DNA of 64,000 bases. Origin: Cupriavidus taiwanensis. GTDB lineage: Bacteria; Pseudomonadota; Gammaproteobacteria; Burkholderiales; Burkholderiaceae. Shown in pieces: positions 1-64,000 of the stretch; positions within the stretch are counted from its first letter, which is position 1, and each line of letters starts with the position of its first letter. The position numbers and the translations under genes are program-made. The stretch covers positions 1,240,001-1,304,000 of the forward strand of contig NZ_LT977070.1 of assembly GCF_900250075.1 (NCBI RefSeq). The letters are read 5' to 3'. Below the pieces are notes generated by a model. The model was not told the DNA's origin. It worked only from the letters and a program-made list of their open reading frames with translations, and ran no database searches.

Positions 1-135
1 GGCGGGCAAGGCCGAATTGCGTTTCTCTCCTCGGGGTTTTCCCGCGCGCAGGGCCGGCTGGCGCAGGGTCGGTCACGCCAGCGCGCCGCGCCGCTGCGCA
101 AGGCCCGCCAGCGTGGCGCACGGTGCTACGGTGGT
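1..135. other. Left-edge sequence with no gene seen
   Basis: This GC-rich stretch lies downstream of the minus-strand cytochrome gene that ends at 136. I see no convincing coding frame, no hairpin with a T-run and no RNA gene. Transcripts from the nicC-nicA-nicB operon may run through it to the left. Confidence 0.5.
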
Positions 136-3087
136 TCAGTGGGCAGGCCCCGCGCGCAGCCGCGCGACGGTGTTCTCCAGGTCCTGCCAGGCGGGTTTGT
201 CGGGCGCAAAGCGCGCACGCAGGTACTGCGCCAGTTGCGCGATCTGCTGGTCGTCGAGCGTGTCGGCATAGGCAGGCATCGCGCCCAGTTCGCTGTTGGG
301 CGGGGCCGGCATGCCGCGCAGCAGCACCTGGATCACGTTGTCCGGCAGCTTGCTGTGCAGGTTGGTATTGAGCGCCAGCGACGGCTTCACGCCGAATTGC
401 GCAATGCCCTGGTCCGACTGATGGCAGACCGCGCAGGCACTCTGGTACAGCCGCTCGGCGGGACCGCCCAGGGTGCGCGCGGCCTGCTGGCTGCGTTGCT
501 CGACCTGCGCCGCCTGCGCGGCCAGCACCGTCGGCGCCGGCGCGGGCGCGCCGAACGAGGCCACGTAATGCGCGATCGCGCGCACGTCGTCCTCGGGCAG
601 TTGCGCGAGCTCTTCCACCACGGGCGCCATCGGTCCCGCCGCCGCGCCGTGGTGCGGCGCATAGCCGCCGCGCAGGTAGGTGAACAGCGCCGCCTCGGTC
701 CACGGCACCGGCGCCTGCGACAGCGCGGTCAGCGCCGGCGCTTCCCAGCCTTCGGCGCTGCCGCCGGTCAGGTAGCGGCGCCCGCCTTGCTCGGCGCCGA
801 GCGCATTGCGCGGCGAATGGCAGGCACTGCAGTGGCCCAGTCCCTCGGCCAGGTACGCGCCGCGATTCCATTGCGCCGAGCGCGACGGGTCCGGCGTAAA
901 GCGTTCATTGCGATGGAACAGCAGGTTCCAGCCGGCCAGCAGCGGCCGCATGTTGAATGGGAAGGCGAGCTGCGTCTGCGGCACCGCGGATGTCACCGGC
1001 TCGGCTGACATCAGGTAGCCGTACAGCGCCTGCATGTCGCCGTCGCTGATTTTGGCGAAGGCGGTGTACGGGAACGCCGGATACAGGCGCCGCCCGTCGC
1101 GGTGGATGCCTTCGCGCATGGCGCGCTCGAACGCGGCGAAGGACCAGTTGCCGATGCCGGTCTGCACATCCGGCGTGATGTTGGTGCTGTAGACCGTGCC
1201 GAAGGGCGTTTCCAGCGGCAGGCCGCCCGCGTTCTTCACGCCGCCCGGCGCGGTATGGCAGACCGCGCAGTCGCCGGCAGCGGCGACCAGCCGGCCGCGC
1301 TCGAGCGTGGCGGCGGAATAGAAGCCGGCCTCGGGCGGCGCCACCGGCGCGATCGGTGCGCGCCACGGCAACAGCGTGGCGCACACGCCGGCAGCGGCGG
1401 CGGCCGCCGCGGCGATCCAGCCGCGCTTCTTGCGTTGGTTGCCGGGACTTGCCTCGGCCAATGCCAGGCGAATGCGTTCGGCGCTGAATGGGGGCTTGCG
1501 CAGGCGCACCCCGGTGGCGTCGAAGATGGCATTGGCCACTGCGGCGGCGGCCGGCAGCGCATCGGTGGGCCCGGCAGCCAGCGCGTCGTGCGTGGCCAGC
1601 GTGCCGGCCAGCCGCACTTCCGGCAGGGCCTGTGCCGGCATGGCCGGCAAGTGTTCGCCGGCAGCACGCGCGTCCGCCGGCCAGGTGTCGAACGCCGGCG
1701 TGGCGGCGGTCAGCTGCAGCGCTGCGGCTGCGACGTCCCGCTCGATCGAGCGCGGCATCGATCGCGTCATCGCGGCGGCTTGCGGTGGCGGCAGCGATTC
1801 GCTGTCGTGGCCAACCGTGACGCGCGTGACCGCCAGCTCGCCGGTGCTGCCGTCGACCTCGACTTCAGCGACCCACGCCGACCAGCTCTGGCCGGCATCG
1901 TGGTCGATGGTGTGGGCGTAGGCAAAGCCGCGGCCGCGCCGCACGTTGCCCGCCGCAGAGCTGCCGCGTGGCGCGGCGGCATTGGCGTCCAGGTCCCAGC
2001 CGGCGCGCTCGGCCACCTGCCGCACCAGCGCGGCGCCGCGCGGGTCGTCCAGATGCGCGAGGCGCAGCGCCACCGGGTCGGCGTCGCTGGCGGCGGCAAG
2101 CTCGTCGAGATGGGATTCGCGCGCGAACACCTGCGCGCGGGCTGCCGTCAGCGGCGCGGCGGCGAATGCCGCCGGGTCGCCGGACACGGCCAGCTCGATA
2201 TGCGGGATGCCATACGGCGGGAGCGCCGCGTCGCCGCCATGGTTCGCATCGATGCGATCGGCCACCGGCGCCGGCGTGTGCGTGAGCCACAGCGCCAGAG
2301 GCGTTGCCGGCGGCGGCGTACCCGCCAGCGTGGCGGTGTAGGCGTCGACGGTGGCGCCGCTGCGCGCAGTCTCGACGCGGATAGCGAGCGCGGCATCGGC
2401 CAGGCCCACCTCGGCGGCGCGCAGCCGGCGCACCACCGGTTGCCCGCTGGCATGCGCCAGCAGCGCCGCGTCGGCGGCGGCGTGCGGCGCCAGCAGCGCG
2501 GGGTCGGCGCGGTCGTCGCGTGCTTGCCAGCAGACCAGTTGTACTTGCGTGGGCGCGATGCCCAGCAGTGCAGCGAGTTCGGCGCGCAGGGCGCCGGGCC
2601 GCGTGGCGGGCAGCCATACGGTCAGCGTGCCGTCGCGCCAGTCGGCGACAACGGTGCAGCAGGCATCGTCGCGGGTGCCTGCCAGTGGCCATTGATAGTG
2701 CTGCGTGTGGGATGCGCGGGCGTGTTCGAGCGCATCTGCGGCATCGCCGCGTTGCGCCACTGTGTGGCGCGGCGCAGGGGTGGCGTCGGCGCGCGGCGGG
2801 CCAGACCAGCGCGCCCGCAGGGCTCGCGCCGCCTCGGCGGCCTGGTCGGAAGAAACCGCGGCCACGCCGGCAAAGTTGTTGCGGACCACCACCGCGCGGA
2901 TGCCGGGCAGCGCCAGCGCGGCGTCGCGCTCGGCGTGCAGCAGGCGCGCCGCGAGCGGCTCGCCGCCGAACCAGCGCAGGCCCGGCGGTGTCAGCACATG
3001 AGCCACCAGGCAATCGGCGCCGTGCGGCGGCAGGCCGGCGGCCAGTGCCGTCGCTTGCGTGGCGGCTTGCACGATTCCCGCGCTCAC
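136..3087 (-). CDS. nicB: Nicotinate dehydrogenase triheme cytochrome c subunit with degenerate molybdopterin domain
   Basis: Predicted 983 residues from a GTG start that overlaps the nicA stop (GTGA). The expected role is to pass electrons from nicotinate hydroxylation to the respiratory chain. The first ~540 residues resemble the hammerhead and second molybdopterin regions of IorB/NicB-type hydroxylases. The usual N-terminal ~200 residues are absent. The usual GxGES motif reads G-P-T, with Pro507 where the catalytic Glu sits. A hydrophobic segment near 548-570 precedes three class I cytochrome c modules with CxxCH at 607, 753 and 885. P. putida NicB fuses an intact molybdopterin part to similar hemes, so this looks like a catalytically dead version kept for electron transfer. 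The intact partner is at 9414-11693. Confidence 0.85.
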   Translation of the reverse strand: MSAGIVQAATQATALAAGLPPHGADCLVAHVLTPPGLRWFGGEPLAARLLHAERDAALALPGIRAVVVRNNFAGVAAVSSDQAAEAARALRARWSGPPRADATPAPRHTVAQRGDAADALEHARASHTQHYQWPLAGTRDDACCTVVADWRDGTLTVWLPATRPGALRAELAALLGIAPTQVQLVCWQARDDRADPALLAPHAAADAALLAHASGQPVVRRLRAAEVGLADAALAIRVETARSGATVDAYTATLAGTPPPATPLALWLTHTPAPVADRIDANHGGDAALPPYGIPHIELAVSGDPAAFAAAPLTAARAQVFARESHLDELAAASDADPVALRLAHLDDPRGAALVRQVAERAGWDLDANAAAPRGSSAAGNVRRGRGFAYAHTIDHDAGQSWSAWVAEVEVDGSTGELAVTRVTVGHDSESLPPPQAAAMTRSMPRSIERDVAAAALQLTAATPAFDTWPADARAAGEHLPAMPAQALPEVRLAGTLATHDALAAGPTDALPAAAAVANAIFDATGVRLRKPPFSAERIRLALAEASPGNQRKKRGWIAAAAAAAAGVCATLLPWRAPIAPVAPPEAGFYSAATLERGRLVAAAGDCAVCHTAPGGVKNAGGLPLETPFGTVYSTNITPDVQTGIGNWSFAAFERAMREGIHRDGRRLYPAFPYTAFAKISDGDMQALYGYLMSAEPVTSAVPQTQLAFPFNMRPLLAGWNLLFHRNERFTPDPSRSAQWNRGAYLAEGLGHCSACHSPRNALGAEQGGRRYLTGGSAEGWEAPALTALSQAPVPWTEAALFTYLRGGYAPHHGAAAGPMAPVVEELAQLPEDDVRAIAHYVASFGAPAPAPTVLAAQAAQVEQRSQQAARTLGGPAERLYQSACAVCHQSDQGIAQFGVKPSLALNTNLHSKLPDNVIQVLLRGMPAPPNSELGAMPAYADTLDDQQIAQLAQYLRARFAPDKPAWQDLENTVARLRAGPAH

Positions 3088-3581
3088 GACGCCGCCCCTT
3101 GCGCGGCCTGCCGCTGCAGCACCGCGGCCCGCCTGACCGCGCGCACGATTTCCACATGCGTGCCGCAACGGCACAGGTTGAAGCGCAAGGCTTCGCGGAT
3201 CTGCGCTTCGTCGGGATCGGGGTTCTGCGCCAGCAGCGCCTTGGCGGTCATGATCATGCCGTTCAGGCAGTAGCCGCATTGCGCGGCCTGTTCTTCGATA
3301 AACGCCTGCTGCACGGGGTCCGGATGCTGTGCCGTGCCCAGGCCCTCGAGCGTGGTCACCGCGTGGCCGACCACGGCCTTGACCGGCAGCACGCATGAAC
3401 GCGCCGGCAGGCCGTCCACCAGCACCGTGCAGGCGCCGCACTGGCCCAGGCCGCAACCGTACTTGGGCCCGTTGCAGCACAGGTCGTTGCGCAGGATGTA
3501 GAGCAGCGGCGTGTCAGGCGCCACGTCCAGCGTGTGCTCGGCGTGGTTGACCTGCAGGGTCAGGGGGCGGGGCGTGTTCAT
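3084..3581 (-). CDS. nicA: Nicotinate dehydrogenase [2Fe-2S] subunit
   Basis: Predicted 165 residues. This small subunit of the nicotinate hydroxylase relays electrons between the molybdenum centre and the cytochrome subunit. The plant-type ferredoxin cluster motif (CGLGQCGAC followed by a fourth Cys) lies in the N-terminal third. The second cluster motif (CGYC and CRCG) follows in the helical C-terminal half. The start at 3581 matches the usual N-terminus of the family; upstream in-frame ATG (3605) and GTG (3608) starts would add up to nine residues. It lies 87 bp downstream of nicC and overlaps the cytochrome subunit by 4 bp, so the three genes are probably one operon. Confidence 0.93.
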   Translation of the reverse strand: MNTPRPLTLQVNHAEHTLDVAPDTPLLYILRNDLCCNGPKYGCGLGQCGACTVLVDGLPARSCVLPVKAVVGHAVTTLEGLGTAQHPDPVQQAFIEEQAAQCGYCLNGMIMTAKALLAQNPDPDEAQIREALRFNLCRCGTHVEIVRAVRRAAVLQRQAAQGAAS

Positions 3582-3668
3582 CGGGGGCTGGGGCGGTTTG
3601 AACATCACGCATCGCAGCGCCGCGCCCCATTCTGGCGAGGGGCGGCGGCGGGCAGGGCGGTCAGGCGA

Positions 3669-6799
<3,131 letters not shown>

Positions 6800-6827
6800 G
6801 CGCTGAATTGATGGATAGGGAGCGAAC

Positions 6828-7907
6828 ATGCCCGTAAGCGATTACGACCTGACGGCAGCGTGGAAGCAGGTGCTGACGCTGTCGAAGCTGCAGCCGGGAC
6901 AGACCGTCACCGTGCTCACCGGCGCCGCCACGCATCCGCAGACGCTGCGCACGGCCATGGTGGCGGCGCAGTCGATGGGCGCCATCGTCAACCGGCTCGA
7001 CCTGCCGCCCGTCAACGGCGAGAAGGCGCTCAGCCGCGATGCGCTGGCCTACCTTGGGACCACGCCGCTGACCGGCAATCCGGCGGCGATCGCCGCGCTC
7101 AAGGCGAGCGACCTGGTGCTGGACCTGATGACGCTGCTGTTCTCGCCCGAGCAGCACGAGATCCTGTCCGGCGGCACCAAGATCCTGCTGGCGGTGGAGC
7201 CGCCGGAAGTGCTGGCGCGGCTGGTGCCGAGCGAGGCCGACCGCGCCCGCGTCAAAGCCGCCACGCAGCGGCTGGGCCGCGCGCGCGAGATGCATATCGT
7301 GTCCGACGCCGGCATGGACCTGCGCTGCCGCCTGGGCGAATTCCCCGCGATCAGCGAGTATGGCTTTGTCGACGAGCCCGGGCGCTGGGACCACTGGCCG
7401 AGCGGCTTCGTGCTGACCTGGCCCGACGAGGGCGGCACCGACGGCACCATCGTGCTGGACCGCGGCGACATCCTGCTGCCGATGAAGTCCTACCTGCAGG
7501 CGCCGATCCGCATCACGGTCGAGGCCGGCTACGTGCGTCGCATCGAAGGCGGCGTCGATGCCGAGCTGCTGGCCGACTACATGGCCTCGTTCAACGATCC
7601 GGAAGCGTATGCCATGTCGCATATCGGCTGGGGCCTGCAGCCGCGCGCGAGCTGGTCGGCGCTGGCGATGTACGACCGCGAGGCCACCATCGGCATGGAC
7701 GCGCGCGCCTACGAGGGCAATTTCCTGTGCTCGTTCGGCCCCAACAATGAAGCAGGCGGCAGCCGCACCACCGCCTGCCATATCGATATTCCCGTGCGCC
7801 ACTGCACCGTCAGCCTCGACGGCGAGCCGGTGGTGGTGCGCGGCAAGGTGATGGACGGGCACCACGCTGCCGCCGCATCGATCTACAAGGATTCGCGCCA
7901 TGGATGA
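6828..7907 (+). CDS. nicX: 2,5-dihydroxypyridine 5,6-dioxygenase
   Basis: Predicted 359 residues. This Fe(II) extradiol-type dioxygenase opens the pyridine ring of 2,5-dihydroxypyridine to give N-formylmaleamate. The iron ligands expected for the family are present as His265 (SHIGWG), His318 and Asp320 (CHID), at the same numbers I recall for P. putida NicX. The family is unrelated to the common cupin or vicinal-oxygen-chelate dioxygenases. GGGAGCGAAC precedes the ATG. The stop overlaps the nicF start by 8 bp, which suggests translational coupling. Confidence 0.95.
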   Translation: MPVSDYDLTAAWKQVLTLSKLQPGQTVTVLTGAATHPQTLRTAMVAAQSMGAIVNRLDLPPVNGEKALSRDALAYLGTTPLTGNPAAIAALKASDLVLDLMTLLFSPEQHEILSGGTKILLAVEPPEVLARLVPSEADRARVKAATQRLGRAREMHIVSDAGMDLRCRLGEFPAISEYGFVDEPGRWDHWPSGFVLTWPDEGGTDGTIVLDRGDILLPMKSYLQAPIRITVEAGYVRRIEGGVDAELLADYMASFNDPEAYAMSHIGWGLQPRASWSALAMYDREATIGMDARAYEGNFLCSFGPNNEAGGSRTTACHIDIPVRHCTVSLDGEPVVVRGKVMDGHHAAAASIYKDSRHG

Positions 7908-8535
7908 CGCAGTGCAGACCTACCAGCGCCAGGGCTTCGGCGCTTCGATGGAGCTCAAGGCGCCTTACGGCCTGCTGATCATCGACTTCGTCAACGGCTT
8001 TGCCGATCCGGCGGTGTTCGGCGGCGGCAATATCCCCGAAGCCATCCGCAACACGCAGCCGCTGCTGCGCGCCGCGCGCGAGCACGGCTGGCCGGTTGCG
8101 CACAGCCGCATCGTGTTCGCCGACGACGACAGCGACCACAACATCTTCACGCTGAAGGTGCCGGGCATGCTGACGCTGAAGGAAGATGGCCACAACAGCC
8201 AGATCGTGCCCGAGCTGGCGCCCGCGGCGGGCGAGCTGGTGGTGCGCAAGACGGTGCCGTCGGCGTTCTTCGGCACCTCGCTGGCGGCATGGCTGACGCA
8301 GCGCGGCGTGCAGACGCTGCTGGTGGCGGGCTGCGTCACCAGCGGCTGCGTGCGCGCCAGCGTGGTCGATGCGATGTCGCTGGGGTTCCGCCCGCTGGTG
8401 GTGTCGGATTGCGTGGGCGACCGCGCGCTCGGGCCGCATGATGCCAACCTGTTCGACATGGCGCAGAAGTACGCCACGGTGCTGACGCGCGACGAGGCGC
8501 TGGCGCAGGTGGCGGGCGTGCGCGCCGCCGCCTGA
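7900..8535 (+). CDS. nicF: Maleamate amidohydrolase
   Basis: Predicted 211 residues. This isochorismatase-fold amidase hydrolyses maleamate to maleate and ammonia, the nitrogen-release step of the pathway. The Asp-Lys-Cys triad can be read as Asp29 (LIIDFVNGF), Lys117 (RKTVPSAF) and Cys150 (TSGCVRAS), the normal positions for the family. It overlaps nicX by 8 bp and is the last gene of the plus-strand operon. The next gene, a TetR regulator, is convergent and ends 27 bp away. Confidence 0.95.
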   Translation: MDDAVQTYQRQGFGASMELKAPYGLLIIDFVNGFADPAVFGGGNIPEAIRNTQPLLRAAREHGWPVAHSRIVFADDDSDHNIFTLKVPGMLTLKEDGHNSQIVPELAPAAGELVVRKTVPSAFFGTSLAAWLTQRGVQTLLVAGCVTSGCVRASVVDAMSLGFRPLVVSDCVGDRALGPHDANLFDMAQKYATVLTRDEALAQVAGVRAAA

Positions 8536-8562
8536 GCCTGAGCGATGGCGCCCGTGCCGGTC

Positions 8563-9318
8563 TCAGCCCGCCGCCGCGCGCCTGGCGCGTGCCGCCTTGC
8601 GCGGCGCGGCGGCGGGTGGCACATGCGCCTCCGGCACGGCGCCGGGCACGGCCACCGTGCGCAGCACGGTCTGCTGGATCACATCGCGCCAGTGCGCCAG
8701 CGCGGGCGGGCTCATCATGGGCTCGCCCAGGAAGGCGCTGAGCGTATGATGGTTGGAGTTATAGAAGTAGCCAAGCGAAGCGATCACCATATACACGTCG
8801 CGCGCGCCTGCGTCCGCGCGGAACAGCCCGGCGGCCTTGCCGCGCGCGAGGATGCCGTCGAGCACCGACAGCGCATAGCTGGAGATCTCGCGCAGCCGCA
8901 CCGACTTCTTCGCATGCTTGCCCTGGCTCATGTTCTCGCTCGTCAGGATGGCGACGAACTCGGGATGGTCCAGGTAGTACTGCCAGACGAAGTCGATCAG
9001 TTGCGACAGCGCGCGCACGGGGTCGGCGGCGTCGAGCTCATGCTCCAGCTGCTGCTCGGCCTGGTTGAGCTGCAGGTAGATGGTCTCCAGCACTTCGACG
9101 AACAGCTTCTCCTTGCTGCCGAAGTAGTAGTAGATCATCCGGTCGTAGGTCTTGGCCAGCGACGAGATGCGTTCGATGCGGCCGCCGTCGTAGCCGCGCT
9201 GGGCGAACACCTTGATGGCGGCTTTGAGGATGCGCTCGCGGCTGTCCTGCGCTTGCCGGGCCCGGGTGCCGGCTGCCGCCCGACGGGTGGCGGGCGCTGC
9301 CGCAGTCTTGGTGGTCAT
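8563..9318 (-). CDS. nicS: TetR-family regulator, NicS-like
   Basis: Predicted 251 residues. The helix-turn-helix domain (about 25-75) includes a TetR signature ending in YYYFGSKEKLFVEV. The rest is an all-helical ligand domain, and the Lys/Arg/Ala-rich tail looks disordered. The gene is divergent from the catalytic nicotinate dehydrogenase subunit at 9414, with a 95-bp gap. In P. putida the TetR protein NicS represses the nicotinate dehydrogenase genes, so by family and position this should control the 9414 gene in response to nicotinate or 6-hydroxynicotinate. The function is inferred; the TetR assignment is firm. Confidence 0.85.
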   Translation of the reverse strand: MTTKTAAAPATRRAAAGTRARQAQDSRERILKAAIKVFAQRGYDGGRIERISSLAKTYDRMIYYYFGSKEKLFVEVLETIYLQLNQAEQQLEHELDAADPVRALSQLIDFVWQYYLDHPEFVAILTSENMSQGKHAKKSVRLREISSYALSVLDGILARGKAAGLFRADAGARDVYMVIASLGYFYNSNHHTLSAFLGEPMMSPPALAHWRDVIQQTVLRTVAVPGAVPEAHVPPAAAPRKAARARRAAAG

Positions 9319-9413
9319 GGTGGGTGTTCTTGCCGTGTGCCTGTTGGCTGGCAGTATAACGTTGACATGCGCGGGGGCCCCGCGCGGCGGCCGATGATGA
9401 AGAGAGTAGAACG
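9319..9413. promoter_or_regulatory. Intergenic region between nicS-like and hydroxylase genes
   Basis: This 95-bp divergent region must contain both promoters. An AT-rich patch at 9353-9368 (AGTATAACGTTGACAT, with AACGTT at its centre) stands out from GC-rich DNA and is the best place for a TetR-type operator. None of the GTGTACAC sites of the nicC/nicE region occur here, so this unit probably answers to a different regulator. Confidence 0.45.
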
Positions 9414-11693
9414 ATGACGGCAACCCAGCTGCAACCCCCGGCGCAGGCCGACGCCGCCACGCCGCGCGCACTGCGCCTGGCGCTGCTGCAGGCCACCGGC
9501 GTGCTGCTGGTGACGCGCGCCCCGCAGCCGGCCGCGCGCCCGGCACCTGGCCAGCCCGGCGCGGCGTCGGACTATGTGCCGGCGCTGCCGGACCTGTTTA
9601 TCGCCGTGCGCGACAGCGGCGAGGTGCTCGCCTTCAACGGCCACGTCGACCTGGGCACCGGCATCCGCACCGCGCTGGCCCAGATCGTCGCCGAAGAACT
9701 CGACGTGCCGCTCGCGCAAGTGCGCATGGTGCTGGGCCATACCGAGGCCACGCCCAACCAGGGCCCGACCATCGCCAGCGCCTCGATCCAGATCTCGGCG
9801 CTGCCGCTGCGCCGCGCGGCGGCACAGGCGCGCGCGTGGCTGCAGGCGCGCGCGGCGCTGCAGCTCGGCGTCGATGCCTCCACGCTGGAAGCGGAGAACG
9901 GCGTATTCCGCGTGCGCGGCACGCAGGCCAGCATCGGTTACGCCGCGCTGGTCGCCGGCGAGCACGTGGAGCTGCCGCTGGCCGACGACGTGCCGGTCAA
10001 GCCGGTCGAGTCCTACCGCATCGTCGGCCGCGCGGCGGCGCGCGTCGATATCCCCGACAAGGCGCGCGGGGCGCTGACCTTCGTCCACGACGTGCGCGTG
10101 CCCGGCATGCTGCACGGCCGCGTGGTGCGCCCGCCGTATGCGGGGCGCGACAGCGGTGCCTTCGTCGGCAACAGCCTGCTCGCCATCGACCGCGATTCGG
10201 TGCGCGACGTGCCTGGCCTGGTCGAGGTGGTGGTGCAGGGCGATTTCGTCGGCGTGGTGGCCGAGCGCGAGGAATATGCGGTGCAGGCCGCGCGCCGGCT
10301 GTGCGTGCGCTGGAAGCCGGTGCCGCCGTTGCCCGCGCTGAACGATCCGGAGCCGGCGCTGCGCGCCAACCCCGCCACGCGGCGCGAGCTGCTGACAGAG
10401 GGCGAGCTGCCCGCCGGCGGCGCCGGCACGGTACTGCAGCGGCGCTACGTGTGGCCGTACCAGATGCACGGCTCCATCGGCCCGTCCTGCGCCGTGGCCG
10501 ACTGGCACGAAGAGGGCCTGACGGTGTGGTCCGGCACGCAGAACCCGCACATGCTGCGCATCGACCTGTCCCGGCTGAGCGGTCTGGGCGAGGACCGCAT
10601 CGAGATCGTGCGCATGGAAGCCGCCGGCTGCTACGGGCGCAATTGCGCCGACGACGTCTGCGCCGACGCGGCGCTGCTGTCGCGCGCCGTGGGGCGGCCG
10701 GTGCGCGTGCAGCTGTCGCGCGAGCAGGAGCACCTGTGGGAGCCCAAGGGCGCGGCGCAACTGATGGATGTCAGCGCCACGCTTGGCGCCGATGGCGCGC
10801 TGCTCGGCTATGACTTCACCAGCCGCTATCCGTCCAACGACGCGCCCACGCTGGCGCTGGTGCTGACCGGCGCCGTGTCCAATGCCCCGCGCACGCTGGA
10901 GATGGGCGACCGCACCGCGGTGCCGCCCTACGCGTATGCCGCGCGCCGCATCGGCTGCGACGACACGCCGGCAATCGTGCGCGCGTCGTGGCTGCGCGGC
11001 GTGTCGGCGCTGCCCAATGCGTTCGCGCACGAGTGCGTGATCGACGAGCTGGCGATGGAGGCTGGCGCCGATCCGGTGGAATTCCGCTTGCGCCACCTGC
11101 CGGATGAACGCGCCGCGGATTTGCTGCGGGCCGTCGCCGATGCGGCCGGCTGGCAGCGCGGCGCAGCCGGAGCGCGCGGCGTGCCGGATGCCGACGGACG
11201 GCTGCGCGGCCGGGGCGTGGCCTATGCGCGCTATATCCACAGCCGTTTTCCCGGCTTCGGCGCGGCCTGGGCCGCGTGGGTGGTGGACCTGTCCGTGGAC
11301 GCGGGCACCGGCCACATCGCCATCGACAAGGTGGTGGTGGGGCAGGACACCGGCATGGTCGTCAATCCCGACGGCGTGCGCCACCAGGTCCACGGCAATG
11401 TGGTGCAGACCCTCAGCCGCGTGCTGAAGGAGCAGGTCCGCTTCGATGCCGACGGCGTCGCCAGCCGCGAGTGGGGCAGCTATCCGCTGCTGACCTTCCC
11501 GGAAATCCCGCCGATCGAGGTGTTGCTGATGCCGCGCCAGTCAGAGCCGCCGCTGGGCGCGGGCGAATCCGCCTCGCTGCCGGGCGCGCCGGCGATCGCC
11601 AACGCGCTGTTCGATGCGCTGGGGGTGCGCCTGCGCCGGCCGCCATTCGTGCCGGAGACAGTGCTGGCGGCGATGGCCGCAACCAAAGGCTGA
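9414..11693 (+). CDS. Nicotinate dehydrogenase catalytic molybdopterin subunit (IorB-type)
   Basis: Predicted 759 residues. This should be the catalytic subunit that hydroxylates nicotinate at C6. It has the permuted layout of isoquinoline 1-oxidoreductase large subunits. A molybdopterin segment with HVDLGTGIRTALAQIVAEE comes near residues 80-100, the hammerhead domain at about 220-310, and a second molybdopterin region ending with GAGES. Glu718 is the expected catalytic base. No heme motif or signal peptide is present, so it needs NicA and the triheme protein for electron transfer. The separation from nicA and the partial homology with the 136-3087 protein suggest duplication and subfunctionalisation. 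Nicotinate as substrate is inferred from context. Confidence 0.85.
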   Translation: MTATQLQPPAQADAATPRALRLALLQATGVLLVTRAPQPAARPAPGQPGAASDYVPALPDLFIAVRDSGEVLAFNGHVDLGTGIRTALAQIVAEELDVPLAQVRMVLGHTEATPNQGPTIASASIQISALPLRRAAAQARAWLQARAALQLGVDASTLEAENGVFRVRGTQASIGYAALVAGEHVELPLADDVPVKPVESYRIVGRAAARVDIPDKARGALTFVHDVRVPGMLHGRVVRPPYAGRDSGAFVGNSLLAIDRDSVRDVPGLVEVVVQGDFVGVVAEREEYAVQAARRLCVRWKPVPPLPALNDPEPALRANPATRRELLTEGELPAGGAGTVLQRRYVWPYQMHGSIGPSCAVADWHEEGLTVWSGTQNPHMLRIDLSRLSGLGEDRIEIVRMEAAGCYGRNCADDVCADAALLSRAVGRPVRVQLSREQEHLWEPKGAAQLMDVSATLGADGALLGYDFTSRYPSNDAPTLALVLTGAVSNAPRTLEMGDRTAVPPYAYAARRIGCDDTPAIVRASWLRGVSALPNAFAHECVIDELAMEAGADPVEFRLRHLPDERAADLLRAVADAAGWQRGAAGARGVPDADGRLRGRGVAYARYIHSRFPGFGAAWAAWVVDLSVDAGTGHIAIDKVVVGQDTGMVVNPDGVRHQVHGNVVQTLSRVLKEQVRFDADGVASREWGSYPLLTFPEIPPIEVLLMPRQSEPPLGAGESASLPGAPAIANALFDALGVRLRRPPFVPETVLAAMAATKG

Positions 11694-11764
11694 TTGTGTG
11701 CTCCCTCTCCCGCTTGCGGGAGCGGGGAGAAAGCCGCGCGCGTCAGTGAGCCTGCAGCGCCGCG

Positions 11765-12241
11765 CTAGCCGCCATTCCCCTCGTCGATCTCGCTCATCTT
11801 GCGCAGCAGGTAAGTCACGGCCACGCGCTCGGCCGGATTCAGGCTGCCGAAGGTCTGCTCCGAAATCTCCTTCGCGAACGGCACGGTCTCGTCGATCAGC
11901 GCCAGCCCGGCGGGCGTGACCGTCACCACCACCTTGCGCCGGTCGTTGGGATCATGCGAGACCGCGATCAGCTTGCGCGACTTGAGCCGGTCGATGATGC
12001 CGCGCACCGTGGCCTGGTCGATCGCGGTCGCGCGCACCACCTCGTTCATCGAACACGGCTGCCGGTCGCGCACCGCGCACAGCACCACGAACTGCGCCGC
12101 GGTCAGCTGCGAATCGGGGATGGTCTGCTGGAAGATCGCCACATGGCGCTGGTAGGCGCGCCGCAGCAGATGGCCCACCTGCTCGGTGAAGTCATAGTCG
12201 GCGGCGGGCTTGCCGGAAGGCGTGTCGGCGGGCTGGGGCAC
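11765..12241 (-). CDS. nicR: MarR-family regulator, NicR-like
   Basis: Predicted 158 residues from a GTG start. The winged helix-turn-helix (about 55-120) carries the MarR pattern ending in DRRKVVVTVTPAG. The DFTEQVGHLLRRAYQRH and FGSLNPAERVAVTYLLRKM segments closely resemble Pseudomonas NicR as I remember it. NicR represses the lower nicotinate pathway and is released by 6-hydroxynicotinate. Here it should act on the nicC/nicE control region. The start was chosen by length; the frame extends further upstream but looks non-coding there. A CGAGTATACCGAGG element at 12271-12284 upstream could be an autoregulatory site, but this is weak. Confidence 0.85.
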   Translation of the reverse strand: MPQPADTPSGKPAADYDFTEQVGHLLRRAYQRHVAIFQQTIPDSQLTAAQFVVLCAVRDRQPCSMNEVVRATAIDQATVRGIIDRLKSRKLIAVSHDPNDRRKVVVTVTPAGLALIDETVPFAKEISEQTFGSLNPAERVAVTYLLRKMSEIDEGNGG

Positions 12242-12407
12242 GAAGCAGGCGCGGTGGCTGAAGGTGACCCCGAGTATACCGAGGAAGGGCCCGGAACAGG
12301 GCAGCCGCCGGCCGGGGCGGCGTCCGATGCCCTCGCGGCTTTTCGAATACAATCGTCGGGTCGTTTCGCGGGGCCGCCGTGCCGGCCCGCTTTCCCCCGT
12401 ATCCCTC

Positions 12408-13334
12408 GTGCCCGCCTCCCAGAAGTCTCTCGCCGTGCCCGCCGCGCTGCCCTCGCCGCAGCGCTCGGGTCTTGTCATCGCCGCCGTGGGCGCGGTGCTG
12501 TTCTCGGCCAAGGCCATCGTCGCCAAGCTGATGTACCGCTACAACGTCGATGCGGTGATGGTGATCACGCTGCGCATGCTGTTCGCGGTGCCGCTGTTCA
12601 TGGCCATCGGCTGGTGGCAGTCGCGCCGGCTGGCGCCGCTGTCGTGGGCGGACCGGGGCCGGGTGGTGTTCCTCGGCTTTATCGGCTACTACCTGTCCAG
12701 CTTCCTTGACTTCATCGGCCTGCAGTACATCACTGCCGGGCTGGAGCGGCTGATCCTGTTCCTGACGCCGTCGTTCGTGCTGCTGGTCACCGCGCTGGTA
12801 TTCCGGCGGCCCATCGGCACGCGCCAGTGGATGTCGCTGCTGCTGGCCTATGCCGGCATCGTGCTGGTGTTCGCGCATGACCTCGATGTCAGCGGCAGCC
12901 AGGTGTGGCTGGGCGGCGCGCTGGTGCTGGGCAGCGCCATCACCTATGGTATCTACCTGATCCTGAGCGGCGAGCTGGTGCGGCGCATCGGCTCGCTGCG
13001 GCTGGTGGCTTATGCCATGTGCGTGTCGACCGCCTGCTGCGTGATCCAGTACCTGGTGCTGGGCCGGCCCGTGGCGGAGCTGGCGCAGCCGGCGCCGGTG
13101 ATGTGGCTGTCGCTCGTCAACGCGGTGTTCTGCACCGTGCTGCCGGTGTCGCTGACCATGGTGGCGGTGTCTCGCATCGGCGCACCGATGGCATCGCAGG
13201 CCGGCATGATCGGGCCGGTGTCGACGCTGTTGCTGGCCTTCTGGCTGCTCGGCGAGCCCGTCAGCGGCGTGCAGCTGGCCGGCAGCGCACTTGTGATGGG
13301 CGGCATGTACTTGCTGTCGGCAAGGAAAAACTGA
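12408..13334 (+). CDS. EamA/DMT-family permease
   Basis: Predicted 308 residues with about ten hydrophobic segments in two EamA repeats, an inner-membrane drug/metabolite transporter fold. The substrate cannot be read from sequence. It is divergent from the nicR-like gene, so uptake of nicotinate or export of a pathway intermediate is possible but unproven. The start is uncertain: GTG 12408 follows a TACAAT element at 12350-12355, while ATG 12327 would add 27 residues of poor coding character. It lies 57 bp upstream of the SDR gene. Confidence 0.8.
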   Translation: MPASQKSLAVPAALPSPQRSGLVIAAVGAVLFSAKAIVAKLMYRYNVDAVMVITLRMLFAVPLFMAIGWWQSRRLAPLSWADRGRVVFLGFIGYYLSSFLDFIGLQYITAGLERLILFLTPSFVLLVTALVFRRPIGTRQWMSLLLAYAGIVLVFAHDLDVSGSQVWLGGALVLGSAITYGIYLILSGELVRRIGSLRLVAYAMCVSTACCVIQYLVLGRPVAELAQPAPVMWLSLVNAVFCTVLPVSLTMVAVSRIGAPMASQAGMIGPVSTLLLAFWLLGEPVSGVQLAGSALVMGGMYLLSARKN

Positions 13335-13391
13335 TTCTGGCGGACCCGCCCGGCGCGGGTTCGTCGCAGACAACAAACTAGGGAGAATCAC

Positions 13392-14180
13392 ATGGATCTG
13401 GGACTGCGCGGCAAGCATGCGCTGGTATGCGGCGCCAGCAAGGGCCTGGGCTTTGCCTGCGCCGATGCGCTGGCGGCCGAGGGCGTCGACGTGGTGATCG
13501 TGGCGCGCGGCGCCGAGGCGCTGGAAAAGGCCGCGGCCGACCTGCGCGCGCGCCATGGCCGCCGCGTGATCGCGGTGGCGACCGACATCACCACGCCCGA
13601 GGGCCGCAAGGCGGCGCTGGATGCCGCCGCCAAGCTCGGCGACCTCGACATCCTGGTCAACAACGCCGGCGGCCCGCCGCCGGGCAATTTCCGCGACTGG
13701 GAGCGCAGCGACTGGCTGGCCGCGCTGGACGCCAACATGCTGACCCCGATCGAGCTGATCAAGGCCACCGTCGACGGCATGATCGCGCGCAAGTGGGGCC
13801 GCATCATCAATATCACCAGCGGCGCGGTCAAGGCGCCGATCGATGTGCTGGGCCTGTCCAACGGCGCGCGCTCCGGCCTGACCGGCTTCGTTGCCGGCGT
13901 CGCGCGCGAAGTGGCGCAGCACGGCGTCACCATCAACAACCTGCTGCCCGGTCCGTTCAATACCGACCGGCTGTTCAAGACCATGGAAGGCGGCGCGAAG
14001 AAGGCCGGCCTCAGCGTCGAGGAAGTGGCGCAGCGCCGCGCCGCGGCCAACCCGTCGCGCCGCTTCGGCGACCCGGCCGAGTTCGGCGCCACCTGCGCCT
14101 TCCTGTGCAGCCGCCATGCCGGCTACATCACCGGCCAGAACATCCTGCTCGACGGCGGCGCCTTCCCTGGCACGTTCTGA
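13392..14180 (+). CDS. Atypical short-chain dehydrogenase/reductase
   Basis: Predicted 262 residues. The Rossmann fold is clear, with the cofactor loop GASKGLG at 14-20 and NNAGG at 90-94. Ser143 of the catalytic triad is present. The usual YxxxK reads SNGAR, with Ser156 and Arg160 in place of Tyr and Lys. A subgroup of SDRs with LSN..R in this position is common in proteobacteria, and its chemistry is not well defined. An AGGGAGAAT site precedes the start. It is followed 44 bp later by mgsA in the same direction. The reaction is unknown. Confidence 0.85.
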
Positions 14181-14224
14181 TCCGCAGTGTCCTGACTTAC
14201 CCGTACCCCGCAAAGGAAGCCCTG

Positions 14225-14623
14225 ATGACCCGGCCTCGTATCGCGCTGATCGCCCATGACCACAAGAAGGACGACATCGTCGCCTTCGCCGCACGCCATC
14301 GCGACTTCCTGTCGCAGTGCGAACTGCTTGCCACCGGCACCACCGGCGGGCGCCTGATCGACGAAGTCGGGCTGGACGTCACGCGCATGCTGTCGGGCCC
14401 GTGGGGCGGCGACCTGCAGATTGGCGCGCAGCTGGCCGAAGGCCGCGTCAGCGCGGTGGTGTTCCTGCGCGACCCGATGACGCCGCAGCCGCACGAACCC
14501 GATATCAACGCGCTGGTGCGCGCCTGCGACGTGCACAACGTGCCGTGCGCGACCAACGTGGCCAGCGCCGAGCTGCTGCTGGCAGGGCTTGCGCGCGAGA
14601 ACGGCGCGGCGCAGGCCGGCTGA
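14225..14623 (+). CDS. mgsA: Methylglyoxal synthase
   Basis: Predicted 132 residues. It converts dihydroxyacetone phosphate to methylglyoxal and phosphate, a bypass that relieves phosphate or sugar-phosphate stress. The phosphate-binding TGTTGG motif, the [13 protein letters not shown] segment carrying the catalytic Asp, and [15 protein letters not shown] are all recognisable. It is slightly shorter than the E. coli enzyme (152), as is usual in this order. The start follows an AAAGGAAG ribosome site. It sits between the SDR and a quinone oxidoreductase on the same strand, possibly one transcription unit. Confidence 0.93.
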
Positions 14624-14673
14624 AGTACTCCGCATTCCCGATCGATGCCTCACCAAGACAAGGAGCGACGCAG

Positions 14674-15651
14674 ATGAGCAAAGCCATCCGGATCGAGCAG
14701 ACCGGCGGTCCCGAAGTCATGCAGTGGGTCGATGTACAGGTGGGCGACCCCGGCCCCGGCGAAGTGCGCGTGCGCCACGAGGCGGTGGGCCTGAACTACA
14801 TCGATGTGTATTTCCGCACCGGGCTGTACAAGCAGCCGCTGCCGGGGGGGCTGGGCATGGAAGGCGCCGGCGTGGTCGAGGCGGTGGGCGAGGGCGTGCG
14901 CCACGTGGCCGTGGGCGACCGCGTGGCCTATGCCGGCCGTCCTACCGGTGCCTATGCGCAGGTGCGGGTGATGCCGGCCGACATCGTGGTGCGGCTGCCC
15001 GATGCGATCCCGTTCGATACCGCCGCGGCGATGATGCTGCAGGGGCTGACGGCACAGTACCTGATCCGCGACAGCTACAAGGTGCAGCCGGGCGACACCG
15101 TGCTGCTGCACGCGGCCGCGGGCGGCGTGGGCCTGATCGCGTGCCAGTGGCTGAAGGCGCTCGGCGTGACCGTGATCGGCACCGTCGGCAGCGACGAAAA
15201 GGCCGAGCTGGCGCGCGCCAACGGCTGCACCCACACCATCGTCTATACGCGCGAGTCGTTCGTCGAGCGGGTCCGGGAGATCACCAACGGCAAGGGCGTG
15301 CCGGCGGTCTATGACTCGATCGGCGCCGATACCTTCCGCGGCTCGCTCGACTGCCTGGCGCCGCGCGGCACCATGGTGAGCTTCGGCAACGCCTCGGGTC
15401 CGGTGCCGCCGTTCGACCTGTCGGTGCTGGGCAACAAGGGCTCGCTGCGGCTGACGCGGCCGACGCTGATGACCTACGTGGTGCACCGCGAACTGCTCGA
15501 GCCGATGGTGGCGGACCTGTTCGATGCCGTCACCACCGGCAAGGTGAAGGTCGACATCCGCCAGCGCTACGCGCTGTCTGAAGTGGCGCAGGCGCACCGC
15601 GACCTGGAATCGCGCAAGACCACCGGCTCGACCATCCTGCTGCCGCACTGA
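14674..15651 (+). CDS. Quinone oxidoreductase (zeta-crystallin type)
   Basis: Predicted 325 residues of the zinc-independent medium-chain dehydrogenase family, expected to reduce quinones with NADPH. The GroES-like N-terminal half contains GMEGAGVVEAVG. The nucleotide domain has the AAAGGVGLIACQ dinucleotide motif near 150. No structural zinc cysteines are seen. AAGGAGCGAC precedes the ATG. It is the last gene before a strong terminator at 15673. The physiological acceptor is unknown. Confidence 0.88.
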   Translation: MSKAIRIEQTGGPEVMQWVDVQVGDPGPGEVRVRHEAVGLNYIDVYFRTGLYKQPLPGGLGMEGAGVVEAVGEGVRHVAVGDRVAYAGRPTGAYAQVRVMPADIVVRLPDAIPFDTAAAMMLQGLTAQYLIRDSYKVQPGDTVLLHAAAGGVGLIACQWLKALGVTVIGTVGSDEKAELARANGCTHTIVYTRESFVERVREITNGKGVPAVYDSIGADTFRGSLDCLAPRGTMVSFGNASGPVPPFDLSVLGNKGSLRLTRPTLMTYVVHRELLEPMVADLFDAVTTGKVKVDIRQRYALSEVAQAHRDLESRKTTGSTILLPH

Positions 15652-15672
15652 AAGCGGTTCTGCGCGGGCAAG

Positions 15673-15713
15673 AAAAAATCCCCGGGGCACTCGGTGTCCC
15701 GGGGATTTTTTTT
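15673..15713. terminator. Bidirectional intrinsic terminator
   Basis: ATCCCCGGG and CCCGGGGAT form a 9-bp stem around an 11-nt loop, with a run of A on the left and eight T on the right. It lies between the convergent quinone oxidoreductase (plus) and DUF1232 gene (minus) and would stop both. Confidence 0.9.
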
Positions 15714-15720
15714 GGTGGCG

Positions 15721-16014
15721 TCAGTGCGGCCGCACCGTGGTCGCAGTCGCGCGCGCCTGCGCCTGGCGCAGGATATGCGGCGGCAGGCGCTTGAGGATCA
15801 GGTGGACTGCGAGCGGGATCAGCACCACGTCGTCGATGATGCCGAGGCCCGCGACCACGTCAGGTACCAGGTCGATCGGCGAAATCGCATACAGCAACAG
15901 GCCGAGCGCAGCCGGCTTCAGCCATGCCGGGGCATCCGGGTGGCGCAGCGCATACCAGAACAGGCGCCCGTCGCGGCGAACCAGCGTCCACAGGGCCGAA
16001 AAACGCTTCAACAT
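15721..16014 (-). CDS. YkvA/DUF1232 family membrane protein
   Basis: Predicted 97 residues. The DUF1232 core (LLYAISPIDLVPDVVAGLGIIDDVVLIPLA) is present, probably as membrane-associated helices. The function of the family is unknown. It lies 100 bp downstream of the BMP-type binding protein on the same strand and ends at a shared terminator. Confidence 0.85.
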   Translation of the reverse strand: MLKRFSALWTLVRRDGRLFWYALRHPDAPAWLKPAALGLLLYAISPIDLVPDVVAGLGIIDDVVLIPLAVHLILKRLPPHILRQAQARATATTVRPH

Positions 16015-16114
16015 GAGAGGCCTCCTTCACATGGCGGGCGCCAGACCCTGGCGCATACGCAGAGAGGTTGGGCCGGTCTCGCGGGCTTCAAGTTCCGGAG
16101 GTGCGGGAAGGTGC

Positions 16115-17260
16115 TCAACCCGGAATTTTCCCTTCCACCCCCTCGACATAGAACTTCACGCCGTGCAGGAATTTGTCGTCCGCGACCTGGTCCTTGGCCA
16201 GCTGTTCCTTGCCGGTGTTGTCCTTGATCGGGCCCTTCCAGATCGGCGCGGTGCCGTCGATGATGCCCTTCTTGCGCTCGTCGACGAGCGCCTTGACGTC
16301 GGCCGGCACGTCGGCGTTGTAGCTCTTCAGGTCGATCATGCCTTCCTTCAGGCCCCACCACGTGGTGCTGTTCTTCCACTGGTTGTTGAGCACGTCCTCG
16401 ACCACCTTGTTGTAGTAGACGCCCCACGAGATCACCGACGCGGCCAGGTGGGCCTTGTCGCCGAACTTGGTCATGTCGCTGTCCCAGCCGAAGGCATGGA
16501 CGCCCTTCTCCTGCGCGGTCTGCACCACGGCGGCGGAGTCGGTGTTCTGCATCAGCATGTCGACGCCCTGGCCGATCAGCGTGGTCGCGGCTTCGCGTTC
16601 CTTGCCCGGATCGAACCACTTGTTGACCCACACCACCTTGACCGTGGCGTTCGGGTTGACGCTGCGCGCGCCCAGCGTGAACGAGTCGATATTGCGGATC
16701 ACTTCGGGGATGGGCACCGAGGCCACCACGCCCATCTTGCCGGTCTTGCTCATCTTGCCGGCGACCACGCCCGCGAGGTAGGCGCCTTCATAGGTGCGCA
16801 CGTCGTACTGGGCCAGGTTGTCGGCGGTCTTGAAGCCGGTGGCATGCTCGAACTTCACGTCCGGGAATTCCTTCGCCACCTTGAGCATCGACTCCATGTA
16901 GCCGAAGGTGGTGCCGAAGATCAGCTTGTTGCCCTGGCTGGCCAGGTCGCGGAACACGCGCTCGGCGTCGGCGGCGGATTCCGGCACGTTCTCGACGAAG
17001 GTGGTCTTGACCTTGCTGCCGAACTTTTCTTCCACGGCCTTGCGGCCGTTGTCATGCGCGAAGGTCCAGCCGGCATCGCCGACCGGGCCGATATAGACGA
17101 ACGCAACCTTGAGCGGCTCGGCTGCCTGCCCGGCAGCGGGCGCGGAAGCGGCGCCGGCGGGCTCGGCGGGCTTGTCGGCTTCTTTCTTGCCGCAGCCGGC
17201 CAGGGCCAGCACGGCGGTGGCGGCCAGCGCCGCCAGGGTCTTCCTGCGCGTGACGATCAT
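16115..17260 (-). CDS. BMP-family ABC transporter substrate-binding lipoprotein
   Basis: Predicted 381 residues. The lipobox LAGC places the lipidated cysteine at 23, followed by a Lys/Ala/Pro linker and the PnrA/Med-type binding fold from about 48 (VAFVYIGPVGDAGWTFAHD). Members bind purine nucleosides or related compounds in the periplasm. AAGGAGAAATC precedes the ATG. The gene follows the ATPase and two permeases in one minus-strand operon (21011 to 16115). The exact ligand cannot be read; nucleosides are the best guess. Confidence 0.9.
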   Translation of the reverse strand: MIVTRRKTLAALAATAVLALAGCGKKEADKPAEPAGAASAPAAGQAAEPLKVAFVYIGPVGDAGWTFAHDNGRKAVEEKFGSKVKTTFVENVPESAADAERVFRDLASQGNKLIFGTTFGYMESMLKVAKEFPDVKFEHATGFKTADNLAQYDVRTYEGAYLAGVVAGKMSKTGKMGVVASVPIPEVIRNIDSFTLGARSVNPNATVKVVWVNKWFDPGKEREAATTLIGQGVDMLMQNTDSAAVVQTAQEKGVHAFGWDSDMTKFGDKAHLAASVISWGVYYNKVVEDVLNNQWKNSTTWWGLKEGMIDLKSYNADVPADVKALVDERKKGIIDGTAPIWKGPIKDNTGKEQLAKDQVADDKFLHGVKFYVEGVEGKIPG

Positions 17261-17314
17261 GATTTCTCCTTGTGTGAATGGTTGTAGCTCGGGGGATTTC
17301 CGTCAGAAAAACGA

Positions 17315-18235
17315 TCAGGCGTTGCCGGGGCGGAACGGCTTGCCCAGCGACGCCGGCATGTTCAGGCGTATCCACGCGGGATTGCGCGAAATCAGCGCCA
17401 GCACCACGATGGTGGCGGCGTACGGCAGCATCGACAGGAACTGCGGTGGCGCTGCTACGCCGATCCCCTGCAGGTAGAACTGCAGGATGGTCACGGCGCC
17501 GAACAGCCACGCACCCACCAGCACGCGGCCCGGGCGCCAGGTGGCAAAGGTGGTCAGCGCCAGCGCGATCCAGCCGCGGCCCGCCACCAGGTTCTCGACC
17601 CACATCGGGGTATAGACCAGCGACAGGTAGGCGCCCGCCAGCCCGCAGCAGGCGCCGCCGAACAGCAGCGCGCCGAAGCGGATGGTGCGCACCGGGTAGC
17701 CCAGCGCATGCGCCGACTCCGGCGATTCGCCGATCGCGCGCAGCGTCAGCCCGGCGCGCGTGCGGAACAGGAACCACATGATGGCGAAGCACAGCAGCAG
17801 GCTGAAATACACCATCCAGTGATGCTGGAACAAGGCCGGCCCGACAAAGGGCAGCTCGGCAAGGCCCGGCACGGCCTTGGCCTGCGCCGGCATGGCGTAG
17901 CCGACGAAGCGCTGGCCCATGAAGGCCGACAGGCCGGTGCCGAAGATCGACAGCGCCAGCCCGGTGGCGACCTGGTTGGTGGCCAGCACCAGCGCCAGCC
18001 ACGAGAACAGGGTGGCCATCAGCATGCCGGCCAGCGCGCCGGCGGCAAAGCCGAGCATGGGCGACTGGGTCTGGTAGCCGACCATGAAGCCGGCCACCGC
18101 GGCCACCAGCATCATGCCTTCGGCGCCCAGGTTGAGCACGCCCGAGCGTTCGTTGATCAGCAGGCCCAGCGCGGCCAGCAGCAGCGGCGTGCCGGCGTTG
18201 ATGGCGGTGGCGATGAGGGGGGCGAGTTGTTCCAT
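17315..18235 (-). CDS. ABC transporter permease (nucleoside/sugar type)
   Basis: Predicted 306 residues with about eight to nine membrane segments and the branched-chain/sugar permease (BPD_transp_2) signature, including ERSGVLNLGAEGMMLVAAV near the N-terminus. It pairs with the 18254-19363 permease to form the membrane channel of the BMP-type importer. It lies 18 bp after that gene and 54 bp before the binding-protein gene. Confidence 0.9.
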   Translation of the reverse strand: MEQLAPLIATAINAGTPLLLAALGLLINERSGVLNLGAEGMMLVAAVAGFMVGYQTQSPMLGFAAGALAGMLMATLFSWLALVLATNQVATGLALSIFGTGLSAFMGQRFVGYAMPAQAKAVPGLAELPFVGPALFQHHWMVYFSLLLCFAIMWFLFRTRAGLTLRAIGESPESAHALGYPVRTIRFGALLFGGACCGLAGAYLSLVYTPMWVENLVAGRGWIALALTTFATWRPGRVLVGAWLFGAVTILQFYLQGIGVAAPPQFLSMLPYAATIVVLALISRNPAWIRLNMPASLGKPFRPGNA

Positions 18236-18253
18236 GGTCTTGGTGTGCTCCGC

Positions 18254-19363
18254 TCAGGCCGTGTTGGCGCGCCAGCGCAGGCGGTTGTCGATCAGCGTGT
18301 CGCACGCCAGCAGGAAGAACAGCAGCATGCCCTGGAACACCCAGCCGATCGCCGATGGCAGGCCCAGCCGGGACTGCGCCATCTCGCCGCCGATATAGAA
18401 CAGCGACATCATGATGCCGCCGAACACGGTGCCGACCGGATGCAGCCGCCCGATAAAGGCGACGATGATGGCGGTAAAGCCGTAGCCCGGCGAGATCGAC
18501 GGCAGCAGTTGTCCGATCGGACCGACCACCTCGAACGCGCCCGCCAGGCCGGCGGTGGCGCCCGAGATCAGCAGCGCGCTCCACAGCGCGCTGCGCGCCG
18601 AGAAGCCCGCATAGCGCGCCGCCGCCGGCGCGGTCCCGCCGACCTGCAGCCGGTAGCCGGCGAAACTGCGGAACACGAACACGGTCATCACCGCCACCAG
18701 CACCAGCATCACGACAAAGCCGGCGTGCAGCCGTGAACCCGACATCAGGTTGGGCAGCAGGTACTCGGACGAGAACACCTTTGATTGCGGGAAGTTCATG
18801 CCGTTGGGGTCCTTCAGCGGCCCGTTGACCACCCACAGCAGCAACTGCTGCGCGATATAGGTCAGCATCAGCGATACCAGGATCTCGTTGGCGTTGAAGC
18901 GGTCCTTGAGCAGCGCGGTGAGCGAGGCCCACGCCATGCCGCCGGCGATGCCGGCGAGCGACGCCAGCACCAGCACCACGGTGCCGTTCATGGTCTGCCC
19001 CGGCACATCGAAATAGAGCACCGCCGCGCCGGCGCAGATGCCGCCGGCAACCAGCTGGCCGTCGGCGCCGATATTCCACACGTTGGCGCGGTAGCACACC
19101 GACAGGCCGAGCGCGCACAGCACCAGCGGCACGGTCTTGAGCAGCACCTCGCCAATCGCGCGCTGGTCGCGCAGCGGATCGGCCAGGAACACCTTGAGCG
19201 CCGCCACCGGATCCTTGCCGAGCGCCAGGAACAGCAGCGCCCCGAACAGCAGCGTCAGCGCCAGCGCCAGCACCGGCGAGGCATAGGCCATCGCGCGCGA
19301 GGGCACGCCGCGCGGCGCCAGCATGAGAGGGGAACGGGGCAGCAGGGTGCGCACATCAGCCAT
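18254..19363 (-). CDS. ABC transporter permease (nucleoside/sugar type)
   Basis: Predicted 369 residues, inner-membrane protein of the BPD_transp_2 family with the ANVWNIGADGQLVAGGICAG loop typical of BMP-linked permeases. The ATG at 19363 is preceded by GGGAGGTGG and overlaps the ATPase stop by 8 bp. An upstream in-frame ATG would add eight residues without a ribosome site. It is the second gene of the importer operon. Confidence 0.9.
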   Translation of the reverse strand: MADVRTLLPRSPLMLAPRGVPSRAMAYASPVLALALTLLFGALLFLALGKDPVAALKVFLADPLRDQRAIGEVLLKTVPLVLCALGLSVCYRANVWNIGADGQLVAGGICAGAAVLYFDVPGQTMNGTVVLVLASLAGIAGGMAWASLTALLKDRFNANEILVSLMLTYIAQQLLLWVVNGPLKDPNGMNFPQSKVFSSEYLLPNLMSGSRLHAGFVVMLVLVAVMTVFVFRSFAGYRLQVGGTAPAAARYAGFSARSALWSALLISGATAGLAGAFEVVGPIGQLLPSISPGYGFTAIIVAFIGRLHPVGTVFGGIMMSLFYIGGEMAQSRLGLPSAIGWVFQGMLLFFLLACDTLIDNRLRWRANTA

Positions 19364-21011
19364 GGCTTGCCACCTCCCCTCCGGCATGGGCCTGGGCCGG
19401 TCCGCCTGGCCACAAGCCGCTCATCCACAGCCCGACCTGCTCGCGCGTGGCGGTCTCGGTCGCCACCGAGGGCGACAGCCGGCCCTTGGCGATCACATGC
19501 AGCCGGTCGCAGATCGCGAACAGCTCGTCGAGCTCTTCCGATACCACCAGGATGGCGCAGCCGGTGGCCTTCAGCGCCAGGATCTCGTTGTGGATCTGCG
19601 CCGCGGCGCCCACGTCCACGCCCCAGGTGGGTTGCGCCACGATCAGTACCCTCGGGCCGCTTTCGATCTCGCGGCCGACAATGAATTTCTGCAGGTTGCC
19701 GCCCGACAGGCTGCGCGCCAGCGCCTGCGGACCGCTGGCCTTGACGCGGAAGCGGTTGATCACCGCCGACGCCAGCCCGCTGGCGGCGCCGGGCGAGATC
19801 ATGCCTTGCCGGACATAGGGCGGGGTCTGGTGCGACAACAGGATGTTGGTGGCCAGGCTCATGCCTGGCACCGCGCCGCGGCCCAGGCGCTCTTCCGGCA
19901 CGAAGGCCAGCCCGGCGCGGCGGCGCTGGCGCGCATCGAGGCGGCCCGCCGCCTTGCCATCGATCTGCACCGAGGTGGCATCGGCGCGCGTGTCTTCGCC
20001 GGACAGCGCGGCCAGCAGCTCCTGCTGGCCGTTGCCCGACACCCCGGCGATGCCGACGATCTCGCCCGCGTGGACGTCAAGCGCAACCTGGCTCAGCTCG
20101 GTCGCGAACGCATGCGCGCGCGGCAGCGACAGGCCCCGCACGCTCAGGCGCACCGGGCCGCGCTGCGCGGCCACGCGCGTCTCGCGCGGCGGTTCGCCGC
20201 CGATCATCAGGCGCGACAGCGACGCCGCGGTCTCCTGGCGCGGATCGCAGACGCCGGTGACCTTGCCCATGCGCATCACGGTGGCGTGATGGCACAGCGC
20301 ACGGATCTCGTCGAGTTTGTGGCTGATATAGAGGATGCTGGTGCCTTCGGCGGCCAGCTGGCGCAGCGTGACGAACAGCGTTTCCACGGCCTGGGGCGTC
20401 AGCACCGAGGTGGGCTCGTCCAGGATCAGCAGTTGCGGGCTGGCCAGCAGCGCCCGCACGATCTCGACGCGCTGGCGCTCGCCCACCGACAGCGTGTGCA
20501 CATGGCGGTTCGGCTCCAGCGGCAGGCCGTAGCGCTCGGCGGTGGCGCGGATGCGCTCGGCCAGCTGCTTCATGTTGCCTTGCTGCGCGGCCGGCAGGCC
20601 CAGCGCAATGTTCTCCGCCACGGTCAGCGTGTCGAACAGCGAGAAATGCTGGAACACCATGGCGATGCCCAGGTTGCGGGCGTCGTGCGGGCTGCCGATG
20701 CTGACCGGCGCCCCGTTGAAGTGCATCTCGCCGGCATCCGGACGGACCGCGCCGAAAATGATCTTCATCAGGGTGGACTTGCCGGCGCCGTTTTCGCCGA
20801 GCACGGCATGGATCTCGCCGGGGGCAACGCTGAGGCTGACGTCGTCGTTGGCGACGACGCCCGGGTAGCGCTTGCTGATATGGGCCAGCGCCAGCCGGGG
20901 AGGGAGTTGTGGTGTCACTGAGGCGGCTCGGGTTGTTGTTGTGGCAGCAACGGCGAATGCGTCAAAGCGCGGCAGTGCGTGGCGCAGCATCGCCGCGACG
21001 CATTGCAGCAT
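19356..21011 (-). CDS. ABC transporter ATP-binding protein, two nucleotide-binding domains
   Basis: Predicted 551 residues. The first domain has an intact Walker A (GENGAGKST), signature (LSVGERQR) and Walker B (LLILDEPTS). The second has a degenerate Walker A (GVSGNGQQE), a good signature (LSGGNLQK) and AQPTWGVD in place of the usual Walker B end. This asymmetry is normal for RbsA/BMP-type ATPases. The start is uncertain: ATG 21011 is given, while GTG 20918 would trim 31 residues of low-complexity sequence. A TATAAT box on the minus strand (21054-21049) fits a start at 21011. Confidence 0.88.
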   Translation of the reverse strand: MLQCVAAMLRHALPRFDAFAVAATTTTRAASVTPQLPPRLALAHISKRYPGVVANDDVSLSVAPGEIHAVLGENGAGKSTLMKIIFGAVRPDAGEMHFNGAPVSIGSPHDARNLGIAMVFQHFSLFDTLTVAENIALGLPAAQQGNMKQLAERIRATAERYGLPLEPNRHVHTLSVGERQRVEIVRALLASPQLLILDEPTSVLTPQAVETLFVTLRQLAAEGTSILYISHKLDEIRALCHHATVMRMGKVTGVCDPRQETAASLSRLMIGGEPPRETRVAAQRGPVRLSVRGLSLPRAHAFATELSQVALDVHAGEIVGIAGVSGNGQQELLAALSGEDTRADATSVQIDGKAAGRLDARQRRRAGLAFVPEERLGRGAVPGMSLATNILLSHQTPPYVRQGMISPGAASGLASAVINRFRVKASGPQALARSLSGGNLQKFIVGREIESGPRVLIVAQPTWGVDVGAAAQIHNEILALKATGCAILVVSEELDELFAICDRLHVIAKGRLSPSVATETATREQVGLWMSGLWPGGPAQAHAGGEVASHG

Positions 21012-21147
21012 TCATCATGGGTTCGTGATGCCGGATATTGGTGAAGAATTATATAAGTGTGCGCGGGCTGGAAGGCCTGAATCGGGCTCGTGTCCAGTCT
21101 GTGCAACGGTTGGCGGGTGGTTGCAAATCGCATGCCGGCGCAAGCAC

Positions 21148-21182
21148 AAAAAAACCGCCGCCTCCTTGCCGGAGGCGGCGGT
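21148..21182 (-). terminator. Intrinsic terminator of the pirin gene
   Basis: A 12-bp perfect stem (ACCGCCGCCTCC / GGAGGCGGCGGT) with a 5-nt loop is followed, on the minus strand, by seven T. It lies 34 bp past the pirin stop. Confidence 0.88.
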
Positions 21183-21215
21183 CTTGTAACGCCCGCGAGC
21201 AGATCGGGCGACGGG

Positions 21216-22133
21216 TTACGCGCTCGTCGCCGTCGCAAACCTTCCATCCCGGAAATCCGCCAGGGTCTGGTAGATCTGCTCCTGCGTGTTCATCACGAAC
21301 GGGCCGTACTGCGCGATCGGCTCGTTCAGCGGCCGGCCGGCGATCAGCAGAAAGCGTGCGTCGGTCTCGGCCCTGACGATGACGCCATCAGCCTGGCCGG
21401 CGTTGTCCAGCACGCCCATGCGCTGCGCCTCGACCACGGCGCGGTCGTCGCCCGCGCCGACCGAGACTTCGCCCCGGTACACGTAGATAAAGGCGTTATG
21501 CCCGGCCGGCAGGGCCTGCGCAAAGTCCTGTCCAGCCGGCAGCTCGACGTCCAGGTAGACCGGCTCGGTCACCGGCCGCGTGATCGCGCCGGCCACGCCA
21601 TGGCTGGCGCCGGCCAGCACGCGCACCGTGGCGCCATGCTCCAGCGCCACCGTCGGGATCTCGGCAGCGGGCAGGTCGCGGTACCACGGCGCCGTCATCT
21701 TGTCGGCGGCCGGCAGGTTCAGCCACAGCTGGAAGCCTTCCATGCGGCCGTCTTCCTGCTCGGGCATTTCCGAGTGGACCACGCCGGCGCCGGCCACCAT
21801 CCATTGCGCACCGCCGTTCTGCAGCAGGCCCTCGTTGCCGGCGCTGTCGCGATGGCGCATGCGCCCGGCCAGCATGTAGGTGATGGTCTCGAAGCCGCGG
21901 TGCGGATGATCGGGGAAGCCGCCGATGTAGTCGTCCTTGCTGTCGGTGCCGAAGGCATCGAGCATCAGGAACGGATCGAGCCGGCGCTGCAGGTTCTGCG
22001 TCAGCACGCGGGTCAGCTTGACGCCGGCGCCGTCCGAGGTGGCGATGCCGCGCACCACGCGGTCGACGGTGCGCGAGCGCGTCACGCTTTCGGCGGCGGC
22101 GGCGGGAATGGTGGCGAGGGTACGGGTGTCCAT
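21216..22133 (-). CDS. Pirin-family cupin protein
   Basis: Predicted 305 residues with two cupin domains. The N-terminal metal site DHPHRGFETITYM and the later HSEMP are conserved, so an iron-type metal centre is expected. Bacterial pirins include quercetin 2,3-dioxygenases and regulators that bind metabolic enzymes, and neither role can be chosen from sequence. CAGGAGCAAGAC precedes the ATG. It is a single gene flanked by its own terminator. Confidence 0.9.
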   Translation of the reverse strand: MDTRTLATIPAAAAESVTRSRTVDRVVRGIATSDGAGVKLTRVLTQNLQRRLDPFLMLDAFGTDSKDDYIGGFPDHPHRGFETITYMLAGRMRHRDSAGNEGLLQNGGAQWMVAGAGVVHSEMPEQEDGRMEGFQLWLNLPAADKMTAPWYRDLPAAEIPTVALEHGATVRVLAGASHGVAGAITRPVTEPVYLDVELPAGQDFAQALPAGHNAFIYVYRGEVSVGAGDDRAVVEAQRMGVLDNAGQADGVIVRAETDARFLLIAGRPLNEPIAQYGPFVMNTQEQIYQTLADFRDGRFATATSA

Positions 22134-22390
22134 GTCTTGCTCCTGTGGGGCGGTCCGCGGCCGCGATGGCGGCGGTCCGTCGTTTCAGCTACCCCGTCAA
22201 TTTAGTGGTTTGGCGGGGAAAGAGTAGAGGGCGCACGGGCAACAGATTGTTCTGCCGGCGCATCAAATCGATCAAGGTGCTGTATTGATTTCGGAACGAT
22301 AGGAGCGCGGCGGGTGCGGTGTCCGGACCTCCGCCAACAGCAGCCGTGAAGGCCGAAGATCGGTGCCAGATGGCCCCGGGAAACGGCAAA

Positions 22391-22438
22391 GATGACAAGA
22401 TCGATGAAGATCGCTATAATAGCGCTCTCTTTGTCATC
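22391..22438. promoter_or_regulatory. Strong promoter enclosed by an inverted repeat
   Basis: ATGACA (22392-22397) and a perfect TATAAT (22415-22420) are spaced by 17 bp on the plus strand, predicting a start near 22427. GATGACAA (22391-22398) and TTGTCATC (22431-22438) form a perfect 8-bp inverted repeat around the -10 box. The left arm covers the -35. This looks like the control point for the downstream osmoprotectant-type ABC operon. Confidence 0.7.
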
Positions 22439-22493
22439 CGTTGATGCGAGAAGCAAGGTGGGAGAAGACCCGCCAGCCCTTGCCAGTCAACGG
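22438..22493 (+). promoter_or_regulatory. Structured 5' leader of the osmoprotectant ABC operon
   Basis: Starting about 11 nt into the predicted transcript, CCGTTGA (22438-22444) pairs with TCAACGG (22487-22493). Inside it GCAAGG (22453-22458) pairs with CCTTGC (22478-22483), and a TGGG/CCCG apical pairing is possible. Roughly 310 nt of leader remain before the first ATG at 22803. I do not recognise a known riboswitch class. Confidence 0.45.
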
Positions 22494-22802
22494 CCGATGG
22501 ACCGGCGGCGCGTCGGAAAACTTCAATACTTGCGCTGCCACTGGCCAACCGCTCGCGCTGTGCCTGCACCGCCGGTTGCGCCGCTTCAGGGACTGCCGTC
22601 CAACGGCATCCCGTCAATCGCGATTCCCCGCCCCTGGCGGACGAATCCACAGACCGTCCGCCGGCAATCGTGCCGGTCATGGCGGCAATGCAATCTGAAC
22701 CGGGACTGGTGGCGCCCCATCTCCGCACGCACCAGCCCATATTGTTTTCCGTCGCCGGAAAGTGGCGTGCTGCGCGCTTTTCGACCCGGAGAAGGGGAGA
22801 GT
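22494..22802 (+). other. Non-coding remainder of the long leader
   Basis: The frame of the downstream permease stays open through this stretch, but the translation is rich in Arg, Pro, Trp and Cys and does not look like protein. The ribosome site is GAGAAGGGGAGAGT just before 22803. No T-run terminator is visible that would give simple attenuation. Confidence 0.5.
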
Positions 22803-23519
22803 ATGTCAAAGCAATCGGCACGGGCGCTGGCCTGGGCGGGACTGACGCTTGCCGCGCTGGCCGCCCTGGTGGCGTGGATCGGCGTCGACGTGATCCGCCA
22901 GTACCAGGAGCGCCTGCTCTACGACGTTGCCGACCACCTGCGCCTGGTGGTGCTGTCGATGGCGCTGGCGCTGGCCACCGGCATCCCGGCCGGCATCGCG
23001 CTGAGCCGGCCGTGCATGCGCCGCTGGGCCGACCGGCTGATGCAGGTCTTCAACGTCGGCAATACGGTGCCGTCGCTGGCGGTGCTGGCGCTGGCACTGG
23101 CCGTGCTCGGCATCGGCGAGCGGCCTGCCGTGCTGGCGCTGTGGCTGGCCTCGCTGCTGCCGATCGTGCGCAACACCTACGAGGGCCTGCGCAATGTCTC
23201 GCCCACGCTGCTGGAGGCGGCGCGCGGCATCGGCATGACCCCGGCCCAGCGCCTGGTGCGCGTGGAACTGCCCAACGCGCTGCCGGTGATGCTGGCCGGC
23301 ATCCGCATCGCGCTGGTGATCAACGTCGGCACCGTGCCGCTGTCGTTTCTGATCGGCGCCAACAGCCTGGGCGAGCTGATCTTCCCGGGCATCTACCTGA
23401 ACAACCAGCCGCTGCTGCTGCTGGGCGCCGCCGCCACGGCGCTGCTGGCGCTGGCGCTCGATGCGCTGTTCGCCGCCGCCGGCCAGCTGTACCTGCGCCG
23501 CCGCGGCCTGGCGCGCTGA
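22803..23519 (+). CDS. Osmoprotectant-type ABC transporter permease
   Basis: Predicted 238 residues. It has about five to six membrane helices and the BPD_transp_1 EAA loop (EAARGIGMTPAQRLVRVELPNALPVML). The family (OpuB/OsmU, YehW/YehY) imports glycine betaine, choline or related compatible solutes. The start follows a strong ribosome site. It leads an operon of permease, binding protein, permease and ATPase. Confidence 0.88.
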   Translation: MSKQSARALAWAGLTLAALAALVAWIGVDVIRQYQERLLYDVADHLRLVVLSMALALATGIPAGIALSRPCMRRWADRLMQVFNVGNTVPSLAVLALALAVLGIGERPAVLALWLASLLPIVRNTYEGLRNVSPTLLEAARGIGMTPAQRLVRVELPNALPVMLAGIRIALVINVGTVPLSFLIGANSLGELIFPGIYLNNQPLLLLGAAATALLALALDALFAAAGQLYLRRRGLAR

Positions 23520-23534
23520 ACTGGGGAGACCGAA

Positions 23535-24482
23535 ATGGAAAAGCAGATGCAATACCTCCGCCGCCGCGCCCGCCGGGCGGTGCTGCTGGTGGCGGCGGTC
23601 ACCGCCTTCGCCGCCGGCCTGGCGCTGGCCACCGCGCCCGAGGCCCGGGCCGCGGGCGCCGCCATCCGCGTGGGCGGCAAGAACTTCACCGAACAGCTGC
23701 TGCTGTCGTCGATGACCACCAGGTACCTGCGCGCCAAGGGCTTCGACGCCGAGTTGACCGCCGGCCTGGGCAGCACGCTGATGCGCCAGGCCATCGAGAA
23801 CGACCAGCTCGACGTGGTGTGGGACTACACCGGCACCGCGCTGATCGTGTTCAACAAGGTCGAAGAAAAGCTCGATGCCCGCGAAAGCTATGCGCGCGTC
23901 AAGCAGATGGACGGCGCGCGCGGCCTGGTGTGGCTCGATGCCTCGGGCATCAACAATACCTACGCGCTGGCCATGCCGAAGGAGCGCGCGGCCGCCAGCG
24001 GCGCGACTACGCTGTCGGCCTTTGCCGAGCAGATGCGCAAGGCCGGCGCCGACGCCAGCCACCCGTTCGCGGTCGACATGGAATTCGCCGCGCGACCGGA
24101 CGGGCTGGAGCCGCTCAAGGCGCTGTACCAGCTGCCGTTCTCGCGCCGCGACGTAATCCAGCTCGATCCGGGCCTGGTCTACACCGCGCTGAAGAACAAC
24201 CAGGTGGAACTGGGGCTGGTGTACGCCACCGACGGCCGCGTCAAGGGCTTCGACCTGGTGCTGCTCGAGGATGACCAGCACTTCTTCCCGCCGTACAACG
24301 CGGTGCCGGTGGTGCGCAAGCCCGTGCTGGACAAGCATCCGGAACTGGCGGGCCTGCTCAATGCCCTCGCGGCGAAGCTCGACAACCAGAGCATGACCGA
24401 GATGAACTACAAGGTGGACATCGGCCAGCAGCCGGTGGACAAGGTGGCGGAGGACTTCCTGCGCGGCCACGGACTGATCTGA
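23535..24482 (+). CDS. Osmoprotectant-type ABC substrate-binding protein
   Basis: Predicted 315 residues. A signal peptide (RRRARR, hydrophobic core, cleavage near ARA-AG at about 40) leads to a periplasmic OpuAC-type domain starting VGGKNFTEQ, resembling OsmF/YehZ. The DYTGTAL and YATDGRV segments belong to the ligand-binding cleft of this family. It lies 15 bp after the first permease and 10 bp before the second. The ligand could be a betaine, but low-affinity or unknown ligands are reported for YehZ-like proteins. Confidence 0.88.
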   Translation: MEKQMQYLRRRARRAVLLVAAVTAFAAGLALATAPEARAAGAAIRVGGKNFTEQLLLSSMTTRYLRAKGFDAELTAGLGSTLMRQAIENDQLDVVWDYTGTALIVFNKVEEKLDARESYARVKQMDGARGLVWLDASGINNTYALAMPKERAAASGATTLSAFAEQMRKAGADASHPFAVDMEFAARPDGLEPLKALYQLPFSRRDVIQLDPGLVYTALKNNQVELGLVYATDGRVKGFDLVLLEDDQHFFPPYNAVPVVRKPVLDKHPELAGLLNALAAKLDNQSMTEMNYKVDIGQQPVDKVAEDFLRGHGLI

Positions 24483-24492
24483 GGAAGGCCGC

Positions 24493-25143
24493 ATGGACTT
24501 GTTCGCATACCTGCAACACAGCTGGCCCACGCTGCTGAAACTGACCGGCGAGCACCTCGCGCTGGTGGGCTCGGCGGTGGGGCTGGCGATCCTGATCGGG
24601 GTGCCGCTGGGCATCCTGATCACGCGCTTCCGCGCGCTGGCCACGCCGCTGCTGGCGCTGGCGACGATCGTGCTGACGCTGCCGTCGATCGCGCTGTTCG
24701 GGCTGATGATCCCCATCTTCGCGCGCTTCGGCCATGCGCTCGGCTACGTGCCCGCGGTGACGGCGGTGTTCCTGTACTCGCTGCTGCCGATCATGCGCAA
24801 CACCTACACCGCGCTGGCCAACGTCGACCCCGGCATCCAGGAAGCGGGCCGCGGCATCGGCATGACCACCTGGCAACGGATGCGGCTGGTGGACCTGCCC
24901 CTGGCGGTGCCGGTGATCCTCGGCGGGGTGCGCACCGCCGTGGTGATGAATATCGGGGTTGCCACCATTGCCGCCATCATCGGCGCGGGTGGCCTTGGGG
25001 TGCTGATCCTGCAGGCGATCAGCCAGAGCAACATGAGCAAGCTGGCGGTGGGCGCGGTCCTGGTCAGCCTGCTCGCCATCGTGGCGGATGCCTTCCTGCA
25101 GTGGTTGCAGCGGGCGCTGACGCCGAAGGGGATCCGTCTATGA
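24493..25143 (+). CDS. Osmoprotectant-type ABC transporter permease
   Basis: Predicted 216 residues, second membrane subunit, with the EAA loop EAGRGIGMTTWQRMRLVDLPLAVPVI. The pairing of two unlike permeases matches OsmU/YehWXYZ-type systems rather than ProW-type homodimers. Its stop overlaps the ATPase start (ATGA), so the two are probably translationally coupled. Confidence 0.88.
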   Translation: MDLFAYLQHSWPTLLKLTGEHLALVGSAVGLAILIGVPLGILITRFRALATPLLALATIVLTLPSIALFGLMIPIFARFGHALGYVPAVTAVFLYSLLPIMRNTYTALANVDPGIQEAGRGIGMTTWQRMRLVDLPLAVPVILGGVRTAVVMNIGVATIAAIIGAGGLGVLILQAISQSNMSKLAVGAVLVSLLAIVADAFLQWLQRALTPKGIRL

Positions 25144-26306
25144 TCGAACTCGACCAACTCACCAAGTCCTTCCCGCAGAAAGACGGCACCGAGATGCGCG
25201 CCGTCGACGCCGTGTCGCTGACGGTGCCGCGCGGCGAGATCTGCGTCTTCCTGGGCCCGTCGGGCTGCGGCAAGACCACCACGCTGAAGATGATCAACCG
25301 GCTGATCGAGCCGACCTCGGGCACGGTGCGCATCGAAGGCGAGGATACGCGCGGCCTCGACGGCGTGACGCTGCGCCGCAAGATCGGCTACGTGATCCAG
25401 CAGATCGGCCTGTTTCCCAACATGACCATCGAAGAGAACATCATGGTGGTGCCGCGCCTGCTGGGCTGGGACAAGAAGCAGTGCCGCGAACGCGCGCGCG
25501 AGCTGATGGCGATGGTGCAGCTCGATCCGAACCGGTTGCTGTCGCGCTATCCGCGCGAGCTGTCCGGCGGCCAGCAGCAGCGCATCGGCGTGATCCGCGC
25601 GCTGGCGGCCGACGCGCCGCTGCTGCTGATGGACGAGCCCTTCGGCGCGGTCGACCCGATCAACCGCGAGAGCATCCAGAACGAATTCCTGCAGATGCAG
25701 CGCCAGCTCGGCAAGACCGTGATCATGGTCTCGCACGATATCGACGAGGCGATCAAGCTGGCCGACAAGGTCGCGGTGTTCCGCCGTGGCAAGCTGGTGC
25801 AGTTCGACCACCCCGACGCGCTGCTGGCGCACCCGGCCGACGAGTTCGTGCAGGCCTTCGTCGGCCACGACAACACGCTCAAGCGCCTGCTGCTGGTGCG
25901 CGCCGGCGACGCCGCCACCATGCCGCCGAGCTGCCGCCCGGACATGCCGCTGGCCGAGGCACTGGGCGTGATGGACGATGCCGACGTGCGCCACCTGCCG
26001 GTGGTGGACGACGCGCAGCGCGCGCTGGGCTATGTCACGCGCCGCGACGCGCGCGCGGGCAAGGGCCTGTGCAGCGAGGTGATGCGCCCGTTCGCGGTGA
26101 CCGCGGCGTTCGACGAGCACCTGCGCATCGTGCTGTCGCGCATGTACCAGCACAACACCAGCTGGCTGCCGGTGATGGGCGCGGACGGCGCCTACCTGGG
26201 CGAGGTCACGCAGGAATCGATCGCAGGCTACCTGAGTTCCGGCCGTTCGCGCGGCCAGGCCGGCGCGCCGGCGACCCCGGCCGCGCCGCTGCGCGCAGCC
26301 GCCTGA
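25140..26306 (+). CDS. Osmoprotectant-type ABC ATPase with CBS domains
   Basis: Predicted 388 residues. The ATPase domain (about 1-240) has Walker A GPSGCGKTT, signature LSGGQQQR and Walker B LLLMDEPF. Two CBS motifs follow (about 265-375: MPLAEALGVMDDADVRHLPVVDD and VTAAFDEHLRIVLSRMYQHNTSWLPVMG). CBS domains in OpuA-type ATPases sense ionic strength or nucleotides. It is the last gene of the importer operon. The start at 25140 is fixed by the ATGA overlap. Confidence 0.9.
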   Translation: MIELDQLTKSFPQKDGTEMRAVDAVSLTVPRGEICVFLGPSGCGKTTTLKMINRLIEPTSGTVRIEGEDTRGLDGVTLRRKIGYVIQQIGLFPNMTIEENIMVVPRLLGWDKKQCRERARELMAMVQLDPNRLLSRYPRELSGGQQQRIGVIRALAADAPLLLMDEPFGAVDPINRESIQNEFLQMQRQLGKTVIMVSHDIDEAIKLADKVAVFRRGKLVQFDHPDALLAHPADEFVQAFVGHDNTLKRLLLVRAGDAATMPPSCRPDMPLAEALGVMDDADVRHLPVVDDAQRALGYVTRRDARAGKGLCSEVMRPFAVTAAFDEHLRIVLSRMYQHNTSWLPVMGADGAYLGEVTQESIAGYLSSGRSRGQAGAPATPAAPLRAAA

Positions 26307-26357
26307 TCGCGTCACCACGCCACGGCGCGAGCGCGGCCGGCGCGCTATGCTAGAAGC

Positions 26358-26732
26358 ATGCTCCGCTGCTGCCGCTCACCCCTGTGCCTGGTCATCGAAA
26401 CCCGCTGGCTGATCCCGCGCGGGTTTGACGGCTTCACGCCCGGCCCGCTGATCCTGCTGCGCCCCGGCGCCAGCCAGGCGCTGATCGAACATGAGAAGGT
26501 CCACGTGCGCCAGTTCTGGCGCAGCTGGGGCCTGATGGGCGTGCTCTACCTGGCCAGCCGGCGCTGGCGCCTGCGCTATGAGGTCGAGGCCTACCGCGAG
26601 CAGCTGCGCCACAGCCCTCCGGGCGCGGCGCGCGGGCTGGCGCGTGTGCTGGCCACCAAGTACCGGCTCCGGATATCGGAGGCCGAGGCCTACCGGCTGC
26701 TGAAGCAAGGCCTGCACGACGAGGCCGAATGA
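26358..26732 (+). CDS. Small HExxH-containing protein
   Basis: Predicted 124 residues of unknown function. The segment EHEKVHVRQFW contains an HExxH motif (His45, Glu46, His49). A possible third zinc ligand occurs in YEVEAY (Glu75 or Glu77). This pattern is seen in minimal zinc metallopeptidase folds, but activity is only a guess. A hydrophobic patch near 60-66 is too short to be a clear membrane helix. It stands alone between the ABC operon and a terminator. Confidence 0.65.
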   Translation: MLRCCRSPLCLVIETRWLIPRGFDGFTPGPLILLRPGASQALIEHEKVHVRQFWRSWGLMGVLYLASRRWRLRYEVEAYREQLRHSPPGAARGLARVLATKYRLRISEAEAYRLLKQGLHDEAE

Positions 26733-26768
26733 AAACGGCCCGCACCAGTCGCCGGTGCGGGCCGTTTT
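26732..26768. terminator. Hairpin terminator between HExxH gene and tRNA-Ser
   Basis: A 15-bp perfect stem AAAACGGCCCGCACC / GGTGCGGGCCGTTTT with a 7-nt loop overlaps the stop of the plus-strand gene and lies just past the minus-strand tRNA-Ser. A and T runs at its base let it serve both strands. Confidence 0.88.
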
Positions 26769-26775
26769 CGTTGTC

Positions 26776-26865
26776 TGGCGGAAGCGGTGAGATTCGAACT
26801 CACGGATGGGTCACCCCATCGGCAGTTTTCAAGACTGCTGCCTTAAACCACTCGGCCACGCTTCC
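26776..26865 (-). tRNA. tRNA-Ser(TGA)
   Basis: A 90-nt class II tRNA on the minus strand. The acceptor GGAAGCG pairs with CGCTTCC, discriminator G, and CCA is encoded. The anticodon loop CTTGAAAA gives TGA. The long variable arm and T-loop GTTCGAATC are intact. A minus-strand TACAAT box lies 14 bp upstream (26884-26879). Confidence 0.97.
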
Positions 26866-27152
26866 GGAAAGTGCGGGCATTGTAGCGCGAAAGGGGCGGG
26901 GCCTCCGGCGCAGTGCCGCATGCAGACGCAACGGTCTGGCCGCGCATTATACAAGCCCCACGCTCCCCGATGGGGACTTGCCTCGCGGCATGGGCGCAGC
27001 CGCAAATTTCCGGCCACATCTTGCGCTGTGCTGTCGGGCTCTGTCTGACATGGCGGAACCTTCATATCGCGCCATCGCTCATATGGTCGTACCGGGCACT
27101 GCGGTGTGTGCCGCATCCCCGGCTTTTGCCTGGCAACAGAGGAGAACTCAAA

Positions 27153-27662
27153 ATGCGAATCCCAAGCAAGACATGGCTGATCGTTCCGGTGGCCGCGGCG
27201 GCTGCGCTGGCCGGTTGTGCGGCGCCGTACAACAGCGGCTACGACCAGGGCTACAACACCGGCTACAACGCGCCGCCCCCGGGTTACCAGAACCCCCACA
27301 CCTCGCAGGCACCGGCCGGCGCGGTCTACTACGGCCGCGTGGAATCGATCGAGCCGGTCACCACCACGCAGGGCAGCTCGGGCCTGCTGGGCACCGTGAT
27401 CGGCGGCGCGGCAGGCGGCCTGCTGGGCCACCAGATCGGTGGCGGGCGCGGCCAGACCGCGGCGACCATCGGCGGTGCCGTGGTCGGCGCCGTGGCCGGC
27501 AATCAGATCGAGAAGCGCGCGGGCAGCAATACGCAAACGGTCTATCGCGTCAACGTGCGGCTCGATGACGGCCGCCTCGCCACGGTGACGCAGTCCAACC
27601 TGGGCAGCCTGCAAGTGGGCATGCGCGCGCGCGTGGCCAACGACACGGCCACGCCGTACTGA
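27153..27662 (+). CDS. Glycine-zipper outer-membrane lipoprotein
   Basis: Predicted 169 residues. The lipobox LAGC places the lipidated Cys at about 22. A Tyr/Gly/Pro-rich stretch follows, and then a glycine-zipper 2TM segment (GTVIGGAAGGLLGHQIGGGRGQ...GAVVGAVAGNQ). It resembles SlyB/PcpY-type envelope lipoproteins, which are often induced by divalent-cation or envelope stress. The GAGGAG site at 27140 fixes this start. Longer frames upstream are not credible. A terminator follows. Confidence 0.88.
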   Translation: MRIPSKTWLIVPVAAAAALAGCAAPYNSGYDQGYNTGYNAPPPGYQNPHTSQAPAGAVYYGRVESIEPVTTTQGSSGLLGTVIGGAAGGLLGHQIGGGRGQTAATIGGAVVGAVAGNQIEKRAGSNTQTVYRVNVRLDDGRLATVTQSNLGSLQVGMRARVANDTATPY

Positions 27663-27693
27663 CCTGCCAGCCTGACGTTTGCCAGAAGCCACA

Positions 27694-27720
27694 GGCCACG
27701 CGCTAGCGTGGCCTTTTTTT
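27694..27720 (+). terminator. Intrinsic terminator of the glycine-zipper lipoprotein
   Basis: GGCCACGC / GCGTGGCC forms the stem around a short CTA-type loop and is followed by seven T. Confidence 0.9.
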
Positions 27721-27743
27721 ATCGTTGCCGGCGTGCGGGCCGC

Positions 27744-28976
27744 TCAGTCCTTCAGGAACATCTCCTGCAGGTCGTTGAGGAAGCGCCGGCCCAGTTCGGT
27801 GGGGCGGATCGTGGTCAGGTCGGCTTCCAGCAAGCCTTTTTTCTCGGCCTCGGCCAGCTGCTTGCTGATGGTGTGCAGCGGCAGCCCGGTGTAGTCGTGG
27901 AAGCTCGAGGCCGGCACGCCGTCGGTCAGGCGCAGCGCGTTGAGCATGAACTCGAACGGCAGCTCGTCGGCGCCGACGTCGCGCGCTTCCTGCACCGCGT
28001 TGCCAGCCATGGCCTGCGCCATGTAGGTGGCCGGGTGCTTGTGCCGCATCTGGCGCAGCACGCGCTGCGGGAACGACAGCTTGCCGTGCGCGCCGGCGCC
28101 GATGCCGAGATAGTCGCCGAAGCGCCAGTAGTTGAGGTTATGGCGCGCCTCGCAGTGCGGCTTTGCATAGGCCGAAGTCTCGTAGTGCCGATAGCCCGCC
28201 GCGGCCGTGCGCGCTTCGATCCAGTCCTGCATCTCGTACGCCGTGTCGTCGTCGGGCAATGCCGGCGGATACTTCGCGAACAGCGTGTTCGGCTCCAGCG
28301 TCAGGTGGTACAGCGACAGGTGCGTGGTGCCGCAGGCCAGCGCGGCTTCGACGTCCGCCTGGCACTCCTGCAGGGTCTGGCCGGGCAGGGCGTACATCAG
28401 GTCCAGGTTGATATTGTCGAAGCTGGCCTGGGCGATGTCGATGGCGCGGCGCGCTTCGGTGCCGCCGTGGATGCGGCCCAGTGCCTGCAGGTGCCGGTCG
28501 TTGAAGCTCTGGATGCCGATCGACAGCCGGTTGATGCCGCTGGCGCGGTAGCTGGCGAACTTGTCGGCTTCGAAGGTGCCGGGATTGGCCTCCATCGTGA
28601 TCTCGGCATCGGCGTCGAGCGGCAGCAGCGCGCGGATATCCGACAGCAGCCGGTCCATGCCCGCCGCCGACAGCAGGCTCGGGGTGCCGCCGCCGATGAA
28701 GACGGTATGCACCGGGCGTCCCCATACCAGCGGCAGCGACTGCTCCAGGTCCGCGCGCAGCGCGTCGAGGTAGAGGTCTTCCGGAATCTCGTGGTTGTCG
28801 GCGCCGGGTGCGGCATGCGAGTTGAAATCGCAATACGGGCACTTGCGCACGCACCACGGGATATGCACGTACAGCGACAGCGGCGGCGATCCGGGCAGGC
28901 TGATCTGCCCGGGCTTGAGCCACAGTTGCTTGCTGTCGACAGGCACGGACGCGGAGGCCGGTACGATCGGAATCAT
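27744..28976 (-). CDS. hemW: HemW-type radical SAM protein
   Basis: Predicted 410 residues. The radical-SAM CxxxCxxC motif (CVRKCPYCDF) followed by GGGTPS, and the C-terminal HemN-like domain, identify HemW. That protein is a heme-binding chaperone or transferase, formerly annotated as anaerobic coproporphyrinogen oxidase. The Phe after CxxC-D, rather than the extra Cys of HemN, supports HemW. It overlaps rdgB by 4 bp and ends the minus-strand operon that begins with the protein kinase. Confidence 0.93.
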   Translation of the reverse strand: MIPIVPASASVPVDSKQLWLKPGQISLPGSPPLSLYVHIPWCVRKCPYCDFNSHAAPGADNHEIPEDLYLDALRADLEQSLPLVWGRPVHTVFIGGGTPSLLSAAGMDRLLSDIRALLPLDADAEITMEANPGTFEADKFASYRASGINRLSIGIQSFNDRHLQALGRIHGGTEARRAIDIAQASFDNINLDLMYALPGQTLQECQADVEAALACGTTHLSLYHLTLEPNTLFAKYPPALPDDDTAYEMQDWIEARTAAAGYRHYETSAYAKPHCEARHNLNYWRFGDYLGIGAGAHGKLSFPQRVLRQMRHKHPATYMAQAMAGNAVQEARDVGADELPFEFMLNALRLTDGVPASSFHDYTGLPLHTISKQLAEAEKKGLLEADLTTIRPTELGRRFLNDLQEMFLKD

Positions 28977-29590
28977 CGCGTGCCAGTCTCCGCGGCCTCG
29001 GCCTGCAGCCGGGCCACCAGTGCGCGCAGCGCCTGGGCGCGGTGGCTGACGCGGTTCTTCTCTTCCGGCGGCAGCTCGGCTGCGGTCTTGCCCAGCGCCG
29101 GCAGCAGGAAGTGCGGGTCGTAGCCGAAGCCGCCCGCGCCGCGCGGCGCGTCGACAACTTCGCCATGCCACACGCCTTCGGCGATGATCGGGCACGGGTC
29201 TTCGGCGTGGCGCACGAACACCAGCACGCAGTAGTAATACGCGTGCCGGTTCAGCTTGCCCGCCAGTTGCGAGACCAGGTAGGCGTTGTTGGCCGAGTCC
29301 GACTTGGCCTGTCCGGCCATTTGCGCATAGCGCGCGGAATAGACCCCGGGCGCGCCGTCCAGCGCCTGCACGCAGATGCCGGAGTCGTCGGCCAGCGCGG
29401 GCAGCCCGGCCAGCCGGCTGGCGTGGCGGGCCTTGGCCAGCGCGTTCTCGACAAAGGTGGCGAAGGGTTCTTCGGCCTCGGGGATGCCGAGCTCGCCCTG
29501 CGTCACCACGTCAAAGCCGAGCGGGGCCAGCAGCGCGCCGAATTCGCGCAGCTTGCCGGGATTGTTGGAGGCCAGTACCAGGCGTCGCAT
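28973..29590 (-). CDS. rdgB: Non-canonical purine NTP pyrophosphatase (RdgB/HAM1)
   Basis: Predicted 205 residues. It hydrolyses dITP, ITP and XTP, keeping deaminated purines out of nucleic acids. The N-terminal LASNNPGKLREF, the central LADDSGICVQALDG and the C-terminal FGYDPHFLLP segment are all conserved. It follows rph by 15 bp and overlaps hemW, an order conserved in many beta-proteobacteria. Confidence 0.95.
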   Translation of the reverse strand: MRRLVLASNNPGKLREFGALLAPLGFDVVTQGELGIPEAEEPFATFVENALAKARHASRLAGLPALADDSGICVQALDGAPGVYSARYAQMAGQAKSDSANNAYLVSQLAGKLNRHAYYYCVLVFVRHAEDPCPIIAEGVWHGEVVDAPRGAGGFGYDPHFLLPALGKTAAELPPEEKNRVSHRAQALRALVARLQAEAAETGTR

Positions 29591-29605
29591 CGCGGGCTCC
29601 GGGGC

Positions 29606-30325
29606 TCAGGCCAGGCCCAGCGCTTCGCGCTGGTACTGCACCAGCCGGGCGATGCCGGCTTCGGCCAGGCGCGTCATGGCGTCGAGCTCGGCGCGGCTGA
29701 AGGGCGCGCCTTCGGCGGTGCCCTGCACTTCGACAAAGCCGCCGCTGCCGGTCATGACCACGTTCATGTCGGTGTCGCAGTTGCTGTCCTCGGCGTAGTC
29801 CAGGTCCAGCACCGGCACGCCGTCGACCATGCCGACCGAGACTGCCGCGACATGGTCGCGGATCGGGCTGGCGGCGATCAGGCCGTCGCGCAGCATGGTC
29901 GAGACCGCGTCGTGGGCGGCGACGAAAGCGCCGGTGATGGCCGCGGTGCGGGTGCCGCCGTCGGCCTGCAGCACGTCGCAGTCGAGGTGGAGGGTGTATT
30001 CGCCCAGCGCCGCCAGGTCGAACACCGAGCGCATGGCGCGGCCGATCAGGCGCTGGATTTCCTGGGTGCGGCCGGTCTGCTTGCCGCGCGCGGCCTCGCG
30101 GTCGGAACGCGTATGCGTGGCGCGCGGCAGCATGCCGTATTCGGCCGTGACCCAGCCTTCGCCGCTGCCCTTCTTGTGCGGCGGCACCTTGGCCAGCACG
30201 CTGGCGGTGCACAGCACCTTGGTATCGCCAAAGGCGCACAGGACGGAGCCTTCGGCGTGGCGGGTGTAGTGGCGGGTAAGGCTGATGGAACGCAGCGCAT
30301 CGGCTGCGCGGCCGCTGGGTCGCAT
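29606..30325 (-). CDS. rph: Ribonuclease PH
   Basis: Predicted 239 residues. This phosphorolytic 3'-5' exoribonuclease trims tRNA precursors. The family start MRPSGR is at 30325; an upstream in-frame ATG would add six residues. The RNase PH fold motifs ([54 protein letters not shown]) are present, including the phosphate-binding Arg-rich segment. It sits between the PP2C gene (103-bp gap) and rdgB. Confidence 0.96.
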
Positions 30326-30428
30326 GAGATGGTTTGTCCGCAAGGGGTAGAGGAGGAGAGACCGCGATTCTACCGCTGCCGGACCTTGCGCGCTGCCCGC
30401 CGCCGCGGGCCGGACCCCCGCGGGGCCA

Positions 30429-31343
30429 TCACCGCATCAGGTTGCTGGTCTTGTCGATGGCGGCGCGGATCTCGGCGATCGAGCGCTCGATCTCTTCCTC
30501 GGACAGCAGGTCGCTGTCGGTGCCGTTGCGCTCCAGGATCGACGTGGTGAAGGCATTGAGTGGCAGCGTGTCGGTCATCACCGCGTCCTGGCTGGCAGTG
30601 TTGTTGTCCAGCTCCCACATCATGGCGATGCCGGTGGTGTTGTCGGCACCTTCGCCGGCCTGCTGCAGCGCCTGGTCGATCAACGCCGGCACCGCCTGCA
30701 CCACCGACAGCCGCGACAGCTTGTCCACCAGTACCGGCTCGTCCAGCGGGCCCCACAGGCCGTCGGAGCAGAGCAGGGCGACGTCGCCCGGTTCCAGCCG
30801 CACCGGCCCGCCCAGGTCGATCAGCGGCAGGTTGGGCGAGCCCAGGCAGTTGTAGAGCTTGTTGCGCTCGGGGTGGTTGGCCACCTCCATCGGCAGCACG
30901 CGCTCCTGCTGCAGCAGGTTCTCGATCTTGGAGTGGTCGCGCGTGCGCGTCAGCAGCCGGCCCTTGCGCAGCAGGTAATAGCGCGAATCGCCGGCATGGG
31001 CCCAGTGGATCTGGCCGTGCTGCACCAGGCAGCAGACCACCGTGGTGCGGGGCACGTCGGCCATCTGGTTGGCCTCGGCATAGCGGTGGATCTCGCGGTG
31101 CGCCAGCATGATGGTGTCCTGCAGGAACTCGGCCGGGTTGCGCACCGCGGGCCGCGCCTGCAGCTGGAACTGGCGCGCCAGCGTCTGCAGCGCCTGCTGC
31201 GCGGCGACTTCGCCGTGGGCGTGGCCGCCCAGGCCGTCGGCCAGCACCATCAGCAGCGCATCGCGGGTGAAGCAATAGCCCATGCGGTCCTGGTTGACGC
31301 GGCGGCCGCCTTTCCTGCTTTCCTGGTAGACAGAGAATCGCAT
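30429..31343 (-). CDS. PP2C-family serine/threonine phosphatase
   Basis: Predicted 304 residues. The metal-binding motifs of PPM phosphatases can be read in order: [39 protein letters not shown] and GADNTTGI. No membrane segment is visible, so it is probably cytosolic. A C-terminal tail of about 50 acidic residues follows the catalytic domain. It lies 73 bp downstream of a Ser/Thr kinase gene and probably reverses its phosphorylations. Start chosen at MRFSVYQ, the point where conservation begins. Confidence 0.9.
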
Positions 31344-31416
31344 GTTGGCTGGTTGGCTTTCTTGGGGTTCGATGGCCCGGCCGCGCGCACGGGGGCGTCG
31401 CAGCCGGGTTTGTGAT

Positions 31417-32469
31417 TCAGTCGACGCTCGCGCCGGGTGCCTGCTCGTCACGCCGGCGCAGCAGCGTCAGAAAGCGCGAGGTCGCGGGCGCTTTTTCCGG
31501 CGGCATGGGGGCGGGTGCCGGCGCCTGGGTCGCAGGCGCCAGCGCCTGCTCGCCCAGCGCGTTGGTCTGCTCGCGCAATTCCTTCTGCAGCCGGAATACG
31601 CTCTGCGGGCGGCCCGATGGCTCCAGCCGCAGGCACCACTCGACCAGGTCGACCAGGCCGTTGGTATAGCTGCTGCGCAGCCGCATCAGCGCCTCGCCCA
31701 TGCGGTCATCCTTCTCGCGCTGGTTGGCTTCCTGCGGCGGCAGTCCGGCCATGCAGGCGTAGAGCGTCGCGCCAAGGCTGTAGATGTCGGTCCACGGGCC
31801 CAGGTCAGTGTGCTTGCCGTACAGTTCCGGCGCGGCGAAGCCGGGCGTGTACATCGGCTGGAAGCGCGCGGCCTCCATGGTCAGGGTCTGCCGCGCGGCG
31901 CCGAAATCCAGCAGGATGGGGGACTCGTCCTCGCGCAGGTAGATGTTGCCGGGCTTGATGTCCAGGTGCAGCAGCTTGTGGATATGCACTTCGCGCAGGC
32001 CGCTCATCAGGTCGTGGAAGACCTTGCGGATGAAATGCTCGCGCAGCACCTTGGCGCGCCCCTGCTGCCGGGCCGCCAGCACATGTTCCTGCAGCGTCTT
32101 GCCCAGCTCGTAGTTCATCACCATGTAGACGGTGGCGTTCTCGCGGAAGAAGTTCACCACGCGCACCACGCTGGGATGGGAAATGCGGGCCAGCGAGCGG
32201 CCCTCTTCGAAGAAGTACTTCAGGCCCAGCCGGAACGCCGCGGCGTTTTCCTCGGGCACCACGGGGATCAGTTCGCCCGGGTTGCGCCGCGCCAGCGACG
32301 ACGGCAGGTACTCCTTGATGGCGACCGGCGCGCCGGTTTCGTCGGTGGCCAGGTAGACGAAACTGAACCCCCCGCTGGCCAACTTCTTTACAATACGATA
32401 GTTGGACAGCAGCGTGCCGACGGGCAGCGGTGCACTCTTCGGTTGGGGCGTGCCCTTTGGCTCTGTCAT
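31417..32469 (-). CDS. Hanks-type serine/threonine protein kinase
   Basis: Predicted 350 residues. The kinase domain (about 20-290) has a glycine loop (LASGGFSFVY), VAIK with Lys52, the catalytic HLDIKPGN and a DFG metal motif, so it should be active. An Ala/Pro-rich C-terminal tail carries no recognised sensor and no membrane helix. It precedes the PP2C gene on the same strand, giving a kinase/phosphatase pair, then rph-rdgB-hemW. It is divergent from yicC with a 213-bp gap. Confidence 0.9.
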   Translation of the reverse strand: MTEPKGTPQPKSAPLPVGTLLSNYRIVKKLASGGFSFVYLATDETGAPVAIKEYLPSSLARRNPGELIPVVPEENAAAFRLGLKYFFEEGRSLARISHPSVVRVVNFFRENATVYMVMNYELGKTLQEHVLAARQQGRAKVLREHFIRKVFHDLMSGLREVHIHKLLHLDIKPGNIYLREDESPILLDFGAARQTLTMEAARFQPMYTPGFAAPELYGKHTDLGPWTDIYSLGATLYACMAGLPPQEANQREKDDRMGEALMRLRSSYTNGLVDLVEWCLRLEPSGRPQSVFRLQKELREQTNALGEQALAPATQAPAPAPMPPEKAPATSRFLTLLRRRDEQAPGASVD

Positions 32470-32682
32470 GGGAATAGGACCGGAGTTGCCCCCGCGAATT
32501 TGCCTCAGGATTGTCCGGGCTAATCGGTCACTTGTAAAGAACACAAATACGGGCGTTATTGCCCGCCTTTCAACGTTTTGAGGGCGCCCCCCGCAGGCTG
32601 CGCCGCGCGCCGGCCGGGCGGGCGTCCGCCGGCAGGCCGCGGCCGCTTCGCGACGGTGCGGCGCCAATCACGAGAACAACCA

Positions 32683-33618
32683 ATGATCCACAGCATGACA
32701 GGCTACGGCCTGGCGACGCGCCAGGCGCCATTGACCAACGCGCAGGGCGAGCCCAGCGGGCGCACCGCGTCTGTTTCGGTGGAATTCCGCACTGTCAATT
32801 CGCGTTTCCTCGACCTGTTGTTCCGGGCCCCCGAGGAGTGCCGCGCGTTCGAGCCGGCCTTGCGCGAGATGCTGATGGCCGAGCTGTCGCGCGGGAAGCT
32901 GGAATGCCGCATCAACCTGCAGCGCACCGATGCCGGCGGCGCCACGCTGGCGCTCAACGACGGGCTGCTGGCGCAGATCCGCGCGCTCGAAACCACCGTG
33001 GCCGCCACCTTCAGCAGCGCCGGCACCCTGCGCATGGGTGAGATCCTGCGCTGGCCCGGCGTGCTGGTCGAGCCGGAGCTGTCGCAGGAGTCGCTGCGCG
33101 AGGCCGTGCTCGGCGCCGCGCGCGAGGCGCTCGACCAGCTGCTGGAAGCGCGCCGCCGCGAGGGCGACGCGCTCAAGGCCACGCTGACCGAGCGCATCGA
33201 CGCCATGCTGGCGATCGTCGAGCGCCTGACCCCGACCATCCCGCAACTGATCGCGCACCACCAGGAAAAGCTGACCGAGCGCCTGCAGGAAGCCTTCAAC
33301 CTGGCCGCGCCCAACGGCATGCCGGCGATGAGCCGCGACGAGATCGCCGAGCGCATCCGCCAGGAAGCCACCGTCTACGGCATCCGCATCGACATCGCCG
33401 AAGAGCTGTCGCGGCTGCAGGCGCACCTGAACGAAACCCGCCATATCCTGAAGAAGGGCGGCCAGGTGGGCAAGCGCCTCGACTTCATGATGCAGGAGCT
33501 CAACCGCGAGGCCAACACGCTGGGCTCCAAGGCCGCCGCCAAGGAACTGGCCGATGCCTCGATGGAGCTCAAGCTGCTGATCGAGCAGATGCGCGAGCAG
33601 GTCCAGAATCTAGAGTAA
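32683..33618 (+). CDS. yicC: YicC-family endoribonuclease
   Basis: Predicted 311 residues. The N-terminal MIHSMTGYG and the C-terminal DUF1732 region (KRLDFMMQELNREANTLGSKA) identify YicC, a family recently shown to include endoribonucleases that act on small RNAs. It lies immediately upstream of gmk (18-bp gap), the usual order. The start at 32683 gives the conserved N-terminus exactly. A small hairpin (CGGGC/GCCCG, 32550-32565) lies in the upstream gap. Confidence 0.93.
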   Translation: MIHSMTGYGLATRQAPLTNAQGEPSGRTASVSVEFRTVNSRFLDLLFRAPEECRAFEPALREMLMAELSRGKLECRINLQRTDAGGATLALNDGLLAQIRALETTVAATFSSAGTLRMGEILRWPGVLVEPELSQESLREAVLGAAREALDQLLEARRREGDALKATLTERIDAMLAIVERLTPTIPQLIAHHQEKLTERLQEAFNLAAPNGMPAMSRDEIAERIRQEATVYGIRIDIAEELSRLQAHLNETRHILKKGGQVGKRLDFMMQELNREANTLGSKAAAKELADASMELKLLIEQMREQVQNLE

Positions 33619-33636
33619 GACAGTCACCGAAACATC

Positions 33637-34311
33637 ATGAGCCCAACTTCTCCATCGGCCTCCGCTCCGACCTCGCACACCGCCATCGACACCGTCTACC
33701 CCGGCAACCTCTTCATGGTGGTGGCGCCCTCGGGCGCGGGCAAGTCGACGCTGGTCAACGCGCTGCTGGCGCAGGACCCGGCCATCCGCCTGTCGATCTC
33801 GCACACCACGCGCGCACCGCGCCCGGGCGAGGAGGACGGCCGCGAGTACCACTTCGTTACCGTGGATGCCTTCCGCAGCGCGCGCGATCGCGGCGATTTC
33901 CTGGAATGGGCCGAGGTGCACGGCAACTACTACGCGACCTCGCGCGTGTGGATCGAGCAGCAAATGGCGCAAGGCAACGACGTGCTGCTGGAGATCGACT
34001 GGCAGGGCGCGCAGCAGGTGCACCAGCGCTTTTCCAACGCGGTGGAGATCTTCATCCTGCCGCCGTCGCTGACCGCGCTGGAAGAGCGCCTGAAAAAGCG
34101 CGGCCAGGACGAGCCCAACGTGATCGTGCGCCGCCTGCTGGCCGCGGGCAGCGAAATGGCCCACGCCTCGGAGTCGGACTACGTCATCATCAACGAGGTC
34201 TTCGACGACGCGCTGGAGCAGTTGCGCAACGTCATCAGCGCCACGCGGCTGCGCTTTTCCTCGCAGAAGGCGCGGCATGCGGAGCTGTTCATCGAGCTTG
34301 GCATCCACTGA
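33637..34311 (+). CDS. gmk: Guanylate kinase
   Basis: Predicted 224 residues. It phosphorylates GMP to GDP with ATP. The P-loop SGAGKST is near 32-38, after an N-terminal extension of about 20 residues rich in Ser/Thr/Pro. GMP-binding residues lie in [19 protein letters not shown]. It sits between yicC and rpoZ, placing GTP/GDP supply next to (p)ppGpp metabolism (spoT). An alternative start (MVVAPSG at about 33715) would remove the extension. Confidence 0.95.
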
Positions 34312-34416
34312 AACGATGCCTGCCGATGACAGCCGCGCGGGGCGCCGCCGGCGTTTCCCGCCGCGTGCTGTAAAATAGCAACCCAACGTAAGGTTTTGTC
34401 CCAAGGTGGATTTGAT

Positions 34417-34620
34417 ATGGCGCGTATTACCGTCGAAGATTGTCTGAAACACATTCCGAATCGTTTCGAGCTCGCGCTGGCGGCCACGTACCGTGCGCGC
34501 CAGCTGGTGCAGGGCCACACGCCCAAGGTCGAAGCGAAGGACAAGCCGACCGTGGTGGCACTGCGCGAGATCGCGTCGGGCCAGGTCGGCATCGAGATGC
34601 TGAAAAAGGTCCCGACCTGA
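34417..34620 (+). CDS. rpoZ: RNA polymerase omega subunit
   Basis: Predicted 67 residues. This small RNA polymerase subunit aids beta-prime folding and forms part of the ppGpp site 1. The conserved [19 protein letters not shown] start and the RARQL segment are diagnostic. A TAAAAT -10-like element at 34371-34376 may give it its own promoter inside the gmk-spoT cluster. The length is typical of the Burkholderiaceae. Confidence 0.97.
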
Positions 34621-34702
34621 TCGACCAGGCGGCCCATGGCTCATCCCTGCATCGTGCCAGCACTGTTCCAGGCTCCCCAGCCGGATTCCCCGGGCCGCCG
34701 CC

Positions 34703-37240
34703 ATGCCATCGCCGCATCCGCCCTCCAAGCCTCCATCCCAGCCGTCGCCGACCGCGGTCGTGCCGGCGCCTGGCGATGCGGCCCCGCCCGCGGCGCGTAA
34801 GCGCACCATTCCGGGCCAGTCTTCCGTGAACGCGCGCACCGGCGCTCCCAATCTTCCCGATCCGCTCGGCGACGATGTCGTCGGCGAGCGCGCCGTCGCG
34901 CCCGCGCTGGCGCCCGGCAAGACCCGGGGCGCCCCCGTGCAGGACGAACTGGTCGCGGCGCAGCAAGTGGCGCCGCCGGCAGCCGACAGCCTGTTTATCG
35001 ATGCAGTGCTGGCGCAGTCATACCGGCACTTCTTCGGCCCGACCTCGCAGCCGGCGGTGCCGCCGCGCCAGCAGGTCATCTCCATCACCCGGCTGATGGA
35101 AAAGCTCGCGTACCTGAAGGCGCCGGACCTGGCGCGGGTACGCGAGGCCTTCCAGTTTTCCGACGAGGCCCACCTGGGCCAGTACCGCCAGAGCGGCGAG
35201 CCCTACATCACCCATCCGGTGGCGGTGGCCGAGCTGTGCGCGGACTGGAAGCTGGACGTGCAGTCCATCATGGCGGCGCTGCTGCACGACGTGATGGAAG
35301 ACCAGGGCATCACCAAGAGCGAGCTGGCCGAGAAATTCGGTCCCAAGGTCGCCGAACTGGTCGATGGCCTGACCAAGCTGGACAAGCTCGAATTCCAGAG
35401 CCGCGAGCAGGCGCAGGCGGAAAGCTTCCGCAAGATGCTGCTGGCGATGGCGCGCGACGTGCGCGTGATCCTGGTGAAGCTGGCCGACCGTACGCACAAC
35501 ATGCGCACGCTCGACTTCGTGCCGCCGGAGAAACGCCGCCGCATCGCGCTCGAGACCATGGAGATCTATGCGCCGATCGCGCACCGTCTCGGTCTCAACA
35601 CGATCTACCGCGAGCTGCAGGAACTGTCGTTCAAGGTCGGCTCGCCATTCCGCTACGCCACGCTCGAAAAAGCCGTCAAGGCTGCGCGCGGCAACCGGCG
35701 CGAGGTGGTCAAGCGCATCCTCGAGGCCGCGCAGAAGGCGCTGGCCGATGCCGGCATCGTGGCTGAACTGTCCGGGCGCGAGAAGACGCTGTACAGCATC
35801 TACCGCAAGATGCACGACAAGCAGCTGTCGTTCTCGCAGGTGCTGGACGTGTACGGTTTCCGCGTGGTGGTGGAAACGCAGATGCACTGCTACATGGCGA
35901 TGGGGGCGCTGCACGGCCTGTACAAGCCGATGCCCGGCAAGTTCAAGGACTACATCGCGATCCCCAAGATCAACGGCTACCAGTCGCTGCACACCACGCT
36001 GGTGGGTCCGTTCGGCACGCCGGTGGAGTTCCAGATCCGCACGCGCGACATGCACCAGATCGCCGAGGCCGGCGTGGCCGCGCACTGGATGTACAAGCAC
36101 CAGGCCGACCACGCCAACGATATCCAGCAGCAGGCGCACCAGTGGCTGCAGTCGCTGCTCGATATCCAGAGCCAGACCGGCGATTCGCAGGAATTCCTCG
36201 AGCACGTCAAGATCGACCTGTTCCCCGACGCGGTCTACGTGTTCACGCCCAAGGGCCATATCCGCGCGCTGCCGCGCGGTGCCACCGCGCTGGACTTTGC
36301 CTACGCGGTGCACAGCGACCTGGGCAACCAGTGCGTCGCGGTCAAGATCAACAACGAGATGCTGCCGTTGCGCACCGAGCTCAAGAGCGGCGATATCGTC
36401 GAGGTGGTGACGGCGCCGTATTCCAAACCCAACCCCGCATGGCTGTCGTTCGTGCGCACCGGCAAGGCGCGCGCGGCGATCCGCCACTACCTCAAGACCA
36501 CCAAGCTGGACGAGGCGATCCAGCTGGGCGAGCGCCTGCTGGAGCAGTCGGCGCGCCAGCTCGGCATCGAGCTGAAGGCGGTGCCGCAGTCGGTGTGGGA
36601 CCGCATGATCCAGTGGACCGGCAACAAGCAGCGCGAAGACATCTTCGCCGACCTGGCGCTGGGCCGGCGCGTGCCGGCGGTGGTGGCCAAGCGCATGGAG
36701 ATCCTGCTGCAGGAGCTGTCCGGCGATGTCGACAGCGCGCTGCTGGCGGCGGTGCAGACCTTTGCCGGCGAGGAAGCGCCCGCGGTGCCGATCACCGGCG
36801 ACGAAGGCATGTCGATGATCTTCTCGGCATGCTGCCGCCCCATCCCCGGCGATTCAATCGTCGGCTACCTGGGCAAGGGCGAGGGGCTGCAGATCCACGT
36901 GCAGGACTGCAAGATCGCCAAGCGCCTGCACAGCAAGGATCCGGAGCACTGGATCGATGTGATGTGGGCCAAGAAGACCACGCGCGCCTTCGACGTGTCG
37001 ATCAAGGTGATGGTGCGCAACGTCAAGGGCATCGTCGCGCGCGTGGCGGCGGACCTGACCGCGGCCGATGCCAACGTTGCCCACGTGGCGATGGAGCAGC
37101 AGGACGCCGGCCAGCAGGAAGCCACCTACATGCAGTTCATCATCCAGGTGCAGAACCGCCTGCACCTGGCCAACGTGATGCGCGGGCTGCGCCGCAACCC
37201 CGACGTCATCCGCATCTTCCGCGACCGCAACGACAATTGA
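34703..37240 (+). CDS. spoT: Bifunctional (p)ppGpp synthetase/hydrolase
   Basis: Predicted 845 residues. It makes and degrades the stringent-response alarmone. After a Pro/Ala-rich extension of about 110 residues come the HD hydrolase domain (LLHDVMED, KLADRTHNMRTL), the RelA synthetase domain (YGFRVVVE, INGYQSLHTTLVGP, EFQIRT), a TGS domain (VYVFTPKGHIRALPRGATALDFAYAVHSDLG), a helical/zinc-finger-like region (CCRPIPGD) and a C-terminal ACT domain. The HD residues are intact, which supports SpoT/Rel rather than RelA. The long N-terminus makes the start uncertain. It is downstream of rpoZ. Confidence 0.95.
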   Translation: MPSPHPPSKPPSQPSPTAVVPAPGDAAPPAARKRTIPGQSSVNARTGAPNLPDPLGDDVVGERAVAPALAPGKTRGAPVQDELVAAQQVAPPAADSLFIDAVLAQSYRHFFGPTSQPAVPPRQQVISITRLMEKLAYLKAPDLARVREAFQFSDEAHLGQYRQSGEPYITHPVAVAELCADWKLDVQSIMAALLHDVMEDQGITKSELAEKFGPKVAELVDGLTKLDKLEFQSREQAQAESFRKMLLAMARDVRVILVKLADRTHNMRTLDFVPPEKRRRIALETMEIYAPIAHRLGLNTIYRELQELSFKVGSPFRYATLEKAVKAARGNRREVVKRILEAAQKALADAGIVAELSGREKTLYSIYRKMHDKQLSFSQVLDVYGFRVVVETQMHCYMAMGALHGLYKPMPGKFKDYIAIPKINGYQSLHTTLVGPFGTPVEFQIRTRDMHQIAEAGVAAHWMYKHQADHANDIQQQAHQWLQSLLDIQSQTGDSQEFLEHVKIDLFPDAVYVFTPKGHIRALPRGATALDFAYAVHSDLGNQCVAVKINNEMLPLRTELKSGDIVEVVTAPYSKPNPAWLSFVRTGKARAAIRHYLKTTKLDEAIQLGERLLEQSARQLGIELKAVPQSVWDRMIQWTGNKQREDIFADLALGRRVPAVVAKRMEILLQELSGDVDSALLAAVQTFAGEEAPAVPITGDEGMSMIFSACCRPIPGDSIVGYLGKGEGLQIHVQDCKIAKRLHSKDPEHWIDVMWAKKTTRAFDVSIKVMVRNVKGIVARVAADLTAADANVAHVAMEQQDAGQQEATYMQFIIQVQNRLHLANVMRGLRRNPDVIRIFRDRNDN

Positions 37241-37255
37241 AGCGCCGGCGCCGGC

Positions 37256-37819
37256 TTACTGCTTGCGCGCCGGGTAGCGGACTTCCAGGATATCGATCTG
37301 CTCGACGCCGGCCGGCGTGCGCAACGCCACGGTGTCGCCTTCGCGCGCCTTGAGCAGCGCCTTGGCAATCGGCGAGATCCAGCTGACGTGGTTGTGGTCG
37401 AGATCGACCTCGTCCATGCCGACGATGGTGATGGTGGTCTCTTCGCCCGACGCATGCGCGTAGGTAACGGTGGCGCCAAAGAAGATCTGGTCGTTGTCGC
37501 CCTGCAGGGACGGGTCGACCACTTCGGCCTTGTCGAGGCGGCGCGTCAGGAAACGGATGCGGCGGTCGATCTCGCGCAGGCGCTTCTTGCCATAGAGATA
37601 GTCGCCGTTCTCGGAGCGGTCGCCGTTGGACGCGGCCCACGAGACGATCTGTACCACGTCGGGCCGCTCCACATCGATCAGCTGCATCAGCTCGTTGCGC
37701 AGGCGCGCATAGCCTTCAGCGGTGATGTAGTTCTTGGTGCCGGGAGGCAGCGGTGCTGCGCCTTCGGGGAGATCGTCGTCCTCGTCGCCGGAGGACTCTT
37801 TGACAAATGCCTTGTTCAT
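37256..37819 (-). CDS. greB: Transcription elongation factor GreB
   Basis: Predicted 187 residues. GreB enters the RNA polymerase secondary channel and stimulates cleavage of backtracked RNA. An acidic N-terminal extension (SSGDEDDD) precedes the coiled-coil with ENGDYLYGKKRLREIDRRIRFL and the FKBP-like C-terminal domain. The start MNKAFVKE is chosen over an ATG four codons upstream. It is convergent with spoT (15 bp between stops). Confidence 0.93.
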   Translation of the reverse strand: MNKAFVKESSGDEDDDLPEGAAPLPPGTKNYITAEGYARLRNELMQLIDVERPDVVQIVSWAASNGDRSENGDYLYGKKRLREIDRRIRFLTRRLDKAEVVDPSLQGDNDQIFFGATVTYAHASGEETTITIVGMDEVDLDHNHVSWISPIAKALLKAREGDTVALRTPAGVEQIDILEVRYPARKQ

Positions 37820-37938
37820 GGTCCGGATCACTTCTCTTCAGTCTGCCATTATAGGAAAAGCCCGCTGCCGGGCCGCCCCGGTGGCGGGGCGGCGTCGACC
37901 CACTCCAATAAAGATCGCAAAAAAGTTGGAGGGGGGGC

Positions 37939-37966
37939 TTCACAAAAACGAAAACTGGGTTATAAT
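37939..37966 (+). promoter_or_regulatory. Promoter of tRNA-Arg
   Basis: TTCACA (37939-37944) and TATAAT (37961-37966) with a 16-bp spacer, ending 13 bp before the tRNA. A run of seven G lies just upstream of the -35. Confidence 0.75.
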
Positions 37967-37979
37967 CTTTTTCTCGCGT

Positions 37980-38056
37980 GCGGCTGTAGCTCAGTTGGAT
38001 AGAGTACTTGGCTACGAACCAAGGGGTCGTGGGTTCGAATCCTGCCAGCCGCGCCA
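37980..38056 (+). tRNA. tRNA-Arg(ACG)
   Basis: A 77-nt tRNA: acceptor GCGGCTG pairs with CAGCCGC, discriminator G and encoded CCA. The anticodon loop CTACGAA gives ACG, read as ICG after deamination. D-loop and T-loop (GTTCGAATC) are normal. Confidence 0.98.
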
Positions 38057-38073
38057 CCTATGCAGAAAGAAGA

Positions 38074-38103
38074 GGGCTTCCGGAAACGGAAGCCCTTTTT
38101 CTT
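38074..38103 (+). terminator. Terminator of tRNA-Arg
   Basis: GGGCTTCCG and CGGAAGCCC form a 9-bp stem with a GAAA tetraloop, followed by TTTTTCTTT. Confidence 0.93.
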
Positions 38104-38214
38104 TGCCGCTCGGTTTGCCTGTGCCGTCTTGCCGCGCGCCCGCGTTATGCCTTGCGGTCGCGCGTGTCGCCTCCTAGTCTCGAAGAACCATTCACGGATC
38201 CGGGAGTCGCTCGC

Positions 38215-38475
38215 ATGGACAACGCTGACTGGCGCGTCGAGGCATATCGCGGCATGGACGTCTACGTCCTGGTGTCTCCGCAGGGGCCGGGCAGCATCGG
38301 CCGTTGGGGTTACGAGGTGCGCGTGTCGCAGGAAGGTGCCGATCCGGCCGATGCCGGTGATACCGAACTGCTGGCCAGCGGGCCGCAGCAGTTCGCCACG
38401 CGCCATGCGGCCGAGGTGGCTGCGTTCGGCGCCGGCTATGCGCTGGTCGACCGCCTGCTGGGACCTGCCGAGTAA
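38215..38475 (+). CDS. Small conserved-type hypothetical protein
   Basis: Predicted 86 residues, soluble and acidic, with no motif I recognise. Codon use is normal for the region. A weak GGGAG site lies about 10 bp before the ATG at 38215. It stands between tRNA-Arg and the initiator tRNA. Function unknown. Confidence 0.6.
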   Translation: MDNADWRVEAYRGMDVYVLVSPQGPGSIGRWGYEVRVSQEGADPADAGDTELLASGPQQFATRHAAEVAAFGAGYALVDRLLGPAE

Positions 38476-38573
38476 GCGCGGCAAGCCGTTGCGCGCGCAG
38501 CGGTTTATGTCACGTTGTGATGTATCGACTTGCCCGCGGGGCAAACGATTTGGTGTGCCGACGCAAATAGTGC

Positions 38574-38602
38574 TTGCCATGCGCCGTCGGATCACCCATA
38601 AT
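38574..38602 (+). promoter_or_regulatory. Promoter of initiator tRNA
   Basis: TTGCCA (38574-38579) and CATAAT (38597-38602) spaced by 17 bp, 14 bp before the tRNA. Confidence 0.7.
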
Positions 38603-38616
38603 CCATCTCCTTCAGA

Positions 38617-38692
38617 CGCGGGGTGGAGCAGTTGGCAGCTCGTCGGGCTCATAACCCGAAGGTCGCAGGTTCAAGTCCTGCCCCCGCAACCA
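38617..38692 (+). tRNA. Initiator tRNA-fMet(CAT)
   Basis: The anticodon loop CTCATAA gives CAT. Initiator features are present: an unpaired C1-A72 at the acceptor end (CGCGGGG / CCCCGCA), three G-C pairs next to the anticodon loop (GGGCTCATAACCC), and encoded CCA. Confidence 0.97.
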
Positions 38693-38830
38693 ACACCCTG
38701 GCATTCGCCATCCGCGGCAACCGCCGCAATCTTTCCAGCGTTGTTTCTCAGGCCGACCGGCCAAATCCCCAAGTGTTTCGACATCGGTGCCAATGCGTCC
38801 TGTGCGCGCACGGACTCGCACGCATCAATG

Positions 38831-39112
38831 TCATGCCGGCACGCGTTCCGCCGCAAGCCTGAAGGTATCGCGCACCAGCGGCTGGTCTTCGCGATCGGCT
38901 GCCTCGGCGCGATCGCGCAAGCGCGCGGCGAGCACCGTCAGCGTTCCCTGTGCCTGCGGTCCGCCGGCGGCCTGGCACTTGGTCACGGCTTCGCGCATCA
39001 CCGCATCGAGTTCGACGCTGACGTCGGCACCATCGAAGGCGCTGACCGAAAGGGCCGAGATGCGTTCCAGGTAGAGATTGACCAGCGCTTCGTCGTGTAG
39101 CGGTTCGGACAT
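38831..39112 (-). CDS. Small helical hypothetical protein
   Basis: Predicted 93 residues, largely alpha-helical and charged, no recognised domain. AAGGAGCAGAC precedes the ATG at 39112 and fixes the start. It is divergent from the PiuC-type hydroxylase, and the gap between them contains a Fur-box-like palindrome that could serve both genes. Function unknown. Confidence 0.65.
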   Translation of the reverse strand: MSEPLHDEALVNLYLERISALSVSAFDGADVSVELDAVMREAVTKCQAAGGPQAQGTLTVLAARLRDRAEAADREDQPLVRDTFRLAAERVPA

Positions 39113-39177
39113 GTCTGCTCCTTGTCGATGACGGCATACCCAACCATTGTAGTGAAGGCGCCGCCTGCCCGGGATCA

Positions 39178-39196
39178 AACAATAATGATTCTTGTT
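39178..39196. promoter_or_regulatory. Fur-box-like palindrome
   Basis: AACAATAATGATTCTTGTT is a near-perfect palindrome (AACAA.AAT.ATT.TTGTT) and matches the AATAATGATT core of Fur sites. It lies 65 bp upstream of the PiuC-type gene and just before a TACAAT element at 39219-39224. Confidence 0.6.
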
Positions 39197-39260
39197 CTGG
39201 CGCTGCGCGGGCTTCCCATACAATGGGCGCCTGCCGATTTATCCAGAAGTAGAAGCCATC

Positions 39261-39944
39261 ATGATGCTGCAGATTCCCGACGTACTGTCCAAGGCCCAGG
39301 TCGCGCAGGTGCGCGAGATCATCGACTCGGGGCCCTGGGCCGACGGCAACGAAACCTCGGGCTACCAGTCGGCGCTGGCCAAGCGCAACCTGCAGCTGCC
39401 CGAGGGTTCGCCGGCGGCGCGGCAGGTCGGCGACCTGATCCAGGACGCACTGGGCAACCATGCACTGTTCTTCTCGGCGGCGCTGCCGCTGAAGGTCTAC
39501 CCGCCGCTGTTCAACCGCTACGAGGGCGGGCAGACCTTTGGCAACCATGTCGACAACGCGATCCGCTACCTGCGCGGCACCAGCTTCCGCATCCGCAGCG
39601 ACCTGTCGGCGACGCTGTTCCTGACCGAACCTGAAGACTACGACGGCGGCGAGCTGGTGGTCGAGGACACCTACGGGCAGCAGCGCGTGAAACTGCCGGC
39701 CGGGCACATGGTGCTGTACCCGGCCACCAGCATCCACCACGTGACGCCGGTCACGCGCGGGGCGCGGGTGTCGTCGTTCTTCTGGATCCAGAGCATGGTT
39801 CGCGACGACGGCCAGCGCGCGATGCTGTTCGAGCTGGACGGGCGCATCCGCCAGGTGGCGCGGGAACTCGGCCAGGCGCACGAATCGGTGATCGGCCTGA
39901 CCGGCGTCTATCACAATCTGCTGCGGCGCTGGGCCGACGCCTGA
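39261..39944 (+). CDS. piuC: PiuC-type Fe(II)/2-oxoglutarate hydroxylase (PKHD type)
   Basis: Predicted 227 residues. This non-heme iron dioxygenase is usually linked to iron uptake through siderophore receptors. The iron ligands can be read as the HVD pair (GNHVDNAIR) and the distal His in [13 protein letters not shown]. Length equals E. coli YbiX (about 225). ATG 39261 or 39264 are both possible. An iron-responsive operator-like site lies upstream. No TonB-dependent receptor gene is adjacent, which is unusual for piuC. Confidence 0.9.
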
Positions 39945-40004
39945 GCGCTGCCGGCGCGCCCTGGCGGGCGCGCGGCGCTGGATCGGCGGGGATGGACAGG
40001 GCGA

Positions 40005-40313
40005 CTAGTCGTCGCGCCGTCGCTGGTTCTGCAGCAGTTCGATGGGAGAGGGCTGGATGCGCCGCCGCGCCGGACGCAGCGCCCGGTTAGGCCACAGCAC
40101 ATAGTTGGTGTGCGGGTCCAGCGGCTTGCCGAAGTACGAGACCCAGACCTGTACGCCCTGCTCGGTTTCGGCAACGATGGCCGCGACGGCGCGCGCCGCG
40201 GCGGATGGGGACTTGAGCAGCTCGGCCAGGGCTTCGACGCCCTGCACGACATGGTGCTTCACCCCTGCAAACCATGCGTACTGACGCATGGCGGACAACA
40301 AACGCTTGGTCAT
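40005..40313 (-). CDS. Hypothetical protein
   Basis: Predicted 102 residues. The N-terminal half is helical (MTKRLLSAMRQYAWFAGVKHHVVQGVEALAEL). The C-terminus is Arg/Pro-rich. I see no known domain. The start at 40313 is chosen because the sequence before it looks non-coding. It is convergent with the piuC-like gene. Function unknown. Confidence 0.55.
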   Translation of the reverse strand: MTKRLLSAMRQYAWFAGVKHHVVQGVEALAELLKSPSAAARAVAAIVAETEQGVQVWVSYFGKPLDPHTNYVLWPNRALRPARRRIQPSPIELLQNQRRRDD

Positions 40314-40467
40314 GAACGCGACTCGGGTTGGTTGGAAGTGCGGATGAGACTTTCGTACATCCGTTTTGTTCACAGCAATTTCGCCCGGCAAGTATGACTG
40401 AGGCGCCATGTCGCAGGTATGTCACCCGCTTGCCGTGTGTGGCTGGCGTCTCCCGGTGCCGGCCGCA

Positions 40468-41916
40468 TCACGCGGGGCGCGACGGGGCGGGAGCCAAGGC
40501 AGAGAGTACCATCGCGAGCCGGTCCAGGGCAGGGTCGATATCCAGCAGGTCGATCGCGCCGAAGCCCAGCAGCAGCCCGGCGCAACTGGGTGGCGGACTG
40601 GCATAGCAGGGGTCCAGCGTCGCCACTTCCAGGTCCGCGAGCCGCGCCATCGACACCAGCGCCTCGGTGGCCACCGGCACCCGCAGCCGCGCCGCCAGGT
40701 GGAAGCCGGCCACCGCCGGCAGCGGCTCCAGCCACGGCGACAGGTCACCCTGCAGCCGCGCCAGCAGGCGCGCGCGGCGCTGGGCATGGCGCGCATGCGA
40801 ACGCCGGATATGGCGCAGCAGGTGGCCTTCAGACAGGAAGCGCGCCAGCGCCTGCTGCAGCAGCGTCGGCGTGTACCAGTCCATCAGGTGCTTGACCTTG
40901 CGCGCCGCCGGCATCAGCCAGGGCGGCAGCACCAGGTAGCCGCCGCGCAGGTTGGCTGCCAGGGTCTTGGAGAACGTGCCGAGGTAGGCCACGCGGCCAT
41001 GCCGGTCGAGCGTCTGCAGCGCATCCAGTGCCTGGCCGCCGTAGCGGAATTCGCTGTCGTAGTCGTCTTCCAGGATGACCGCATGGCGGCGCGCGGCCCA
41101 GTCGAGCAGGGCCTGGCGCCGCGCCAGGCTCATCGGCACACCCAGCGGCGACTGGTGCGACGGCGTGACATAGACCAGGGTGGCGTCGCTGGGCAGCGCC
41201 GCCACCACCAGGCCTTCGTTGTCGACCGGTACCGGCACGACCCGCGCGCCCAGGCCCTGGAACAAGGCGCGTGCCATCGGATAGCCGGGATCTTCCATCG
41301 CCACCACCGCGCCCGGACCGAGCAGCAGGCGCGCCAGCAGGTCGATGCCTTGCTGCGCGCCGCTGGTGACGAGGATGTCGGTCGGTGCGCTCTGCACGCC
41401 GCGGGTAAAGGCGATATGGCGCGCAATGGCCTGGCGCAGCGGCATCTCGCCGGCGGCGTCGGGCGGACCGGGTGCGCGCGTGCGTTCGGCCGCCAGCGCC
41501 GCGCGCACGCAGCGCGACCAGGCCTCATGCGGAAAGCGGGTGGTATCGGCCTGCCCGGGCTGGAAGGCATAGCGGGCGCCGCCTGTCGTGGCCAGGAACG
41601 GCGTGGGCACGGCCAGCCAGCGCTGCACCGCCGGCGGCAGCACCGGCGCCGCGGCGATGCGCACCGCCGGGCGCGCCAGCCCTTGCGCCACATAGGTGCC
41701 GTCGCCGACCCGCGCGTGCAGCCAGCCTTCGGCCACCAGCCGCTCATAGGCCGTGGTCACGGTCTTGCGCGCCACCCCCAGTTGCGTGCCGAGCAGGCGC
41801 GAGGGCGGCATGCGCGCACCGGCTTCGAGGCGGCCGCCCTGGATCGCGTCGCGGATGTGGTGGACGATCTGCGCGGTCAGGTCGCCGGCATGGTCGAGGG
41901 CCAGATGCAGTTCCAT
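40468..41916 (-). CDS. MocR-type GntR/aminotransferase regulator
   Basis: Predicted 482 residues. An N-terminal GntR winged helix (about 12-75, with MPPSRLLGTQLGVARKTV) is fused to a class I aminotransferase fold. The PLP lysine lies in GTFSKTLAANLRGGYL. MocR proteins use PLP or PLP-amine adducts as effectors. It is divergent from an AhpD-like gene, with repeats in the 152-bp gap, so that gene is its likely target. Confidence 0.92.
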   Translation of the reverse strand: MELHLALDHAGDLTAQIVHHIRDAIQGGRLEAGARMPPSRLLGTQLGVARKTVTTAYERLVAEGWLHARVGDGTYVAQGLARPAVRIAAAPVLPPAVQRWLAVPTPFLATTGGARYAFQPGQADTTRFPHEAWSRCVRAALAAERTRAPGPPDAAGEMPLRQAIARHIAFTRGVQSAPTDILVTSGAQQGIDLLARLLLGPGAVVAMEDPGYPMARALFQGLGARVVPVPVDNEGLVVAALPSDATLVYVTPSHQSPLGVPMSLARRQALLDWAARRHAVILEDDYDSEFRYGGQALDALQTLDRHGRVAYLGTFSKTLAANLRGGYLVLPPWLMPAARKVKHLMDWYTPTLLQQALARFLSEGHLLRHIRRSHARHAQRRARLLARLQGDLSPWLEPLPAVAGFHLAARLRVPVATEALVSMARLADLEVATLDPCYASPPPSCAGLLLGFGAIDLLDIDPALDRLAMVLSALAPAPSRPA

Positions 41917-41951
41917 GGTAGGTGGCGTCGATCTCGATTGGTCTACTGATT

Positions 41952-41981
41952 CTGCCGGAAATTGGCAGTGTACGGGGCCAA
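41952..41981. promoter_or_regulatory. Overlapping inverted repeats in the MocR/AhpD-like gap
   Basis: CTGCC-N7-GGCAG (41952-41968) overlaps TTGGC-N10-GCCAA (41962-41981). They lie midway between the divergent genes, where a MocR operator is expected. Confidence 0.5.
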
Positions 41982-42068
41982 TGTGGGGATCTATCTTTCA
42001 TTCCGTCGGGCGCCATCCCAGCGCCCGCTGCAATCGAACCTGAATCCAACTGTCTACGGAGATCGATC

Positions 42069-42512
42069 ATGGAAGAACGGATGAACTGGCAGGACGTGGC
42101 CCCCGACGCCTACAAGGCAATGATCGGCGTCGAGGTCTACCTGGCGCGCTGCTCGCTGGAAACCACGCTGAAGGAACTGGTCAAGATCCGCGCCTCGCAG
42201 ATCAACGGCTGCGCCTTCTGCCTGGACATGCACGTGACCGACGCGCGCAAGCACGGCGAAAGCGAGCGCCGCCTGAACCTGCTGCCGGCCTGGCGCGAAG
42301 TCAGCTGGTTCACCCCGCGCGAGCGCGCCGCGCTGGCGTGGACCGAGGCGCTGACCCTGCTGCCGCAAAGCCAGGCGCCGGATGCGGACTACCAGGCGCT
42401 GCGCGAGCAATTCTCGGAAAAAGAGATGGCCGACCTGACGCTGCTGATCTCGGCGATCAACGCGTGGAACCGCTTTGGCGTCGGCTTCCGCCGCCAGCCG
42501 CCGGCGCTCTGA
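42069..42512 (+). CDS. Carboxymuconolactone decarboxylase / AhpD-like protein
   Basis: Predicted 147 residues. The CxxC-plus-His motif of alkylhydroperoxidase AhpD-like proteins is present (GCAFCLDMH). It probably acts as a thiol peroxidase or in redox defence; true carboxymuconolactone decarboxylases lack this CxxC. It is divergent from a MocR regulator that likely controls it, and is followed by a strong hairpin. Confidence 0.9.
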   Translation: MEERMNWQDVAPDAYKAMIGVEVYLARCSLETTLKELVKIRASQINGCAFCLDMHVTDARKHGESERRLNLLPAWREVSWFTPRERAALAWTEALTLLPQSQAPDADYQALREQFSEKEMADLTLLISAINAWNRFGVGFRRQPPAL

Positions 42513-42537
42513 CGCCCGCACTCCTGGCTGCCTGAGC

Positions 42538-42577
42538 AGCGCGCGCCGGCTTGTCGATTGACAAGCCGGCGCGCGCT
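42538..42577. terminator. Very stable 18-bp hairpin
   Basis: AGCGCGCGCCGGCTTGTC and its perfect complement flank a GATT loop. The T-run after it is poor (GCTTTAGC), so it may terminate inefficiently or mainly protect the 3' end of the AhpD-like mRNA. Confidence 0.65.
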
Positions 42578-42625
42578 GCTTTAGCTTTGTTTCGAGTGTG
42601 ACGTCCCCTCGCCAGGAGTCTGCCC

Positions 42626-42937
42626 ATGACCGAAGACACCCTGCTGCAACTGATGACGGAAGTCGAGAAGGAAGACCCGATCGACTACGCCGACCTGCCG
42701 TTCGACGACGCCGCGCTGCGCCGGCTGGCCTGCCGCCTGATCGCCGAGCGCTCCAGCGAGCTGGAAGCGTCCGGCCTGCCGGTGGAGGCGCTGCTGGCCA
42801 CGATGTGGGCCTCGACCGCCAAGCTGGTGCTGGAGAACCTGGTGCTCAACGCGCGCCTGCTGACGCTGCAGGGCCAGCCCGACGACGCGCGCGCGCTGAT
42901 CGAGCGCATCGCCCGCCAGTCGCGCGGCGACGCCTGA
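42626..42937 (+). CDS. Hypothetical helical protein
   Basis: Predicted 103 residues, acidic N-terminal half and fully helical prediction, no recognised motif. It may be soluble and oligomeric. A GCCAGGAG site lies about 10 bp before the ATG. It is followed 145 bp later by the LpxO-like gene. Function unknown. Confidence 0.65.
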   Translation: MTEDTLLQLMTEVEKEDPIDYADLPFDDAALRRLACRLIAERSSELEASGLPVEALLATMWASTAKLVLENLVLNARLLTLQGQPDDARALIERIARQSRGDA

Positions 42938-43082
42938 TTCGCCGCTGGCCGGCACGTGCGCCGGCCCCAACATGTGCCGCAGCCGGCGCAAGCTGCGGTG
43001 CCCCCGCCGTTTCGCTAAAATACGGGTTTTCGCCCAGCCGGGCCGCGCCATGCGGCACAGACGGCTGACCAGGAGGATTTCG

Positions 43083-43985
43083 GTGATCAAGTGGATAATC
43101 GTCGCGGGCTACCTCGGTGCCATCCTGTATGTGCACTTCCGCGGCAAGGTGCGCCTGCGCCTGTGGCGCCAGCTGCTGGACCATTCGGCCCTGGTGGCGC
43201 CGATCAACTGCTTCATGTACGCGTTCTCGGGCGTGCCGCGGACCCCGTATATCCCGGTCGACAATTTCCCCGACCTCGAAAAGCTGCGCGCCGCCTGGCC
43301 GGAGATCCGCGATGAAGGCCTGGCCCTGGCGGCGATGCGCAAGATCAAGGCTGCCGACAAGAACGACGACGCCGGCTTCAATTCCTTCTTCAAGTACGGC
43401 TGGAAGCGCTTCTACCTGAAGTGGTATGAGGCCCAGCATCCGTCGGCCGAGCAGCTGTGCCCCAAGACCGTGGCGCTGCTGCGCGAGCTGCCCACGGTCA
43501 AGGCGGCGATGTTCGCCGAGCTGCCGCCCGGCGGCAAGCTCAATCCGCACCGCGACCCGTTTGCCGGCTCGCTGCGCTATCACCTGGGCCTGGCCACGCC
43601 CAACGACGATCGCTGCTTTATCGAGGTCGACGGCGAGCGCCACAGCTGGCGCGACGGCGAGGGCGTGGTGTTCGACGAGACCTACCTGCACTGGGCCGAG
43701 AACCGCAGCGACGCCAACCGGCTGATCCTGTTCTGCGATATCGAGCGCCCGATGCGCTACGGCTGGGCCGCAAAATTCAACCACTGGATGGGCCGCAAGG
43801 TCATGACCGCGGCCAGCTCGCCCAACGACGAACACGACCAGACCGGCATGATCAACCGGCTGTTCCGCTTTGTCTGGCTGGGCGGCCAGTATCGCCGCCG
43901 CTTCAAGGCCTGGAACCGCCAGCTCTACTACGTGGCCAAGTTCGGCCTGATCGTGCTGGGCGTGGGTTTGATCGTCTACCTGTAA
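43083..43985 (+). CDS. LpxO-like aspartyl/asparaginyl beta-hydroxylase family protein
   Basis: Predicted 300 residues. This Fe(II)/2-oxoglutarate enzyme resembles LpxO, which 2-hydroxylates a lipid A acyl chain at the inner membrane. An N-terminal membrane helix (WIIVAGYLGAILYV) and a second one at the C-terminus (FGLIVLGVGLIVYL) bracket the catalytic domain. The latter carries HRD (NPHRDPF) and a distal His (LHWAENRSDANR). The GTG start was chosen because AGGAGG precedes it by seven bases; an ATG at 43050 lacks such a site. Lipid A as substrate is inferred from the family. Confidence 0.85.
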   Translation: MIKWIIVAGYLGAILYVHFRGKVRLRLWRQLLDHSALVAPINCFMYAFSGVPRTPYIPVDNFPDLEKLRAAWPEIRDEGLALAAMRKIKAADKNDDAGFNSFFKYGWKRFYLKWYEAQHPSAEQLCPKTVALLRELPTVKAAMFAELPPGGKLNPHRDPFAGSLRYHLGLATPNDDRCFIEVDGERHSWRDGEGVVFDETYLHWAENRSDANRLILFCDIERPMRYGWAAKFNHWMGRKVMTAASSPNDEHDQTGMINRLFRFVWLGGQYRRRFKAWNRQLYYVAKFGLIVLGVGLIVYL

Positions 43986-43993
43986 GCAGCAAG

Positions 43994-44018
43994 AGAGCCG
44001 GCGCCAGCCGGCTCTTTC
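43994..44018 (+). terminator. Terminator of the LpxO-like gene
   Basis: AGAGCCGGC / GCCGGCTCT forms a 9-bp stem with a 4-nt loop, followed by TTCGTTTT. Confidence 0.8.
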
Positions 44019-44054
44019 GTTTTGCGGACCTGTTTGCTCCTGCCGGAGATGCCG

Positions 44055-44312
44055 ATGCGCTTTGTTCCCGTAGCCCTCGGGCTGGCCGCCAGCCTTGCCG
44101 CGACCGCCTGCACCACCACGCCCGCCGAGCGCCCCGCCAGCACTGGTGCCGCCATCGGCATGGCCAACCCCGCCTCGGTCAACTGCGCGCAGCGCGGCGG
44201 CAAGCTGCAGATCGTGTCGACGCCGGCGGGCCAGACCGGCATCTGCACTTTCCCGTCGGGCAGGCAGTGCGAGGAATGGGCACTGCTGCGCGGCGAGTGC
44301 ACGCCGGGCTGA
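44055..44312 (+). CDS. DUF333-family lipoprotein
   Basis: Predicted 85 residues. A lipoprotein signal (lipidated Cys at about 19, in ATAC) precedes a DUF333-type domain with ANPASVNCAQRGGKL and GICTFPSGRQCEEWALLRGEC. The cysteines probably form disulfides in the periplasm. The start at 44055 was chosen because GGAG lies seven bases upstream; ATG 44049 is less well placed. Function unknown. Confidence 0.8.
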   Translation: MRFVPVALGLAASLAATACTTTPAERPASTGAAIGMANPASVNCAQRGGKLQIVSTPAGQTGICTFPSGRQCEEWALLRGECTPG

Positions 44313-44337
44313 AGCGTCGTGCCGTAGCGCCTGCCCT

Positions 44338-45849
44338 TCAGTCGCGGCGGCGTTCGTTGGCGAGCGCGGCGTAGTGGTCGCGCTTGGCCTGGTACATGCG
44401 GCTGTCGGCCAGCTTGACGATGTCGCCGAGGCGTTCGCCTGCCTGGCAGGTGGCGTGGCCGATGGAGAAGCTGAGCCGCGTGCCGGGGTAGAACGTGTTG
44501 TTCAGCTCCACCACCTTGCCGATCTGCTCGACCACGGTGGCGGCGCCGCGCTCGTCGCGGCCGGGCAGCAACACCATGAACTCGTCGCCGCCGGTGCGCG
44601 CCACGCAGGCCTGATCGCCCACCGCTTTCTTCAGCACCTCGCCGGTGCGGCGCAGCAGGCTGTCGCCGTCGGCGTGGCCGAACTGGTCGTTGACCACCTT
44701 TAGCCCGTTCAGGTCGACCGCCACCACGCTGACCGGCCACGGGCCCTTGCGGCCCAGCCGCGCCAGTTCGTCCTCATAGTAGGCGCGGTTGTAGAGCTTG
44801 GTCAGCACGTCGTGCTTGCCGAGGAACTCGACATAGGCCTCGGCCTTCTTGCGCGCCGTGATATCGGTCAGCGACACCAGCACCTGGTCCCAATCTGCTT
44901 CCCGCCCGGGAAACACCGACCATTGCATGAACACGTCGACGGCGCGGCCGTCGAGCGCGTAGTTGATGACTTCGCGCTGCTGCCACAGCCGGCCGTGCCA
45001 CAGGTCGATCAGCTGCTCGGCAAAGTGGATGCGCATGTCGTCGCGGAACACGTCGCCGAGCCGCGACAGCAGCGTGGCCTTGCTGTCCGCGCCGAACATC
45101 AGCAGGGTCTGCTGGTTGACGTCGAGCACGCGGATTTCCTGCATGCAGCGCGAGACAAAGTCAGGGTGGACGTTGAGGAAGGTGCGGAAGTCAGTGATGC
45201 CGGCGGCGCGCACCTCGTCGATCAGCACCTTGACCGCGCTGAAGTCCTCGACCCACAGCGACACCGGCGAATGCTCGAACAGGCCCAGCGCATACTGCTC
45301 GCTGCGGCGCAGCTCGCGCTCGCTGCGCAGGCGCGGGGTGATGTCCTTGATCGACAGCAGCACGCGCTCCCAGGTCTGTTCGTGCCCCGGCATCACCGTG
45401 GCCTCGAGCTGGATGTCGAGCCGCGTGCCGTCCAGCGCGTAGTTGACGGTCTGGCTGGCAAAGCCGTTGGCGCCGTCCCACAGCTGGCCGAGTTCTTCGA
45501 CATGCTGCTCGAACATGTCGTCGCGGAACACGGTGTCGAGGTTGGCCACCAGGTCGTCGAGGTCGGCCGCGCGGAACAGTTCCAGCGTGCGCCGGTTCAC
45601 CGCGATCACGCGGATCAGCGCGGAACACTGCGCCACCCGGCGCGGATCGTCGCGCAGGTGCGCGCGCACGTCGGTGATGCCCTGCTGCCGCCATTGCGCG
45701 AAGCACTCGCGCACCGCGCTGAAGTCTTCCAGCCATAGCGAGACGGGTGCCAGCTGGAACAGGGCCTGGTAATCGTCGGGAAGGGTGTGGGTGGGGTCGC
45801 CGCTGCCTTTGCCGGCGGATGGCGCCACGGATGTACTGGTCAAGGCCAT
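44338..45849 (-). CDS. Tandem-PAS GGDEF diguanylate cyclase
   Basis: Predicted 503 residues. Two PAS-like modules of similar sequence, each starting PVSLW.EDFSAV (near residues 34 and 180), precede a GGDEF domain with LGKHDVLTKLYNRAYYEDEL and an intact GGDEF at 420-424. The inhibitory RxxD site five residues upstream is absent, so product feedback through the I-site is not expected. No membrane helix or EAL domain. It should make c-di-GMP in response to an unknown cytosolic signal. It is a single gene. Confidence 0.9.
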   Translation of the reverse strand: MALTSTSVAPSAGKGSGDPTHTLPDDYQALFQLAPVSLWLEDFSAVRECFAQWRQQGITDVRAHLRDDPRRVAQCSALIRVIAVNRRTLELFRAADLDDLVANLDTVFRDDMFEQHVEELGQLWDGANGFASQTVNYALDGTRLDIQLEATVMPGHEQTWERVLLSIKDITPRLRSERELRRSEQYALGLFEHSPVSLWVEDFSAVKVLIDEVRAAGITDFRTFLNVHPDFVSRCMQEIRVLDVNQQTLLMFGADSKATLLSRLGDVFRDDMRIHFAEQLIDLWHGRLWQQREVINYALDGRAVDVFMQWSVFPGREADWDQVLVSLTDITARKKAEAYVEFLGKHDVLTKLYNRAYYEDELARLGRKGPWPVSVVAVDLNGLKVVNDQFGHADGDSLLRRTGEVLKKAVGDQACVARTGGDEFMVLLPGRDERGAATVVEQIGKVVELNNTFYPGTRLSFSIGHATCQAGERLGDIVKLADSRMYQAKRDHYAALANERRRD

Positions 45850-46024
45850 TCTCCTTGTTCTTGTTGCAGGCGCGCGGCGGCCGTGGGCAACCGATGCGAG
45901 CGGGGCCGCCGGGGACCAGCCGGGCAGCCGCGTGCGCGCCAGCGCACTAGGATAGGCGAGCGGCCGATAAAAGGGGAAGGGTTGTTGCAAAACGGCGCCG
46001 GCCCGGGCGCCGGCCAACTCGGCT

Positions 46025-47461
46025 TCAGCCCGCCAGCCGCTGCACGATCGTGGCAAGCGTGCCGAGCGCGCGCTCGATCTGCGCCGAGCGCGGCGCGCCG
46101 CAGTTGATGCGCAGGCAGTGGTCGAAGCGCCCGGCGTTGGAAAACATCACGCCCGGCATCACGCGGATGCCCGCCTGCAGCGCCTGGTCGAACACCGCCT
46201 CGGACGAGACCTGCGCGGGCAGCTCCACCCACAGGTGCATGCCGCCGCGCGGCGCGCCCAGCCGCGTGCCGGTGGGAAAGCCGGCGGCGATGGTTTGCGT
46301 GAACCATTCGCGCTGCGCGCGCAGCCGCGTGCGCAGCCGGCGCAAGTGGCGGTCATGCGCGCCCGACGCCAGGAAATCGGCGGCGGCCATCTGCGACAGC
46401 ATCTCGTTGGGCCGCGACAGCCCGAACTTCAGCATCTCGACGCGCGCCTGCCACTTGCCCGCGGCGATCCAGCCCAGCCGCATGCCGGGCGCCAGCACCT
46501 TGTGCAGCGACGCGCAGTGGATCACGTTGCCGCTGCCATCCCATGCCTTGGCCGCGGCCGGCGGCGCCTCGCTGTCGGCGGTGGCCGAGAAGCAGTCGTC
46601 CTCGATCAGCGCGATGCCGCGCGTCTCGCACCATTGCACCAGCCGCGCCTTGTGCGCGTCGGGCATGATGCAGCCGAGCGGGTTCTGCAGGTTCGGCACC
46701 ACCGCGACCGCGCGGATGTTGTCGTAGTGCTGCGCCGCCAGCTCCAGCGCCTCGAGCGAGAGGCCGGTCTGCGGGCTGCACGGGATTTCCAGCGCGCGCA
46801 TGCCCAGGCTTTCCAGGATCTGCAGCAGGCCGTAGTAGGTGGGGGACTCCACCGCGATCACGTCGCCGGGGCCCGCCACGGCGCGCAGGGCCAGGTTCAG
46901 TGCCTCGGTGCAGCCGTTGGTGATGACGATCTCTTCCGGGGCCAGCTGCACGCGGTTGCGCAGCGCCTGCCGTGCGATCGCGGCGCGCAGCGGCTGGTAG
47001 CCGTCGGGCTCGACGCCCTCGCCGAACAGTTGCGGATGCCGGCGCAGCGCGCGCGCCGCGGCGCCGCGCAGGGCCTCGGTCGGGTACAGCGAGGGCGCGC
47101 AGTAGGCGCCGCCCAGGTTGGTGTGCACGTGCTCGTGCTGGCCGCGCGCGAGCAGGCCGGAAATGCGCTGGTGGATGCCGACATACTGGGCCGGGTCGGG
47201 CAGCGCGGCGGCGGGCTCGGACAGCGCGGCCAGCGTTGCGCGCCGCGGCGCGGCCACGAAGTAGCCCGAGCGCGGCCGCGCTTCGAGCAGGCCATCGCTT
47301 TCCAGTTGCCGACAGGCCTGCAGCGCGGTCGACAGGCTTACGCCGTGCAGCGCCATCAGCGCGCGCACCGACGGCATGCGGTCGCCGGCGGCGAGCGTGC
47401 CGGAGTCGATGGCGCGGCGGTAATGGCCGGCAAGCTGGCGATAGAGCGGGGTGGTGTCCAT
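46025..47461 (-). CDS. MocR-type GntR/aminotransferase regulator
   Basis: Predicted 478 residues. GntR winged helix (about 1-75: GDRMPSVRALMALHGVSLSTALQACRQLE) fused to an aminotransferase-like domain with the PLP lysine in SLHKVLAPGMRLGW. It is the second MocR protein in the window and not a close copy of the first. It is divergent from the DUF2917 gene at 47637 (175-bp gap). The effector and targets are unknown. Confidence 0.92.
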   Translation of the reverse strand: MDTTPLYRQLAGHYRRAIDSGTLAAGDRMPSVRALMALHGVSLSTALQACRQLESDGLLEARPRSGYFVAAPRRATLAALSEPAAALPDPAQYVGIHQRISGLLARGQHEHVHTNLGGAYCAPSLYPTEALRGAAARALRRHPQLFGEGVEPDGYQPLRAAIARQALRNRVQLAPEEIVITNGCTEALNLALRAVAGPGDVIAVESPTYYGLLQILESLGMRALEIPCSPQTGLSLEALELAAQHYDNIRAVAVVPNLQNPLGCIMPDAHKARLVQWCETRGIALIEDDCFSATADSEAPPAAAKAWDGSGNVIHCASLHKVLAPGMRLGWIAAGKWQARVEMLKFGLSRPNEMLSQMAAADFLASGAHDRHLRRLRTRLRAQREWFTQTIAAGFPTGTRLGAPRGGMHLWVELPAQVSSEAVFDQALQAGIRVMPGVMFSNAGRFDHCLRINCGAPRSAQIERALGTLATIVQRLAG

Positions 47462-47636
47462 GGCGGCATGGTGGCGTGTCGGGCCGCATCGATACAGATA
47501 CAGAGGCGGGGGCGCTGTATCGTAACAGGCGGAAATCCTGGCTGCTGTTTCGGTCGCCGCGATGCGGCCTTGTGCCTGCCGCGCGCGCTAGGCGGTCGAT
47601 AGGCTGGAGTCCTGTGCCAGCTACCGGAGTCCTGCC

Positions 47637-47996
47637 ATGCCAAGCGATCTCGACTACACCCCGACGGTGATGCCACTGCCGGCCGGCCAGGCCCTGCGGC
47701 TGCATGTGGCGGCCGGCACCGTGCTGCATGCCACCATCGGCGAAATGGTGCTGGCCGGGCCGATGCAATGGCTCGCCGGCCACTGCCACATGCCGCAGCG
47801 GCGCCTGCGCGCGGGCGACACCTGGATCGTTCCAGCGCGCGGCTGGCTGACGGTGTCGGCGAGCCGGGGCGGAGCGTTATCGGTCACGGTGCCGCCGGGT
47901 TGGCTGGCTCGGTTGCGGGCGTGCCTGGTATTGCCCTGGCACCGTCCGCGCCCGGCTCCGCTGCGGATTCCCGACCCGGCGCGCCAAAGACGATAA
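47637..47996 (+). CDS. DUF2917 family protein
   Basis: Predicted 119 residues. The beta-rich core (LHATIGEMVLAGPMQWLAGHCHMPQRRLRAGDTWIVPARGWLTVSA) matches the small DUF2917 family found mainly in Burkholderiales. The C-terminus is Arg/Pro-rich. It is divergent from a MocR regulator, a pairing that suggests regulation by it. Function unknown. Confidence 0.8.
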   Translation: MPSDLDYTPTVMPLPAGQALRLHVAAGTVLHATIGEMVLAGPMQWLAGHCHMPQRRLRAGDTWIVPARGWLTVSASRGGALSVTVPPGWLARLRACLVLPWHRPRPAPLRIPDPARQRR

Positions 47997-48063
47997 AATT
48001 GCGCTCCGGCCGGCCTGGCACATCGGTGTGCCCAACCCCCCGGCCGCAGTTCCCGGGTTCCCC

Positions 48064-49698
48064 ATGCTACGTCTAAGTGAAGTCAAACTCCCGCTCGACC
48101 ATACCGAAAGCGACCTCGACGCCGCCGTGCGCGCCGGTGCCGCGCAGATCGGCGTCAAGGGAGACGGCCTGATCGGCTATACCGTATTCCGCCGTGCCCA
48201 CGATGCGCGCAAGCGCTCGGATATCAAGCTGACCTACATCATCGATATCGAAGTGAGCGACGAGGCCGCGGCCATCCGCCGCATGGCCGGCAAGCCGAAC
48301 TGGAGCGTGACGCCCGACATGGCGTACCACTTCGTCGCGCGCGCGCCGCAGGGCGGCACGCATCCGCGCCCGGTGGTGATCGGCATGGGCCCGTGCGGGC
48401 TGCTGGCCGGCCTGATCCTGGCGCAGTCGGGCTTCCGCCCCATCATCCTGGAGCGCGGCAAGGAAGTGCGCGAGCGCACCAAGGACACCTTCGGCCTGTG
48501 GCGCAAGAGCGTGCTCAATCCCGAGTCGAACGTACAGTTCGGCGAAGGCGGCGCCGGCACGTTCTCGGACGGCAAGCTGTACAGCCAGATCAAGGACCCC
48601 AAGCACTATGGCCGCAAGGTGCTGAACGAGTTCGTGCGCGCCGGCGCGCCGGAAGACATCCTGTTCAAGGCGCGCCCGCATATCGGCACCTTCCGGCTGG
48701 TCAGCATGGTCGAGAAGATGCGCGCCGAGATCATCGAGCTGGGCGGCGAGATCCGCTTCGAGACCCGCGTCGACGACATCGATATCGATGGCGGCCAGGT
48801 GCGCGGCCTGAAGCTGTCCAACGGCGAGTATCTCGAGGCCGACCACGTCATCATGGCGGTGGGCCACAGCGCGCGCGATACCTTCCAGATGCTGCACGAG
48901 CGCGGCGTGTTCATGGAGGCCAAGCCGTTCTCGCTGGGCTTCCGCATCGAGCATCCGCAGGGGCTGATCAACCGCAGCCGCTTTGGCAAGTTCGCGGGCA
49001 ACAAGCTGCTGGGCGCGGCCGACTACAAGGTGGTGCACCACTGCAGCAACGGCCGTTCGGTGTACAGCTTCTGCATGTGCCCGGGCGGCACGGTGGTGGC
49101 GGCGGCATCGGAACCCGGCCGCGTGGTGACCAACGGCATGAGCCAGTACAAGCGCGCCGAGCGCAATGCCAACGCCGGCATCGTGGTCGGCATCACGCCG
49201 GAAGACTACCCGGGCGGCCCGCTGGCCGGCATCGAGTTCCAGCGCAAGTGGGAAGAGCGCGCGTTCGAGCTGGGCGGCGGCAACTACAATGCGCCGGGCC
49301 AGCTGGTGGGCGACTTCATCGCCGGCCGCGCGTCGACCTCGCTGGGCTCGGTCGAGCCTTCGTACAAGCCGGGCGTGACCCCGACCGACCTGAGCACGTC
49401 ATTGCCCGACTACGTGATCGAGGCGATCCGCGAAGGCATTCCCGAGATCGACAAGAAGCTGCCGGGCTTCGCGCTGCATGACGCGGTGCTGACCGGGGTG
49501 GAGACGCGCACCTCGTCGCCGCTGCGCATCCGCCGCAACCACGACGACTACCAGAGCATCAACGTCAAGGGCTTGTACCCGGCGGGCGAGGGCGCGGGCT
49601 ATGCGGGCGGCATCTATTCCGCGGCGATCGACGGCATCGAAGTGGCCGAGGCGGTGGCGCTCAGTATAGTCGGCGGCGCCGGGGGCGTCGGGGGCTAA
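48064..49698 (+). CDS. FAD-dependent dehydrogenase (uncharacterised)
   Basis: Predicted 544 residues. An N-terminal domain of about 110 residues precedes a GxGxxG FAD fold (VIGMGPCGLLAGLILAQSGF). The FGEGGAGTFSDGKLY segment and the C-terminal GLYPAGEGAGYAGGIYSAAIDG are hallmarks of a conserved bacterial flavoprotein family often annotated only as NAD(P)/FAD-dependent oxidoreductase. Cytosolic. Substrate unknown. The ATG at 48064 is chosen over one 12 codons upstream because conservation begins at MLRLSEVKL. Confidence 0.88.
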   Translation: MLRLSEVKLPLDHTESDLDAAVRAGAAQIGVKGDGLIGYTVFRRAHDARKRSDIKLTYIIDIEVSDEAAAIRRMAGKPNWSVTPDMAYHFVARAPQGGTHPRPVVIGMGPCGLLAGLILAQSGFRPIILERGKEVRERTKDTFGLWRKSVLNPESNVQFGEGGAGTFSDGKLYSQIKDPKHYGRKVLNEFVRAGAPEDILFKARPHIGTFRLVSMVEKMRAEIIELGGEIRFETRVDDIDIDGGQVRGLKLSNGEYLEADHVIMAVGHSARDTFQMLHERGVFMEAKPFSLGFRIEHPQGLINRSRFGKFAGNKLLGAADYKVVHHCSNGRSVYSFCMCPGGTVVAAASEPGRVVTNGMSQYKRAERNANAGIVVGITPEDYPGGPLAGIEFQRKWEERAFELGGGNYNAPGQLVGDFIAGRASTSLGSVEPSYKPGVTPTDLSTSLPDYVIEAIREGIPEIDKKLPGFALHDAVLTGVETRTSSPLRIRRNHDDYQSINVKGLYPAGEGAGYAGGIYSAAIDGIEVAEAVALSIVGGAGGVGG

Positions 49699-49918
49699 AG
49701 GCGCATCACGCTGCGTCGATAACCAGCCGGTGGGCTGCGGCGTGTCCACCGGCGGCGCGCTCACGGCCGGCCGCGTAGCGAGCGGCATTGCGAGGCGGCT
49801 ACCCCACCAAAGCAGGGGGAGCCCGACAGAGATGGCCGCGCTACATTAGCGGCGCCCTGCGTCCTGCAGGACGTCAGGCACAAGAACAAGACGCCCAAAA
49901 AACAAAATTCACGGGAAC

Positions 49919-50533
49919 ATGCGGTCATCTTTGTCGTTGGTCCTCGTCAGCACTTGCCTGGCGAGCGGTTGTGCGTCGATTGTCGACGGCACGACCCAGG
50001 TAGTCTCCGTCGAAACCCACCAGTCCCAAAGCCCTGTCACCGGCGCACGATGCGAGATGGTGAACAGCAAAGGCACCTTCCATGTGACCACTCCCGGCAC
50101 CGTCACGGTCAGCCGGGCCTACGGCGACCTGATGGTTCGCTGCGACAAGGATGGCATGGAAACCGGACAGGCCACGGTGGTATCGGCCACCAAGGCGATG
50201 GCGTTCGGCAATATCATTTTTGGCGGCGCGATCGGCGTGGCGGTGGACGTTTCGTCCGGCGCGGCCTATGACTATCCGGAACTGATCCGCGTGGGGATGG
50301 GCGAGACCGTGGTGATCAATTCGCGCGACGTGGCCCCGGCCACGTTGGACGCGGCCAATGCCGAAAAGCCCGCCACGGTGGTGGCTGGTTCCGGCGCGCC
50401 GCAGAGTCCGTCTGGCGCTGAGGCCAAGGCATCGGCCGCGCCAGCGGCGCCGCTCGCCGCCACGCCGGCCGGGGCGCGCAGCGCGCAGCCGGTGGCCATG
50501 GACGACCTGCGCCATCTGTTGCCGCCGCGCTGA
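49919..50533 (+). CDS. Predicted lipoprotein
   Basis: Predicted 204 residues. Signal peptide with lipobox ASGC (Cys18), followed by ASIVDGTTQVVSV, a start seen in a group of proteobacterial lipoproteins. A Gly-rich hydrophobic patch (FGNIIFGGAIGVAVDV) lies in the middle, and the C-terminal third is Ala/Pro-rich and probably disordered. The ribosome site is weak. It lies 75 bp upstream of the protease-like gene on the same strand, so both may act in the envelope together. Function unknown. Confidence 0.7.
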   Translation: MRSSLSLVLVSTCLASGCASIVDGTTQVVSVETHQSQSPVTGARCEMVNSKGTFHVTTPGTVTVSRAYGDLMVRCDKDGMETGQATVVSATKAMAFGNIIFGGAIGVAVDVSSGAAYDYPELIRVGMGETVVINSRDVAPATLDAANAEKPATVVAGSGAPQSPSGAEAKASAAPAAPLAATPAGARSAQPVAMDDLRHLLPPR

Positions 50534-50608
50534 GGTTCGTGGTGCCAGGGTTGCCCTGGTAGTCGTCCTCCGTCACCTTCATTGCTGTTTCGTTTCCCCG
50601 CCATATCC

Positions 50609-51910
50609 ATGCGCCTACGTTGTCTGCCTGCTGCCATCGGCCTGCTTTGTATCGTTGCCACGCCTGCCATCGCGGTGGGGGCCGAGCCATCGCTCTCAAC
50701 CGTTTCCCAGAGCATCTTTGCCGTGCGCACCTATGGCCCGCAGGAAGCGCCGCTGGGCGCGGGCCTGGGCGTGGTGATTGCGCCGGGACAGGTGGTGACC
50801 GCATGCCAGGTGCTGGCCGGCGCGCGCTCGATCGCGGTGCGGCGCGAGAACGTCAGCTACGGCGCCTCGCTGGAAGCGCCCGATGTCGAGCGCGGCCTGT
50901 GCCTGCTCAAGGTACCCAACCTGGGTGCGCCTGCGGCGCAGATCGCGTCCGGGGCAGCGCCAGGATTCGGTCAGAAGGTATTCGCTGCCTCTGTCGCCGG
51001 CACCACGGTGAGTTTGCGCCAGGCGACGGTGGCGGGCCTGCAAGCTGCCGCCAACGGCAAGCTCGATCGCATCGAGGCATCCGTTGCGCCCGAGGACGGC
51101 GCGACCGGCGGCGGCCTGTTCGATGAGGCCGGGCGCCTGGTCGGCATCCTGGTTGGCGCGCCCGGGCCGGCCACCGCACGCGCTCAACTGCGCCAGGCGG
51201 CAGTGCCTGCATCGTGGGTTCCGGAGATCCGCGCGCGCGGCGCCGCAGCGCTGGCGGGCTACCGGCCCGCGGCGCAGCCCCCGGCGCTTGCGACGGCACT
51301 GACTTCGGCATCCGCCGCGGCGCAACCGTCCGCTGCGGTGGGCGTGCCGGTCGGCGCCCACGCGGGCTCGCCGCGCGTTGGCGAGGAATGGCGTTACCAG
51401 CTTACCGATAACCTGACCGGCACACGCCAGGACGTGCGGTATCGCGTGGATCGGATCGAAAACGATCGCGTGATCTTCAATCAGGGCGGGCGGATCGAGC
51501 TGATGGATGGCCGCGTCGATCGCATTGCCACGCCGGCAGGCGGCGAGTTTGACTCGGCCGCGCCGCCGGGCGGGTGGGTGCCGGCCAATGTGAAGGTGGG
51601 CAACCGTTGGCGGGTGTCGTATCGTCAGGCCGGTACCGGTTTCGAGACCCAGCTCGATGGCGTGGCCACTGGTGAGTCGACGGTACGCGTCGCCGCCGGT
51701 GCCTACCGCGCTATTCGAATTACCTACGACGGTCACGTGCAGCGTCCCTTCTATGGCTTTGGCACAATCGGAACCGGCTCCGTCTCATACAAGGCGGTCG
51801 TCTGGTATGCGCCTGAGCTGAGTCGCGTGGTGCTGTTTACGGCAGAATTCACGTCGCGCTATGAGCGGACCAACGAAAGGTTGGAGTTGGCAGCACACCG
51901 GCTCGACTGA
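50609..51910 (+). CDS. Secreted trypsin-fold protein lacking the catalytic triad
   Basis: Predicted 433 residues. A signal peptide (cleavage near 23) leads to a region with the layout of bacterial trypsin/DegP-like domains. All three catalytic positions are changed: VVTACQV has Gln67 for His, VERGLCLLK has Gly96 for Asp, and GATGGGLFD has Thr166 for Ser. An Ala/Pro linker (about 220-255) and a C-terminal beta domain of about 170 residues follow. It is probably a periplasmic binding or scaffold protein rather than an enzyme. The start at ATG 50609 gives the best signal peptide; ATG 50582 is possible. Confidence 0.75.
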   Translation: MRLRCLPAAIGLLCIVATPAIAVGAEPSLSTVSQSIFAVRTYGPQEAPLGAGLGVVIAPGQVVTACQVLAGARSIAVRRENVSYGASLEAPDVERGLCLLKVPNLGAPAAQIASGAAPGFGQKVFAASVAGTTVSLRQATVAGLQAAANGKLDRIEASVAPEDGATGGGLFDEAGRLVGILVGAPGPATARAQLRQAAVPASWVPEIRARGAAALAGYRPAAQPPALATALTSASAAAQPSAAVGVPVGAHAGSPRVGEEWRYQLTDNLTGTRQDVRYRVDRIENDRVIFNQGGRIELMDGRVDRIATPAGGEFDSAAPPGGWVPANVKVGNRWRVSYRQAGTGFETQLDGVATGESTVRVAAGAYRAIRITYDGHVQRPFYGFGTIGTGSVSYKAVVWYAPELSRVVLFTAEFTSRYERTNERLELAAHRLD

Positions 51911-51995
51911 GGGCGGCCGGCGCCGGACCAGTGCCTGTCGGGATGATCGCGCGGGCGCTATGGCCACGCCGGGGTCCGCTTCCGCGCTTTTGTAG

Positions 51996-53276
51996 TCAGA
52001 CCTGCTTCAGGTAAGCCGCCGCCCCCAGCGCCGCGGTGCGGCCGCTGGCGAAGCAGGCCGTCAGCAGGTAGCCGCCGGTGGGCGCTTCCCAGTCCAGCAT
52101 CTCGCCCGCGCAGAACACGCCGGGCACGGCGCGCAGCATCAGGCCGGCATCCATCGCTTCGAAGCGCACGCCGCCGGCGCTGCTGATGACTTCGTCGATC
52201 GGGCGCGGGCGCAGCACGCGCAATGGCAGCGCCTTCAGTGACAGGGCCAGCGTGCCGGGATCGAGCATGGCGTCGCGGGACAGGCATTCGCGCAGCAGGC
52301 CGGCCTTGACGCCGGTGATGCCGAGCCGGCTCTGCAGGTGGCTCGACAACGAACGCGAGCCGCGTGGATGCTCGACCTGCGAACTGACCTGTTCGGCGCT
52401 GTGCGACGGCAGCAGGTCGAGATGGATGGTGGCCTCGCCATCGGCTTCGATGCGGTCGCGGATCGGTGCCGACAGTGCATAGACCAGGCTGCCTTCGATA
52501 CCGTCGCGGCTGATGACGAATTCGCCCTGGCGGTAGTGCGCGTGTCCGTCACGGTCATTCAGAGCGATTGCCACCGGCTTGACCGGCGCGCCGGCAAAGC
52601 GCGCGGCAAAGTCCTCGCTCCATGCCACGTCGAACCCGCAGTTTGCGGGACGCAGCGGCGCGATCTCGACGCCGCGCCCGGACAGGCGCGGCACCCATGC
52701 GCCATCGGACCCCAGCCTGGCCCAGCTGGCGCCACCCAGCGCCAGCACCACGGCGCGCGCGCGCACGACCGTGTCGCCGTGCGGCGTGGCAAAGCGCAGC
52801 GCATGCGCGGCGCCGTCATCGCCGTCTCCATCGTCCCAGCCCAGCCAGCGATGCCGCATATGGAACTGCACGCCCGACTCGCGCAGCCGGTGCAGCCACG
52901 CGCGCAGCATCGGCGCGGCTTTCATGTCGGTTGGGAAGACGCGGCCGGAACTGCCGACGAAGGTCTCGATGCCAAGCCCGTGCACCCAGTCGCGCAGCGC
53001 CTGCGCGCTGAAGTCCGCCAGCATCGGCGCCAGCTGCGCGGTGCGCGCGCCGTAGCGGCCCAGGAAGGCCGGCTCCGGCTCGGCATGGGTCAGGTTCATG
53101 CCGCCCTTGCCGGCCATCAGGAACTTGCGCCCGACCGACGGCATCGCGTCATAGAGGGCCACGCTGGCACCCTGCGCCGCCAGCACTTCGGCGGCCATCA
53201 GGCCGGCCGGGCCGCCGCCGATGACGGCAACGTCGGGAGTGGCATGGTCAGGGGCGGGCGTGGCGGCAGAGGGCAT
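51996..53276 (-). CDS. TIGR03862-type NAD(P)/FAD flavoprotein
   Basis: Predicted 426 residues of the HI0933/BaiN-like family. The FAD fold GGGPAGLMAAEVLAAQG is near 20, followed by GRKFLMAGKGGMNLTH. The C-terminus ends with PTGGYLLTACFASGRTAALGAA. Some relatives reduce unsaturated substrates, but the physiological reaction here is unknown. It is convergent with the upstream protease-like gene and divergent from the DUF1415 gene. Confidence 0.9.
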   Translation of the reverse strand: MPSAATPAPDHATPDVAVIGGGPAGLMAAEVLAAQGASVALYDAMPSVGRKFLMAGKGGMNLTHAEPEPAFLGRYGARTAQLAPMLADFSAQALRDWVHGLGIETFVGSSGRVFPTDMKAAPMLRAWLHRLRESGVQFHMRHRWLGWDDGDGDDGAAHALRFATPHGDTVVRARAVVLALGGASWARLGSDGAWVPRLSGRGVEIAPLRPANCGFDVAWSEDFAARFAGAPVKPVAIALNDRDGHAHYRQGEFVISRDGIEGSLVYALSAPIRDRIEADGEATIHLDLLPSHSAEQVSSQVEHPRGSRSLSSHLQSRLGITGVKAGLLRECLSRDAMLDPGTLALSLKALPLRVLRPRPIDEVISSAGGVRFEAMDAGLMLRAVPGVFCAGEMLDWEAPTGGYLLTACFASGRTAALGAAAYLKQV

Positions 53277-53366
53277 CGGCGGGGCTGGGCAGGACAGGGA
53301 TGTTTCCGCCGCGGATTATAGAGCCTGCGGCAGCGCTAGAATGACGGTTTGCCGCACCTTGCCATC

Positions 53367-53978
53367 ATGTCTTCCGCCATGCACTCCGCCAGCCAGTCCG
53401 ACGATGCCGTCATTGCCGCCACCCGCCATTGGCTGGAACGCGCGGTGATCGGGCTCAACCTGTGCCCGTTCGCCAAGAGCGTGTACGTGAAGGAGCAGGT
53501 GCGCTATGTGGTCAGCGCTGTCACCGAGGCACCCGATGTGATGGATGAACTCGAGCGCGAACTGCGCCTGCTGGCCGATGCCGATCCGGCGCAGATCGAC
53601 ACCACCCTGCTGATCCTGCCGCACGCGGTGGCCGATTTCCTCGACTTCAACGACCTGCTGTACTTCGCCGAGCGCCTGCTCGCCAGCCTGGGGCTGGAAG
53701 GCACGCTGCAGATCGCCAGCTTCCATCCGCACTACCAGTTTGCCGGGACCGAGCCGGACGATATCGAGAACTACACCAACCGCGCGCCGTACCCCATCCT
53801 GCACCTGCTGCGCGAGGATTCGATCGAGCGCGCGGCGGCGGCGTTTCCCGATGCGGCGGACATCTACGAGCGCAACCAGGCGGTCATGCGGCGCCTTGGG
53901 CACGAGGGCTGGCGACGCTGGATGGCGGGCGAGGTTGAACCCGGGACCGAGTCAGGTTCCGAGTCCGGGAAGCCGTAG
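53367..53978 (+). CDS. DUF1415 family protein
   Basis: Predicted 203 residues. The conserved LNLCPFAKSVY segment and ASFHPHYQFAGTEPDDIENYTNRAPYPILHLLRE are typical of DUF1415. Soluble, no known activity. Start ATG 53367 or 53379. It is convergent with the methyltransferase gene, whose stop is directly adjacent. Confidence 0.88.
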   Translation: MSSAMHSASQSDDAVIAATRHWLERAVIGLNLCPFAKSVYVKEQVRYVVSAVTEAPDVMDELERELRLLADADPAQIDTTLLILPHAVADFLDFNDLLYFAERLLASLGLEGTLQIASFHPHYQFAGTEPDDIENYTNRAPYPILHLLREDSIERAAAAFPDAADIYERNQAVMRRLGHEGWRRWMAGEVEPGTESGSESGKP

Positions 53979-54821
53979 TTACGCCACCGCTGCCGGCTCG
54001 GTGAAGAAGCGCTCGCGCAGCTCTTCCAGTCCCAGCCGCCCCAGCACCTCTTCCAGCCGCTCGGCCGGACGCCGGCGCGGCAGGTCCTTGTACTGCGCGA
54101 TGATCAGCTCGTTCTTCATCGAGTGTTCCCAGCCGACCAGCTCGGTCACGCTGACCTGGTAGCCGTGCGCTTCCAGCTGCAGGCAACGCAGCACGTTGGT
54201 CACCTGGCTGCCGAACTCGCGCGTATGCAGCGGGTGGCGCCAGATCTCCGTGAGCGGATTGCCCGCCAGCAGCTTGCCCTTGTGCTTGCGCAGCACGCTC
54301 GCCACCTCGGCCTGGCAGCACGGCACCAGCACGATGTGCTGCGCGCGCTTGGCCAGCGCGAAGCGGATGGCGTCGTCGGTGGCGGTATTGCACGCATGCA
54401 GCGCGGTGACCACGTCGACGGTGGGCGGCAGCTGCGGCGAGGTGATCGAGTCCGCCACCGACAGGTTCAGGAACGACATCCCCGGAAAACCCAGCCGCGC
54501 CGCCAGCGCCTGCGAGGTCTTCACCAGCTCTTCGCGGGTTTCGATGCCATAGATGTGCGAGTCGTCCTGCAGGGCCTTGAAGAACAGGTCGAACAGGATG
54601 AAGCCCAGGTACGACTTGCCGGCGCCGTGGTCTACCAGCGTGACGCGGCCGCGCGCGGCCTTGACTTCCTGCAGCAGCGGTTCGATGAACTGGAACAGGT
54701 GGTAGACCTGCTTGAGCTTGCGCCGGCTGTCCTGGTTCATCTTGCCGTCGCGCGTCAGGATATGGAGTTCCTTGAGCAGCTCGATGGACTGGCCGGGGCG
54801 GATTTCGTGGGTGTTTGACAT
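53979..54821 (-). CDS. SAM-dependent methyltransferase (Methyltransf_32 type)
   Basis: Predicted 280 residues. The SAM-binding motif LVDHGAGKSYLGFILFDLF, the acidic IYGIETREELV and VTALHACNTATDDAIRFAL match a methyltransferase family that includes RRNAD1/METTL25-like proteins. A conserved VPCCQAEV follows. Substrate unknown. The start at 54821 is well supported because the longer frame upstream lies antisense to the FapA-like gene. Confidence 0.88.
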   Translation of the reverse strand: MSNTHEIRPGQSIELLKELHILTRDGKMNQDSRRKLKQVYHLFQFIEPLLQEVKAARGRVTLVDHGAGKSYLGFILFDLFFKALQDDSHIYGIETREELVKTSQALAARLGFPGMSFLNLSVADSITSPQLPPTVDVVTALHACNTATDDAIRFALAKRAQHIVLVPCCQAEVASVLRKHKGKLLAGNPLTEIWRHPLHTREFGSQVTNVLRCLQLEAHGYQVSVTELVGWEHSMKNELIIAQYKDLPRRRPAERLEEVLGRLGLEELRERFFTEPAAVA

Positions 54822-55010
54822 GGAGGGGGACTGCAAGGCTGCGGGGCGCGGCGCGCCCCCGGAATGGCGACAGTTTACCGAAAAGTCGCCCGGCGGCCGC
54901 CGGGGCTTGCCGTGTGCGCTAAAGTTCCCGGCGCGCCTGCCGTTGGTGATGAATCGATAACAAGCAGAGCGCCGGCTTGCGCCGTCGCCGCCAGACGATT
55001 CAGGGGACGC

Positions 55011-56624
55011 ATGACGCATGAATCGGGACTGCGCCTGGAGCTTGCCGAGCCGGGCGAACAGGTGCATGCACGCTACACGCCGCAGCCGGGCCGGCTGCCG
55101 CCGGACCCGGCCAGCCTGCAGCAATGCCTGGCCGACCTGGGCTGGTCCGGCGCGCGGCTGGATGCGCGCGCGGTGGCGCAGTTCCTGGCGCAATGCCAGC
55201 GGGCCGAGCATGAGATCGACGCGACCATCGGCGCGCTGGTCGACGGCGCGTTCGAGCTCGACATCAGCGCCGACGGCCTGGCGGTGCGGCTGACGCTGAT
55301 GCCGCCGGAGGGCGGCCGGCCGGTCAGCGCGGACGAAATCCGCCGCGCCATCGCGGAGCGCGGCGTGGTGGCGCCGATCCAATCCCTCGCGCTGGACGCG
55401 GCACTGGCCGAAGGCGGCTGCGAGCTGCGCACCATCGCCGCCGGCATGGCGCCGCGGCAGGGCGAGCCGGCGCGCTTCATCAACCTGCTGGAGCCGCGCA
55501 AGCCGGTGCACAGCGACGACGACGCCGGCAAGGTGGACCTGCGCGAGCTGGGCAACCTGCTGCTGGTCAGTCCCGGCACGCCGCTGATGCGGCGCATTGC
55601 GGCGGTGCCGGGCCATGCCGGCGTCGACGTGTTCGGCCAGCCGATTGCCGCCGATGCGGTCGACGACCCGCCGTTTGCCGAGGGCCTGACCGGCGCGGCA
55701 GCGGATGCCGACGACCCCGGCCTGCTGCGCGCAGTGATTGCCGGATCGCCGGTGGTCGGCGTCTACGGCATCTCGGTCAGTCCCGTGGTGCAGGTGGAAT
55801 CGGTGGACCTGCACTCCGGCAACGTGGCGTTCGATGGCACGCTGCGCGTGTCGGGCGACATCCGCACCGGCATGTCGGTCAACGTCAGCGGCGACGTGGT
55901 GGTCGAAGGCACCATCGAAGCCGCCAGCATCGAGGCCGGCGGCAATGTCATCGTCAAGGGCGGCATTATCGGCAAGTCGGAAAGCGCCCATGCCGAAGGC
56001 GGCATCAGCCGCGCCAGCGTGCGCTGCAAGGGCGCGGTGAAGGCGCGCTTCATCGAGAATGCGGTGGTCGAGGCCGGCACCGAGGTCACTGTCGACAGCG
56101 GCATCCGCCAGAGCGATGTCGCCGCCGGCCAGCGCATCGTGGTGGGCGGCACCGGCGTGCAGGGCAGCATCAGCGGCGGCCGCAGCCGGGCCATGCTGGC
56201 GGTGCGCGCCGCGGTGCTGGGCGCGCCGGCCGGCACCGCCACCAGCATCCAGGTTGGCCTCAATCCCTATGCCGACGCCCAGCGCGCCGCGCACGAGGCC
56301 GAGCGCCGGCGCATGCTGGAAGAGCAGAACAAGGTCAGGCAACTGGTGGACTTCTTTGCCAAGCATCCGGAGCGCGCCATCGGCGACGTGCGCGAAAAGG
56401 CGCGCGCGACGCTGTTCAAGCTGTCGCGCGACCTGTTCGAGCTGGAGGCGCGCCTGGCCGAACTGGGGCAGCAGATGCAGCCCGCCGCCGAGGCCGTCAT
56501 CGACGCCCCGCGGCGCATCCATGGCGGGGTTACGCTGCAGGTGGGCAGCCGCGTGCTCAAAGTGATGGAAGACAAGCCCGGCGGCCAAATCCGGCTGGTC
56601 GACGACCGCATCATGGTCGGCTGA
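55011..56624 (+). CDS. FapA-like (DUF342) protein
   Basis: Predicted 537 residues. The central FapA domain contains a right-handed beta-helix repeat region (VNVSGDVVVEGTIEAASIEAGGNVIVKGGIIG). It is followed by a coiled-coil (HEAERRRMLEEQNKVRQLVDFFAKHPE...LFELEARLAELGQQM). FapA proteins are linked to polar organisation or motility in some bacteria and to unknown roles in others. The start at 55011 is chosen over an upstream frame of poor coding quality. Confidence 0.9.
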   Translation: MTHESGLRLELAEPGEQVHARYTPQPGRLPPDPASLQQCLADLGWSGARLDARAVAQFLAQCQRAEHEIDATIGALVDGAFELDISADGLAVRLTLMPPEGGRPVSADEIRRAIAERGVVAPIQSLALDAALAEGGCELRTIAAGMAPRQGEPARFINLLEPRKPVHSDDDAGKVDLRELGNLLLVSPGTPLMRRIAAVPGHAGVDVFGQPIAADAVDDPPFAEGLTGAAADADDPGLLRAVIAGSPVVGVYGISVSPVVQVESVDLHSGNVAFDGTLRVSGDIRTGMSVNVSGDVVVEGTIEAASIEAGGNVIVKGGIIGKSESAHAEGGISRASVRCKGAVKARFIENAVVEAGTEVTVDSGIRQSDVAAGQRIVVGGTGVQGSISGGRSRAMLAVRAAVLGAPAGTATSIQVGLNPYADAQRAAHEAERRRMLEEQNKVRQLVDFFAKHPERAIGDVREKARATLFKLSRDLFELEARLAELGQQMQPAAEAVIDAPRRIHGGVTLQVGSRVLKVMEDKPGGQIRLVDDRIMVG

Positions 56625-56894
56625 AGCGCGCGCTTGGTTGATCCCGCTTTGATCGGCGGGGATTTGTACTATCCTGCAGGTATGTCCTGGGGTGCCGCAG
56701 GATGGGCGACCGAGCTAGCGTTGGGCAATGAATGCAGAAGCGGATCAGCACTCTGTGGAAGCGTTACACCGAACCGACACACGTGGCACTTGAATGAACG
56801 GGAAGGCCAGCCATCGCGCTGGCCTTTCTGTTTTTGCCCGGCCCTTTTGCAAGTGCCCGCAAGTACCGTAATCGGAGCAGGGAAGGCTTGCGGC
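56625..56894 (+). other. Intergenic region with possible small RNA
   Basis: No convincing gene. ATCCTGC (56671-56677) pairs with GCAGGAT (56697-56703), and a good terminator follows at 56803-56835. A TACTAT box lies at 56667-56672 but no good -35 is 16-18 bp upstream. A transcript of about 150 nt is possible. Confidence 0.4.
56803..56835 (+). terminator. Intrinsic terminator after the FapA-like gene
   Basis: AAGGCCAG / CTGGCCTT forms an 8-bp stem with an 8-nt loop, followed by TCTGTTTTT. Confidence 0.8.
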
Positions 56895-58007
56895 TCATGC
56901 CGCCCATAGCCGCAACTCGTGCAGTCCGCTGCGCGCCACGCGTGTGCCAAGCGCGCGTCCCTGTGCCTCGAACATGTCTTGCAGCCATGCCATGTCGACT
57001 TCGCGCGCATACGCCAGCCGGAAGTGGCTGCGCCGCAAGGGCACCAGCCGCAGGTCCGCACTGCCGCCGCCATCGAAGCTGACGAATGCCATCAGCGCCA
57101 GATCGGGGCGGTAGCTATCGTATCCGCCAATGCCCTCGTAATCGTTGATGAAGTCGCCGCAGCCATACAGGATAGGCTTGCCGGCATGCAGCTCGATGCC
57201 GAGCGGATGGTGCGAGGAATGCCCGTGCACGATGTCGATGCCGGCATGCTCGACCACCGCGCGGGCGAAGGCGCGTTGCGCGGGGTCGATGTGGTAGCCC
57301 CAGTTAGGGCCCCAGTGGATCGACAGCACAACGACATCGCCGGGGCGCCGCAGTTGGCGCGCCCGCGCGGCAATGTGTTGCTGCGAGGCCGCGGACCAGT
57401 CGTCCAGCAGGTTCACGCCCGAGTGCCCGGCGGTGGCGCGCCACGCCGCCGGCGTGCCGGCGTTAGTCATGGCGAAGGCGAGCACCACCACGCGACCGCC
57501 GCCGGGCCGAGGCAGCACTGCGGCGCATGCCGCGCTGGCCTCGTCGGCACCGGCCCCGGCGTGCGCGATGTGCGCGCCGTCCAGCGCGTCCAGCGTATCG
57601 GCCAGGCCCGCGCGGCCCCAGTCCAGCACATGGTTGTTGGCGAGGACCGCGCAGTCGATGCCGGCGGCCTGCAGGCAATCGACGTTGCGCGGATGCATGC
57701 GGTAGTGCACGGACTTGCCGGGCCAGGCATCGTCGCTGGTGGTGATGGCGGTTTCCAGGTTGACGATGCGCGGCCGCGCGGCGCGGCTTGCCAGTTCCGC
57801 CAGCGCATCGCCCCACGGATAGTCCGGCCCCACGGGGCGCGCGATCGGACCGGCCTTGCGTTCCGCCAGGCGCACGTAGTCGAGCGCGCAATGCACATAC
57901 GATTCATGCAGCAGCGGCTGGCTGGGATGCGCCAGGATCTGGTCGATGCCGCGACCGGTCATCACGTCGCCGCACAGGAACAGGGGAGGTTGGCTGGCAG
58001 GGTCCAT
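56895..58007 (-). CDS. CapA/PgsA-family metallophosphatase-like protein
   Basis: Predicted 370 residues. The CapA family is linked to poly-gamma-glutamate or capsule synthesis but includes many solitary proteins. Motifs: CGDVMTGR (12-20), NLETA, NNHVLDWG, SIHWGPNWGY and HGHSSHHPLGIE, the metal-binding set of a calcineurin-like fold. No signal peptide is visible, and no other capsule genes are nearby. The start at 58007 (MDPASQ) is chosen over a longer frame. Confidence 0.85.
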   Translation of the reverse strand: MDPASQPPLFLCGDVMTGRGIDQILAHPSQPLLHESYVHCALDYVRLAERKAGPIARPVGPDYPWGDALAELASRAARPRIVNLETAITTSDDAWPGKSVHYRMHPRNVDCLQAAGIDCAVLANNHVLDWGRAGLADTLDALDGAHIAHAGAGADEASAACAAVLPRPGGGRVVVLAFAMTNAGTPAAWRATAGHSGVNLLDDWSAASQQHIAARARQLRRPGDVVVLSIHWGPNWGYHIDPAQRAFARAVVEHAGIDIVHGHSSHHPLGIELHAGKPILYGCGDFINDYEGIGGYDSYRPDLALMAFVSFDGGGSADLRLVPLRRSHFRLAYAREVDMAWLQDMFEAQGRALGTRVARSGLHELRLWAA

Positions 58008-58232
58008 CGTGCAGGCGCACGGCGCGCGGGCACCGTGCCGCCGTGCCTCCATGATAGGCCGCGCGGCCACGGCTGGATCGGGGCCCCACCCGCGGAATGC
58101 GCCGCGCGCAGCGCGCATTTACATTCGCGCGGTGCCTGCCTTAAATGATGAAGTCATCGGTCCTCGTGGCCATTTTTTGCTCCTGACGCCGCGTGTCGTC
58201 CGATGTTTGCAATCAGCATCGGGAGGCAGATC

Positions 58233-59621
58233 ATGGCCCAGCCATCGCAGGAACATATTGAAGCACTCAAGGCGCAGCTGCGCGGACGCTTGCTGCAGCC
58301 GGGCGACGGCGGCTATGACGACGCGCGCCGGATCTGGAACGCGATGATCGACCGCCATCCGCAGTGGATCGTGCAGGCCGCGGGCGCCGCCGACGTTGCA
58401 GCGGCGGTGAACTTTGCGCGCGAGCACGGGGTGCTGCTGTCGGTACGCGGCGGCGGCCACAACATCGGCGGGCTGGCGATCTGCGAGGGCGGCATGGTGC
58501 TGGACCTGTCGACGATGCGCTCGGTGCGCGTCGATCCCCACGCGCAACGCGCGTGGGTGGAGCCGGGCGCCACGCTGCGCGACTTCGACCATGAAGCGCA
58601 GGCGCAGGGCCTGGCCACGCCGCTCGGCATCAATTCCACCACCGGCGTGGCCGGGCTGACGCTGGGCGGCGGCTTCGGCTGGCTCAGCCGCAAGTTCGGC
58701 ACCACGGTCGACAACCTGGTGTCGGCGCAGGTCGTTACCGCCGACGGCAAGCTGGTGCGCGCCAGCAGCGACGAGAACGCCGACCTGTTCTGGGCGCTGC
58801 GCGGCGGCGGCGGCAACTTCGGCGTGGTGACGATGTTCGAGTTCCGCCTGCATCCGGTCGGGCCGCAGGTCTATGGCGGACTGATCGTCTATCCGCTGGA
58901 GCAGGCCGCCAGCGTGCTGCCGGCCTATCGCGAGCTCTATGAATCGATGCCCGACGAGCTGACCGTGTGGGTAGTGCTGCGCCAGGCGCCGCCCCTGCCG
59001 TTCCTGCCGCCCGAGGCGCACGGCAAGCCGGTGGCGGCGCTGGCGATCTGCTATATCGGTCCGCCGGAGCAGGGGCCGAAACTGGTGGAGCCGCTGCGCC
59101 AACTTGGCACCCCGTATGGCGAGCACCTGGGACCGATGCCGCTCACCGCGTGGCAGCAGGCTTTCGATCCGCTGCTGACGCCCGGTGCGCGCAACTACTG
59201 GAAGTCGCATAACTTCGCCGGGCTGGACGACGGGCTGATCGCGATGCTGATCGAGCAGATCGGCAAGCTGCCGTCGCCGCAATGCGAGGTCTTTATCGGC
59301 GCCATGGGCGGGCAGACCAACCGCGTCGCGCCCGACGCCACCGCCTACGCCAACCGCGATGCCAAATTCATCATGAACCTGCACGGGCGCTGGGACAGTC
59401 CTGCGGACGACGACCGCTGCATCGGCTGGGCGCGCGAGGTGTTCCGCGCGGCCGCGCCGTTCGCGCTCGGCAGCGTCTATGTCAACTTCCTCACGCAGGA
59501 GGAGGTGGACCGCGTCGGCGCTGCCTATGGGCCGAACTACGAGCGGCTGGTGGCGGTGAAGCGGCGCTACGATCCCGACAACCTGTTCCGCCATAACCAC
59601 AACATCAATCCCGCGGGCTGA
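58233..59621 (+). CDS. FAD-linked oxidase with BBE domain
   Basis: Predicted 462 residues. The FAD_binding_4 domain has RGGGHNIGG, whose His likely carries covalent FAD, and GLTLGGGFGWLSRKFG. The BBE domain ends with YDPDNLFRHNHNI. The cysteine used for bicovalent flavin attachment in berberine-bridge-type enzymes appears to be absent. It oxidises an unknown substrate with O2. GGGAGGCAGATC precedes the ATG. Single gene, 226 bp from the CapA-like gene and divergent from it. Confidence 0.9.
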   Translation: MAQPSQEHIEALKAQLRGRLLQPGDGGYDDARRIWNAMIDRHPQWIVQAAGAADVAAAVNFAREHGVLLSVRGGGHNIGGLAICEGGMVLDLSTMRSVRVDPHAQRAWVEPGATLRDFDHEAQAQGLATPLGINSTTGVAGLTLGGGFGWLSRKFGTTVDNLVSAQVVTADGKLVRASSDENADLFWALRGGGGNFGVVTMFEFRLHPVGPQVYGGLIVYPLEQAASVLPAYRELYESMPDELTVWVVLRQAPPLPFLPPEAHGKPVAALAICYIGPPEQGPKLVEPLRQLGTPYGEHLGPMPLTAWQQAFDPLLTPGARNYWKSHNFAGLDDGLIAMLIEQIGKLPSPQCEVFIGAMGGQTNRVAPDATAYANRDAKFIMNLHGRWDSPADDDRCIGWAREVFRAAAPFALGSVYVNFLTQEEVDRVGAAYGPNYERLVAVKRRYDPDNLFRHNHNINPAG

Positions 59622-59753
59622 AGGCGTATCGCGTGGCGGGCCGCATGGGGCAGGGGACAGGGGGCAGGGCAGCCTGCCCCGCCTTCACGCGGCTGCAATA
59701 CGGCCATGCCAGCATCGCCGCGACCGCGTTGTATCCACAGGGAGAGCAAGCAG

Positions 59754-60671
59754 ATGAGACCGGGTGAAGCAGAGCTGGTGCGGCGCATCCACAACGAGGT
59801 GGCCGACTACTACGACGAAGAGATCGAACTGGAACTGGACGACCGCGAGGCCAGCGAGGCCTTTGGCGATCCCGTGCACCTGGACGACCAGGCCGAGCAG
59901 GACAGCCGCCGGAAATATTTCCGCGAGCTGTTCCGGCTGCAGGGCGAGCTGGTGCGGCTGCAAAGCTGGGTCGCCGCCACCGGGCACAAGGTCGTGATCC
60001 TGTTCGAGGGGCGCGACGCCGCCGGCAAGGGCGGCGTGATCAAGCGCATCACCCAGCGGCTGAACCCGCGGGTCTGCCGCGTGGCCGCGCTGCCCGCGCC
60101 CAACGACCGCGAACGCACCCAGTGGTATTTCCAGCGCTACGTCGCGCACCTGCCCGCCGCCGGCGAGATCGTGCTGTTCGACCGCAGCTGGTACAACCGC
60201 GCCGGCGTCGAGCGCGTGATGGGCTTCTGTACCGACGACCAGTACGAAGAGTTCTTCCGCTCCGTGCCCGAATTCGAAAAGATGCTGGTGCGTTCCGGCA
60301 TCCAGGTAATCAAGTACTGGTTCTCGATCACGCACGACGAGCAGCGCCTGCGCTTTCTCAGCCGCATCCATGATCCCCTCAAGCAGTGGAAGCTCAGCCC
60401 GATGGACCTGGAATCGCAGCGTCGCTGGGAAGACTACACGCGGGCCAAGGAGATCATGCTCGAGCGCACCCACATCGCCGAGGCGCCGTGGTGGGTGGTG
60501 CAGGCCGACGACAAGAAGCGCGCGCGGCTGAACTGCATCCATCACCTGCTGAGCCTGGTGCCGTATGCCGAAGTCGAGTCCCCCACGGTGGTGCTGCCCG
60601 GCCGTGAACGCCACGAGGATTACGTGCGCCAGCCGGTGCCGAAGGAGATGATCGTGCCGGAGGTGTACTGA
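59754..60671 (+). CDS. ppk2: Polyphosphate kinase 2
   Basis: Predicted 305 residues. PPK2 enzymes transfer phosphate between polyphosphate and nucleotides. The Walker A (EGRDAAGKGGVIKRI) and Walker B (DRSWYNRAGVERVMGF) motifs are intact in a single PPK2 domain. The N-terminal ~70 residues are acidic. The start MRPGEA is preceded by GGGAGAGCAAGCAG. Which nucleotide is used (GDP, ADP or AMP) cannot be fixed by eye. No ppk1 or ppx gene is adjacent. Confidence 0.93.
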   Translation: MRPGEAELVRRIHNEVADYYDEEIELELDDREASEAFGDPVHLDDQAEQDSRRKYFRELFRLQGELVRLQSWVAATGHKVVILFEGRDAAGKGGVIKRITQRLNPRVCRVAALPAPNDRERTQWYFQRYVAHLPAAGEIVLFDRSWYNRAGVERVMGFCTDDQYEEFFRSVPEFEKMLVRSGIQVIKYWFSITHDEQRLRFLSRIHDPLKQWKLSPMDLESQRRWEDYTRAKEIMLERTHIAEAPWWVVQADDKKRARLNCIHHLLSLVPYAEVESPTVVLPGRERHEDYVRQPVPKEMIVPEVY

Positions 60672-60738
60672 GCGGCGCAGCGCGCTAAGGGTATCCACGG
60701 GTGCACCATCGGCCCCATGCCGGAGGCGGCTACCTATA

Positions 60739-60996
60739 ATGAAAGCGGCCACCCCGACATCCGCGGCGGCCGTGATCGTGGAACTGCTAGCTTTCTGGGC
60801 GGCCATGCTTGCCGCCTATCTCCTGATGAAGCGTGCCGGCTGCTTCAGCCAGCCGGTGCTCTATCCCGATCTGGAACACCCCTTCCGCTACTGGTGGGCG
60901 CAACGGCTGGGGCGCCAGCCAGTGGCATTGCCGCTGCCCCCCTGTACGCCGCCGCCATCGCAAGAACGCAGGCAACAAAAAACCCGGAGAGCGTGA
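60739..60996 (+). CDS. Small hypothetical membrane protein
   Basis: Predicted 85 residues with one N-terminal membrane helix (VIVELLAFWAAMLAAYLLM) and a soluble tail (FSQPVLYPDLEHPFRYWWAQRLGR). The middle looks like real protein. The last dozen residues overlap the terminator of the convergent tRNA-Thr, and TATAAT (60735-60740) overlaps the ATG, so both ends are doubtful. A GTG start at 60771 is possible. Function unknown. Confidence 0.45.
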   Translation: MKAATPTSAAAVIVELLAFWAAMLAAYLLMKRAGCFSQPVLYPDLEHPFRYWWAQRLGRQPVALPLPPCTPPPSQERRQQKTRRA

Positions 60997-61010
60997 CGCT
61001 GTCCGGGTTT
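60977..61010 (-). terminator. Terminator of tRNA-Thr
   Basis: AACCCGGA / TCCGGGTT with an inner GCGT/ACGC pairing, followed on the minus strand by six T. It lies 28 bp past the tRNA. Confidence 0.85.
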
Positions 61011-61037
61011 GTGCGGGGCTGGGCCCTGGAATTCTGG

Positions 61038-61113
61038 TGGTGCCGAAGAGAGGAATCGAACCCCCGACCTTCTCATTACGAATGAGCTGCTCTACCGACT
61101 GAGCTACTTCGGC
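61038..61113 (-). tRNA. tRNA-Thr(CGT)
   Basis: A 76-nt tRNA on the minus strand. Acceptor GCCGAAG pairs with CTTCGGC, discriminator A and encoded CCA. The anticodon loop TTCGTAA gives CGT. T-loop GTTCGATTC is normal. Confidence 0.97.
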
Positions 61114-61144
61114 AACATGTTCCGGCGATCTGGAACAGCCCGCA

Positions 61145-61173
61145 ATAGTAGCAGCGTTTTCCGGCCTTGTGAA
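61145..61173 (-). promoter_or_regulatory. Promoter of tRNA-Thr
   Basis: On the minus strand, TTCACA (61173-61168) and TACTAT (61150-61145) are spaced by 17 bp. The -35 hexamer is the same as that of tRNA-Arg. Confidence 0.7.
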
Positions 61174-61211
61174 GCCCTTTTGTGTCGCCGGTGCCATCCG
61201 GCGCCGGCATG

Positions 61212-61238
61212 AAAAACGGGGCGCGGCGCGCCCCGTTT
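61212..61238 (-). terminator. Terminator of fbp
   Basis: AAACGGGGCGC / GCGCCCCGTTT with a 3-nt loop and five T on the minus strand, between fbp and tRNA-Thr. Confidence 0.88.
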
Positions 61239-61257
61239 CAGGCAAGTCCGGCCGCGA

Positions 61258-62274
61258 TCAGGCCTGGGCCTGCGCTTCCTGGTGGTAGCGCGTGACGCGC
61301 TCCACCTCGTTCTTCGAGCCCAGGATCACCGAGACGCGCTGGTGCAGTTTGGTCGGCTGCACGTCGAGGATGCGCTGCTCGCCGTTGGTGGCGGCGCCGC
61401 CGGCCTGCTCGACCAGCATCGCCATCGGGTTGGCTTCGTACATCAGCCGCAGCTTGCCGGGCTTTTCCGGCTCGCGCTTGTCCCACGGGTACATGAAGAT
61501 GCCGCCGCGGGTCAGGATGCGGTGCACGTCGGCGACCATCGAGGCCACCCAGCGCATGTTGAAGTTCTTGCCGCGCGGGCCTTCGTCGCCGGCCAGGCAC
61601 TCGTCGATGTACTTGCGCACCGGCGGGGCCCAGTGGCGCATATTCGACATGTTGATGGCGAATTCCTTGGTATCTTCCGGGATCGTGACGTTGGACTGCG
61701 TCAGCACGAAGCTGCCGGCCTCGCGGTCCAGCGTGAACATGTGCACGCCGTTGCCGACCGTCAGCACCAGCGTGGTTTGCGGGCCGTACACGGCGTAGCC
61801 GGCCGCGACCTGGTGCGTGCCGGGCTGCAGGAAGTCGGCCTCGGTCACGGTCTGGCCGGGCTTGGGCATGTGCAGCACCGAGAAGATGGTGCCGATGGAG
61901 ACGTTGACGTCAATGTTCGACGAGCCGTCGAGCGGGTCGAACATCAGCAGGTATTCGCCCTTCGGGTAGCGGTTGGGAATCTCGTAGAACGATTCCATTT
62001 CTTCCGACGCCATCGCGGCCAGGTGGCCGCCCCATTCGTTGGCGTCGAGCAGCACTTCGTTGGCGATCACGTCCAGCTTCTGCTGGGTTTCGCCCTGGAC
62101 GTTGCCGGTGCCGGCCGAGCCCAGCACGCCGGCGAGGGCGCCCTTGCTGACGGCGTTGGAAATGGCCTTGCAGGCTCGCGCGACCACTTCGATCAGCAGC
62201 CGCAGTTCGGGCTGGATGGTGTTGTGCTTGCGCTGTTCCTCGACCAGGTAGCGGGTCAGGCTGATGCGAGTCAT
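61258..62274 (-). CDS. fbp: Class I fructose-1,6-bisphosphatase
   Basis: Predicted 338 residues. It removes the C1 phosphate of fructose 1,6-bisphosphate in gluconeogenesis (and, in autotrophic relatives, the Calvin cycle). The metal site [23 protein letters not shown] and ASEEMES are conserved, as is [15 protein letters not shown] near the C-terminus. AAGGAGAACCAACC precedes the ATG at 62274. No cbb genes are adjacent, so this is likely the housekeeping copy. It lies 99 bp downstream of pepN on the same strand. Confidence 0.95.
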
Positions 62275-62373
62275 GGTTGGTTCTCCTTGGATGGCCGCAA
62301 TTCTACATGCCCGGCCGCGCGGGGCCGGGCATCGGGGGCGTGGGCCGGGCTGCCTGTCCCGTCGCCGGCGCGC

Positions 62374-64000
62374 TCAGCCGGCCAGCGCCTTGCCAACGAT
62401 CTCGCGCACGTCGCGCGACAGCGTGCTGCAGGCGGCAACGCGTTCCAGCTCGGCGCGCATGCGGTCGCGCAACGCCAGTTCGTACTTCTGCCAGCGGTCC
62501 ATCACCCGCGCCAGGCGCGCCGCCACCTGCGGGTTGATGGCGTCCAGCGCCAGCACCTGGTCGGCCCAGAAGCGGTAGCCCGAGCCGTCCTCGGCGTGGA
62601 ACTGCGCGGGGTTGCCGGAACAGAAGCTGAAGATCAGCGAGCGCGCGCGGTTGGGGTTGCGCAGGTTGAAGGCGGGGTGCTCCATCAGCGCGCGCACGGT
62701 GTCGATGGTGCGCTTGCCGGCGTGCGGGCCACCGGCCTGCGGGCCGACGCTGCCGCGCTGCATGCCCTGCAGCGAGAACCACTTGTCGATCACCAGCGGG
62801 TCGTCTTCGAAGCGCTGGTAGAAGTCCGCCAGCGCGTGCTCGCGGCCGGGGGCGAAGCTGTTGACCAGCGCCGACAGCGCGGCGAAGCGGTCGGTCATGT
62901 TGTCGGCGTGCTGGTACTGCTGGTCGGCCAGCGCCTGCATCGCGGCGTCGCCGCTGTCGGCCAGGTAGCCGAGCGCGAGGTTGCGCAGCGCGCGCTTCGC
63001 CGCCGAGGCGGCATCGGGCGAATAGGGGCCCGGCGTGGCATTGGCTTCATAGGCGGCCAGCCAGTCGGCCTGCAGCGCGAGCGCCAGGCCTTCGCGCATG
63101 AACTGGCGGGCGCGGTGGATGGCGGCGGGATCGGCCACGCCCATGCGCTCGGCCAGGTAGGCCTCCGCCGGCAGCACCAGGGCCTGCTCGCGGAAGGCGG
63201 GGTTGAGCGTGTCGTCGGTCAGCACCGCGCGCATGGCGCGCACCAGTGCGGGATCGAGCCTGAGCTCGCGCCCGGCCTGCACGTCGGCCACCAGCTGCAG
63301 CAGTGCGCGCGTGGCCAGGCGCTGGCCGGCTTCCCAGCGGTTGAAGGCATCGCTGTCGTGCGACAGCTGGAAGGTCAGCTGCGCGTCGGTGTACTCGGCA
63401 TCGACGATCACCGGCGCGGAGAAATTGCGCAGCAGCGACGGCAGCGGGGCCTGCGCGCCGCGCGGCAGGTTGATGAAGCGGAAGCTCTGCTCGGCCTGCG
63501 TGAAGTCGAGCACGCGCGTGGTGCCGGCGGGCGCGCTCTCGCCCTCGAGCTGCAGCGGCAGGTCCTTGCCGTCCGCGCCCAGCAGGCCGAGCGCGAACGG
63601 GATATGGAACGGCTGCTTCTCGGGCGTGCCGGCGCGGGTCTCGATGCCGACCTTGGGACAGCGCTGCGACAGCGTCAGCGTCAGGCTGCCGTCGTCGCCG
63701 TTCCACGCGGTGCGCGCGGTCACCACCGGCGTGCCGGCCTGGCTGTACCACAGCCCGAACTGGGTCAGGTCGCGGCCGTTGGCATCGGCCATGGCGGCGC
63801 GGAAATCGTCGCAGGTCACGGCCTGGCCGTCGTGGCGCTGGAAGTACAGGTCCATGCCCTTGCGGAAGCCTTCGCGGCCGAGCAGGGTCTGGTACATGCG
63901 CACGACCTCGGCGCCTTTCTCGTACACCGTGACCGTGTAGAAGTTGTTGATCTCTTCGTAGCTGTCGGGGCGCACCGGATGCGCCATGGGGCCGGCGTCC
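62374..64000 (-). CDS. pepN: Aminopeptidase N, 3' part
   Basis: The frame is open to the window edge, so only the C-terminal ~541 residues are seen; the N-terminal domain and the zinc site (GAMEN, HExxH) lie outside. The visible part matches PepN from DAGPMAHPVRPDSYEEINNFYTVTVYEKGAEVVRMY, then the beta-sandwich domain (CPKVGIETRAGTPEKQPFHIPFALG) and the helical C-terminal domain (MTDRFAALSALVNSF...DKWFSLQ...NRARSLIFSFCSGNPAQFHAEDGSGY). It is the monomeric M1 peptidase that finishes cytosolic peptide breakdown. No frameshift is visible in the part seen. Confidence 0.95.
   Translation of the reverse strand, partial: DAGPMAHPVRPDSYEEINNFYTVTVYEKGAEVVRMYQTLLGREGFRKGMDLYFQRHDGQAVTCDDFRAAMADANGRDLTQFGLWYSQAGTPVVTARTAWNGDDGSLTLTLSQRCPKVGIETRAGTPEKQPFHIPFALGLLGADGKDLPLQLEGESAPAGTTRVLDFTQAEQSFRFINLPRGAQAPLPSLLRNFSAPVIVDAEYTDAQLTFQLSHDSDAFNRWEAGQRLATRALLQLVADVQAGRELRLDPALVRAMRAVLTDDTLNPAFREQALVLPAEAYLAERMGVADPAAIHRARQFMREGLALALQADWLAAYEANATPGPYSPDAASAAKRALRNLALGYLADSGDAAMQALADQQYQHADNMTDRFAALSALVNSFAPGREHALADFYQRFEDDPLVIDKWFSLQGMQRGSVGPQAGGPHAGKRTIDTVRALMEHPAFNLRNPNRARSLIFSFCSGNPAQFHAEDGSGYRFWADQVLALDAINPQVAARLARVMDRWQKYELALRDRMRAELERVAACSTLSRDVREIVGKALAG

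Follow-up and report, generated by a model that had tools for sequence, protein, structure and literature searches.

A split nicotinate dehydrogenase locus of Cupriavidus in which the triheme subunit carries an apparently dead molybdopterin domain

In the Pseudomonas putida type of nicotinate dehydrogenase, the live molybdenum domain and the hemes are joined in one chain, NicB. Besides this fused form, a tripartite enzyme has been observed for Burkholderia gladioli and Bordetella (PMC10269826), a cluster with the order nicB2-nicA-nicC-nicE-nicD-nicX-nicF-nicB1 has been printed for Delftia, where nicB1 is termed an aldehyde dehydrogenase (PMC4572682), and PMC6403243, citing Zhang 2018, states that a three-component hydroxylase with a 'two molybdenum-containing subunit' has been proved for Alcaligenes faecalis JQ135. 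The window analyzed here, a stretch of 64,000 nucleotides, contains a nicotinate degradation cluster of Cupriavidus spanning bases 136 to about 11,700, with nicB2, nicA, and nicC on the minus strand, nicE, nicD, nicX, and nicF on the plus strand, a TetR gene on the minus strand, and nicB1 on the plus strand. It holds the same three genes as the three-component systems of Bordetella, B. gladioli, Delftia, and A. faecalis, in an order identical to that of Delftia, and shows their hallmarks: a NicA with two [2Fe-2S] clusters, a separate live molybdenum subunit, a triheme NicB2 encoded next to nicA, and a surrounding nic cluster. The genes nicC to nicF, whose homologs lie between nicB2/nicA and nicB1 over 6 kb, were named by the cluster order printed for Delftia and by family matches (none for nicX), not by assays. 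The following features were located:

136..3087, minus: nicB2, triheme subunit with the molybdopterin domain judged dead, 983 aa (ORF, Pfam, tblastn)
1453..3030, minus: this molybdopterin domain of NicB2, residues about 20-545 (alignment, residue losses, predicted fold)
1567..1569, minus: Pro507 codon, at the place of the catalytic Glu718 of NicB1 (alignment)
1372..1416, minus: predicted membrane helix at the junction of this domain and the hemes, residues 558-572, preceded by RKKR (model confidence low here)
139..1320, minus: triheme cytochrome c domain, residues 590-983 (Pfam, sequence and fold match to 8gy3)
1255..1269, minus: heme motif 1, CxxCH, residue 607 (motif)
817..831, minus: heme motif 2, CxxCH, residue 753 (motif)
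421..435, minus: heme motif 3, CxxCH, residue 885 (motif)
3084..3608, minus: nicA, two-[2Fe-2S] subunit (Fer2 and Fer2_2)
3669..4829, minus: nicC-type FAD monooxygenase, start inferred (family match; name by cluster order)
5190..5957, plus: nicE-type maleate isomerase, start inferred (family match; name by cluster order)
5969..6799, plus: nicD-type hydrolase (family match; name by cluster order)
6828..7907, plus: nicX-type ring-cleavage dioxygenase (homolog in other loci, no NCBIfam match; name by cluster order)
7900..8535, plus: nicF-type amidohydrolase (family match; name by cluster order)
9414..11693, plus: nicB1, intact molybdopterin subunit, 759 aa (ORF, Pfam, match to solved structure)
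10626..10643, plus: GCYGRN cofactor loop of NicB1, residues 405-410 (motif, alignment)
11565..11567, plus: catalytic Glu718 codon in the GAGES loop of NicB1 (motif, alignment)

The nicB2 gene starts with a GTG at 3087, whereby it overlaps the nicA stop by 4 bases, and nicA encodes two [2Fe-2S] domains with ten cysteines. The closest named triheme relative among the matches listed is a 98% identical protein of C. taiwanensis.

In NicB2, a region with homology to molybdenum-hydroxylase large subunits (residues about 20-545) is followed by a predicted membrane helix (558-572), and residues 590-983 make up the triheme cytochrome. Pfam recognized in the molybdenum part only a fragment of MoCoBD_1 (residues 108-185, 24 bits against a cut-off of 27 bits) besides weaker sub-threshold matches, and two cytochrome c families above the cut-off; in NicB1 it found two MoCoBD_2 stretches and a nearly full MoCoBD_1. 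The initial annotation had described the triheme protein as beginning with hammerhead and second molybdopterin regions and as missing the N-terminal one. The alignment confirms this lack: homology starts only at about residue 21 of NicB2 and residue 230 of NicB1, so that the N-terminal cofactor part of NicB1, including one MoCoBD_2 stretch (residues 63-201), is absent from NicB2. The hammerhead model of Pfam matches neither NicB2 nor NicB1, and the label 'hammerhead' therefore rests on alignment and fold. Pro507 of NicB2 aligns with Glu718 in the GAGES loop of NicB1 and the GCYGRN segment is replaced, just as had been read from the two proteins, and the alignment check for an intact Glu and cofactor loop in the 136-3087 protein found neither, whereas both are present in the separately encoded NicB1. 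A tblastn search with the triheme protein against its own genome led to NicB1 with 35% identity over query residues 32-591 and an E value of 1.2e-52 (the query carried three extra leading residues, and the tail of the match extends beyond the NicB1 stop). A likeness of this strength is not due to chance, which supports the common origin proposed for the two domains; the shared FDA.GVRLR.PPF stretch that had been pointed out is likewise real and belongs to the best-kept parts of the disabled domain.

Positions conserved to at least 90% in 45 live rows were compared with 15 NicB2 rows, the other six of 21 (five Cupriavidus, one Alcaligenes) having been dropped as close to others. The residue is lost at 101 of these positions, where at most 20% of the NicB2 rows keep it, and retained at 65, where at least 80% do; only 6 positions carry a new conserved residue. 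The lost residues are those that we take to make up the pterin and active site in known structures of the family. Six of the 21 NicB2 rows (L047, L086, L090, L053, L064, and P0072) have some Glu at a distance of 0 to 3 columns from the lost position. In the 70-row alignment it occupies the exact column only in L047, the five others being two or three columns on, and none of the six sits in a GE[ST] loop. NicB2 thus lacks, with Pro507, the Glu near the C-terminus that defines a catalytic large subunit of the xanthine-oxidase family, while it keeps the predicted large-subunit fold; nor does the locus encode a fused NicB that combines hemes with a live molybdenum domain, since NicB2 is without the motifs and NicB1 without hemes. 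As far as sequences can tell, it is confirmed that the N-terminal molybdenum domain of NicB2 is dead and that NicB1 is intact, with catalytic Glu and GCYGRN loop. The locus differs here from the printed three-component description, as one of the two molybdenum subunits has no cofactor motifs. A statement of NicB2 inactivity was not found in the titles, abstract beginnings, and text passages covered, and may exist in print. The three-gene layout is already known; relative to that literature, where no mention of it was found, the disabled domain would be new, and it corrects the description of the published enzyme, in that one of the 'two molybdenum-containing subunits' lacks the motifs to hold and use molybdenum.

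The loss is not peculiar to Cupriavidus. Neither the Glu loop nor the GCYG loop is kept in any of 55 NicB2 orthologs, all of which have three heme motifs, whereas 25 of 25 fused NicBs from the same search have both loops and three heme motifs. The 55 proteins were picked by their length of 880-1160 aa from 91 proteins, without P0077 and P0086 (of the remainder, 25 counted as fused and 11 did not enter the comparison), so that shorter NicB2 forms would escape this count. P0086, a 1010-aa relative annotated Fer2_2, matches only 34% of NicB2 and is possibly a NicA-NicB2 fusion. Among the best 120 of 7985 NicB1 matches, GCYG is present in all 120 and the Glu pattern in 113, the other 7 reading GESASVCG. 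At the named loci, which represent the best 80 of 558 relatives, 17 show the dead form and 63 a live fused NicB, a ratio that is not a natural frequency because of this choice. A NicB1-type gene lies within 10 kb at 17 of 17 dead-form loci (truncated by the locus end in L047 and L086), and a close NicB1 was found at none of the 63 fused loci, although it could be missed at some of them with less than 10 kb on one side (e.g., L039, L056, L062, L079, and L088). The 63 fused proteins all have GCYGxN, and the glutamate loop is present in 62 by pattern and in L074 on a second look; the contrast to a one-protein NicB drawn in the initial annotation is supported. Fused NicB is homologous along the whole of NicB2 at about 40-45% identity, and the Pseudomonas loci also have other nic genes alongside.

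The dead-form loci belong to Cupriavidus (7), Vreelandella/Halomonas (3), Alcaligenes (2), Bordetella (2), and, with one each, Herbaspirillum, Pusillimonas, and an Oxalobacteraceae genome; an order-wide search added two pairs (L095 and L096). The three Halomonadaceae loci (L047, L086, and L090) have the system in a different gene order, which could reflect either transfer or an old origin, and the other 14 are from Burkholderiales-type genera. In 60 congeneric genomes nicB1 and the triheme gene occur together in 40, neither occurs in 18, and one alone in 2, namely the triheme gene in G197 and nicB1 in G201, on contigs of 5011 and 3193 bases; in G185 the triheme match stops exactly at the contig end. 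The E limits differed in this search (1e-150 and 1e-200), and the 41 triheme matches were counted without a motif check on each. In an order-wide sample of 150 genomes at E 1e-120, the triheme protein was matched in only 5, i.e., the own genome, G119 and G133 (dead split), G102 (fused), and G093 (clean split), and NicB1 in 21, mostly at 39-43% identity. A plasmid search yielded 314 records, of which none covers 80% of the query. Judged from these sequence comparisons, the dead domain is general to this enzyme type.

The clean-split form is a Burkholderiales relative seen at L093 (G093:C1:3231000-3248000, 5971-10267) and L094 (G133:C26, 7674-11967), whereby G133 carries the clean-split and the dead-domain type both. 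Here, NicA-like, NicB1-like, and triheme genes 47-55% identical to those of the window lie in a row, the triheme open frames of 449 and 523 aa have no dead domain, the molybdenum subunits read RRQLLK or RRNLLK, and homologs of other nic genes were not found in the 17-18 kb fetched around them. Similarly, the membrane-bound aldehyde dehydrogenase of Gluconobacter oxydans (8gy3), which among solved structures comes closest to NicB1 in sequence and to the heme part of NicB2 in both sequence and fold, has a cytochrome chain of 444 aa without a dead domain; the VIA-align comparison covered only chains ranked by Foldseek. This enzyme presumably has an Fe-S small subunit. Its triheme cytochrome subunit with a membrane helix has a counterpart in the window, but the RRNFL motif at the start of its large subunit is lacking in NicB1. 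The strict twin-arginine pattern RRxF[LIMVA] upstream of the molybdenum domain was found in 0/20 NicB1, 1/63 fused, 0/2 clean-split, and 2/4 outgroup proteins in a scan of stop-to-stop frames, not true starts, and the two clean-split motifs were judged twin-arginine by eye. Since more K/R precede than follow the membrane helix in 19/19 NicB2, 50/63 fused (13 equal), and 2/2 clean-split proteins, the positive-inside rule would assign the N-terminal domain to the cytoplasm and the hemes to the outer side, and c-type hemes are attached outside the cytoplasm. The membrane thus appears to separate the molybdenum part from the heme part, in most fused NicBs too. If this topology is right, the dead domain would act as a dock on the cytoplasmic side, and how electrons pass from NicA to the hemes would need explaining, in fused NicB as well.

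In order to trace the origin of the split, trees were calculated with 25 of the 63 fused loci and all 17 split loci. In the tree of the shared molybdenum domain, 21 of 21 NicB2 rows cluster together (SH-aLRT 99), apart from every live fused or NicB1 row, with a long-branch warning at this place. In live-domain trees NicB1 groups with two Paraburkholderia fused NicBs (SH-aLRT 99 in two trees), and NicB1 as a single clade is weak (87 in one tree, 32 in another). The heme tree has NicB2 as a single clade at 75/29; after L096 was added it needs two changes, and the single clade appears in 4% of 200 bootstrap trees, whereby it is not rejected (AU p 0.351). Neither a clade of NicB1 and the NicB2 dead domain apart from fused NicB (AU p 0.457) nor, in the heme tree, a grouping of NicB2 with the fused NicBs of Paraburkholderia (AU p 0.288) is rejected. 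In a phmmer search the dead domain of the window scored up to 224 bits with fused NicBs but only up to 197 bits with NicB1. That NicB2 is a degenerate fused NicB is well supported by these comparisons, and NicB1 is no more than a candidate for its sister copy.

The dead domain is under purifying selection: its dN/dS is 0.19-0.41 in 7 pairs, well below 1 in all of them (a Nei-Gojobori count that is near saturation for the farther pairs). These values are 1.6 to 5.4 times those of the adjoining hemes and exceed either part of NicB1 in 6 of 7 pairs, the last 40 residues of the domain being about as constrained as the hemes. Between genera its sequence is divergent, with end branches of up to 2.0 changes per column. 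The structure model of NicB2 reached a pTM of 0.61, because of which the placing of the hemes relative to the dead domain was not used, and suggests that most of the domain keeps the large-subunit fold. Residues about 431-510, the site of the would-be catalytic loop, are poorly predicted (block means 32-78), and the model may lean to the ancestral fold, since 16 of the 51 rows of its alignment are live fused proteins.

From what was computed, i.e., the gene set, the loss of the site, the predicted fold, the selection, and the close partnership of the genes, we infer a reaction, an electron path, a complex, and a docking role. Probably, NicA, NicB1, and NicB2 form a three-chain nicotinate dehydrogenase, in which the dead domain would be a remnant of fused NicB that serves as a docking site. 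By analogy to the P. putida enzyme, NicB1 as the only chain with a molybdenum site would convert nicotinate to 6-hydroxynicotinate, and the electrons would leave via the two [2Fe-2S] clusters of NicA toward the hemes of NicB2, a predicted triheme cytochrome c behind one membrane helix, and then enter respiration. The dead domain, with its cofactor site lost and most of its fold kept, most likely seats NicA-NicB1 against the heme subunit, probably by occupying the place of a second molybdenum subunit in a pseudo-dimer. Against docking speaks that splitting does not need a dead domain, as the clean-split relative and the 8gy3 cytochrome chain are without one, that the raised dN/dS relative to the hemes also fits slow decay, that the loop region is poorly predicted from an alignment rich in live fused proteins, that 6 of 21 NicB2 rows still have a Glu close to the lost one, and that the predicted topology puts hemes and molybdenum domain across the membrane. 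Xanthine-oxidase-family enzymes commonly homodimerize through one interface, and a more specific version, in which the dead domain pairs with NicB1 as a pseudo-protomer via this interface to give an asymmetric enzyme with one active site at the cytoplasmic face and the hemes on the far side, is possible though doubtful; if true, it would be a new architecture in the family and would raise the question of how electrons cross the membrane.

It could also be that the dead domain is a roleless evolutionary leftover, which persists as it is translated ahead of the needed helix and hemes and its deletion would harm translation coupling or export. The relaxed constraint compared to the hemes and to NicB1 and the wide variation between genera would suit this, but we regard it as unlikely given the dN/dS well under 1 in all pairs, the constrained last 40 residues, the fold predicted to be mostly intact, and the retention of the domain at 17/17 dead-form loci (among the best 80 of 558 relatives) and in all 55 NicB2, though these were picked by length. 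Less likely still is that it binds the substrate, a cofactor intermediate, or a chaperone of the molybdenum cofactor, or regulates the enzyme, instead of docking: fold and purifying selection are equally compatible with such a role, but 101 conserved positions including the glutamate and the GCYGRN loop are lost, and with only 6 newly conserved ones no new pocket signature is visible. The printed wording on A. faecalis JQ135 (PMC6403243) implies a live second molybdenum subunit, and in both Alcaligenes NicB2 a Glu stands three columns away from the lost position; we nevertheless hold this to be very improbable, since the same two proteins (L053 and L064) are without GCYG and GE[ST] loops, as are all 55, and the N-terminal cofactor part is absent. 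A single fused NicB misread as two genes through an assembly or annotation error, for which no support was found, is practically negligible, because the same gene pair recurs at 17 of the 80 named loci (best 80 of 558 relatives) in several genera and in 40 of the 60 genomes of the genus, the molybdenum domains of both proteins cover overlapping homologous regions at 35% identity, and other pathway genes sit between nicB2 and nicB1. The three-chain enzyme with a docking remnant is therefore the reading that we prefer. It would be an example from nature of a fusion protein whose two functions came to be divided over two genes with the disabled domain still under selection, and fused, dead-split, and clean-split relatives are available for comparison.

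Regulatory genes were also noted in and around the cluster. The TetR regulator (TetR_N and TetR_C_29; window positions 8563 to about 9318, minus strand) lies between nicF and nicB1, and a counterpart at 50-55% identity adjoins fused nicB in Pseudomonas loci. In P. putida, NicS is the nicAB repressor (PMC10269826), and our guess is that the TetR protein of the window is its counterpart. The cluster is flanked by a MarR-family regulator (11768-12304, minus strand), which as a guess is possibly the NicR/BpsR counterpart, and by an EamA-family transporter (12312-13334, plus strand).
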